Made by a program: the position numbers and the translations under genes. The notes beneath the pieces were generated by a model, which saw only the letters and a program-made list of their open reading frames with translations, was not told where the DNA came from and made no database searches. Source: Myxococcales bacterium (GTDB taxonomy: Bacteria > Myxococcota > Myxococcia > Myxococcales > JAJYLH01). Taken from it: 37,646 nucleotides of DNA. Numbering within the stretch: the first letter of the stretch is position 1; the number at the start of each line of letters is the position of its first letter. The stretch is taken from contig JAJYLH010000053.1 of the NCBI GenBank assembly GCA_021787845.1, positions 1 to 37,646 on the forward strand, written 5' to 3'. Below are positions 1 to 37,646 of this stretch, piece by piece.

Positions 1-338
1 ACTTGCCCGTTGATCGTCCGGCTGAACGTGTGCATGTCTTTCATGTACACCGGCCCTGCCCCAAACGCCAGGAAATAACGCCCACCAGCCGCCCAGCTCT
101 CCTCCCGGATGCGAAACTAGGGCTAGCGTCGGCGTGCGAACGCACCTCTGGAGCGCGTGGCGCGAGGCGCTTCCCAGGGCTCGTCGCCTCGGCCCGGGCG
201 CGCAGCCGACGCATGCGGCGCGCGGGCGTGCAGTATGCCCGCTCCACCTCGAACGAGGCTACGTCAGACCGACCGATGTCTTCCAGGTCCGTGCACCCCG
301 AGCGGCGCCGGGAGGTGCGAAAGAAACTGGCTTGCTCG
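1..338. other. Left-edge region without a confident gene
   Basis: No reading frame here looks like a real protein. On the minus strand an ATG at 44 opens a frame reading MKDMHTFSRTINGQ that runs off the left edge. It could be the first codons of a gene lying outside the window, but no good ribosome binding site precedes it. A GGAGGAG stretch lies about 60 bases upstream, too far to serve this ATG. The rest probably holds the 3' flank of the unknown gene that ends at 339 and the promoter of whatever lies to the left. Confidence 0.3.
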
Positions 339-1052
339 TCACGACGTCCGGTCATCAGGGACTCTGGCTGGACCTCGTCGCGCTTCCCCGGATCGCGAGC
401 CGAGAAGGAAGACGGTGGACCCGAGGAGCAGCGCCAGCGCGAAGAGAGCCTGTCCGAGCGCGATGGCCCGACGCGTGGCCGGAGCCAGCCCCAGCGGGTT
501 CTCGGTCACCGGTCCTCCCCAAAGGCGCGAGCGCAGTCGCTGAAAACCCGCGTCGGGGGCAGCCACCGCCACGGCGCTCTTGTCGGAACGAGTCCGAGCC
601 CCGTCGGCGGGCGAGAGCGCTGCCGGCGGTGGCCTGGTCGGGACCAGAGGCTTGGGGCGGGGCACCAGCAGCCCTCCCGGATCCCGAAGCTGAACCCTCG
701 CGACCGCGGCGGCGAGCGCCGCTTCGACCCGAGGGGATGGGTCCAGAGCTCTCGCTCGGACAACGAAGCTGCGGGAGCGACGGTCCCCTGGACGCGCCTC
801 GCTCGGGGGAAGAAGCCAGAGGCGCCCGACCACCTGTCCGTCCGCCGTTCGGGTCAGCACGAACGTCACCCGGTCGACGTCCACCTCGATGTCGGTGAAC
901 GAATACCCTCCCGCGAGAACGCCGGAGGGAGCGAGCGCGGCGATGCGCGAGGTCTCCGTGACTGGTATGACTTGGCCGCCGGCCGGCATCCCAGCGAGCG
1001 CCAAGAAGGCGAGAAGTCCCCAGGCGAGATCGGGCGCCCTCGGTCTTCCCAT
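339..1052 (-). CDS. Unknown secreted, membrane-anchored protein
   Basis: I do not recognise the family. From the ATG at 1052 the product is about 237 residues. It begins with a signal-peptide-like segment (AWGLLAFLALAGMPAGG), followed by a soluble region of about 90 residues. A proline- and alanine-rich stretch follows, and one hydrophobic helix near the C-terminus (ALGQALFALALLLGSTVFLL) precedes a short arginine-rich tail. This suggests an exported domain tethered to the inner membrane. A GTG at 1079 would add nine residues (MRDAQAQAA); I prefer the ATG because it puts the signal peptide at the N-terminus. It is divergent from the GT-C-like gene at 1100, so the two probably share a promoter region of under 50 bases. 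Confidence 0.6.
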   Translation of the reverse strand: MGRPRAPDLAWGLLAFLALAGMPAGGQVIPVTETSRIAALAPSGVLAGGYSFTDIEVDVDRVTFVLTRTADGQVVGRLWLLPPSEARPGDRRSRSFVVRARALDPSPRVEAALAAAVARVQLRDPGGLLVPRPKPLVPTRPPPAALSPADGARTRSDKSAVAVAAPDAGFQRLRSRLWGGPVTENPLGLAPATRRAIALGQALFALALLLGSTVFLLGSRSGEARRGPARVPDDRTS

Positions 1053-1099
1053 GGCGGCCTGAGCTTGCGCGTCCCTCACGTTCTTGGGAGGCTAGCAGC

Positions 1100-2851
1100 G
1101 TGGGGATATCCCGTCAAAGCCGAGCGCCAGCGGGGTTCTTTCGGCTGGTCGCGGTCCCGGCGGCGGTCGCTCTCGTTTCCGGCGGGGCGCTCTACGTTTT
1201 CCACCGCCACGCCCTCATCGAGTCCGACACCTGTCGCGACCTGCTCGTCGCCCGAGACCTCCTCGAGGGCCGGCGGCTGCACCTGGCGGGCGTTTGGACC
1301 TCGATGCTCGAGATGCGCCAAGGGGGTCTCTTCCCGAGCCTGATGGCCCTGGGTTATCGCGTCGGCCGTCCGGTGTCGGCCGTCCGCGGCGCGATGATGG
1401 GCCTGTTCGTCCTTTCCGTGCTGGCTCTGTTCCTCGGGGCCCGCCGCCGGCTCGGCACTCACGCCGCCTGGGTGGCGGCCGGCCTGTGGCTCGCGTTCGG
1501 ACCGATTGCGGTGTGCTTCATCGCCCTCGACAATCCGAACCTCCTCGCCTTGCCGGTGGTGCTCTTTGCGCTCGCGCTCTTCGACCTGACCCACGATGGC
1601 GGGCCGCTTTCCGCGGCCGCCGCCGGTGCGGTGTGGGGTCTGGCCGTGCTCTCGCACATCTCCGCGCTGATGCTCGGGCCCGCGGTCTTGCTCGCGGTGC
1701 TCTGGGGCCGCCGGCCTTGGGTAGCCCTCCCGGTCCTCGTGGCAGCGTTCGCGGCGACGATGCTCGTTCTTTCGCCCGGGACGCTCTACCGGGACGTCGG
1801 AACGCTGCTGACCGTTTATCTCGGGGTGACCGGGGCGACGGCGGCGAGCGTCGTCGCGGCGGGCGCCGTCGGACGGCGGTGGCTGCGCCGCTTCACGCCC
1901 CAGGCCCGTTCGCGCATCGTCCTCGGCATCGCGGTCGCCAGCTTCGCGGTCAGCCTGGGCGTTCTCGACGCGACCGGTCATCGCCTGTTCTGGTACTACG
2001 CGGCCCCCGCGGTGCCGGAAGCCGTGTGGCTCTTCGCCGACCTGGTGCAATCGATTGGCCGCGTCAAGCTGACGGCTGGGCTGCTCGTGGTCTCGGCGTT
2101 TCTCGTCGTGGAGATGCGCCAGACCGCGCCTGCCAACCAGGCGATGAGCGCGGTGCCCGCGATCCTTCATCGCTTCGAAGAGCTGGGTTACGGTCCCGAA
2201 GCCCTTCGCTTGCGCCTACGCAGCCCGCTGCGCCGGACGTTGCTCGCTTGCGCGGTGGCGCTCGACGAGACCGCGACCCGACCGGTTCCGGCGGCCGACC
2301 TCGTCTTCATCCCCTCGGACCCCGGAAGACCGCCGCCTGACGCGCGGCGATCGATCGCGATCGCGGGGCTCGAGGCGTACCAGATCAAGCCGTGGCTCGA
2401 CCAGGAGCGCCCGCGCCTTTGCTTGACGGCCAGGAAGACGCGCCGGTGCCAGGATCTTTCCTGGGAGGCGAAAGCACTTGCGGCAGGTGCGCCGCTGGCG
2501 GACGAGGCCTATCCGACCATCGCCGGAGCCGACGCGCTCGTCCGCGAGATGCCTCCCGCGCTCGATCGGGCAACGGTAGCGCTGCCGCTGCGCGTCTCGG
2601 CTCCCGGCGGAACCCGGACGCTGGTCGTGCTCACCCCGCCCCCGCCCGAAGGAGGGTGCGGCTTCCGCATCGAGCGGGTGGACGGCGCTCGAGTCCAAAC
2701 CCAGCTTCCAGCAGCGGAAGCGGTCATCGACGCCGCGCCCGGCGCGGTGGGCCGGGTCGTCCTCGGCGTCACCTTCAATCGGCAGCAGCGCGGGTGTCCC
2801 AACCTCGACGTGCCCCCGTCGGTGGCCGAAATCCCCGGGACGTTTCCGTGA
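1100..2851 (+). CDS. Polytopic membrane protein, GT-C glycosyltransferase-like
   Basis: The 583-residue product has a short N-terminal helix and then an extracytoplasmic loop containing ESDTCRDLLVARDLLEGR. That acidic loop between the first helices resembles the one carrying the catalytic Asp in GT-C (ArnT/PMT-type) glycosyltransferases. About eight to ten further hydrophobic helices follow up to residue 340. The C-terminal 240 residues are soluble, probably periplasmic, and contain several cysteines that could form disulfides. The start is a GTG preceded by GGGAGG at 1086, with good spacing. Seen: topology and the acidic loop. Inferred: transfer of a sugar from a lipid carrier to an unknown acceptor. 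A second such protein lies at 5086. A general polytopic membrane protein with no transferase activity is also possible. Confidence 0.65.
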   Translation: MGISRQSRAPAGFFRLVAVPAAVALVSGGALYVFHRHALIESDTCRDLLVARDLLEGRRLHLAGVWTSMLEMRQGGLFPSLMALGYRVGRPVSAVRGAMMGLFVLSVLALFLGARRRLGTHAAWVAAGLWLAFGPIAVCFIALDNPNLLALPVVLFALALFDLTHDGGPLSAAAAGAVWGLAVLSHISALMLGPAVLLAVLWGRRPWVALPVLVAAFAATMLVLSPGTLYRDVGTLLTVYLGVTGATAASVVAAGAVGRRWLRRFTPQARSRIVLGIAVASFAVSLGVLDATGHRLFWYYAAPAVPEAVWLFADLVQSIGRVKLTAGLLVVSAFLVVEMRQTAPANQAMSAVPAILHRFEELGYGPEALRLRLRSPLRRTLLACAVALDETATRPVPAADLVFIPSDPGRPPPDARRSIAIAGLEAYQIKPWLDQERPRLCLTARKTRRCQDLSWEAKALAAGAPLADEAYPTIAGADALVREMPPALDRATVALPLRVSAPGGTRTLVVLTPPPPEGGCGFRIERVDGARVQTQLPAAEAVIDAAPGAVGRVVLGVTFNRQQRGCPNLDVPPSVAEIPGTFP

Positions 2852-2953
2852 AGCGCTCGGGCTTTCTCACGACGGGCGATACGCTGACCCGAGCCGGTCG
2901 ACAGGATTCGTCGTCCGCCGGTAGACTCAGCCCGCCTTCGTGGAGTCTGCCGC

Positions 2954-4834
2954 ATGTCGATGTACTCCGAATCGCTCCGGGCCTTCCTCAAGCCGATCGC
3001 CCGGTTCCTCGACGACCCGCAGATCACCGAGGTGATGGTCAACGGCCCGAACGAGGTCTGGGTCGAGCGCGGCGGGAAGATCGTGCGCACCGACGCGACC
3101 TTCACCGAGGACGGCCTCGCCGCCGCCGCGCGGAACATCGCCCAGTTCGTCGGCCGGGTGCTCTCCGACGAGCGCCCCCGCCTCGACGCGCGCCTCCCCG
3201 ACGGCAGCCGCATCCACGTGATCCTCCCGCCGGTCGCCCGCCGCGGCATCACGATGGACGTGCGCAAGTTCGCGAAGGACACCCTGACGATGGACCGCCT
3301 GGTCGAGCTGGGAAGCGCGAGCCCGGCCCTGGCGCGGCTGTGCGAGGCGCTCATCCGGCTGCGGCTGAACATCATCGTCTCCGGCGGCACCGGCAGCGGG
3401 AAGACGACCCTTCTCGGCCTCCTGACCGCGTTCATCCCCGAGGAAGAACGCATCCTCACCATCGAGGACTCGGCCGAGCTGCAGATTCCGCTCCCCCACG
3501 TCGTCGGGTTCGAATCGCGCCCGCCGGACAAGTTCGGCAAGGGCGAGGTGACCCTGGGCGACCTCTTGAACAGCGCCCTGCGCCTGCGCCCGGACCGGAT
3601 CATCGTCGGCGAGGTCCACGGCGGCGAGTGCTTCTTCCTCCTCCAGGCGATGAACACCGGTCACGCCGGGAGCATGGCGACCACCCACGCCAACACCCCC
3701 ACCGACACCCTGCGCCGACTGGAAGCGCTGACGCTCCTCTCCGGCCTCGAGCTGCCGGTGGTCGCCATCCGCGCCCAGGTGGCGAGCGCCATCCACGTCG
3801 TCGTCACCTGCGAACGCTTCCCCGACGGCTCCCGCAAGCTCATCGACGTCGCCGAGGTGCTGCCGCTGAGCGACCGCGGCGAGTACCGGACCCAGGACCT
3901 CTTCGTCTACACCCAGACCGGCCGCGACGCCGCTACCGGCAAGGTCCAGGGCTACCACTCACCGACGGGGGTCCTGCCTACCTTCCTGGGCCGCCTGCGC
4001 GCCAACGGCTTTTCCGACATCGACGAGCGCTTCTTCGACCCGGCGACCTATCGCGTCCAGCCGCCGCCGCTCTTCCACCACGAAGGCGAGCTGAAGACCC
4101 GCTGGGCGCCCTCGCTCAAGCATCGGGAGCAGGGCCTGCCCGATCCAGAACACCTGGCGCTCTCGGCTCCGGACCAACCGCTCATCCCGAGCGCAGTCGA
4201 GGGACCGTCGGCTCCGCCACCGGCGACCGTCGCCCCGCTGGCGGCGGCCGCGAGCGAACCGTCCGCCGAGCGCGGCCGGGAGCCGGAACCGCAGCCGCTC
4301 TCCTCGTCGGCGCTGACCACCGAGACGCCTCCGCCCGTCTCGCCGCCGCCACCGCCGGCCGCCGAGGGGGAGGACGAGACGACGGCGGCGGACAGGGTGC
4401 CCTCCGAAGGCGCTGGTGCCGGGCGAGAGGTCTCCGGAGCAGCCGCGCCGGCCGCGGACACGGACCCCAACGCGAAACCGGTGCCGCCTCCCCCCGGCGC
4501 CGCCGCCCACCCCGGCGTGCCGGCGCCCGCGGCTGACACGCGCCCCGACGCGAAACCGGTGCCGTCTCCCTCCGGCGCTGCCGCCCACCCGGGGGCCCCG
4601 CCGGCGCCGCCGACCATGGACGAGCCGTCGATCCAGATTTCCCCGGACCTCCTGGCGGACATGCAGCGGGTGGTCTCGAACGAGGCGACATACGTCAGGC
4701 AGAACCCGCTGATGTTGCACGAGCGCGTGGCACCCAAGCCCGGCCCGAAGGCCGCGCACCCGACGCCCGCGCCCGCGCGGCGCGCGCGCGACGAAGAGGA
4801 AAAGACCGACCCCAACATCCGCGTCCCGAAGTGA
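2954..4834 (+). CDS. CpaF/TadA-family secretion ATPase with long disordered tail
   Basis: This is a type II/IV secretion-superfamily ATPase that would power assembly of Tad-type pili or a related secretion machine at the inner face of the cytoplasmic membrane. Residues 1-120 form the N-terminal domain (ITEVMVNGPNEVWVERGGKI is typical of CpaF). The Walker A motif GGTGSGKTT has its lysine at 150. The Walker B-like segment RPDRIIVGEVHGGE lies near 211-224, and the HAGSMATTHANTP histidine box follows. Family proteins usually end near residue 430-480. Here the ATPase core ends near 370 and is followed by about 240 residues rich in Pro and Ala, with a tandem 26-residue repeat at about 500-551 and a dispersed DNA repeat translated at about 410-417. 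No tad pilus genes neighbour it, so it acts alone or with genes elsewhere. Confidence 0.9.
   Translation: MSMYSESLRAFLKPIARFLDDPQITEVMVNGPNEVWVERGGKIVRTDATFTEDGLAAAARNIAQFVGRVLSDERPRLDARLPDGSRIHVILPPVARRGITMDVRKFAKDTLTMDRLVELGSASPALARLCEALIRLRLNIIVSGGTGSGKTTLLGLLTAFIPEEERILTIEDSAELQIPLPHVVGFESRPPDKFGKGEVTLGDLLNSALRLRPDRIIVGEVHGGECFFLLQAMNTGHAGSMATTHANTPTDTLRRLEALTLLSGLELPVVAIRAQVASAIHVVVTCERFPDGSRKLIDVAEVLPLSDRGEYRTQDLFVYTQTGRDAATGKVQGYHSPTGVLPTFLGRLRANGFSDIDERFFDPATYRVQPPPLFHHEGELKTRWAPSLKHREQGLPDPEHLALSAPDQPLIPSAVEGPSAPPPATVAPLAAAASEPSAERGREPEPQPLSSSALTTETPPPVSPPPPPAAEGEDETTAADRVPSEGAGAGREVSGAAAPAADTDPNAKPVPPPPGAAAHPGVPAPAADTRPDAKPVPSPSGAAAHPGAPPAPPTMDEPSIQISPDLLADMQRVVSNEATYVRQNPLMLHERVAPKPGPKAAHPTPAPARRARDEEEKTDPNIRVPK
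4178..4204 (+). repeat. Family A dispersed repeat inside the CpaF-like gene
   Basis: This stretch contains CTCATCCCGAGCGCAGTCGA. The same word recurs between genes near 28651, 33165 (as CTCGTCCTGAGCGC...), 34939 and, in reverse, near 28700 and 33220. Here it lies in frame and is read as LIPSAVEG, at the boundary between the ATPase core and the disordered tail. It is probably an insertion of a mobile palindromic repeat that was tolerated because it fell in a linker. Confidence 0.8.
4451..4606 (+). repeat. Two-copy 78-bp in-frame repeat in the CpaF-like tail
   Basis: Two adjacent 78-base copies (4451-4528 and 4529-4606) encode 26-residue units. They begin AADTDPNAKPVPPPPG and AADTRPDAKPVPSPSG respectively, each followed by AAAHPG. 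The copies differ by scattered substitutions that mostly keep the reading and composition, so this is an old or selected duplication. It lengthens a flexible Pro-rich linker. Confidence 0.85.
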
Positions 4835-4925
4835 GCTCGACCGGGCCGACTGGTCGGATCGACGAAGGCGCATCGGGAGCGGTTGGGGGGACCGGGTCGT
4901 GGCATGGGCGTCCCCCGCCCGTGGA

Positions 4926-4946
4926 GGCGTGGGTGCCTGCCACGCC
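4926..4946. terminator. Hairpin after the CpaF-like gene, possible terminator
   Basis: A perfect 7-bp stem, GGCGTGG and CCACGCC, encloses a 7-base loop. It lies about 90 bases past the stop of the CpaF-like gene and 140 bases before the next start. There is no T-run after it, so intrinsic termination is doubtful. The rest of the 250-base gap (4835-5085) shows nothing else convincing. Confidence 0.3.
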
Positions 4947-5085
4947 TGCGGGTTCGGCAGGGCTTTCGCGTGCGAGGACACCCGCGCCGCGAAGTCTTTC
5001 CGTGGCGTCGGGGGTCTACGCGTGTCGAGAAGATTTCACGGGTTGGTAGAATAGAGGTTCAGGGCTCGCGGGAAGTGAAACCTGA

Positions 5086-7368
5086 ATGAAGCGGTTATCC
5101 CCGAAGCGTGTCTACCTACCGGCAGCGCTGCCGTGGCTCGCCGGGCTCGTCGGCGCCGCCGTCTTTCTGCGGCCGCTCTTCGCCGCGCCCGGCTCGACCA
5201 TCCTCGAGCGCGTCTTCAACTACGACGCCTTCGTCAACCTGGGCGACTTGGGCGCCCTCCACCGGCACCTCTCGCAGGGGCCGCACGGAAACCCCTACGA
5301 CTGGCTCTACGCAGCCCGCTTCTTCTTCCCCCAGCCGAGAGCGCTCCTGGTCAGCGAGCTGATGCCGCTCGCCGCGCTCGTCACCTGGCCGCTCGGCACG
5401 CACGTGGTGCTCGCGCACAACCTCCTCTTGTTCGCGGCCTGCGTCTTGAACACCGTCGCCGGCTTCTCCTTCGCGCGCTCGCTCGGCGCGCGGCCCTGGG
5501 CCTCGACCATCGCCGGCCTCGCCTTCGCCTTCGGCGCCTACCCGAACTTCGAGTCCGGCCGGCTCCAGCTCCTCTTCCTCTTTCCCATCGCCTTCGCCTG
5601 CGCTTCGACCTTCCGCTTCGCCCGCGACGGGAAGACGCGCGACGCGGTCCTCGCCGCCACCTGGGTCCTCGCGCAGGCGCTCCTCTGCCTCTACTACGCG
5701 ATGTTTCTCGCGCTCTCGCTCCCCGTCGTCGCCCTCGCCGCCCGCGTCTCGAACCGTCGCGCCGGCGCCGCCCGCGATCTGGTACGCCTCTTCGGGGCCT
5801 TCGCGGCTACCCTGGTGCCAGCGGCAGCGCTCCTGTGGCCTTACACGACGTTGCACCGCAAGCTCGGCCTCACCCGGACGCTGTGGGACCTCTTCCAGCA
5901 ATCCGGCGACCTGCGCTTCTTCCTCTGGGCGGACGCGAACACCCTCCCCGGAAGAGTCCTCGTCGACCGGTTCAAGTGGGACACCGCCTACTACCCGGGC
6001 GCGGTCGCGCTCCTGGCGACAGCGGTGCTGCTCTTCTGGTGGGTGAAGCGCGACGTTCGCCGGCGCTCGCCCGTCGTCGGCCTCCTGCTCCTCGGCGCGG
6101 CGCTGTCGCCCTGGCTGACGGTGAGCGCGTTCTTCGCCTCGCTCCTCGCGGCGGCGGCGTGGCTCGTCTGGCTTGCGCGCCGAGGGCGGACGAGCTTTCT
6201 CGCGCCGGCGCTCTTCGCGCTGGCCGGCTCAGGCCTGTTCATCTTCGGCGGGCCGACCCCGACCGTCTTCGGACACGGCCTCGGTTACAGCCCGTACGTC
6301 TGGCTCTTCCAGCACGTGCCGTTCGTCGACTCGATGCGGATGGTCCGTCGCGCCGGGCTGCTCGTCGACCTCGCGCTTTGCGGCAGCGGTGCCGTGCTCA
6401 TCAGCCGCCTGGAAGCGCGCGTGCCGTCCCTCGCGATGGCGTTGGCGGCGCTGACCCTCGTCGAAGGCGTTCCGTTCGGGGTGAGAGCGAGACCGGTGCC
6501 GACGACCTGCTCCGATGCCGCCTACGCGGCCGCGCACCGGCTCGGCATCACGGCCGTCGCGGATCTCTCCAGCGAGCGGCCGCGCGATCCGACCCTCGCC
6601 GAGCGGCGCTACGCGGCACTGACCTGCGGCGTGCGCACGACCGACGGTCCGGCGGGGTTCGTCCCGGCGCTCGCCCAGGTCGCGGAGGACTCCGCGCGCA
6701 CGCTTCCCGACGCGGGCGCGCAGGCATGGCTGTGGGACGCCGGTCTGCGCGGGGTCGTGGTGCGTGGGCAGTCGCTCTGGTCGCGTGACACGGTGGCGCG
6801 GCTCGCTCCCATCGCCCGCAAGATCGTGTGGGCCGGCGCGGACACCGTGGTCGAGCTGTCGCCGCCGCGCTCGGCGGCAGCGGTCCTGCCCGGGCGCCTC
6901 GCGGGCCCGCGGATCAAGGTGACCGGCATCGAGTGCCATCCGTCGCCGGGTTGTGCCGCGGCCATCGACGGCGACGAGGCGACGCGCTGGACGACGTTCG
7001 CTCAGGTCGCGCCGGGCCAATCGGTGACGCTGCGCTTCGCGCCGGCGGTGGTGACCGGCGTCGAATGGCACACGACCGGCCATCCCGACGACTTCCCGCG
7101 GGGCCTGACGGTCGAACGCGAGGTCGCTCCGCGCGTTTGGGCAGTCTGGCGCGACGTGCCTTCGATCTCGCCCCTCCGCCTCGGCCGGGAGGCGATGCGC
7201 TCCTCCTATGCGATTGCGCTACCGCCTGAAAGGACCGCTGCCGTTCGGCTCATCGAGACCGGGGCGAGCGTCAAGTTCTGGTTGTCGGCGACGGAGATCG
7301 AAGTCGTCGGCACGGCCACGAAGCAGCGGTCCGCGCCGACGCCCGCGCGCCAGCGACCGAGTGGGTGA
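5086..7368 (+). CDS. GT-C-like polytopic membrane protein with C-terminal discoidin-like domain
   Basis: The 760-residue product starts at an ATG with GGAAG 10 bases upstream. A first helix (residues 12-30) is followed by a large periplasmic loop, FNYDAFVNLGDLGALHRHL, and then ten or more hydrophobic helices up to about residue 465. This is the layout of large GT-C or YfhO-like membrane glycosyltransferases. A soluble region follows. The last 140 residues contain AIDGDEATRWTTFAQVAPGQ and a run of beta-type segments, the pattern of F5/8 type C (discoidin) carbohydrate-binding domains. The likely role is adding or handling an envelope sugar outside the membrane, with the C-terminal domain binding a glycan. 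It shares topology with the product at 1100 but little sequence. Function is inferred. Confidence 0.7.
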   Translation: MKRLSPKRVYLPAALPWLAGLVGAAVFLRPLFAAPGSTILERVFNYDAFVNLGDLGALHRHLSQGPHGNPYDWLYAARFFFPQPRALLVSELMPLAALVTWPLGTHVVLAHNLLLFAACVLNTVAGFSFARSLGARPWASTIAGLAFAFGAYPNFESGRLQLLFLFPIAFACASTFRFARDGKTRDAVLAATWVLAQALLCLYYAMFLALSLPVVALAARVSNRRAGAARDLVRLFGAFAATLVPAAALLWPYTTLHRKLGLTRTLWDLFQQSGDLRFFLWADANTLPGRVLVDRFKWDTAYYPGAVALLATAVLLFWWVKRDVRRRSPVVGLLLLGAALSPWLTVSAFFASLLAAAAWLVWLARRGRTSFLAPALFALAGSGLFIFGGPTPTVFGHGLGYSPYVWLFQHVPFVDSMRMVRRAGLLVDLALCGSGAVLISRLEARVPSLAMALAALTLVEGVPFGVRARPVPTTCSDAAYAAAHRLGITAVADLSSERPRDPTLAERRYAALTCGVRTTDGPAGFVPALAQVAEDSARTLPDAGAQAWLWDAGLRGVVVRGQSLWSRDTVARLAPIARKIVWAGADTVVELSPPRSAAAVLPGRLAGPRIKVTGIECHPSPGCAAAIDGDEATRWTTFAQVAPGQSVTLRFAPAVVTGVEWHTTGHPDDFPRGLTVEREVAPRVWAVWRDVPSISPLRLGREAMRSSYAIALPPERTAAVRLIETGASVKFWLSATEIEVVGTATKQRSAPTPARQRPSG

Positions 7369-7916
7369 TCGCCCGCGGCTCGCAGCGGACCATCTGACGG
7401 CACGCCGAATCCTCGGTGCGCGCTTAAGGCAGCCGACGCGGCTGGCATGCGTTGGCCGCGGAAACCGGCGCCGATAGCGATAGGGGTCGGCCGGCCGGCC
7501 GCGAGGCGGCGTCGACCCCCGACCCGGGCGCTGTCATTCGATGGCGATACCGTCAACTCGACGGGCACCCGCGAATCACATACCGAGGCTCGGCATCACC
7601 TGGAACGGCCGCCGAATCGGTTTTCGTGAGGTACCGCGGGCGGTCGTGAGGCGTTGGCGTTCCCAGAGCCTCCCGAGCGGGAGAAGTAGTACATTCTCTG
7701 GCGAGGACATTCTTCGACGGGCGAAAGATAGCCTTGAACGTTGCGAACGAAGCGCTTTATGTTTGGGCTGGGAGGTCGCGGTCCAGCCGGGTTCGGCCGG
7801 CTTTTCTCGATTCCGGCACCTCGTCGCGCCCTGAAGGGGTCCCGCCCCCTCGCGCGAGCGCACCGCGGGCAGGTTCAGCGCGGTCTCAGGTCGCGCGATG
7901 GAGGAAGAGGCAAGCG
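7369..7916. other. Long gap before the TauE/SafE gene
   Basis: This gap of 548 bases holds no coding region I believe. An open frame does extend upstream of the TauE gene to 7734, but its first 61 residues are arginine- and serine-rich shadow sequence. GGCCGGCCGGCC near 7490 is a simple palindrome. The stretch 7680-7770 is the least GC-rich part and is the likeliest place for a promoter. No tRNA or obvious riboswitch is visible. Confidence 0.5.
7734..7763 (+). promoter_or_regulatory. Possible sigma-70-type promoter for the TauE/DUF1634 pair
   Basis: TTGAAC at 7734-7739 and TATGTT at 7758-7763 are separated by 18 bases, close to the sigma-70 pattern. They lie in a locally AT-richer stretch about 150 bases before the TauE start. 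There is no independent support, and the motif match is modest. Confidence 0.25.
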
Positions 7917-8783
7917 ATGGTGGAACCGGTTCGTTCGGCGTTGTGGCTCGGCGAGGTCGCCGCGGCCTCGCTGGCCGGCGGGGTGGTGGGCTCCATCAGC
8001 GGGCTGGGCGGCGGCATCGTCATCGTCCCGGTGCTGACGGTGATCATGGGCCTGCCGATCCAGGTCGCCATCGGCGCGAGCCTGGTGTCGGTCATCGCGG
8101 TCAGTAGCGGCGCCGGGTCGGTCTACGTCAAAGACCGGGTGACGAACGTGCGCATCGCGATGTTCCTCGAGCTGTCGACCGCGCTCGGAGCGATCGTGGG
8201 CGCCGGGCTCCTGGCGCCTATTCTCCAAAGCCACACGCGGGTGCTCTACATCCTCTTCGGCCTGGTGCTCTTGACCTCGCTGATTCCGGTCCTCTTCAAG
8301 ATCGCCGAGGAGCTCCCGCAAGGGGTGCAGAACGACCGCCTGGCGACGCGGCTCAAGCTCAACGGGAGCTACTTCGACCACCGCTTGAACCGGACCGTCG
8401 AGTACAACGTCACCGGCATTCCCGCCGCGCTCGGCTACATGTTCAGCGCCGGCATCATCTCGGGGCTGCTCGGCATCGGGGCCGGGGTGGTCAAGGTCCT
8501 CGCCCACGAAATCGCGATGAAGGTGCCGACCAAGGTGTCCACCGCGACCTCGAACTTCATGATCGGCGTCACCGCGGCGGCTGGAGCGGGCGTCTACCTG
8601 CACCGCGGCGACGTGATGCCGTTCATCGTGGCCCCGGTGGCGGCAGCGGTGCTCCTGGGCGCGTATCTGGGCACCAAGCTGATGGAACGCCTGTCCAATT
8701 CCCGCGTCCGCCAGATCTTCGCGGGAGCGCTCGGGGTGGTGGGGCTGGAGATGCTCTCGCGCGGATTCGGCTGGCGCCTGTGA
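7917..8783 (+). CDS. TauE/SafE-family sulfite or organosulfur exporter
   Basis: This is an integral membrane protein of the TauE/SafE (DUF81) family, which moves sulfite, sulfoacetate or related anions out of the cell. The ATG at 7917 gives 288 residues and has GAGGAAGAGG just upstream, which decides the start. The family's duplicated halves are both visible: GSISGLGGGIVIVPVLTVI near residue 25 and SGLLGIGAGVVKVLAHEIA near residue 185, each starting a bundle of helices. The length is normal for the family. The next gene (DUF1634) begins 13 bases after the stop, and this pairing is frequently seen, so the two are probably cotranscribed and may form one transporter. The substrate cannot be read from sequence. 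Confidence 0.88.
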   Translation: MVEPVRSALWLGEVAAASLAGGVVGSISGLGGGIVIVPVLTVIMGLPIQVAIGASLVSVIAVSSGAGSVYVKDRVTNVRIAMFLELSTALGAIVGAGLLAPILQSHTRVLYILFGLVLLTSLIPVLFKIAEELPQGVQNDRLATRLKLNGSYFDHRLNRTVEYNVTGIPAALGYMFSAGIISGLLGIGAGVVKVLAHEIAMKVPTKVSTATSNFMIGVTAAAGAGVYLHRGDVMPFIVAPVAAAVLLGAYLGTKLMERLSNSRVRQIFAGALGVVGLEMLSRGFGWRL

Positions 8784-8796
8784 GGTGAATCGAAAC

Positions 8797-9270
8797 ATGG
8801 CCTTGGACGTGGAAGCGACGAGCGAGCTCGAGAACGGCGTCTCCCAAGCGCGCCGACCGGCGGAAGCGACCGAACAGCGTGCCCCGCGGGTCAAGACCTC
8901 CAGCGGCGCTCCGGGGAGGCTTCAGGTGCAGGACGTCGCCGCTTGGTCGCTCAGGGCGGGCGTCATCACCAGCGTCAGCGTGATGCTCCTGGGGCTCCTG
9001 GTGAGCTTCTTGCGCCACCCGCCGACCGTCCAGCAGATGGAGCACACCCGGAACTTCGACTATCGCTTCACCGCGCTCCTGAGCGGCATCTTGCACGGCG
9101 ACGGCCCCAGCATCGTCGGCCTGGGCGTGTTCCTGCTGGTCTTGACGCCCATCGCCCGAGTCGCCATCTCGATGGTCACCTTCGCCATCGAGGAGAAAGA
9201 CCGGCTCTACGCGGTGATCACGTTCTTCGTGCTGGCGATGACCCTCGTTTCGCTGATTCTGCTCCACTAG
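8797..9270 (+). CDS. DUF1634 membrane protein, partner of TauE/SafE
   Basis: The product of about 157 residues has a soluble, charged N-terminus of some 50 residues. Three hydrophobic helices follow: AGVITSVSVMLLGLLVSF, IVGLGVFLLVLTPIARVAIS and YAVITFFVLAMTLVSLILLH. This is the DUF1634 pattern, including the conserved LTPIARV segment. I take the ATG at 8797, preceded by GAGGTGA, over the in-frame GTG at 8785. DUF1634 genes commonly sit beside TauE/SafE permeases, so an accessory role in anion export is likely. The mechanism is unknown. Confidence 0.8.
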   Translation: MALDVEATSELENGVSQARRPAEATEQRAPRVKTSSGAPGRLQVQDVAAWSLRAGVITSVSVMLLGLLVSFLRHPPTVQQMEHTRNFDYRFTALLSGILHGDGPSIVGLGVFLLVLTPIARVAISMVTFAIEEKDRLYAVITFFVLAMTLVSLILLH

Positions 9271-9317
9271 AGCGCTTCTACCCATCGAGCGGCTCTCGCT
9301 CGGAGCGGCGCTCGCCC

Positions 9318-10646
9318 TCAGCCTGGCTGTGGCTCTGCCGGAGCGGTCTCGGCCGGCGGAATCTCGCCCAGGCGGGCGAGCGCCGCGCGAAAGACGATGG
9401 GCCCGATCAGCTCGTGTAGCGAGATCACCGCCAGCGAAAGGGTCTCGATCGCCCGTCCCCAGGCTCCGAAACTCTCGGCCACGACGATGACGAGCCCGAC
9501 TGTGACGCCCGCCTGGGAAATGAGCCCGGCCGGCACGTTGCGCGCCACGGGGGCCGGCACCCCTCCCGCTCGGGCCCCGACGCGATTCATCACCTGAATC
9601 AGCCCCGCCCGCACCAGCACCGTCCCGAGGACCACCGGCAAGAGCTCCATGAGCTGCGCCAGATGGAGCGACGCGCCCGCGGCTGCGAAGAACACCACCA
9701 GTACCGGAACGCGCACGTGCTCCAGGACGTCCTGCATCTCCTGCGCCGCCTCCGACGCGACGTTTCGCACGATGACCCCGGCCATCACGCTCGTCAGGAT
9801 GCTCGAGAGCCCGAGGCGGCTGCCCACCTCCGCAATGACCAGGCACGTCGCCACCACCATCAGCCCGCTGCGGCGGTGCACCAGCCGCCGGTAGATGGCC
9901 ACCGCCACCCCCGCGATGATTCCCGCGACGAGCGACCCCAACACCTCGAACGCGACGTGCCCCGCCGCCTTCCCGAGCAGCATCCCCACGCCCAGCCGCG
10001 CGCTCCCGCGCTCGTCGAGCAGGTGCGCCACCGCCGTTGAAACCGTGAAGAGCACGACCAGGGCCAAGTCGCCCATCACCACCAGCGCCAGCGTCCGTTC
10101 CGCGAGCTTTCCGCGCGCCCGCGTCTCCGCCAGCACCGCCACCGTCACCACCGGCGAGAAGGTCGCCATCACGGCGGCGAACACCAGCGCTACCGCTATC
10201 CGTCTCGCCCAAGGCAGCCCCGCGGTGAACGAAACCCATGGGCTCACCAGGAGCGCTACGGCAAAGAGCCCCGCGAAGAGCCCTCCGATGAGGAATCCTC
10301 CGTGCCGAGCCAGGCTCTTCCACGAGGCCCGCAGCGCTTCCAGGTCCATCTCGACCCCGGCCGAGAAGGCGATGAGCGCTACCGCCAGGCCATTGACGAG
10401 GTCCAGCTCGCGCGCCATCCGGGGCGAGAGCACGTTCAGAACGGAGGGCCCCAGGGCGAGGCCGGTCACGAGGTACCCGGTCAAGCGCGGCAGCCGGACT
10501 CGACTCGCCGCCTCCCCGACGATGGCCGCCGCGATGAGGATGAACCCCAGGGCCATCGTGGCGAACCGGCCGGCGTCGTCGGCCGCGACGTGGCGGGCCG
10601 TGACCACGAGCGCGACCACCAGGACCAAGGCCGCCACCCGGTTCAT
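9318..10646 (-). CDS. Cation:proton antiporter, CPA2 type (distal gene of pair)
   Basis: The 442-residue polytopic protein has about twelve to thirteen helices. CPA2-type features are LPRLTGYLVTGLALGPSVL near residue 52, LALIAFSAGVEMDLEALR-type segment near 90, and a central discontinuous-helix region with TFSPVVTVAVLAETRARGK near 160. The family exchanges K+ or Na+ for protons across the inner membrane. There is no C-terminal RCK/TrkA-N nucleotide-binding domain; the protein ends in a short Pro/Glu tail. Its ATG overlaps the stop of the upstream antiporter gene by four bases (ATGA), indicating translational coupling. The ion specificity is unknown. Confidence 0.82.
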   Translation of the reverse strand: MNRVAALVLVVALVVTARHVAADDAGRFATMALGFILIAAAIVGEAASRVRLPRLTGYLVTGLALGPSVLNVLSPRMARELDLVNGLAVALIAFSAGVEMDLEALRASWKSLARHGGFLIGGLFAGLFAVALLVSPWVSFTAGLPWARRIAVALVFAAVMATFSPVVTVAVLAETRARGKLAERTLALVVMGDLALVVLFTVSTAVAHLLDERGSARLGVGMLLGKAAGHVAFEVLGSLVAGIIAGVAVAIYRRLVHRRSGLMVVATCLVIAEVGSRLGLSSILTSVMAGVIVRNVASEAAQEMQDVLEHVRVPVLVVFFAAAGASLHLAQLMELLPVVLGTVLVRAGLIQVMNRVGARAGGVPAPVARNVPAGLISQAGVTVGLVIVVAESFGAWGRAIETLSLAVISLHELIGPIVFRAALARLGEIPPAETAPAEPQPG

Positions 10647-11866
10647 GGCGTTTTCTCGCGGGTGGGAGGGGGAGTGCTCTCGGGAAGCTTGGCACGCGCC
10701 AGAAGACGAGTGGTCCAGACGCCGGCGGTCTCCGACAAGAGCAGGCCCAAGACCGCCACCGCCACCGCCACGGCTCCCAGGCGGCCGCGCGCGCTATGGG
10801 CGTAGTCGAGGGCCAAGCCCAACGCCACCGCCCCCGAGGGCAACAAGCCCAAGCCCATCAGGCGCGGCAGCTCGCCCTTGGACACCGCCGAGGCCGCTCG
10901 CCCACCGAGGATCTTGCCGGCGGTGCGCAGGACCAGGAAGAAGCCCAGCACCACTCCCGCCCGCCAGGTCGGCATCCGCAGGGCGGCGCCGGCGATGACG
11001 AGCAACAGCACCGTCAGGGGCGGCTCCAGGAACCCGAGGCTGTCGGACAGCTCCCGCGCCAGGCTTCCCGAAACCTGGGCGATGGTCATCCCGGCGAGGA
11101 GCGTCGCCGCCACCGGCGGAAGGGACAGGTACGCCGCCGTCCCCGCGGTGACGAGGAGCATCCCGAGTTGGAAGGCGCCGCGCAGGGCGGCATCGCTGGT
11201 GCCGCGCGACAAGAGCCAGGTGCACAGGCCACCGACGATGCCGATGGTGGCGAGCGCGAGGAGCCGTTCGAGGGGCACCAGGGTGGCGGTCGGGGACAAG
11301 AGCGCCACCAGCACTCCGGCGACCAGAACGGCCGCGACGGTCCCTTGATCCGCGACTCGGGTGACGAGGTCCGGCTGGCCGGGGCTCGCGCGGCGCACCA
11401 CCGCGCCCAGCGAATGGCCTCCCGATATCGCAGCGACGCAGCCCAGGACCGCCGCCGCGGTGGCCCGGCGCTGCAGGTCGGCTGGCGAGACGATGTCCAG
11501 GAGCACGAACAGCGGTGCGCCCACGAGGACGATGGTCGACAAGCTCTCCATCGCCGCTGACGCCAGGATGGTGCGCTGCCGGGGTCCTATGATCTCCAAG
11601 CGCAAGCCCATCAAGAGGCCGAGCATGCCCAGGCCCAGTGTCACCAGCGGGTCGAGCTCGCGCACCACGGCCCGGTTGACGACGCCCAGGCCCGCTTCCG
11701 ACAGGAGCATGCCGAGCGGCAGGAACAGAAAACCGCCCGCGAGAAGCTGCTCCAAGCCCAGCGCCTGCTTCAGGCGCACGAGCCGCGCCCACCCGCCGAC
11801 CAGCGCCAGCAGCGCGATCAGCGCGAGGCCGCCGAGGAGCTGGGCATCGGAGAAACCGGACGGCAT
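10643..11866 (-). CDS. Cation:proton antiporter-like membrane protein (proximal gene of pair)
   Basis: This product of about 407 residues has roughly twelve helices and the general CPA2 layout: LEQLLAGGFLFLPLGMLLSE near residue 35, LLMGLRLEIIGPRQ near 85, then PVAATLLAGMTIAQVSG in the second half. It is more divergent than its partner, and I do not see a clear ion-binding Asp pair in the centre, so it may be a regulatory or altered-specificity subunit. I chose the ATG at 11866; a TTG at 11905 and a GTG at 11887 are alternative starts, and no strong ribosome binding site settles it. It is first in a two-gene operon with a four-base overlap to the next antiporter, so a heteromeric transporter is plausible. 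Confidence 0.75.
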   Translation of the reverse strand: MPSGFSDAQLLGGLALIALLALVGGWARLVRLKQALGLEQLLAGGFLFLPLGMLLSEAGLGVVNRAVVRELDPLVTLGLGMLGLLMGLRLEIIGPRQRTILASAAMESLSTIVLVGAPLFVLLDIVSPADLQRRATAAAVLGCVAAISGGHSLGAVVRRASPGQPDLVTRVADQGTVAAVLVAGVLVALLSPTATLVPLERLLALATIGIVGGLCTWLLSRGTSDAALRGAFQLGMLLVTAGTAAYLSLPPVAATLLAGMTIAQVSGSLARELSDSLGFLEPPLTVLLLVIAGAALRMPTWRAGVVLGFFLVLRTAGKILGGRAASAVSKGELPRLMGLGLLPSGAVALGLALDYAHSARGRLGAVAVAVAVLGLLLSETAGVWTTRLLARAKLPESTPPPTREKTP

Positions 11867-11945
11867 CCCGGCCGCGAGTCTTGTCACACGGCGGCGCGGC
11901 CGCAAAGAGAAAAGCGATCGGTCCCTCTCGTTCTTTCGCCGGCGC

Positions 11946-12314
11946 CTACCGCGTCCGGGTCCAGAGGGCGACGCCTTCCCGGCGCGCGTTCTGGAGCACC
12001 CGCGCCAAGGAGGGCGGCGCCGACTCGATCTCGCCGGAGGTCGCCATCGTCACGTCCACCGTGAAGAGCCCGTCCGCCTCGACGGCGTTCGCCGCGATCG
12101 CGAGAGCGGTCTTCACCTCCACTGTGCGCTCGTCCGCCACGACGAAGAAGGCGAAGGGCGAGCCCGGCTCGAACTGGCGCGCCTGGGCTCCGAAGAGGTC
12201 GACCCGCGCGAGCTTCTCCCGGGCGAAGGGCGGCAGCGCCCGCAGGAACTGCTCGGCGACGTTCACCGCCTCGGGCGACAAGCGGGCCGCCGCTTGGGTC
12301 GACAGGTGGAACAT
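11946..12314 (-). CDS. Nucleotidyltransferase-like protein, probably inactive
   Basis: The ATG at 12314, preceded by AAGGA, gives 122 residues. The segment ARVDLFGAQARQFEPGSPFA matches the start of the minimal nucleotidyltransferase fold (usually LFGSxARG followed by SDxDL). Here the GS is replaced by GA, and the catalytic Asp pair is absent (SPFAFF where SDIDLL is expected). The following strand, GLFTVDVTMATSGE, fits the third-acid strand and keeps one Asp. I infer a pseudo-enzyme that may bind a nucleotide or a partner without catalysis. No HEPN partner gene is adjacent. It is divergent from the secreted protein at 12408 and upstream of the antiporter pair in the same direction. It could instead belong to an unrelated small alpha/beta family. 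Confidence 0.6.
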   Translation of the reverse strand: MFHLSTQAAARLSPEAVNVAEQFLRALPPFAREKLARVDLFGAQARQFEPGSPFAFFVVADERTVEVKTALAIAANAVEADGLFTVDVTMATSGEIESAPPSLARVLQNARREGVALWTRTR

Positions 12315-12407
12315 GCGTCCTTGGCATGGCACGCCGGCGGCAAGGCCGTCAAGCGCGGCCGGTCGTCCGATGCTCTTCACGCGCGAGACCGTGCGAAGCT
12401 TGCGGCC

Positions 12408-13169
12408 ATGAGACGCTCCCTGTTCGCCCTTTCGCTCGTGACGATCGCGCTCCCCTTGTCTTCCGGCGCCAAGCCCACCGCGAGCGGCAGCGACGCCCAA
12501 CCGCCGCTGCCCGCGCCCCTGGCAACCGGCGCCGGGACCAAGGTCTCGCGCTCGCAGATTCCGGCGTTCCTCGCCTTGTTCGGCCCGGCCACGCTGATCG
12601 AGAAGACCGGCTTTCGCACCGCCGTCGGCCGCTGGATCGAATACCGACTCCTCAACGCCGCGTCGGGCGGCGCCTCCAGCGGAACCCTGCGCATCCAGGA
12701 GGTCGGCCCCCGGATTCCCGGCGAGCACTGGTTCGAGATGCTCGGCGACACCGGCGGCGGCATGAGCGCCAGGATCCGGATGCTCACCCGCGGCACCCGG
12801 GACGGAAACGTCCGCCGGCTCATCGCTCAGATTCCGGGGTTCACCACGCTCGAGTTGCCCCTCGACAGCGTTACCGCTTCCCCCTTGAGCCCGGGCAGCC
12901 CCACCGGGACCCTGAGCCTCGGTCAGGCCCTGCACGCGGTGGCGACGAAGGTCGGCCACGGTTTCGTCGTGGTGCCCCTGGGCAAGTTCGAGTGCGACCA
13001 CTGGGTGGTCAAGAACGGTGAAGCGCGGGTGGATTTCTGGACCACGACCGACGAGAAGGTTCCGTTCATCGGCGCCGTCAAGATCGGCTCCCCGCAAGGC
13101 GACGCGGTGGCGGCCAAGGTCGGCACCGATGCCGTCGCCCAGATCGCGGTTCCGCCGAAGTCGTTGTAG
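12408..13169 (+). CDS. Unknown secreted protein
   Basis: The product of 253 residues starts with a clear signal peptide (MRRSLFALSLVTIALPLSSG). The mature part is about 230 residues with alternating hydrophobic, beta-like segments. Features that look conserved are GRWIEYRLLNAASGG near residue 75, GEHWFEMLGDTGGGMSAR near 105 and GKFECDHWVVKNG near 195. I do not recognise the family; the layout resembles exported proteins of unknown function that sense or bind envelope lipids. Its start lies 93 bases from the divergent nucleotidyltransferase-like gene. The ribosome binding site is weak. Confidence 0.7.
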   Translation: MRRSLFALSLVTIALPLSSGAKPTASGSDAQPPLPAPLATGAGTKVSRSQIPAFLALFGPATLIEKTGFRTAVGRWIEYRLLNAASGGASSGTLRIQEVGPRIPGEHWFEMLGDTGGGMSARIRMLTRGTRDGNVRRLIAQIPGFTTLELPLDSVTASPLSPGSPTGTLSLGQALHAVATKVGHGFVVVPLGKFECDHWVVKNGEARVDFWTTTDEKVPFIGAVKIGSPQGDAVAAKVGTDAVAQIAVPPKSL

Positions 13170-13243
13170 CGGTCCTCGAGACCCGCGCCATCGAGCGCTC
13201 GCCGCTTGCGGGTGGGTTCGGTTGCCGCATAGCTTGCGCGCCG

Positions 13244-14065
13244 ATGAGCACCCTCCACGCGATCCTGCTCGGCCTCATCCAGGGCATCACCTGGTTTCTG
13301 CCCGTCAGCTCCGACGCGCACCTGCTCATCCTCTCCAAGCTCTGGGGCTGGAAGGACCCCGGCGCGCCGTTCACCGCGGTGATGCAGTTGGGCTCCCTCG
13401 TCGCGATGCTGGTCTACTTCCGCGACGACCTTCTGAAGCTGACCCGCGGCGCTCTCCAAGGGCTGAAGGCCCGCCGCCCCCTCGCCACGCCCGACTCCCG
13501 GCTCGCCTTCGGCATCGTCGTCGGTACCATCCCCATCGGCATCCTCGGCGTCGCCTTCAAGCACAAGATCGAGCACCAGTGGCGCTCCCTCTACATCGTC
13601 GCCGCCGCGCTGATTCTCCTCGCGCTGGTGCTCGCCCTCGCCGAAGGGACCGCGCGCCACCGCCGCGAGATGGCCGAGATGACCTTCCTCGACACGGTGA
13701 TCATCGGCTTCTGGCAAGCGCTGGCGCTGGTGCCCGGCTGCTCGCGGTCGGGCTCCACCATCACCGGCGGCCTCTTTCTCGGCTTGAAGCGGGAGACCGC
13801 GGCGCGCTTCTCGTTCCTCCTCGGCATCCCGGCGACCGCGGCGGCGGGCCTCTTCGAGGCGCACAAGGCGTTCCACGCGGGCGCTCTCGGCCACAGCATG
13901 GTCTTGCCGACCCTGGTCGCGACGGTGACCGCGATGGTCTCGGGGATGGCGGTGATCGCGGTGCTCCTCAAGTTCCTCGAGACGCACTCCACCGCCCTCT
14001 TCATCGTCTGGCGCATCGCGCTCGGCCTCTACCTGTTCGGTCTGCTCTATTGGCGCGTGATTTGA
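13244..14065 (+). CDS. uppP: Undecaprenyl-diphosphate phosphatase (UppP/BacA family)
   Basis: UppP removes one phosphate from undecaprenyl diphosphate at the membrane, recycling the lipid carrier for peptidoglycan and polysaccharide synthesis. The 273-residue length and helix pattern are normal for the family. Signature 2 is intact: PGCSRSGSTITGG at 164-176, with Arg168. Signature 1 is unusual: residues 13-26 read QGITWFLPVSSDAH where the family normally has (E/Q)GxTEFLPVSSTGH. The second acidic residue, implicated in catalysis in E. coli BacA, is Trp17, and TG is replaced by DA. His26 is kept. The enzyme may use Asp24 in a shifted role or have altered activity. The next gene (Nudix) starts nine bases after the stop. 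Confidence 0.85.
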   Translation: MSTLHAILLGLIQGITWFLPVSSDAHLLILSKLWGWKDPGAPFTAVMQLGSLVAMLVYFRDDLLKLTRGALQGLKARRPLATPDSRLAFGIVVGTIPIGILGVAFKHKIEHQWRSLYIVAAALILLALVLALAEGTARHRREMAEMTFLDTVIIGFWQALALVPGCSRSGSTITGGLFLGLKRETAARFSFLLGIPATAAAGLFEAHKAFHAGALGHSMVLPTLVATVTAMVSGMAVIAVLLKFLETHSTALFIVWRIALGLYLFGLLYWRVI

Positions 14066-14073
14066 GGCGTGGG

Positions 14074-14649
14074 GTGAACGAAGGACCGGTCACGCTGGCA
14101 CAGGTGCGCGCCGCGCTGGCGAGCTACCGACCGAGACGGCTTCCGACATTCGGCATGCCTGCCGCCGTGCTCGTGCCGCTCTTCGAGCGCGACGGCCGGG
14201 TCCACGTCCTCTTGACCAAGCGCACCGACAGCTTGCGCCAGCACGCGGGCCAGATTTCGTTTCCCGGCGGCGGCCGGGACGCGGGCGACGAGGGGCCGCT
14301 TCAGACCGCGCTGCGCGAGGCCCGGGAAGAGGTAGGGCTTCTGCCCAGCGACGTGACCATCCTCGGCGCGCTCGACGATTGCCCGACCCTGGTGACGAAC
14401 TTCGTCATCAGCCCGTGGGTCGGCGTGGTGCCGGCGGGCTATCCGTACGTCGTGTCGCGCTCGGAAATCGACGAGCTCATCGAGGCGCCGCTCGACGCGT
14501 TCTTCGAGCCGGGCGTCTTGCGCACCGAGGAGGTCGAGCGGCTCGGGATGCGGCTCAAGCTCTATTTCTATGAGGTCGTGGGGCACACGGTCTGGGGCGC
14601 GACCGCCCGGATGCTCACGCAGTTGTTCGAGCTCTTGGGAAGGGCGTAG
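14074..14649 (+). CDS. Nudix hydrolase, CoA pyrophosphatase type
   Basis: The GTG at 14074 follows GAGG and starts a 191-residue protein. The Nudix box is complete (GGRDAGDEGPLQTALREARE then EVGL), matching GX5EX7REUXEEXGU at about residues 65-90. Just before it, LLTKRTDSLRQHAGQISFPG matches the extra signature of the NudL/PCD1 subfamily, which cleaves coenzyme A and its derivatives into phosphopantetheine and 3',5'-ADP. It is a soluble cytoplasmic enzyme, Mg- or Mn-dependent. It follows uppP closely and is probably cotranscribed, although no functional link is obvious. The subfamily is well supported; the exact substrate is inferred. Confidence 0.88.
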   Translation: MNEGPVTLAQVRAALASYRPRRLPTFGMPAAVLVPLFERDGRVHVLLTKRTDSLRQHAGQISFPGGGRDAGDEGPLQTALREAREEVGLLPSDVTILGALDDCPTLVTNFVISPWVGVVPAGYPYVVSRSEIDELIEAPLDAFFEPGVLRTEEVERLGMRLKLYFYEVVGHTVWGATARMLTQLFELLGRA

Positions 14650-14809
14650 ACAGGAGCGCTACCGGTTACCCGCACATCGTCTGCGCTCGCGGGGATGGTA
14701 GGGCCGACCCTTGCGCCCGGAACGATGACGGCCGCGCAAACGAGGTCGGGAAAGAGGGCCGGCACCACTGCTTCCTGAACGGAGTGCCCACGAGCCATTG
14801 GAGCGTTCG

Positions 14810-15880
14810 ATGTCGCTGCATCCCGTGATTCTCGCCGGTGGGTCCGGCACGCGTTTCTGGCCGCTCTCGCGCAGGTCGCGGCCGAAGCAGTTCCTCCCGC
14901 TCGCGTCGGACCGGCCGCTCCTCGTCGACACCTTCGCGCGCCTGCCACCCTTGGCGCGGGCACAGGACTCGTACGTCGTCTGCGGCGAGTCGCACGCGCC
15001 CGAGGTGCGCCGGTTGGTCCCGAGCCTTCCGCTAGCGCACCTGCTCATCGAGCCGGCCGCGCGCAACACCGCGCCGGCCATCGGGCTCGCGGCGGTGCAC
15101 GTCGCGCACGACGATCCGCAGGGCGTCCTGGTGGTCCTCCCGAGCGACCATCACATCGGCGATGCGGCCGGGTTTCGCGCCGCGCTCGAAACCGCGGCGA
15201 GCCTCGCGCAGGACGGGCTCGTCGTGACGCTCGGCGTCCGCCCGACGCGGCCGGACACCGGCTACGGCTACATCCACCTGGGCGAGCGAATCGACCCGGG
15301 CGGACCCGTCGCGCATCACGTCCGCCGGTTCGTGGAGAAGCCGGACAGCGAGAGGGCTAAAGCCTACCTCGCGAGCGGCGAGTACCTGTGGAACGCCGGC
15401 ATCTTCGTGATGCGGGCCGACGTCATCCTCCGGGAAATCGCGCGTCACCTGCCTGGGCTCGACGCGGCGCTCACCCGGATCGCCAGAGCGCTCGCAACGC
15501 CCGAGTACGTCGCGACGCTCGCGACCGAGTACCCCGGCGCCGAGGCCATCAGCATCGACTTCGGTGTGATGGAGAAAGCGGGCGGCATCGCCTGCGTGCC
15601 GGGCGATTTCGGCTGGAGCGACGTCGGCTCGTTCGCGGCGCTCCCGGAGGTGCGACCGGCGGACGCCCAGGGCAACGTGGTCCAGGGGGAAGCGGTGCTG
15701 GTCGACTGCGGCGGTTGCGTGGTGCTCAGCTCTGGGCGCACCGTCGCCGCGGTGGGCCTCCGGGATCTCGTCATCGTCGACGCCGGCGATGCGCTGCTCG
15801 TGGTTCCGAAAGATCGGGCGCAGGACGTTCGCGCGGCGGTCGACGCGCTGGGGCGAAGGGGCGCGACGAAAGTGCTCTGA
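14810..15880 (+). CDS. manC: Mannose-1-phosphate guanylyltransferase
   Basis: This enzyme makes GDP-mannose from mannose-1-phosphate and GTP for polysaccharide or LPS synthesis. The 356-residue product begins with PVILAGGSGTRFWPLSRRSR then PKQFLPL, the nucleotidyltransferase signature of ManC/RfbM-type enzymes. GYGYIHLGE near residue 145, FVEKPD near 170 and WNAGIFVMRAD near 195 are typical. FGWSDVGSF near 265 is the conserved sugar-binding end of the domain. It is the short, single-domain form without the fused phosphomannose isomerase. An upstream TTG at 14798 is less likely than the ATG at 14810. The phosphomannomutase that makes its substrate lies 0.65 kb downstream. Confidence 0.92.
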   Translation: MSLHPVILAGGSGTRFWPLSRRSRPKQFLPLASDRPLLVDTFARLPPLARAQDSYVVCGESHAPEVRRLVPSLPLAHLLIEPAARNTAPAIGLAAVHVAHDDPQGVLVVLPSDHHIGDAAGFRAALETAASLAQDGLVVTLGVRPTRPDTGYGYIHLGERIDPGGPVAHHVRRFVEKPDSERAKAYLASGEYLWNAGIFVMRADVILREIARHLPGLDAALTRIARALATPEYVATLATEYPGAEAISIDFGVMEKAGGIACVPGDFGWSDVGSFAALPEVRPADAQGNVVQGEAVLVDCGGCVVLSSGRTVAAVGLRDLVIVDAGDALLVVPKDRAQDVRAAVDALGRRGATKVL

Positions 15881-15923
15881 CAGGCAGCCCGGCTCCGCTG
15901 CTGCTTCGCACGCCCGAACCGCG

Positions 15924-15970
15924 CTGATCGGACCGATCGGTCTTATCGGTCGGATAGGTCGGATCGGTCA
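15924..15970. repeat. Family B GATC-rich repeat (copy 1)
   Basis: A run of near-identical 9-base units of the form GATCGGTCS includes the perfect palindrome GACCGATCGGTC. It lies just downstream of manC and holds three GATC sites; other units are degenerate (TATCGG, GATAGG). Other copies lie at 19791, 21251, 27116 and 29892. It may act as a transcript end or a methylation-sensitive site. Confidence 0.75.
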
Positions 15971-16132
15971 CGCCCGCCACTCCGCGTCCTGCTGCGAGAA
16001 CGGCGCCGCTCAAGCGCAGTGGCGAGCCCCGCCGCCGACCGACGAGCGCGACCGACTCGCGAGGGCCGCGCCTTCCGCGGTGGACTCTCGTCGTCCAATC
16101 GCCTAGCCTTTCGCGCCTTCGGGAGGTGACGG

Positions 16133-16387
16133 ATGCGTTGGACCAGCCGGTTTCTCGGGGTGCTCGCTGGCCTCGTCCTCGCCAGTTGCACGGTCCCGCC
16201 GAAGGTGATCATCCGCCGCGAAGTCAAGATTCTTCCGGAGCCGTGCCCGCCGCCGCCTCCTCCCGCGAAGCCTTGCCCCCAGCCGAAGCCCTGCCCCCCA
16301 CCGTCGCCGCCGCCGCCGGCAGCGTCCCCGCCGCCAACTTCCGCGGCGCCGCCTTCGGCTCCTGCACCTCTGGACCCCTCCCGGTAA
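16133..16387 (+). CDS. Small proline- and cysteine-rich lipoprotein
   Basis: The product has 84 residues. A signal peptide ending in LASC at residues 16-19 marks it as a lipoprotein. The mature part is almost entirely proline, alanine and serine with three Cys-Pro clusters (EPCPPPPPP, KPCPQPKPCPPPSPP). Such a chain would be extended and flexible and could reach from the outer membrane towards the peptidoglycan. The ribosome binding site, GGGAGGTGA just before the ATG, is one of the strongest in the window. I do not know its function. It lies between manC and the phosphomannomutase gene in the same direction. Confidence 0.7.
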   Translation: MRWTSRFLGVLAGLVLASCTVPPKVIIRREVKILPEPCPPPPPPAKPCPQPKPCPPPSPPPPAASPPPTSAAPPSAPAPLDPSR

Positions 16388-16525
16388 GCCTTCGGCGCCG
16401 ACTTGCTCCCGCTCTTGGCGTCGCGGCGGTCGAAAGCGTCGCGCGCGGCTCCGAGACGGCGCCAAGTCTTCCTTGAAACGCGCGGCGGGCGTTCCTAAGC
16501 TGCACGGCCCGACTCAGGAGCCGTC

Positions 16526-17941
16526 ATGCCATCGATTCCCGTCCACGTCTTTCGCGAGTACGACATCCGCGGGCTCGTCGCGACCGAGCTGACGCCCGAC
16601 TTCGCCCGCACGCTCGGCTTGGGCTTCGGCACCCATCTCAAGGAACGGCTGGGCTCCAGCTCGCCTTCCGCTCCCGAGCGCCGTCGAACAATCGCGCTCG
16701 GCCGGGACGTGCGCACCTCGTCGACGACGCTGCGCGACGCGCTGGTCGAAGGACTGACCGCGACGGGCGTGTCGGTCACCGACCTCGGCGTGGTGGCGAC
16801 GCCGCTCACCTACTTCGCGGCGAACACCCTCCCGGTCGACGGGCTCGCGATGATCACCGGCTCGCACAATCCGCCGGAGTTCAACGGCTTCAAGACCGGC
16901 GCGGGCAAGACCACCTTCCACGGGAGCGAAATCCAGGAGCTGCGCCGGGTGTGCGAGTCGGGCCGCTTCGCCACCTCGAGCACTCCAGGAGCGGTGTCGA
17001 CCCACGACATCATCGCGGACTACACGAAGTTCGTCCTCGGCAACATCGCGGTCGGCCCGCGCAAGCTGAAGGTGGTGGTCGACGCGGGGAACGGCTGCGG
17101 CGGGTTCATCGCGGTGCCGCTCCTCGAGAAGCTCGGGTTCGAGGTGGTCGGGCAGTTCATCGAGCCGGACGGCACGTTCCCGAACCACCACCCGGACCCG
17201 ACCGTGGTGAAGAACATCGAGCCGCTGATCGAGCGGGTGCGGCGGGAGAGAGCGGACGTCGGCATCGCCTACGACGGCGACGCGGACCGCATCGGCGCGG
17301 TCGACGACCAGGGGCGCATCCTCTGGGGCGACGAGCTGATGGTCCTTTTCGCGCGCGACATCCTCAAGGAAAAGCCGGGCGCGACGTTCGTCTCCGAGGT
17401 CAAGTGCTCGATGGCGATGTACGACGACATCGAGAAGCACGGCGGCCACGCGGTGATGTGGAAGGCCGGCCACTCGCTGATCAAGGCGAAGATGGCGGAG
17501 ACCGGGGCCGAGCTCGCGGGCGAGATGAGCGGGCACATCTTCTTCAAGAACCGCTACTTCGGCTTCGACGACGCCATCTACTCGACCTGCCGGCTGCTCG
17601 AGCTGATGTCGAAGTCGGACCGGCCGCTCTCCCGTCTGCTCGGCGATTTGCCGAAGACCTACGCCTCGCCGGAAATCCGGAGCGACTTCCCGGAGGAGCT
17701 GAAGTTTCGGGCGGTCGCCCTCGCGCGGGAGAAGCTGAAGAAGCTCGCGCCGACGACGGTCGACGTCGACGGCGTGCGCGCGATCTGGCCGGACGGCTGG
17801 GGGCTCGTGCGCGCGTCGAACACCCAGCCGCTCCTGGTGCTCCGGTTCGAGGCGACGACCGAGGCGCGGATGAGGGAGATCGAGGCGCTGGTGGAGGCGA
17901 CCCTGGCCGAGGTGCGGCGGGAGCTCGGGGCGGAGGGCTGA
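16526..17941 (+). CDS. manB: Phosphomannomutase/phosphoglucomutase
   Basis: This alpha-D-phosphohexomutase interconverts mannose-6-phosphate and mannose-1-phosphate, and often the glucose pair as well. All four family loops are intact: the catalytic phosphoserine loop TGSHNPPEFNGFK (Ser113), the Mg loop DGDADR (250-255), the sugar loop GEMSGH (332-337) and the phosphate-binding RASNTQP (429-435). The length of 471 residues is normal for the AlgC/ManB type. It supplies the manC product upstream, giving a GDP-mannose route, and the ROK kinase begins four bases after its stop, suggesting one operon for hexose activation. Confidence 0.94.
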   Translation: MPSIPVHVFREYDIRGLVATELTPDFARTLGLGFGTHLKERLGSSSPSAPERRRTIALGRDVRTSSTTLRDALVEGLTATGVSVTDLGVVATPLTYFAANTLPVDGLAMITGSHNPPEFNGFKTGAGKTTFHGSEIQELRRVCESGRFATSSTPGAVSTHDIIADYTKFVLGNIAVGPRKLKVVVDAGNGCGGFIAVPLLEKLGFEVVGQFIEPDGTFPNHHPDPTVVKNIEPLIERVRRERADVGIAYDGDADRIGAVDDQGRILWGDELMVLFARDILKEKPGATFVSEVKCSMAMYDDIEKHGGHAVMWKAGHSLIKAKMAETGAELAGEMSGHIFFKNRYFGFDDAIYSTCRLLELMSKSDRPLSRLLGDLPKTYASPEIRSDFPEELKFRAVALAREKLKKLAPTTVDVDGVRAIWPDGWGLVRASNTQPLLVLRFEATTEARMREIEALVEATLAEVRRELGAEG

Positions 17942-17945
17942 AGCG

Positions 17946-18896
17946 ATGCCGGTTAGCGACCCTCGGTTCGCCATCGGGCTCGACCTCGGCGGGACCAACG
18001 CGCGCGCGGCGGCGGTCGACGCGCAGGGCCGCATCCTGGCGCTGCACAAGCACCCTTTGGAGCAGCGCTCGCCAGAGGCGGCAGCGAAAGCACTGTCCAG
18101 GTGCGCCGCCGAGGTGCTGGCTCAGGTGCGACGGGACGCGGATTGCCTCGGGGTGGGGCTGGGGCTCGCCGGGCAGATCGACGCGGCGACCGGGCGGGTG
18201 CTGGTGGCGCCGAACCTCGGCTGGCGCGACGTCGACTTCCGCGAGCTCTTGTCGGCCGAGCTGGGGCGGCAAGTGCACCTCGCGAACGACCTGGCGGTGG
18301 CGGCGCTGGGGGAAGCGTCGGTGGGCGCGGCGCGCGGCTTTCGCGACGCGATTCTGGTCTTCGTCGGCAGCGGCATCGGCAGCGGGCTCATCTGCGACGG
18401 GCGCCTCTACCACGGCGCGCGCGGCCTTTCCGGCGAGCTCGGGCACATCAAGGTCCATCCGGGCGGGCGCCGGTGCGGCTGCGGCGAGCTCGGGTGCCTG
18501 GAGGCGTACGCCGGCGGCATCAACCTGGGTGTCCGCGCGGCCGAGCTGATGGCGCAGGGCCGCCAGTCCGCGCTCGTCTTCCCGGCCGGATTGCACCCGA
18601 CGATGTCGATGATCGAGGCGGCGGCGAACGAGGGTGACGAGCTGAGCCGGGAGCTGAGGGAAGAGGCGGCGGTGCTGGTGGGCGTCGCGGCGGCGAACCT
18701 GGTGACGCTGCTCAACCCGTCGGTGCTGATCCTCGGTGGGGGCGTGCTCACCGGCTCGCCGACGATGCGGTCGCGGGTGGAAGAGGTCGTGCGCCAGAAC
18801 GCCGGCCGCGCGGCGCTCAGCGGCCTGCTCGTCGTCGAGCCGACCCTGGGCGACGACGCCGGCGTCATCGGGGGCGCCTTCCTCGCCCGCGGGTAG
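17946..18896 (+). CDS. ROK-family sugar kinase, probably glucokinase
   Basis: This cytoplasmic kinase phosphorylates a hexose, most often glucose, at the 6 position. The 316-residue protein has the ATP-binding GLDLGGTNARAAAVD at its start and the ROK sugar-binding and zinc motif GHIKVHPGG at about 166-174. The zinc motif continues as CGCGELGCLE at 177-186, with all three cysteines and the histidine present. There is no N-terminal helix-turn-helix, so it is an enzyme and not a repressor. It lies four bases after the hexomutase stop and ten bases before the methylase gene, so it likely feeds hexose-6-phosphate to that mutase. N-acetylglucosamine, mannose or fructose are other possible substrates. 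Confidence 0.88.
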   Translation: MPVSDPRFAIGLDLGGTNARAAAVDAQGRILALHKHPLEQRSPEAAAKALSRCAAEVLAQVRRDADCLGVGLGLAGQIDAATGRVLVAPNLGWRDVDFRELLSAELGRQVHLANDLAVAALGEASVGAARGFRDAILVFVGSGIGSGLICDGRLYHGARGLSGELGHIKVHPGGRRCGCGELGCLEAYAGGINLGVRAAELMAQGRQSALVFPAGLHPTMSMIEAAANEGDELSRELREEAAVLVGVAAANLVTLLNPSVLILGGGVLTGSPTMRSRVEEVVRQNAGRAALSGLLVVEPTLGDDAGVIGGAFLARG

Positions 18897-18907
18897 GATT
18901 CGCGTCG

Positions 18908-19777
18908 ATGCCCGCGCCCGCCCAACTCGCCGATCGGGAGGGCTCTCGGCCACCGGGACTGAAGCCGTACCTCAAGTGGGCTGGCGGCAAGCGCAAGCTC
19001 GTCGCGGAGCTGCTGCCGCATCTGGAGGTCGGGCGAACGCGTCGGCTGGTCGAGCCGTTCTGCGGAAGCGCTGCCGTTAGCCTCGCGTTGCACGACCGGT
19101 TCGGCCGCTTCTGGCTCAACGACACGAACCCCGACGTCATCGCGGTGCTGGAGGCGCTACGGGACAATCCCTCCGCGTTGATCGAGGAGACGCGCGAGCT
19201 GTTCGTTCCGGAGAATAACGTCGACACGCGCTACTACGAGCTCCGAGCCGAACTCAACGGGCGGCCGCCGCGCAGTAGGACAGCGCTCTTCCTCTATTTG
19301 AACCGCCACGGGTACAACGGGCTGTGTCGCTATAACGCCTCGGGCGAATTCAACGTCCCGTTCGGTCGGTACAAGAACCCGGGAGCGCCGCTCGAGGAGC
19401 TCCACGCCGCGCGCGCGCTCGCGCGGAAAGCACACCTGACCAGCGACGATTTTCGCGCGGTGATGGTTGAGTGCAGGAAGGGCGACACCGTCTACTGCGA
19501 CCCGCCCTACGTGCCGCTGTCGAAGACCGCGAGCTTCACGAAGTACGCGGTGCGCGACTTCGGTCGTGCTGACCAGGAGGCACTTGTCGAAGCGGCGGTC
19601 CAGGCGGCGAAGCGAGGCGCGACGGTAGTGGTTTCGAACCACGCGACCGAGGAGACGAGAAGGCGCTATCGCCGAGCCGGCGCGCATGTTCACGAGGTGG
19701 ATGTCAAGCGGAGCATCTCGTGCGATGGCTCGAACCGGGCCGTGGTTCGCGAAGTCATTGCCGTGTTCCGGGCCTGA
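18908..19777 (+). CDS. dam: Dam-family DNA adenine-N6 methyltransferase
   Basis: The product has 289 residues. KPYLKWAGGKRKLVAELLP at about 18-36 is the family start motif. VEPFCGSAAVSLALHD near 49-63 is the SAM-binding motif I, and DPPY at 198-201 is the catalytic motif IV. These define the D12 class (alpha group), which includes Dam and DpnM enzymes that methylate adenine in GATC. No restriction gene is adjacent, so it is an orphan methylase or follows the upstream sugar operon by position only. A cluster of GATC sites (family B repeat) begins 14 bases after its stop. Target specificity is inferred from the family. Confidence 0.88.
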   Translation: MPAPAQLADREGSRPPGLKPYLKWAGGKRKLVAELLPHLEVGRTRRLVEPFCGSAAVSLALHDRFGRFWLNDTNPDVIAVLEALRDNPSALIEETRELFVPENNVDTRYYELRAELNGRPPRSRTALFLYLNRHGYNGLCRYNASGEFNVPFGRYKNPGAPLEELHAARALARKAHLTSDDFRAVMVECRKGDTVYCDPPYVPLSKTASFTKYAVRDFGRADQEALVEAAVQAAKRGATVVVSNHATEETRRRYRRAGAHVHEVDVKRSISCDGSNRAVVREVIAVFRA

Positions 19778-19790
19778 TGGTCAGGCTCCG

Positions 19791-19830
19791 AATCGGACCG
19801 ATCGGTCGGATCGGTCCGATCGGTCATTTT
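19791..19830. terminator. Family B GATC-rich hairpin (copy 2), likely terminator after dam
   Basis: GGACCGATC (19795-19803) and GATCGGTCC (19809-19817) form a perfect 9-bp stem around a 5-base loop. Another unit and then TTTT follow. It sits between the dam gene and the convergent unknown gene ending at 19867, where a terminator is expected. It contains three GATC sites. Confidence 0.6.
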
Positions 19831-19866
19831 CGTGGCCAGGCATCCGCTGCGCTGGGACGGTCCGCT

Positions 19867-20463
19867 TCAGTCCAGCTCGATCATCCGGAACCGGTCGCCC
19901 TGTGGCTTCTGGTCAGCGGGAGCCTTGCCGTTGTCCTGCTGGGCTCCTGGCGTCGCGGCAGGCGGCGGCGCTGCCGGTGAACGAGAGGGGTTCGCCCCTG
20001 CCGGCGCGCGCTGGGCGTTGGCCGGCGGCTGGCCGTAGAGCTCCCGGTTGTAGATCGAGTCGCGCGCCGGGGGCACGGAGGGGGGCGGAGGGCTCACGCT
20101 CGGCGGCGGCGCTGGCGCTGTGGGGCGGCGGTACTCGGTCACGTCGACGTTGCCGGTCGGCGTCCGGACCTGGAGGTGCTCCCCGTTGACGATGAACTTC
20201 TCCAGGATCGGGTCGCCCGGGCGCTGGGTCTTCAGCCGCCGGAGCAAGCCCGCGAAGGTCTCGTCGCCCACCTCGTCGTAGCCCTTGGGCGTCGCCTCGA
20301 GGGTCGCCTGGCCGATGGTGGAAAGGCCGTCCAAGACGTAGGTCGCGGTCAGCTCCACCGCCAGCTCGACGAGCTCCTGCCGATCGAGAGCGGAAAAGCG
20401 CTGCCGCAGCGCTTCCATCTCTCTCGCCAGCGGGTCGGGCGCCTTCGGCGTCGGGTCGCTCAT
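19867..20463 (-). CDS. Unknown protein with disordered Pro/Ala-rich tail
   Basis: I do not recognise this 198-residue protein. Residues 1-115 look folded and mainly helical (REMEALRQRFSALDRQELVE, then ELTATYVLDGLSTIGQATLE), ending with a short beta-rich piece (EHLQVRTPTGNVDVTEYRRP). The rest is low-complexity Pro, Ala and Ser, finishing GDRFRMIELD. No signal peptide is seen. Its ATG directly follows the stop of the pentapeptide-repeat gene with no base between (TAG then ATG), so translation of the two is almost certainly coupled. The pair is divergent from the Ycf46-like operon. Confidence 0.72.
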   Translation of the reverse strand: MSDPTPKAPDPLAREMEALRQRFSALDRQELVELAVELTATYVLDGLSTIGQATLEATPKGYDEVGDETFAGLLRRLKTQRPGDPILEKFIVNGEHLQVRTPTGNVDVTEYRRPTAPAPPPSVSPPPPSVPPARDSIYNRELYGQPPANAQRAPAGANPSRSPAAPPPAATPGAQQDNGKAPADQKPQGDRFRMIELD

Positions 20464-21141
20464 CTACAGCTCCACCTCGGTCTCGGGCGAGAGGTCGACC
20501 GGCACCGGCAGCGCGGTCCCCACCAGCGTCGCGCCGCGAAAGCTCGTCGCCTCCAGGAGCGTCCCGGTGAAGTCGCACCCGACCAGGGTCGCCCGGCGGA
20601 AGCTCGCCGCCCTGAGGCTCGCGCCCCGCAGGTCGCAGTCGATGAGCGTCGCGCCGTCGAAGGCGCTGCGGTCGAGGGGAGCGCCACCGGTGCGGGAGTC
20701 CGAGAAGGAGACGCGGACCAGGGTCGCCCCGCGGAAAGAGGCGCGGATGAGCGGCGTCTCCTCGAACCGGGCCACCGCCAGGCGAGAGCGGTCCAGCTTG
20801 ACGTTCATCGCCTGGCAGCCGTGGACCCGGAGGCGGCGCGCGTGGAAGCCGGTCCAGTCGGCCTCGTTGAGCTCGGAGAAGTAGAGCTCGACCCGGCTCG
20901 CCCTCGATTCGCTCAAGAGCGCGCCCCGCAGGTTGGTGGAGACGAAGGTGGTCGACTCGAACGCCGAGCTGGACAGATCCGCTTCCCCAAAATCGCAGCG
21001 CTCCAGGACCACAGCGCTGAGGTCGGCGTTGGGGCCGTGGAGCGAGCGCAGGGCGACGTCGGTCACCCGGTCACCGCGAAATCCCCGGACCTCGCGAAAG
21101 CGGCTGAGCGCGAGATCGTCCTGATGTCGAGTGAATTCCAT
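20464..21141 (-). CDS. Pentapeptide-repeat protein
   Basis: From the ATG at 21141 the protein has 225 residues, and nearly the whole length follows the A(D/N)LXX pentapeptide rhythm. Examples are LERCDFGEADLSSSAFESTT, RASFRGATLVRVSFSDS and FDGATLIDCDLRGASLRAAS. Such repeats fold into a right-handed quadrilateral beta helix. Some members mimic DNA and protect gyrase; most have no known role. This one has no signal peptide and no clear second domain. It is coupled to the unknown gene after it and faces the AAA+ ATPase gene across 264 bases. A role as a scaffold for that divergent operon is a guess from position only. Confidence 0.85.
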   Translation of the reverse strand: MEFTRHQDDLALSRFREVRGFRGDRVTDVALRSLHGPNADLSAVVLERCDFGEADLSSSAFESTTFVSTNLRGALLSESRASRVELYFSELNEADWTGFHARRLRVHGCQAMNVKLDRSRLAVARFEETPLIRASFRGATLVRVSFSDSRTGGAPLDRSAFDGATLIDCDLRGASLRAASFRRATLVGCDFTGTLLEATSFRGATLVGTALPVPVDLSPETEVEL

Positions 21142-21250
21142 CGAGGGGCCGACTCTGGCACGGCTGACGGTCGAGCGGCAAGCCTGGGGCGAAGGAGAGG
21201 GCGGATCCGCGTCGTCGTTTCCCGCCGGCCCGCTGCGGCGCCTGCGAGAG

Positions 21251-21291
21251 CCGACCGATCGGTCGGATGGGACCGATCGGTCCGATCGGAC
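21251..21291. repeat. Family B GATC-rich repeat (copy 3) in a divergent promoter region
   Basis: Two perfect palindromes lie side by side: CCGACCGATCGGTCGG (21251-21266) and GGACCGATCGGTCC (21270-21283). They sit between the divergent pentapeptide and AAA+ ATPase genes, where promoters for both must lie. Three GATC sites are present. A regulatory role is possible here, unlike at copies downstream of genes. Confidence 0.65.
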
Positions 21292-21405
21292 GGGCGGATG
21301 CCGGTCAACGCGCCGGCCGGGACCCGCGCGTCTTGCGCCGTGCGCTGCTGCCGCGCCTCGTTCTCGGTTTGCGTCGCGACGAAGTCGCGTGGTACCGATG
21401 CTCGA

Positions 21406-23163
21406 ATGAGCCGAGGTGCTTCCGACATCGACCCCTTCGCCGGCCCCGCGCCGGTGCCCTACGCGCGTCCGGTGACCGCCGACCGCGCGCGCGCGACCCC
21501 CGCGCCTGCGCCAGCGCGCGCGCCTGAGGCGAGCCAACCGGCCGAGCCCCCAGCGGAAGCGGCGCCGCCCCCGTCGAACGAGGCAGCAGCGCTCAAGGAG
21601 GCCAGCGAAGAGGCCAACGCGATGCGCCAGGTCGACAAGGACCTGGAGTTCCTCATTCGCGCCCGCTACGCGGTGCTCTACATGCTGACGAGCGAGGAGC
21701 GGCGGGCGGAGGAGACCATCCGCCGCGTCGGCCACGCCCGCTCGATGAAGGTCTTCGTCTGGTCGATCACCGAGGGGATGAAGCTGACCGACGGCTCCGC
21801 CGCCGACTGGAACCCGACCGAGTACAAGGACCCGCTCAAGGCGCTCCAGTTCGTGCTCGACCGCGACGTGCGCGGCCTCTTCGTCTTCCGCGACGCGCAC
21901 CCGTACCAGAAGAACCCGGAGTTCGTACGCAAGCTCCGCGACGTCGCGCGCAAGCTCAAGGAGACGAAGAAGACCCTCATCCTGCTCGCGAGCGTGCTCG
22001 CCGTGCCGCCCGAGATGGAGAAAGAGGTCGCGGTCGTCGAATATCCTTTGCCTGGAATTCCAGAGATCACCGAGATCTTCGATAAGACCCTGCGCACGGC
22101 GCAGGAGGCGTTCGGGCGCGAGCTGGAGCTGGACCAGCGCGAGCGCGAGCGGCTGGTGGAAGGGGCGCTGGGGCTGACCGCGGACGAGGCGGAGAACGTC
22201 TTCGCGAAGAGCCTGGTGCAGAAGGGCACCCTCGACATCGACGTCGTGCTCCGGGAGAAGGAGCGCATCGTCAAGAAGAGCGGCATCCTCGAGTTCTTCC
22301 CGACGCAGGAGACGATGGACGGCATCGGCGGCCTCGACCGGCTGAAGGACTGGCTCAAGAAGCGGCAGAGCGCGTTCGGGAAGGCGGCGCGCGACTACGG
22401 GTTGCCGCGGCCGAAGGGCATCCTCCTCATCGGCGTGCCCGGCTGCGGGAAGTCGCTGACCGCGAAGGCGGTGGGGACCTTCTGGCGGCTGCCGCTCTTG
22501 CGGCTGGACATGGGCAAGGTCTTCGCCGGCCTCGTCGGGTCGAGCGAGGAGAACATGCGCCGGGCGATCATGATGGCGGAAGCGGTAGCGCCCAGCGTCT
22601 TGTGGCTCGACGAGTTGGAGAAGGGGCTCGCGGGCACCGGCAGCTCGAACAACACCGACGGCGGCACCGCGGCGCGCGTCTTCGGCTCGTTCGTGAGCTG
22701 GCTGCAGGAGAAGACTTCGCCGGTGTTCGTCATCGCCACCGCCAACGACGTCTCGCAGCTCCCGCCGGAGCTGATGCGCAAGGGCCGCTTCGACGAGATC
22801 TTCTTCGCGGACCTGCCGACCCAGCCGGAGCGGGAGGAGATCTGGCGCATCCATTTCAAGAAGCGGAGGCGGGACCCGGCGAAGTACGACATCGCGGGGC
22901 TGGGGAAGGCGAGCGACCAGATGAGCGGCGCCGAAATCGAGCAGGCGGTGGTGGCCGCGATGTTCGACGCCTTCTACGACCAGGCCGAGGTGAGCGACCA
23001 GCACGTGATGAAGGCGCTCTCGGAGACGGTGCCGCTCAGCCGGACGATGAAGGAGAAAATCCTCGACATGCGTGCCTGGTGTCGCGCGCGGGCGCGGCCG
23101 GCGTCGAGCGCCTGGGCGGACACGCTCACCCCGGAAGGCACCCGGCAGATCGAGACGTCGTGA
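21406..23163 (+). CDS. AAA+ ATPase, Ycf46-like
   Basis: The 585-residue protein starts at an ATG at 21406. Residues 1-75 are Pro/Ala-rich and probably disordered. Residues 85-240 (DKDLEFLIRARYAVLYMLTS, EERRAEETI) match the N-terminal domain of the Ycf46 group known from cyanobacteria and plastids. The AAA core follows: Walker A GVPGCGKS with Lys349, Walker B VLWLDELEKG at 398-407, sensor region VFVIATANDVSQLPPELMRK, and GRFDEIFF with the arginine of the SRH. The family's client is unknown; a cyanobacterial homologue has been tied to inorganic-carbon responses. It leads an apparent operon with DUF1257 and DUF2997 proteins, the usual partners. It is not a protease, since no protease domain is present. 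Confidence 0.87.
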   Translation: MSRGASDIDPFAGPAPVPYARPVTADRARATPAPAPARAPEASQPAEPPAEAAPPPSNEAAALKEASEEANAMRQVDKDLEFLIRARYAVLYMLTSEERRAEETIRRVGHARSMKVFVWSITEGMKLTDGSAADWNPTEYKDPLKALQFVLDRDVRGLFVFRDAHPYQKNPEFVRKLRDVARKLKETKKTLILLASVLAVPPEMEKEVAVVEYPLPGIPEITEIFDKTLRTAQEAFGRELELDQRERERLVEGALGLTADEAENVFAKSLVQKGTLDIDVVLREKERIVKKSGILEFFPTQETMDGIGGLDRLKDWLKKRQSAFGKAARDYGLPRPKGILLIGVPGCGKSLTAKAVGTFWRLPLLRLDMGKVFAGLVGSSEENMRRAIMMAEAVAPSVLWLDELEKGLAGTGSSNNTDGGTAARVFGSFVSWLQEKTSPVFVIATANDVSQLPPELMRKGRFDEIFFADLPTQPEREEIWRIHFKKRRRDPAKYDIAGLGKASDQMSGAEIEQAVVAAMFDAFYDQAEVSDQHVMKALSETVPLSRTMKEKILDMRAWCRARARPASSAWADTLTPEGTRQIETS

Positions 23164-23171
23164 GGTCGAGT

Positions 23172-23263
23172 CGTAGGATGGGTGAAGCCGTAGGATGGGT
23201 GAAGCGCAGCCCATCAGCAGCGCCCCTGACGATGGGCTCCGCTACGCTCCACCCATCCTGCGG
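23172..23263. repeat. Family C palindromic repeat between the ATPase and DUF1257 genes
   Basis: A partial copy (CGTAGGATGGGTGAAG, 23172-23187) is followed by a full hairpin. The left arm at 23189-23215 begins CCGTAGGATGGGTGAAGCG; the right arm at 23231-23263 reads back as CCGCAGGATGGGTGGAGCG. This GTAGGATGGGTGgAGCGNAGC word is one I know as a frequent intergenic repeat in many proteobacteria. It forms a long imperfect stem and may attenuate or stabilise the operon mRNA. Confidence 0.8.
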
Positions 23264-23304
23264 TGACCGGCAGTGATCGCACCGCGTGGTCAGGAGAAGC
23301 GCTG

Positions 23305-23757
23305 ATGTCCCACTTCACGAACATCGACACGAAGATCACCGACCTCGTGTGCCTGAAGGCGGCGCTGGAGGACCTGGGGCTCGCGTTCGACGAGGCGACC
23401 GAGAACCAGCTCGTCTACGTCAAGGGCTGGCGGGGCGCGCAGCAGCAGGCGGAGCTCTCCATCCACATGACCTCGCACTACGACGTGGGCGTGCGGCAGA
23501 ACGCGGATGGCACCTTCGGGCTCGTCGGCGACTGGTGGGCGATCGAGGAGGAGACGGAAGAAAAGCAGGAGGTGCTCCAGCAGCGGCTCTTGCAGCGGTA
23601 CGCCTTCCACAAGGCGAAGAGCGAGGCGAAGAAGCAGGGCTTCACCATCGACAGCGAGGACGTGGCGCAGGACGGGACCATCCGGCTGAGCGTCTCGCGC
23701 GACGCGCCGGCGGAGGTGCAGGTCGACACCAGCGTCAAGCTGGGCGTGACCCGGTAG
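23305..23757 (+). CDS. DUF1257 protein (Ycf35-like)
   Basis: The 150-residue soluble protein starts at an ATG with AGGAG eight bases upstream. MSHFTNIDTKITDLVCLKAA followed by LEDLGLAFDE is the typical DUF1257 opening. HYDVGVRQNADGTFGLVGDW followed by W is the central signature, and the C-terminal QRYAFHKAKSEAKKQGF segment is also typical. The family includes Ycf35, encoded in red algal plastids and cyanobacteria. Its biochemical role is unknown. It lies between the Ycf46-like ATPase and DUF2997 genes, an order seen in cyanobacteria, so it is likely a partner of that ATPase. The 141-base gap upstream is occupied by the family C hairpin. Confidence 0.88.
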   Translation: MSHFTNIDTKITDLVCLKAALEDLGLAFDEATENQLVYVKGWRGAQQQAELSIHMTSHYDVGVRQNADGTFGLVGDWWAIEEETEEKQEVLQQRLLQRYAFHKAKSEAKKQGFTIDSEDVAQDGTIRLSVSRDAPAEVQVDTSVKLGVTR

Positions 23758-23815
23758 ATCGAATCGGTGGGCGGCTGCGCCGGCGTCGGGCGAGAGGGCT
23801 CTTAGGAGGCAGAGG

Positions 23816-24010
23816 ATGGGCGGCAAGCAGGTGATGGAAATCGAGATTCTCCCCTCGGGCGAGGTGAAGATCCAGGTCAAGGGGGTGCCGGGGCCGTCCT
23901 GCGAGCACGTCAGCAAGGAGTTGGAGGACCAGCTCGGGGCGGTGACCAACCGGCAGCACACCGGCGAGTTCTTCGAGGAGTCCGGCGACAGCGGTGCCGG
24001 CTCTCATTAG
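23816..24010 (+). CDS. DUF2997 small protein
   Basis: The product has 64 residues. MEIEILPSGEVKIQVKGVPG followed by PSCEHVSKELEDQLG matches DUF2997, including the central glycine and the conserved cysteine in SCEHV. GGAGG lies upstream of the ATG at 23816; a second in-frame ATG at 23834 would give the more usual family length, beginning MEIEI. It is a small alpha/beta protein of unknown function that typically accompanies DUF1257. The acidic C-terminal tail, GEFFEESGDSGAGSH, may mediate contacts. The FHA gene starts 16 bases later, which ties this small protein to that fusion by operon. Confidence 0.85.
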   Translation: MGGKQVMEIEILPSGEVKIQVKGVPGPSCEHVSKELEDQLGAVTNRQHTGEFFEESGDSGAGSH

Positions 24011-24025
24011 CCCTGCTGAGCGGCG

Positions 24026-25528
24026 ATGATCCAGCTCACCCATCTCACCGGGAGCCGCGCGGGGCAGGTCGACCAGAGCCCCAACGCGGTGGTCAGGCTC
24101 GGCCGCGGGACCGACTGCGACGTCCGCTTCGACGCCACCGTCGACCGGACCGTCTCCACCCATCACGCGGAAATCCGCTTCGACGGGCAGGGGTACCTCC
24201 TGGTCGACCTGCACTCGTCGAACGGCACGCTCATCAACGGCCGTCCCGCCCAGCAGCAGCGCTTGAGCCCGGGGGACATCATCGCCGTCGGCGGCGAAGT
24301 CGGGCCGCAACTGCGCTTCGACGTCCCGCAGGTGGCGGTCCCCTCGCCCCGGGCGCGCGCGACGCACCCGTCGGCGGCGAAGGCGGCCCCCGCGCCGGTG
24401 ACCGACGACGACGTGCTCAACGCGGCGCAGGCGGCGGTGGCGAAGGCGCGCCAGTCGCGCCAGGCGTCCGGGGGCGCGGCGCCCACCGGCCAGACCATGT
24501 TCCTCATGGTCGACGCCATCAACCAAGTGGTGGAGAAGAAGAAGTCCAACTTCAAGCGCAACCTGGCGATCGTGATCGGCGTCGCGGTCGTGATCTTCGC
24601 CGTGATGGGGTACGTGATCCTGCATCAGCGCGCGCTCTTGAACGCGAAGGTCGACCAGAAGAAAAGTCTCGACACGCAGATCGCCCAGCTCCAGCAGCAA
24701 ATCCAGCTCGAACCGGATGCGCAGAAGCGCAAAGCGGAGGTCGCGCAGCTCGACGAGCTGACCGGGAAGGCGGAGCAGGTGACCCAGGAGCTGGAGTCGA
24801 CGAGCAAGGGCCAGCAGGCGATGGCGCGCGCGGGGCTCGGGCACCAGGACTTCGTCGACCAGCAGATCCAGGAGATCCTCCACGAGTTCGAAGCGGACAC
24901 CTATTCTATTCCGCAGAATTTCCGCGACGCGGTGAAGGCCGACCTCCAGAAGTGGCAGCACGACCCGAGCCTGCCGCGCATCTGGGCGAGGCGGCAGCGC
25001 TACTGGCCGATGATCTCGCAGGCCTTCGCGCAGGAGCAGGTGCCCGACGTGATGGCCTACGTCGCCTGGCAGGAGAGCGAGTTCAACCCGGAGATCTGTT
25101 CCCAGGTCGGCGCCCGCGGGATGTGGCAGTTCATGCCCTCCACCGCGCGCCGCTACGGTTTGAGGGTGTCGCATGTCTGGGACCATTGCCAGCCGAAGGG
25201 AGGGGCAGCGGTCTGCAACTGCGGCAGCGGTACCGACGAGCGGACCGACCCGTACAAGTCCTCGCGGGCGGCGGCGCAGTACTTGGGCGACCTGCTCGCC
25301 CAGTTCGGGATGAGCTCGTTCATGCTCGCCATCGCGAGCTACAACAAGGGCGAGCACGGGATGCGCCAGGTTCTCTGCCAGTACAAGCTCAGGACCCGCG
25401 CCCAGCGCGACTTCTGGAACCTCTACTACATGCGCTACCTGCCGCAGGAGACCTTGGACTACGTGCCCCGGATCATCGCCGCCTCGATCATCGGCCACAA
25501 CCCGCAACGGTTCGGCCTGACCCCCTGA
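24026..25528 (+). CDS. FHA domain - transmembrane - coiled coil - lytic transglycosylase fusion
   Basis: Residues 1-95 form an FHA domain: VVRLGRGTDCDVRF, STHHAEIRF and HSSNGTLINGR carry the Gly-Arg, Ser/His and Asn-Gly residues that bind phosphothreonine. A 75-residue linker leads to one helix (LAIVIGVAVVIFAVMGYVIL) at about 177-196. A Gln/Lys/Glu-rich coiled coil follows to about 265. The C-terminal 170 residues are an SLT/MltD-type lytic transglycosylase: VAWQESEFNP with probable catalytic Glu350, GARGMWQFMPSTARRYGL and AIASYNKGEHG. An insertion, HCQPKGGAAVCNCGSG, adds three cysteines. The FHA domain should be cytoplasmic and the enzyme periplasmic, so phosphorylation inside could steer peptidoglycan cleavage outside. 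It follows DUF2997 by 16 bases. Confidence 0.88.
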   Translation: MIQLTHLTGSRAGQVDQSPNAVVRLGRGTDCDVRFDATVDRTVSTHHAEIRFDGQGYLLVDLHSSNGTLINGRPAQQQRLSPGDIIAVGGEVGPQLRFDVPQVAVPSPRARATHPSAAKAAPAPVTDDDVLNAAQAAVAKARQSRQASGGAAPTGQTMFLMVDAINQVVEKKKSNFKRNLAIVIGVAVVIFAVMGYVILHQRALLNAKVDQKKSLDTQIAQLQQQIQLEPDAQKRKAEVAQLDELTGKAEQVTQELESTSKGQQAMARAGLGHQDFVDQQIQEILHEFEADTYSIPQNFRDAVKADLQKWQHDPSLPRIWARRQRYWPMISQAFAQEQVPDVMAYVAWQESEFNPEICSQVGARGMWQFMPSTARRYGLRVSHVWDHCQPKGGAAVCNCGSGTDERTDPYKSSRAAAQYLGDLLAQFGMSSFMLAIASYNKGEHGMRQVLCQYKLRTRAQRDFWNLYYMRYLPQETLDYVPRIIAASIIGHNPQRFGLTP

Positions 25529-25666
25529 CCGGCGGGTCGGTCGGGCTCTTGGGCGCTCGCCCGCCGAGAGCTTTTTCCCGACGCCCGAGGTGGCCGGAAG
25601 GTGTATGACAGCGCGCGACGAGAGCCCTTGAAGCCGAGGTTCGGGTCGGCGAACCGCGAGGAGACC

Positions 25667-27043
25667 ATGAGGCGTACGACTCCGCTCTTGCTTACCTTGG
25701 CGACGCTCGTGTGGGCGGCCCTGGCCTGCGCCCCGCCGCCGTTCAACTACGTCCGCCTCTCCCGGCCGATGGCGCTGGGCGAGGACCAGACGGTGGACAT
25801 CGTGCCCGGCGACCCGTACCAGCGGGCGGCGAGCCGGAAGATCACCCTCCTCGGGCACGGGAAGCTGACCGTCACCGTGACGCCGGTCAACGCGCAGGCG
25901 AAGGAGCAGATCGACGTCTTCAACGAGACGGGAGGGCTGCCGGTCGACCAGGGCACTTCCCCTCTCCAGGTGCCGGACCTCGCCGCCGGGACCTACTACG
26001 TGGTGGCGGTCGCGCAGAACGGCGTCCCGACCAAGGTGGACATCGTCACTGCCTTCGAGCCGAAGGACCCGGAAGCGCGCTCGGGCGCGTTCGGGCACGA
26101 GGACGGGGCGACGGTGCTCGACCCGACGCAGCTCGCGCAGGGCACGCTGTCGCGCGGCACCGTCGACTACGCGAACCTGATGCGCTCGCACTACTACACC
26201 TTCACGCTCACCGATGCGGGGCAGGAGGTGAAGCTCGACTTCCACACCCACGACCCGCAGCGGGGCAACGTCACCGCGGCGGTCAAGGCGCCGAACGCCG
26301 ACTACGCCAACGTCGCGGCCACCGGCTTCGACCTGAAGAACGCGCCGGCCGGGAGCTATTTCGTGCGGGTGCAGGCGGACCCCAGCTCCTCGGCGGCGTA
26401 CTCGCTCAAGGCGCAGGCCATCGCCGGCGACCCCGACCGGGCCTCGGGCGACGACGCGACCCAGGATGGCGCCGACCAGCTCACCTTCAAGCCGGAGCCG
26501 GACGGCCAGAACCAGCTCGCGCAGGACAAGAACTCGGTCGACTACGACCAGGGCAACCGCACCAACTGGTACACCTTCTCGGCGCCGGACAAGGGGAACT
26601 GCAGCATCGTCTTCCGCCCCAAGGACCGGGACAGCGACGTGCGGGCCGAGTTCGTGCGGGAGAGCGGGCAGGAGGAGGGCGACCGGATTCGCAGCGGCTT
26701 CACCCGGCCGTGCGACAAGAGCCCGCTCTGGGTGCGGGTGTACGCGCCCAAGTCGGGAGACGGCGGCGAGTACCGGCTGCGGGTGGAGTACATCCCGTCG
26801 AAGTTCGTCCTCGCGCACATCACCGAGCTGGGCCGCGGGGGTGGCGGCTGCACGGTGATCGTCGACAAGGGCATGCGCGACCAGGTCCGCACCGGCGCCG
26901 CCGCCAACGTGGTCGACGGGCAGGGCAACACCGTCGCCGCCGGTTACGTGGAAGAGGCCTACCGCAACGAGAGCCGCGTGCGCGTCAGCACCGACAACTG
27001 CCATTTCTCCGGGGCGACGGTGCAGATCGCCGGCGGGTACTAG
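25667..27043 (+). CDS. Secreted or lipid-anchored protein with repeated PPC-like beta domains
   Basis: The 458-residue product begins with a signal peptide (MRRTTPLLLTLATLVWAALA) followed by Cys21, which may be lipidated although the box (ALAC) is not ideal. Three similar beta-rich segments follow, at about 30-140, 160-260 and 285-395, each ending with phrases such as AAGTYYVVAVA, PAGSYFVRVQ and GGEYRLRVEY. This is the pattern of bacterial pre-peptidase C-terminal (PPC) domains. The last 60 residues (GGGGCTVIVDKGMRDQVRTG to the end) look like a separate small beta domain with two cysteines. No enzyme domain is present, so it is probably a binding or scaffold protein of the outer envelope. It follows the FHA-transglycosylase gene by 138 bases. 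Confidence 0.75.
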   Translation: MRRTTPLLLTLATLVWAALACAPPPFNYVRLSRPMALGEDQTVDIVPGDPYQRAASRKITLLGHGKLTVTVTPVNAQAKEQIDVFNETGGLPVDQGTSPLQVPDLAAGTYYVVAVAQNGVPTKVDIVTAFEPKDPEARSGAFGHEDGATVLDPTQLAQGTLSRGTVDYANLMRSHYYTFTLTDAGQEVKLDFHTHDPQRGNVTAAVKAPNADYANVAATGFDLKNAPAGSYFVRVQADPSSSAAYSLKAQAIAGDPDRASGDDATQDGADQLTFKPEPDGQNQLAQDKNSVDYDQGNRTNWYTFSAPDKGNCSIVFRPKDRDSDVRAEFVRESGQEEGDRIRSGFTRPCDKSPLWVRVYAPKSGDGGEYRLRVEYIPSKFVLAHITELGRGGGGCTVIVDKGMRDQVRTGAAANVVDGQGNTVAAGYVEEAYRNESRVRVSTDNCHFSGATVQIAGGY

Positions 27044-27115
27044 CGCAAGCCGGCAGAGCTTTCGGTCACCGCAGGCGTCGGCTGGGCGCCAGGCGGTGCG
27101 GGCGCGCCCGCGCTC

Positions 27116-27158
27116 TGATCGGACCGATCAGTCGGATCCGACCGATCGGTCCGATCCG
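27116..27158. repeat. Family B GATC-rich hairpin (copy 4) between convergent genes
   Basis: GGACCGATC and GATCGGTCC bracket the perfect palindrome GTCGGATCCGAC, giving a long stem. Six GATC sites fall in about 55 bases counting the flank. It lies between the PPC-domain gene and the convergent lipoprotein gene ending at 27232, so it could end transcripts from both sides. No T-run is present. Confidence 0.7.
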
Positions 27159-27231
27159 GCGATCGCGAAGTGGGCGACAAGCGGCTCGCGGAGCTCGAAG
27201 CCGGGCAGGAGCGCTGGCGTAGACCGCCGGG

Positions 27232-27663
27232 TCAGCGGTTCGCGTCCTTGAACACCTGGTTGACCGCGCCGTTGATGTGGGTCTTCTCGAGCTGGTTGGC
27301 GTTTTCGAGCCGCTGGACCGTGCGGCCGGGCAACCCGCCCCATGCCTTGACCTTGTTCGCGAGGCTGCCCTGGTTCGGGTTGGCCTGCATTCCCAGTCCG
27401 TCCAGCTTCTCGCGCGCCGCCGCCCACCCGGCCTGAGCCTCGGCAGAGCTGCCGTCCTTCTGGAGCGCTTTCGCTGCCGGCAGGACCGCCTTGCAGACCC
27501 CTTGGGCCCGGTCGTCGCCGCGGCCGCGGTCGAGCACGAACGCGCAGGCGTCGCCCTGGTCCGGCAGGTTGCAGATCACCCGGGCGAGCGTGGTGCACGG
27601 CGGCGTGAAGAACCCGCTGCAGCCGGCGAGGACGACGACGAGCAAGAACGCGATCTGGCGCAT
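27232..27663 (-). CDS. Small lipoprotein of unknown function
   Basis: From the ATG at 27663, preceded by GGAGGG, the product has 143 residues. The signal peptide MRQIAFLLVVVLAGC carries a textbook lipobox (LAGC, Cys15). The mature protein is helical and contains four more cysteines in its first half (PPCTTLARVICNLP, DACAFVL, GVCKAVLP), which could form two disulfides. The C-terminus, LENANQLEKTHINGAVNQVF, is amphipathic. I do not recognise the family. It is convergent with the PPC-domain gene and divergent from dapD, 70 bases apart, and it is probably monocistronic. Confidence 0.75.
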   Translation of the reverse strand: MRQIAFLLVVVLAGCSGFFTPPCTTLARVICNLPDQGDACAFVLDRGRGDDRAQGVCKAVLPAAKALQKDGSSAEAQAGWAAAREKLDGLGMQANPNQGSLANKVKAWGGLPGRTVQRLENANQLEKTHINGAVNQVFKDANR

Positions 27664-27733
27664 GGGGAGCCCTCCATGAGGCGCGCTCGAAAGCCTACGC
27701 CGGTTCGCGTTCGCTGGTACAGTGCCCCTTGCG

Positions 27734-28555
27734 ATGGAAACCGGGGACTTGAAGCGGCTCGTCGAGGCCGCGTACGCCGACCGCGCCCTCCTCGCCGAGC
27801 CGCGGCATGCGGACGCGGTCAAAGAGGTCGTCGACCGGCTCGACCGCGGGCTCTTGCGGGTCGCCGAAAAGGCCGCCGACGGCTGGACGACCCACGCCTG
27901 GATCAAGGAAGCGGTGCTGCTCTACTTCGTGCTCTCGCCGCTCAGCGAGGCGGACGCGGGGCCGCTGCACTTCCACGACAAGGTGCCGGTGAAGAGCGGC
28001 CTCGCCCAGGCGGGCGTGCGGGTGGTGCCGCCGGGGACGGTCCGCTACGGCGCGTTCCTCGAGCGCGGCGCCGTCGTCATGCCGGGCTTCGTCAACATCG
28101 GCGCCTGGGTCGGCGGCGGCACCATGGTCGACACCTGGGCCACCGTCGGGTCGTGCGCGCAAATCGGCCGCAACGTCCACCTCTCCGGCGGGGTCGGCAT
28201 CGGCGGCGTCCTGGAGCCGCCCCAGGCCGCGCCGGTGATCGTCGAGGACGGCGCGTTCATCGGCTCGCGTTGCATCGTCGTCGAAGGCGCGCGGGTGGAG
28301 GCGGAAGCGGTGCTGGGGGCCGGCGTGACCCTGACCGCTTCGACGCCGGTCATCGACGTCACCAGCCCGCGCGAGGTGGTCTACAAGGGCCGGGTCCCGC
28401 CGCGCAGCGTGGTCATCCCGGGCATGCGCGCCAAGCGCTTCCCCGCCGGCGAGTTCATGGTGCCCTGCGCGCTGATCATCGGACAGCGCAAGGCGTCGAC
28501 CGACTCGAAGACCAGCTTGAACGCCGCCCTGCGCGACTTCGCGGTGCCGGTCTAG
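27734..28555 (+). CDS. dapD: Tetrahydrodipicolinate N-succinyltransferase
   Basis: DapD adds a succinyl group from succinyl-CoA to tetrahydrodipicolinate in lysine and diaminopimelate synthesis. The protein has about 273 residues. A helical N-terminal domain is followed from about residue 105 by a left-handed beta helix built of hexapeptide repeats. AWVGGGTMVDTWATVGSCAQ then IGRNVHLSGGVGIGGVLEPP is the active-site signature of DapD. The C-terminus, MVPCALIIGQRKASTDSKTS, is typical. I prefer the ATG at 27734 to an upstream GTG at 27722; neither has a strong ribosome binding site. dapE follows 0.2 kb downstream, so the cell uses the succinylase branch. Confidence 0.93.
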   Translation: METGDLKRLVEAAYADRALLAEPRHADAVKEVVDRLDRGLLRVAEKAADGWTTHAWIKEAVLLYFVLSPLSEADAGPLHFHDKVPVKSGLAQAGVRVVPPGTVRYGAFLERGAVVMPGFVNIGAWVGGGTMVDTWATVGSCAQIGRNVHLSGGVGIGGVLEPPQAAPVIVEDGAFIGSRCIVVEGARVEAEAVLGAGVTLTASTPVIDVTSPREVVYKGRVPPRSVVIPGMRAKRFPAGEFMVPCALIIGQRKASTDSKTSLNAALRDFAVPV

Positions 28556-28616
28556 AGGAGGCGAGGAGCGCGGGCGTTCATCGCCGCGCCGGGACCTGAG
28601 GTGCTGGAAACAAATG

Positions 28617-28752
28617 ACCTGATCATGTTCGGGCGCTTTCTCGTTCTCGCTCATCCTGAGCGCAGTCGAAGGATGGGCGGGAACGCCCTGGGCCGCTCGC
28701 CCTTCGACTGCGCTCAGGGTGAGCGGTCCCGGACAGCACGAATGATCAAGGT
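28617..28752. repeat. Family A inverted repeat pair with outer arms, between dapD and dapE
   Basis: Two family A copies face each other: CGCTCATCCTGAGCGCAGTC at 28649 and the reverse CTTCGACTGCGCTCAGGGTG at 28702. Outside them, ACCTGATCAT (28617-28626) pairs with ATGATCAAGGT (28742-28752), with one unpaired base. The whole 136-base unit could fold into a long hairpin. The flanks at 28600-28630 and 28736-28775 are notably less GC-rich than the surroundings. It looks like a small palindromic mobile unit without its own genes. Confidence 0.7.
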
Positions 28753-28776
28753 TATTCTGGTCCGGGGACTAAAGTG

Positions 28777-29880
28777 ATGCCGGCTTTCGATTCATCGACC
28801 TCGACCGATCGGGCGCTCGGCGAGGCCCTCGCGCGGCGCACGCTCGATCTGTGCCGCATCCGGTCGGCGACGGGCGAAGAACGTGCGATCGCCGATCGCG
28901 CGGAGACCTGGGCGCGCCCGCTCTTCGAGAACGCCGTCGAGCGGATCGGCAACTCGCTCGTTCTCGGCCGCCCCGGAAGCGACGGGCGGCAAAGCGTCGG
29001 CCTCTTCGGCCATCTCGACACCGTGCCGCCCTCCTCTAGCGCCGATGAACCCCATCTCGAGCCCGACCGGGTCGTCGGCCTCGGCGCGAGCGACATGAAG
29101 GGCGGCCTCGCGGTGCTGGAGCTCCTCGCCGAACGGGGAGCCCTCGAAGAGGCGCCGTTCGATGTCGTCGCCGTGATGTACGAGCGGGAGGAGGGGCCGT
29201 ACACCGAGAGCGGTCTCGGCCCCTTGTTCGAGAAGCGCCCGGACCTTTCGCGCCTCGACTTCGCGCTCTGCCTCGAGCCGACCGACAACGCCATCCAGAT
29301 GGGCTGCTGCGGGTCGATTCACGCGACGGTCACCTTCGAGGGCATCAGCGCCCACTCGGCGCGCCCGTGGCAAGGCGAGAACGCGATTCACAAGGCGGGA
29401 CCGCTCCTCGTCCGCTTGCGCGAGCGGACGCCGGTCGCGGTCGAGGTCCAGGGCTTGCGCTTCTGGGAGGCGATGAGCGCGACCGTCGTGCGGGGGGGCC
29501 GCGCCCGCAACGTGGTGCCCGACGAGCTGGCGCTGAACCTGAACTATCGCTTCGCGCCGTCCAAGTCGCTCGACGAGGCGCAAGAGGAGCTGAAGCGGTT
29601 CGTGGGAACGCAAGCGCAAGTGCTCTTCACCGACCTCGCCCCGGCGGCACCGGTCTTCCGGGACCATCCGCTCTTGCGCCGCCTCCAGGAGACGACCGGC
29701 GCGCCGATCGAGAGCAAGCAGGCCTGGACCGATGTCGCCCGGCTCGGGCTCCACGGCGTCCCGGCGGTCAACTTCGGCCCCGGCCACGGCGCCCAGGCCC
29801 ACCAGGCGGCGGAGTACGTCGACGTCGCGAGCTTGGTGCGCGGCTACCGGCTGCTCGAGCGGTTCTTGCACGCCGGCTGA
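28777..29880 (+). CDS. dapE: Succinyl-diaminopimelate desuccinylase (M20 family)
   Basis: DapE removes succinate from N-succinyl-LL-diaminopimelate, releasing diaminopimelate for lysine and peptidoglycan. The 367-residue zinc enzyme shows the M20 signatures: GHLDTVPP near residue 78 (first zinc ligand), GASDMKGGLAVLE near 104 (bridging Asp), MYEREEGPYTESGLG near 136 (catalytic Glu pair), ISAHSARPWQG in the dimerisation domain, and GPGHGAQAHQAAEYVDV near 335 (last His). This arrangement is closer to the actinobacterial-type DapE than to the E. coli one. I take the ATG at 28777; a GTG three bases earlier is equally placed. With dapD it forms the succinylase pair, separated by a palindromic repeat. 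Confidence 0.9.
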   Translation: MPAFDSSTSTDRALGEALARRTLDLCRIRSATGEERAIADRAETWARPLFENAVERIGNSLVLGRPGSDGRQSVGLFGHLDTVPPSSSADEPHLEPDRVVGLGASDMKGGLAVLELLAERGALEEAPFDVVAVMYEREEGPYTESGLGPLFEKRPDLSRLDFALCLEPTDNAIQMGCCGSIHATVTFEGISAHSARPWQGENAIHKAGPLLVRLRERTPVAVEVQGLRFWEAMSATVVRGGRARNVVPDELALNLNYRFAPSKSLDEAQEELKRFVGTQAQVLFTDLAPAAPVFRDHPLLRRLQETTGAPIESKQAWTDVARLGLHGVPAVNFGPGHGAQAHQAAEYVDVASLVRGYRLLERFLHAG

Positions 29881-29891
29881 CCGGGTTTCGG

Positions 29892-29922
29892 GATCGGACC
29901 GATCGGACCAATCGGTCTGATC
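29892..29922. repeat. Family B GATC-rich hairpin (copy 5) after dapE
   Basis: GATCGGACCGAT (29892-29903) pairs with ATCGGTCTGATC (29911-29922) around a 7-base loop with one G-T pair. It begins 12 bases after the dapE stop, a position fitting a transcription terminator, though no T-run follows. It has three GATC sites. Confidence 0.6.
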
Positions 29923-30017
29923 ACCGCGAATGAACGCGCAGTCCGCACGGGTTGTGATTAGAGTCTCGAGGTCGAGCGGGCCCCTGAACGGCTCGCTCGC
30001 TTTCTCTTCGGGGAACC

Positions 30018-31016
30018 GTGCCCGCGACGCTGCTCGACCCGACCACGCTCCAGAAGCTCGCGACGCTCCAGCTTCGCGCGCGCCACGTCGTCGAGGGCGT
30101 CCTCACCGGCCTGCACAAGAGCCCCCACCAGGGCCAGGCGGTCGAGTTCGCCGAGCACAAGGAATACGCCCCCGGCGACGAGACCCGGCACATCGACTGG
30201 CGCGCCTTCGCCCGCGTCGACAAATACTACGTCAAGAAATTCGAGCTCGAGACCAACCTGCGCGCCTACCTGGTCCTCGACGCGTCGAGGTCGATGGCCT
30301 ACGGCCGCCGGGGGGTGACCAAGCTCGAGTACGCGAAGATGCTCGGCGCCGCTCTCGCCTACCTTCTCGTGCGCCAGCAGGACCTGTGCGGGCTCGTCGT
30401 GTCGGGCGCGCCGGAGGCGGAAGCGGCGGCGGCGGACGACCTCGCGCCGAAGACCGGGGAGCCGCCAGCCGACCAGCCCGCCGACGACGCGCGGGATGTC
30501 CGCCTGCCGCCGAGCGTGCGCCGCTACCTGCCGCCGCGGGCGTCGCCGGCGCACCTGAACGGTCTTCTCGGGGTGCTGGAGCGCTTAAGCCCAGAGGGCG
30601 CGACCGACCTCGCGGGGACCATCGATTTCGTCGCGGAGAAGGCGCAGCGGCGGGCGCTCGTGCTTCTCCTCTCGGACCTCTTCGATCCGTCGCCCAAGGC
30701 GCTCGCGAGCCTCGCCAAGCTGCGCAAGCGCCGGTGCGAGGTCGCGGTGTTCCACCTGCTCGACCGCGACGAGCTCGATTTCCCCTTCGACGACCCGACC
30801 GATTTCCTCGCGCTGGAGGGCGCCAGTCGCATCGAGGCGAACCCGCGGTCGGTGCGGGCGGGCTACCTCGCCGAGATGGGCGCCTTCCTCAAGCAGACCA
30901 GGCGGGCGCTCTTCGACAGCGACGTCGAGTACGCGCTGACGCCGACCGACGAGCCGTTGGACCGGGTGCTCTTGACCTTTCTCGCGGCTCGCCGCGCGGC
31001 CTCGCGGGCGCTGTAG
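30018..31016 (+). CDS. DUF58 protein with vWA-like fold
   Basis: The 332-residue protein starts at a GTG with GGGGA upstream. RARHVVEGVLTGLHKSPHQG then AVEFAEHKEYAPGDETRHID followed by WRAFAR is the DUF58 core motif. The following region, YLVLDASRSMAYG, carries a DxSxS metal site of the von Willebrand A fold. DUF58 proteins usually work with MoxR AAA+ ATPases and BatA/BatB-type membrane proteins in envelope-stress functions or metalloenzyme maturation. A BatA-like gene follows immediately, but no MoxR gene lies next to it. Residues about 135-170 are an acidic, Pro/Ala-rich insertion. The stop codon TAG is directly followed by the next ATG, so translation is coupled. Confidence 0.88.
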   Translation: MPATLLDPTTLQKLATLQLRARHVVEGVLTGLHKSPHQGQAVEFAEHKEYAPGDETRHIDWRAFARVDKYYVKKFELETNLRAYLVLDASRSMAYGRRGVTKLEYAKMLGAALAYLLVRQQDLCGLVVSGAPEAEAAAADDLAPKTGEPPADQPADDARDVRLPPSVRRYLPPRASPAHLNGLLGVLERLSPEGATDLAGTIDFVAEKAQRRALVLLLSDLFDPSPKALASLAKLRKRRCEVAVFHLLDRDELDFPFDDPTDFLALEGASRIEANPRSVRAGYLAEMGAFLKQTRRALFDSDVEYALTPTDEPLDRVLLTFLAARRAASRAL

Positions 31017-33116
31017 ATGGGCGAGCTCGCGTTCCAGAATCCGGCGCTCGTCCTGGGCGGCCTGGCGATCGCGGTGCCGGTGGCGATTCACCTCCTCTCC
31101 AGGCGGCGCTCGCGGCGGCTCGCGTTCGCGGCCGTCGATTTCATCCTCCGCGCGAAGAAAGAGAAGGTGCATCACATCAAGCTCAAGCAGCTCCTGCTCC
31201 TCCTCTTGCGGGCGCTCGTGGTCCTCTGCGTCGGCCTCGCCATCGCCCGGCCGCTCTTGCGCCCGAAGGCGGCAGCGCAAGTGCTCGGCAATCAGGCGGC
31301 GGCGACCGCTCTCGTCCTCGACGGGTCCTTCTCGATGCGCTACCGGTTGGGTGGCCAGACGCTCTTCGAGCGCGCCCAAAGCGACGCGCAGACCCTGGTC
31401 GACAAGCTGTCGCGCCAGAGCCCGGCGACCTTGGTCGTGTGCGACGGCCGGCCGCCGGTGGCGACGCGGCTCGACTTCGACCGGGTCGCCCTCCAGCACC
31501 GCATCCGCGGGGCGCGTCCGACCTATCGGCCCGCCGACGTCTCCGCCTGCATCGCCGTCGCCGCCCACGCGCTCCAGGCGAGTCCCCTCGAGGCGAAGCG
31601 GATCTACGTCTTGAGCGACCTCGCCGTGCCGTCGATTCACCTGGACGAGCCGGCGCCCATGATCTCGACGCCGAAGGGGCCGGTGCTGGCGCAGGTGGTC
31701 TTCATCGACTCCGCGCGCGGGCACGAGCTGCCGAACCTCGCGGTCACCGAGGTGAAGGTGACGCCGTCGGCCGAGCTGGGCACCCGCGGGTTCGACGTCG
31801 CCGCGACCATCTCGAACAGCGGCGACCGGCCGGCGACGGGGATCTCGGTCGCGCTCCTGGTGGGCGGCCACATCCTCACTCGCGGCTTCGTCGACGTGCC
31901 GGCGCACGCCTCGGCGCGCAAGGTGCTGCGTAACCGCTTCGAGCCCGGCACCGACCTGGGCGAGGTGGTCCTCGGACACGACGCGCTCATCCCGGACGAC
32001 AGCCGCGCGTTCGTCGTGAACGTTCCCCGCGACGTGAACGCGCTCGTGGTCGACGGCGCGCCCAACGACGTGCGTTACCGCGACGAGGCCTTCTTCGTCG
32101 ACGCCGCCCTCGGCCCCGGCCACACCGGCGGGCGCATCCACGCGACCTTCCTCGACGCCGACGCGGCGCAGGCACTCGACCTCTCCGACTTCGACGTGGT
32201 GCTGCTCTTGAACGTGGCGACCCCCAGGAGCGCTTTCGTGGCCTCGCTGCGCTCGTTCGTCGAGAACGGCGGGGGCCTGTTCATCTCCGCCGGCGACCAG
32301 GTCGATCCCGACGAGTACAACGGCGCTTTCGGAGACCTGCTTCCCCGGGCGATGCACCTCGTGCGCACGGCGGCCGATCCGAGCGAGCCTGACGGACCGC
32401 CGCCCGCGCGCTTCGCCGACATCGACGTGACCGCTCCGGCCTTCCGCGTCTTCGCCGGAGCGACCGAGGGCTTCGACTCGACCAGCGTCTACAAGTACGT
32501 CCAGCTCCAGCCGGACGCGCGCGGCAAGGAGCGGGTGCTCGCCTCGTTCGACGACGGCTCGCCCGCGATCATCGAGGCGCAGCGGGGCCGCGGGCGGGTC
32601 GTGCTCTACACCTCGACGGTCGACGCCGGCTGGACCGACTGGCCGCTGCACACGACCTTCCTCCCGGCGATTCAGCAGCTCACCGAGTACTTGGGCGGCG
32701 CGCTCGCGAAGAAGCCGCCGGTTCCGTCGACCGTCGGCGCGGTGCGCAAGCTCGACCTGCCGAGCGGCACCCGTCTCGTGGAGCTGAAAGGCCCCGATGG
32801 GAGGGCGGTTCAAGTCAGCAGCTCCGGGGTCCGAGTCGATGAGCCGGGCTTCTACACCGCCACGGTGAGCGAGAGCGGTTCCGTCCGGGACGCGCCCGAG
32901 CTCGCCTTCGCGGCGGTGCTCGACCCGGTGGCGAGCGACACCCGGCGGCTCGACCCGAAGGAGTTGGCGGCGCACTTCGGCGGCGCGGGCCATTCGTCCG
33001 TCGCCGGCGGAGTCGAAGGGGCGCTGCCGAAGACCGGCACGCCGCTGTGGACCTACCTGCTCGTCGCCGCGCTCGCGGCGTTCATCGGCGAAGGCGTGCT
33101 GGTGCGAAACGGGTAG
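31017..33116 (+). CDS. BatA-like membrane protein with vWA and GATase-like domains
   Basis: The 699-residue product starts with the BatA N-terminal domain. Helix one (residues 10-28) ends in HLLSRRRSRRLAFAAVDFIL, and helix two lies near 60-80 (LLLLLLRALVVLCVGLAIAR). The vWA region follows, with an intact metal site, LDGSFSMRY, near 103. A CARDB-like beta segment at about 240-320 and a glutamine-amidotransferase-like alpha/beta domain (VVDGAPNDVRY, ENGGGLFISAGDQVDP) make up the periplasmic part. A last helix (TYLLVAALAAFIGEGVLV) lies at the C-terminus. The partner is the DUF58 protein upstream, joined with no intergenic base. The pair probably acts at the inner membrane in envelope stability; the exact role is unknown. 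Confidence 0.88.
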   Translation: MGELAFQNPALVLGGLAIAVPVAIHLLSRRRSRRLAFAAVDFILRAKKEKVHHIKLKQLLLLLLRALVVLCVGLAIARPLLRPKAAAQVLGNQAAATALVLDGSFSMRYRLGGQTLFERAQSDAQTLVDKLSRQSPATLVVCDGRPPVATRLDFDRVALQHRIRGARPTYRPADVSACIAVAAHALQASPLEAKRIYVLSDLAVPSIHLDEPAPMISTPKGPVLAQVVFIDSARGHELPNLAVTEVKVTPSAELGTRGFDVAATISNSGDRPATGISVALLVGGHILTRGFVDVPAHASARKVLRNRFEPGTDLGEVVLGHDALIPDDSRAFVVNVPRDVNALVVDGAPNDVRYRDEAFFVDAALGPGHTGGRIHATFLDADAAQALDLSDFDVVLLLNVATPRSAFVASLRSFVENGGGLFISAGDQVDPDEYNGAFGDLLPRAMHLVRTAADPSEPDGPPPARFADIDVTAPAFRVFAGATEGFDSTSVYKYVQLQPDARGKERVLASFDDGSPAIIEAQRGRGRVVLYTSTVDAGWTDWPLHTTFLPAIQQLTEYLGGALAKKPPVPSTVGAVRKLDLPSGTRLVELKGPDGRAVQVSSSGVRVDEPGFYTATVSESGSVRDAPELAFAAVLDPVASDTRRLDPKELAAHFGGAGHSSVAGGVEGALPKTGTPLWTYLLVAALAAFIGEGVLVRNG

Positions 33117-33160
33117 CGTAAGCCGCTGGAAGTCTGCACCATCAAGGCTCCGAGCGAAGA

Positions 33161-33242
33161 ACCGCTCGTCCTGAGCGCAGTCGAAGGGCGAGTGGTTCTT
33201 CGCGGAGGACCGCCCATCCCTCGACTGCGCTCGGGATGAGCG
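33161..33242. repeat. Family A inverted repeat pair after the BatA-like gene
   Basis: The left copy reads CGCTCGTCCTGAGCGCAGTC from 33164, and the right, reversed copy reads CATCCCTCGACTGCGCTCGG from 33214. The left copy is also flanked by its own short arms, GAAGAACCGCTCG and CGAGTGGTTCTTC. It lies between the BatA-like gene and the end of the convergent antitoxin gene, so it could serve as a two-way terminator. Confidence 0.7.
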
Positions 33243-33302
33243 ACTTACAAAGTGCGTCACTTGTGATTGGTTGCCAGGCAGGCGGGTCCCCTACCGTAGG
33301 GC

Positions 33303-33749
33303 TCACGCCGCCTTGAGCTTGATGGTGAGCCGCTTGGCGCCGGTGGGCTTTTGCGCGACCGCCATGCGGCGGCGAGTGCGTTCCGGCTCGAGGACGAGGC
33401 TCGCGAGGACGAACCAGGCGTTGCGATCGACCGGGCGTTTGCCGTTCGCCCAGCGGGAAAGCGTGCTCTGAGCGACCCCGAGCATCGGCGCCAGGTCGTC
33501 GTAGGTGATGCCGAAAGCGCTGTGGATGAAGGAGAACGTTTCGCCGTTGATCGGCCCGTGCTCGGCGAGATAGCGGGCGACCTCGCGGTCGAACTCCATC
33601 AGCGGCACCGCGCCGATGAGCACCTCGCCGCAGGCCGGGCACTCTTCCGCCGGCAGGTCCTCCACGACGAAGGTGCGCCCACCAATCTTGATCGAGTCCC
33701 TGGTCTTGGTGTCAACCAACTCGCTGGCGTGGCACATCGGGCACTTCAT
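33303..33749 (-). CDS. MqsA/HigA-type antitoxin with zinc finger and HTH
   Basis: The 148-residue protein carries an N-terminal zinc-binding domain with CPMC at 3-6 and CPAC near 37-40, as in MqsA (YgiT-type). A C-terminal helix-turn-helix of the XRE type follows (FGITYDDLAPMLGVAQSTLS then RWANGKRP, near 80-108). A basic tail, GAKRLTIKLKAA, follows. It should bind and silence the toxin encoded just upstream and repress their shared promoter. Its ATG overlaps the toxin stop by four bases (ATGA). The gene order toxin-then-antitoxin is as in mqsRA. Family A repeats lie just beyond its stop. Confidence 0.87.
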   Translation of the reverse strand: MKCPMCHASELVDTKTRDSIKIGGRTFVVEDLPAEECPACGEVLIGAVPLMEFDREVARYLAEHGPINGETFSFIHSAFGITYDDLAPMLGVAQSTLSRWANGKRPVDRNAWFVLASLVLEPERTRRRMAVAQKPTGAKRLTIKLKAA

Positions 33750-34045
33750 CGCTGTCCTCCGGTCCAAGCCGTGATGACGACCACTCCGTTCTCGATGCTC
33801 ACGATGAGCGTGAGGTCCGCTCCTTTCGTTCGCCGGCCAGTGAGGCGCCACGTTCCATCGAGCTGGTCCATGACGACGTAGGTGCTTTCGAGCACATGCA
33901 GCACATCCGGTCGGCTGATTCGCCGTTGAGCCAGCCGCAGCCTGGCGTGCGCCGTGAACCGCAGGCGGTTCGGCTCGCGTGCTGCCGCTCGGATGGCTCG
34001 CAGGGCCTCGCCACTCGTCACCCTGCGAGAGTCTACCGGCGACAT
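33746..34045 (-). CDS. DUF4258 protein, probable toxin of the pair
   Basis: From the ATG at 34045 the product has 99 residues. RFTAHARLRLAQRRISRPDV followed by LHVLEST is the DUF4258 signature (His-Ala-Arg then a short helix). The final strands, LTLIVSIENGVVVITAWTG, complete a RelE-like small fold. DUF4258 genes are often paired with MqsA-type antitoxins, and this one overlaps its partner by four bases, so an mRNA-cleaving toxin is likely. The ribosome binding site is weak, and a GTG at about 34021 is another possible start. It is divergent from the CoA-transferase gene 160 bases away. Confidence 0.78.
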   Translation of the reverse strand: MSPVDSRRVTSGEALRAIRAAAREPNRLRFTAHARLRLAQRRISRPDVLHVLESTYVVMDQLDGTWRLTGRRTKGADLTLIVSIENGVVVITAWTGGQR

Positions 34046-34206
34046 GCCGAAATGCCAAGTCGAAGCCGACCGAGCCCGAGCCGCGAAACAGGGTCCGCGA
34101 GCGTCGCTGGCGACCTCTCCGGCCGCCGCCACCCGGCCTCGAATCCGCCCTTCGCCACCGCCGCGCGTTTGCGCTAAGGTCCGCTCGCTTTTTCGAGGAG
34201 CGGCGC

Positions 34207-34908
34207 ATGAACAAGGTGGTGGACAGCATCGAGACCGCGCTCGCCGACGTGAAGGACGGCGCGGTGATCATGTCGGGCGGCTTCGGCCTCTGCGGCAACC
34301 CGGAGAACCTGATCCTGGGCCTGCTGAAGAAGGGCGTGAAGGACCTCACCGTCATCTCCAACAACTGCGGCACCGACGACAAGGGGCTGGGGGTGCTCCT
34401 CAAGTCGCGGCAGGTGCGCAAGATGGTCTCCAGCTACGTCGGCGAGAACAAGGAGCTGGAGCGGCAGTTCCTGAGCGGCGAGCTGGAGGTCGAGCTCAAC
34501 CCGCAGGGGACGCTGGCCGAGCGCATCCGCGCGGGCGCGTTCGGCATCGGCGGCTTCTTCACCCCCACGGGCGTCGGCACCCGGATTGCGGAAGGCAAGG
34601 AGACGCGGGTCATCGACGGGCGCGAGTACGTGCTGGAAAAGCCGCTGACCGCGGACTTCGCCTTCGTGCGCGCGTGGAAGGCGGACCCCTGGGGGAACCT
34701 CGTCTTTCGCGAGTCGGCGCGCAACTTCTCGCCGCTGATGGCGATGGCCGCGAAGGTCACCATCGTCGAGGCGGAGCACATCGTCGGTCTGGGCGAGATC
34801 GATCCCGACCAGGTGCACGTCCCCAGCGTCTTCGTCAAACGCATCGTGCAAGGTCGCAACTACCAGAAGTGGATCGAGCAGCGGACGGTGCGCCCACGCC
34901 CGAGCTGA
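34207..34908 (+). CDS. scoA: 3-oxoacid CoA-transferase subunit A
   Basis: The 233-residue subunit belongs to the heterodimeric succinyl-CoA:acetoacetate or similar CoA-transferases, which move CoA between acyl groups in ketone body, short-chain acid or branched-chain catabolism. GAVIMSGGFGLCGNPENLI near 19-37 is the glycine-rich CoA-binding signature. NNCGTDDKGLG, GIGGFFTPTGVGT (near 115-127) and EKPLTADFAFVRAWKADPWG are typical of subunit A. GAGGAG precedes the ATG at 34207. Subunit B follows after 102 bases containing a repeat, while in most genomes the two genes touch. The substrate is inferred at family level only. Confidence 0.92.
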   Translation: MNKVVDSIETALADVKDGAVIMSGGFGLCGNPENLILGLLKKGVKDLTVISNNCGTDDKGLGVLLKSRQVRKMVSSYVGENKELERQFLSGELEVELNPQGTLAERIRAGAFGIGGFFTPTGVGTRIAEGKETRVIDGREYVLEKPLTADFAFVRAWKADPWGNLVFRESARNFSPLMAMAAKVTIVEAEHIVGLGEIDPDQVHVPSVFVKRIVQGRNYQKWIEQRTVRPRPS

Positions 34909-34914
34909 TCGGAA

Positions 34915-34970
34915 CCGCTCATCCCGAGCGGGCCAACCCGCTCATCCCGAGCGCAGTCGAGGGATGGGCA
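34915..34970. repeat. Family A repeat between the CoA-transferase subunit genes
   Basis: A partial copy, CCGCTCATCCCGAGCG, at 34915-34930 is followed by a full copy starting at 34938 (CCGCTCATCCCGAGCGCAGT and onward). Both have the same direction. No reversed copy is nearby, so this insert lacks the usual hairpin form. It separates two genes that are usually adjacent. Confidence 0.75.
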
Positions 34971-35010
34971 GCACGCCGCTCTTTCGTCGAAGTCGAACCG
35001 GAGGTCGCAG

Positions 35011-35664
35011 ATGGCCCTCACCCGTGAACAGGTCGCAAGGCGCGTCGCGCAGGAGCTGAAGGACGGGTTCTACGTGAACCTCGGCATCGGCCTGCCGACG
35101 CTGGTCGCGAACTACGTGCCCGAAGGGATGACGGTGGTCTTCCAGAGCGAGAACGGCATCCTCGGGGTGGGGCTGTTTCCGTTCGAGGGCGAGGAGGACC
35201 CGGACCTCATCAACGCGGGGAAGCAGACGGTGACGGTGCTGCCCGGCGCGTCGTTCTTCGACTCCGCTACCTCCTTCGGGATGATTCGCGGCGGGCACGT
35301 CGACGTGGCGGTCCTCGGCGCGATGGAGGTGAGCGCCTCGGGCGACCTCGCGAACTGGATGATTCCGGGGAAGGTGGTCAAGGGCATGGGCGGCGCGATG
35401 GACCTCGCGACCGGCGCCCAGCGGGTGATCGTCGCGATGGAGCACGTCGCCAAGGGGAAGCCGAAGATTCTCGAGACGTGTACGCTCCCGTTGACCGGCC
35501 GGGGTTGCGTCAACACCATCGTCACCGACCTGGCGCTCCTCGACGTGACGCCGGAAGGGCTCCTGCTCCGCGAGAGGGCTCCGGGTGTCAGTGTGGAAGC
35601 GATTCAGGCGGCGACGGGAGCGAAGCTCATCGTCAACGGCGACGTGCCGGAGATGCGGTTCTAG
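35011..35664 (+). CDS. scoB: 3-oxoacid CoA-transferase subunit B
   Basis: The 217-residue subunit carries the catalytic glutamate in [10 protein letters not shown] (Glu47), which forms the CoA thioester intermediate. [17 protein letters not shown] near 23-39 and [20 protein letters not shown] then ANWMIPGK near 105-130 are further subunit B signatures. A strong GGAGG lies before the ATG at 35011. It pairs with subunit A upstream. The downstream 394 bases hold structured repeats and no gene, so the transcript probably ends there. Confidence 0.93.
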
Positions 35665-35782
35665 AAGGAGCAGCAGTTGTCCTGGACACCGGGCCGCAGT
35701 CTCCGCTCGTCTCGGCGGTTTCCGCTCCGCACATCCCAGTACGTCGTGAGCCGATGGCTCAGCCTGTGCGATGAAAACGGAC

Positions 35783-35837
35783 GGTGGTGCCAGGCCGCCG
35801 GCCTGGCGTCGGGCCAGCGGCCCGACACCACCTTTTT
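35783..35837. terminator. Perfect three-way-junction palindrome followed by a T-run
   Basis: An outer stem, GGTGGTG (35783-35789) with CACCACC (35826-35832), encloses two complete hairpins. One is CCAGGCC-gcc-GGCCTGG (35790-35806) and the other is CGGGCC-agc-GGCCCG (35810-35824). All three stems are free of mismatches. TTTTT follows at 35833-35837. It sits about 120 bases past the scoB stop, so an intrinsic terminator is plausible, but the branched form is unusual for one and suggests a mobile palindrome or a structured RNA. Confidence 0.6.
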
Positions 35838-35861
35838 CATGGCAGCGCAGTCGAGGGACGG

Positions 35862-36002
35862 AGCCGGACACGTGAGTGTCCGGGTGCAGGCAGGACCACC
35901 ATCGACGGCGAGCGATGCGGCCCAGATCGCCGGAATGGACGAGACCTTGGATCGACGAGCGCCGACGGCCGTGCCCGACCCGGACATTCACGTGTCCGGC
36001 TT
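35862..36002. repeat. Family D inverted repeat pair
   Basis: One copy, AGCCGGACACGTGAGTGTCC, starts at 35862, and its near reverse complement ends at 36002 (CCGGACATTCACGTGTCCGG). Each arm contains its own short palindrome of the form CCGGACAC-GTGA-GTGTCCGG. A closer-spaced pair with the same sequence lies at 37416-37490, so this is a repeat family that occurs as facing pairs. Confidence 0.75.
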
Positions 36003-36058
36003 CAATTTTCGCCGCGTCCCGCCCTGAGACCTTTGTCGAGGACTACGAGGAGAACCAG

Positions 36059-36871
36059 ATGCGACCGATCATCACGCTCACCACGGACTTCGGCTATGGC
36101 CGCTACGTCGCGCAGATGAAGGGGGTCATCTACTCCATCTGTCCGGACGCGACGGTGGTCGACGTCGCGCACCACGTGCCGCCGCAGGATCTGGTGAGCG
36201 CGGCCTACCTGCTGCACGACGTGGTGCCGACGTTTCCCCGAGGCACCATCCACCTGGTGGTGGTCGACCCCGGGGTCGGGACGAAGCGGCGGGGGCTCGT
36301 GCTCGAGGCGGGGCCGACGGCGGCGGGGCAGCGCTTCGTCGGTCCGGACAACGGCATCTTCGCGCGCTTCGCCACGGGCGGGCGAGCGCACGAAATCGTC
36401 GAGCCCAAGTACATGCGGCAGACGGTCAGCCACGTCTTCCACGGCCGCGACGTCTTCGGCCCAGCGGCAGCGCACCTGGCGAACGGGGTCGCCCTCGAAG
36501 CCTTCGGCCCGCGGGTGACCGACCCGGTCGAGCTCGACCTCCCGCGCGCCCGGCGCACCGAGAAGGCGACCCTGGGCGAAGCGCTCTACGCCGACAAGTT
36601 CGGGAACATCGTGACCAACATCGAGGCCACCGACCTGCCGAAGGGCGAGGAGGAGGGCCTGGGCGTGGAAATCGGCTGGGCGCGCATCGAGCGGCTGAGC
36701 GCCACCTACGCCGAGGTCGGCGTGGGCGAGATGCTGGCGCTCATCGGGTCGTCCGGGCGGCTGGAGATCGCGGTGCGCGAGGGCAGCGCTGCCGCTCGGC
36801 TCCAGCTCCGCGCGGTGCGGGGGACGCCGGTGAAGGTTTCCGCGCGTAAGCCCAGCCTGTACGAGGAGTGA
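36059..36871 (+). CDS. SAM hydrolase / SAM hydroxide adenosyltransferase (DUF62)
   Basis: The 270-residue protein belongs to the DUF62 family related to fluorinase and chlorinase. Most members split S-adenosylmethionine to adenosine and methionine using water. ITLTTDFGYGRYVAQMKGVI begins the protein, and VVVDPGVGTKRRGLVLE near 63-79 and VGPDNGIFA near 94-102 are family marks. FHGRDVFGPAAAHLANG near 128 carries the conserved His. The Asp-Arg-His set typical of the hydrolases appears complete. The halogenase-specific loop is not seen, so halogenation is unlikely. A GAGGAG site precedes the ATG at 36059. The next gene starts within its stop codon. Confidence 0.9.
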   Translation: MRPIITLTTDFGYGRYVAQMKGVIYSICPDATVVDVAHHVPPQDLVSAAYLLHDVVPTFPRGTIHLVVVDPGVGTKRRGLVLEAGPTAAGQRFVGPDNGIFARFATGGRAHEIVEPKYMRQTVSHVFHGRDVFGPAAAHLANGVALEAFGPRVTDPVELDLPRARRTEKATLGEALYADKFGNIVTNIEATDLPKGEEEGLGVEIGWARIERLSATYAEVGVGEMLALIGSSGRLEIAVREGSAAARLQLRAVRGTPVKVSARKPSLYEE

Positions 36872-37380
36872 TGGGCGAGCATCGGACGGTGAAGCTGTAC
36901 CTCTGCCGCCACGCGGACGCGGTCCACGTCGAGGGTCTCGTCGACGGGGATCGGTGGCTGACGCCGAAGGGGCGCAAGCAGGCGCATCGAGTGGGCAAGG
37001 CGCTGGCGAGAGCGGAGGAGGCGCCGGAGCTGATTCTTTCGAGCCCGCTCGTGCGCGCGGTGCAGACGGCGGAGGGGCTCGCGACCGCGCTCGGTTTCGC
37101 CGGACCGTTGGAGGCGACGCGCACCCTGGCCCCGGGCGGAAGCCTGTCGGCGGCGCTCGCGGCCATCGCCGAGCACCCGGAGAGCCCGCGGTCGGTGTAC
37201 CTGGTCGGGCACGAGCCGATGATGGGCGAATGGGCGTCGTTGCTCCTGGGGAGGCCGTTCCCGCGGGCGTTCGTCAAGGGCGGCGTCCTCCGGATCGACT
37301 TCCGGGACGAGGTCGAGCCCGGCCGCGGGAAGGCGAAGTTCTTCCTCACCCCCGACATGGACGAGCCGGAAGAGCTCTGA
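36871..37380 (+). CDS. SixA-like phosphohistidine phosphatase
   Basis: The 169-residue product belongs to the histidine phosphatase superfamily. CRHADA at 12-17 carries the catalytic His14, SSPLVRAVQTAEGLA near 52-66 carries the second arginine, and VYLVGHEPMMGEW near 110-122 carries the second histidine. Its short length and the RHADA form match SixA, which dephosphorylates histidine on phosphotransfer proteins in E. coli. The ATG at 36871 overlaps the preceding TGA by one base (TGATG), so it is coupled to the SAM hydrolase gene. Family D repeats follow the stop. Substrate is uncertain; small phosphate esters are also possible. Confidence 0.87.
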   Translation: MGEHRTVKLYLCRHADAVHVEGLVDGDRWLTPKGRKQAHRVGKALARAEEAPELILSSPLVRAVQTAEGLATALGFAGPLEATRTLAPGGSLSAALAAIAEHPESPRSVYLVGHEPMMGEWASLLLGRPFPRAFVKGGVLRIDFRDEVEPGRGKAKFFLTPDMDEPEEL

Positions 37381-37415
37381 AGCATGCCTATCCGGTTGAC
37401 ACATTGCCCCGATAT

Positions 37416-37490
37416 TGGAGCCGGACACGTGAGTGTCCGGGTCGGGCACGACGTCCCGGGCATACCCGGACACTGACGTGTCCGGCTCCA
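37416..37490. repeat. Family D inverted repeat pair, long hairpin
   Basis: Left arm 37416-37442 (starting TGGAGCCGGACACGTGAGTG) and right arm 37464-37490 are reverse complements over 27 bases with a single mismatch. The loop is 21 bases. It lies just after the SixA-like gene and may end the transcript. The same arms occur at 35862 and 35978. Confidence 0.85.
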
Positions 37491-37538
37491 AGTCCAGCTC
37501 CAAGCGCGTCAACCGGCAGCCAGCCTATCTCCCGACCT

Positions 37539-37646
37539 CGCCCAGACGATCTCTCGGACGCGCCCAGACGATCTCTCGGACGCGCCCAGACGATCTCTCG
37601 GACGCGCCCAGACGATCTCTCGGACGCGCCCAGACGATCTCTCGGA
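37539..37646. repeat. 22-bp tandem repeat at the right edge
   Basis: Units starting CGCCCAGACGATCTC repeat every 22 bases with no change: four full units (37539-37560, 37561-37582, 37583-37604, 37605-37626) and 20 bases of a fifth that is cut by the window end. The unit length is not a multiple of three and there is no open frame, so it is non-coding. There are no spacers, so it is not CRISPR. True length is unknown. Confidence 0.9.

Follow-up and report, generated by a model that had tools for sequence, protein, structure and literature searches.

Why should genes retained by cyanobacteria and by plastids of the red lineage lie directly ahead of a lytic transglycosylase gene in an apparent non-phototroph? 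The genes in question, ycf46, ycf35, and the gene for DUF2997, have to our knowledge no settled function. They lie together in the stretch of DNA analyzed here, a 37,646-nucleotide contig (G000:C21; hereafter, the window) from the 6.24-Mb, 98% complete genome of an uncultured soil myxobacterium. Genomes of its relatives are coded by G numbers and families by f numbers (f1, the window's own, f8, f6, f5, f4, f16, and f17). A first-pass annotation, made from the DNA letters of the window, had placed seven genes between positions 19867 and 27043, two on the minus strand and five on the plus strand. All seven were confirmed at these coordinates and strands:

19867 to 20463, minus strand: unk198, an orphan protein gene without a match in Pfam or NCBIfam, divergent from the trio
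20464 to 21141, minus strand: pentapeptide-repeat protein (PF00805, 8.5e-22); its stop abuts the unk198 start
21248 to 21310, no strand: palindromic array of GATCGGTCC with a 9-nt period in the divergent promoter region, found by repeat search
21406 to 23163 (the start could be 21454), plus strand: Ycf46-type AAA ATPase (PF00004, AAA, 3.1e-26)
23164 to 23304, no strand: 141-bp hairpin-forming repeat between the AAA and DUF1257 genes, seen in the sequence
23305 to 23757, plus strand: DUF1257 (Ycf35 family) protein (PF06868, 1.7e-21)
23816 to 24010, plus strand: DUF2997 protein (PF11211, 3.5e-15)
24026 to 25528, plus strand: FHA-TM-coiled coil-SLT lytic transglycosylase (FHA-SLT) with an MltD-like SLT domain (PF00498, PF01464, PRK10783)
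25667 to 27043, plus strand: lipoprotein whose repeats are weakly PPC-like and whose C terminus weakly resembles an MreC barrel (signal peptide, weak PPC match)

The trio of AAA, DUF1257, and DUF2997 genes belongs to the same Pfam families as the Ycf46, Ycf35, and DUF2997 genes of cyanobacteria and plastids. Both DUF matches exceed the Pfam cutoffs and adjoin the ATPase gene, and at 1.5e-194 the profile of the trio AAA matches a cyanobacterial AAA protein that is encoded next to DUF1257, with homology along its length. The arrangement differs. Cyanobacteria typically have the set DUF2997-ycf35-ferredoxin, known as cluster g (PMC4284462) and seen in locus L175, and their AAA-DUF1257 pair lies elsewhere. 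The window, in contrast, has all three trio genes together and linked to FHA-SLT, and neither domain searches nor the gene list gave a ferredoxin gene in the cluster. Ferredoxin is the usual cyanobacterial neighbor, not a requirement for the DUF1257 and DUF2997 families.

The ATPase has a degenerate N-terminal AAA-like half that lacks a P-loop and an active-type C-terminal AAA half (PF00004 at residues 339 to 469). In the second half, the Walker A (GxPGxGKS) and Walker B (DE) motifs are invariant, and so are the sensor Asn and arginine-finger residues (N431 and R445, numbered from the 21454 start). A predicted model, of moderate confidence (pLDDT of 63), aligns over ∼540 columns with the tandem-AAA protein p97/Cdc48, covering both halves. 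The protein is thus predicted to have a tandem D1-D2 build, with an inactive D1-like half and an active D2 half.

FHA-SLT carries an FHA match (2.3e-18) and an SLT match (7.1e-23) to Pfam within a single 500-amino-acid (aa) protein, and it matches PRK10783 (MltD) at 5.2e-22. A single transmembrane segment at about residues 180 to 199 is preceded by a KKKSNFKR stretch, which fits a topology with the FHA domain inside and the SLT domain outside. The catalytic Glu is kept in all 10 FHA-SLT homologues, and the SLT domain has GMxQ and YN motifs; from the fold and this residue, the domain would be expected to cut peptidoglycan. The full set of phosphothreonine-reading FHA residues (G26, R27, S44, H47, and N66) is present in 9 of the 10 homologues, the tenth row being truncated at its start, and marks the domain as a putative phosphothreonine reader.

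The lipoprotein signal peptide ends in ALAC|A in the window and in LAGC in the f8 copies. The protein had been called PPC-like. The PPC match of the window copy falls below the cutoff (0.0031; 18.8 bits versus 25.9), with an f8 orthologue at 25.8 bits, and the domain label is therefore tentative. Homologues were found in the window genome, nine f8 genomes, and the f5 genome G004, with two weak generic matches elsewhere. The divergent gene unk198 encodes a protein with a Pro-rich C-terminal half and a conserved RFxxIEL(D/E) tail. A phylum-wide profile search of 174 genomes detected it in 10: that of the window and nine f8 genomes. One of the f8 genomes without a DUF1257 match, G038, has unk198 next to a pentapeptide gene near a contig end.

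Is the trio linked to these envelope genes in general? DUF1257 was found in 15 of the 174 genomes of the phylum that are at least 85% complete and in one less complete f8 genome. Scanning contigs with the single window DUF1257 protein gave no matches; an alignment-based scan gave ten loci, all in Myxococcota/Deltaproteobacteria records except one Sericytochromatia record. The trio loci are of two types. In type A, which comprises the window and nine f8 genomes, the FHA-SLT gene and then the lipoprotein gene directly follow the trio in all nine f8 genomes. Gene order is kept across a second family at protein identities of ∼30 to 60%. DUF2997 was called in eight of these nine genomes. The pentapeptide and unk198 genes are divergent from the AAA gene in all eight f8 loci where the contig permits; in G044 the pair is on a separate contig. 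Type B (seven loci, in five f6 genomes, the f17 genome G153, and as a second copy in the f8 genome G007) has the order AAA, zinc-ribbon gene, DUF1257, DUF2997, and FHA-SLT and the lipoprotein are absent from all seven loci. An AAA tree separates the types with 100/99 support and puts a distant lineage, G178, with type A. At the G178 locus (L070), the pentapeptide and unk198 genes are divergent from a gene for a coiled-coil FHA protein, which is followed by AAA, DUF1257, and DUF2997. A different FHA protein thus adjoins the AAA gene, and so an FHA partner recurs.

The first-pass annotation had tied FHA-SLT and the lipoprotein to the trio. That link is borne out in 10 of 10 type A genomes (window included), and a count of neighbors in related genomes places both genes near the trio far above chance. 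It does not extend to the trio in general: type B lacks both partners (0 of 7), and the FHA-SLT and lipoprotein genes also occur without the trio in family f5. Because the genes are adjacent in nine of nine f8 genomes and never in the zinc-ribbon clade, we conclude with high confidence that the linkage is real but specific to one trio clade. The same counts bear on the idea that two unrelated units, a housekeeping trio and a separate FHA-SLT/lipoprotein pair, share a transcript with no joint mechanism. The seven zinc-ribbon loci and the trio-free f5 pair are what such an arrangement would give, but the adjacency in all 10 genomes at such divergence, the different FHA protein next to AAA in G178, and the restriction of unk198 to this trio clade argue against it, and we consider it improbable.

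If the cluster is a unit, what does it serve? It had been proposed that the trio serves an envelope machine. The f8 genomes offer a name for that machine. Beyond the lipoprotein gene lie genes for a thioredoxin-like protein, an LPP20-like lipoprotein, an 835-aa FHA coiled-coil protein, and a Ser/Thr kinase; these lead into the locus of a phage-tail-like contractile injection system (CIS). The first part of the CIS locus encodes a short FHA protein, a zinc-ribbon protein, gp25-like, TIGR02243 baseplate, Cis12-like, and Cis13-like proteins, and a zinc-ribbon-FHA protein; the remainder encodes a vWA-TM-FHA protein, a VgrG-related protein, two sheaths, tubes, LysM, and VgrG. The CIS is ∼8 to 12 kb from the cluster on the same contig in four f8 genomes (G007, G018, G035, and G044), and the contig ends of two more (G013 and G029) are compatible with the same adjacency.

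Within the window, domain searches recognized no CIS genes near the cluster. Sheath, tube, baseplate, and spike genes are nevertheless present in the window genome, outside the window: contig C104 has the kinase, FHA proteins, gp25, baseplate, Cis12, and Cis13, with unrelated genes, including an enolase-like gene, inside the set, and contig C56 has a sheath (85% identical), tubes, LysM, and VgrG. Because the CIS locus is itself fragmented in this genome, the missing linkage to the cluster weighs little. G178 has a related CIS on a contig other than that of its cluster. Within the G178 CIS locus there are also a pentapeptide gene and a gene for a lipoprotein with a short PPC-like match; such repeats are too generic for these copies to be given weight.

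Cooccurrence of the cluster and the CIS gave P values of ∼7e-4 per genome and 1e-3 per genus, values that are uncorrected and ignore kinship. The independent lineages are few (the window's own family, f8, and G178), and the genomes are mostly draft metagenome-assembled genomes (MAGs). No TIGR02243 match was found in the f6 and f17 genomes that have the zinc-ribbon trio clade. The zinc-ribbon trio of f6 shares the AAA-DUF1257-DUF2997 core with the window and differs in its AAA clade, its zinc-ribbon partner, and the absence of FHA-SLT, lipoprotein, and CIS from the f6 genomes. The f8 genome G026 (87% complete) lacks the CIS baseplate and sheath together with the trio, full-length FHA-SLT, and unk198, and it keeps the lipoprotein gene beside CIS-type kinase and vWA-FHA genes; at that completeness, the joint loss is suggestive. 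Strong lipoprotein matches and the window-type FHA-SLT group are restricted to genomes that have this CIS or a remnant of it. What is new here, then, is that the cluster tracks a phage-tail-like CIS whose locus is rich in kinase and FHA genes.

The observations against service to the CIS are that the cluster does not adjoin the CIS in the window genome or in G178 and, as the main counterexample, that the FHA-SLT/lipoprotein pair occurs with the same CIS but without the trio in the f5 genome G004 (95% complete). FHA-SLT proteins also have a wider distribution. Families f8, f6, and f5 have full-length paralogues that are not encoded with the trio, and paralogues in G049 and G046 occur where neither trio nor CIS is present. 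In the FHA-SLT tree, the trio-linked copies group with the G004 copy (86/94), whose gene directly precedes the lipoprotein gene. A divergent f16 row joins this group; the window, f5, and f16 rows are on long branches, and their exact place is therefore unsure. The G049 gene is beside a Ser/Thr kinase gene, and in G044 (C77) a kinase is fused to an SLT domain, so kinase signaling and this SLT type are associated more widely.

These facts make room for an envelope module that is independent of the CIS, in which a kinase/FHA network would steer the transglycosylase and lipoprotein in wall remodeling (growth, division, or sporulation) and the AAA trio would remodel the FHA-SLT/lipoprotein complex, the adjacency to the CIS in f8 reflecting shared regulation or chance. 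The distance between cluster and CIS in the window genome and G178, the FHA-SLT gene directly beside a kinase gene in a genome without this CIS, and the SLT domain fused to a kinase all speak for such a module. So do dapD and a dapE-like gene, which flank the cluster on one side in the window. Dam-type methylase, ROK-type, and phosphomannomutase-type genes flank it on the other. These outer neighbors are not common to the relatives, and the f8 flanks are unrelated. Because cluster and CIS are adjacent across f8 genera, the CIS core and most of the cluster are missing together from G026, and the lipoprotein and the window-type FHA-SLT group do not extend beyond genomes that have the CIS or a remnant, we regard CIS independence as possible but rather unlikely.

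Still less probable is service to another envelope machine with an FHA-containing base, such as a gliding motor, a type IV pilus, or a secretion system, which we consider very unlikely. The FHA regions do score against the Yop-YscD_cpl, TagH, and GltG models, but for TagH and GltG they fall well short of the model cutoffs, and a cutoff is exceeded only for the general YscD-type FHA fold. Moreover, no genes of such machines were recognized beside the cluster in the loci examined.

A further reason to connect the trio with the CIS is an ATPase that the CIS loci lack. CIS loci usually include the gene for an AAA ATPase, Cis15 (PMC11495950, PMC12210884), and Pvc15 loads CIS cargo with an inactive D1 and with D2 alone active (PMC11495950). 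All six sampled CIS loci of family f4 have a gene for a winged-helix domain (WHD) plus AAA protein. A search for a hidden loader by Walker A and AAA motifs found none in 15 loci of the trio-type CIS (draft MAG contigs), and neither the f8 genomes searched nor G004 gave a WHD-AAA gene at any location. The sole WHD match in the window genome was rejected as a loader; it is a 218-aa frame without an AAA domain beside a transposase-like gene. G178 has two WHD-AAA genes, neither linked to its CIS. The trio AAA resembles Cis15/Pvc15 in its predicted tandem build, in which D2 would be active and D1 inactive. It differs in belonging to another family, in being carried with DUF1257 and DUF2997, and, in the window, in being encoded outside the CIS locus, and a Pfam search that showed AAA only gave no winged-helix N-terminal domain (PF22977). 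Lacking that domain, it is not filed as Cis15, although it may work like Cis15. Because G004 has its CIS with neither the trio nor a detectable Cis15, the trio is apparently dispensable there, which suggests that at least one such CIS does without it.

On balance, we put at about even the chance that the seven genes form a module accessory to a phage-tail-like CIS under Ser/Thr-kinase/FHA control; we infer this function, and every functional step that follows, from linkage, domains, residues, cooccurrence, and the missing AAA. The AAA protein, with DUF1257 and DUF2997 as adaptors, would load cargo into the CIS or assemble it, filling the role of the Cis15/Pvc15 that these CIS loci lack. A CIS kinase would phosphorylate a partner, and the cytoplasmic FHA domain of FHA-SLT would bind the resulting phosphothreonine. 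This binding would bring the periplasmic SLT domain to the site, where peptidoglycan would be cut for the CIS to cross, anchor, or be released. The lipoprotein might mark or brace the outer side of the envelope, and the pentapeptide/unk198 pair would be a divergent partner of the module. The envelope-machine proposal thus gains a plausible link and, from cooccurrence and the f8 adjacency, a candidate identity for the machine, but it is limited to one clade and concerns a function that we infer. In a stronger version, Cis15 would have been replaced by a distinct, second type of CIS loading or assembly ATPase complex, made up of the Ycf46-type ATPase, DUF1257, and DUF2997; this complex would act with a trans-envelope enzyme that turns a cytoplasmic kinase signal into peptidoglycan opening outside, and passage of the CIS through the wall would be gated by phosphorylation. 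This version is unlikely in our judgment.

Parts of the proposed CIS module resemble known systems. Type VI secretion systems (T6SS) can be under posttranslational kinase/FHA control through PpkA and Fha/TagH, and they too have kinase and FHA proteins within the locus of a contractile system. The window protein differs in that a membrane-spanning fusion joins its FHA domain to a lytic transglycosylase, and the injection system concerned is of the phage-tail/eCIS-like type. Lytic transglycosylases dedicated to machines include EtgA, MltE, and the flagellar SLT; FHA-SLT shares their SLT fold and intact catalytic Glu and would be expected to open peptidoglycan locally. It differs from them in carrying its own cytoplasmic, predicted phosphopeptide-reading domain. 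Full-text literature searches gave no paper on DUF1257 outside phototrophs and none on an FHA-SLT fusion.

A trio clade that is linked, in apparent non-phototrophs, to a defined machine gives a direct experimental handle on Ycf46, Ycf35, and DUF2997. If service to the CIS is true, it would be the first testable job for the trio proteins outside photosynthesis. FHA-TM-SLT would be a one-molecule link from kinase signaling to wall cutting, and the example points to a way of loading a CIS that lacks its customary ATPase.

Some minor observations concern the trio genes themselves. The predicted DUF1257 model (pLDDT of 83) has no confident PDB match; its best rows, to a KA1-like fold, have a Z of 6.9, in the range that signals only a common arrangement, and so no fold is claimed. 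Long open frames in some relatives suggested AAA-DUF1257 fusions, which are in fact separate genes. The hairpin-rich 141 bp that separates the AAA and DUF1257 genes in the window is replaced in f8 by a 4-nt gene overlap.

The repeat search found a palindromic motif (GATCGGTCC/GGACCGATC, 9-nt period) in five intergenic arrays in the window. Two of the five border the seven-gene cluster on its two sides, and one lies inside its divergent promoter region. An inverted repeat 3' of dapD, also found by repeat search, is REP/MITE-like.

15908-15979, 9-nt-period palindromic array
19782-19835, same
21248-21310, same
27099-27161, same
28648-28725, inverted repeat CGCTCATCCTGAGCGCAGTCGAAGGATGGG (33 nt, loop 12 nt)
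29874-29936, 9-nt-period palindromic array

Among relatives, a Ser/Thr kinase gene immediately adjoins the FHA-SLT gene at locus L078 (G049:C19), in a genome without the contractile injection system (CIS). At L081 (G044:C77), an SLT domain and a Ser/Thr kinase are fused in one protein (1826-3676), and a second SLT gene adjoins the fusion gene.

In the second trio clade (L027-L033), a zinc-ribbon protein is placed between the AAA ATPase and DUF1257; in several f6 genomes, a transketolase gene and a radical-SAM-activase-like gene are close by. DUF1257 is also present in Cyanobacteriota-phylum relatives (L178-L180 and L072), where neither the trio AAA ATPase nor DUF2997 was detected nearby.

L098, L097, L150, and L172 encode VgrG-related CIS proteins whose low-complexity extensions are unusually lengthy (called at 1277 to 4213 aa); these may be cargo or tape-measure fusions.
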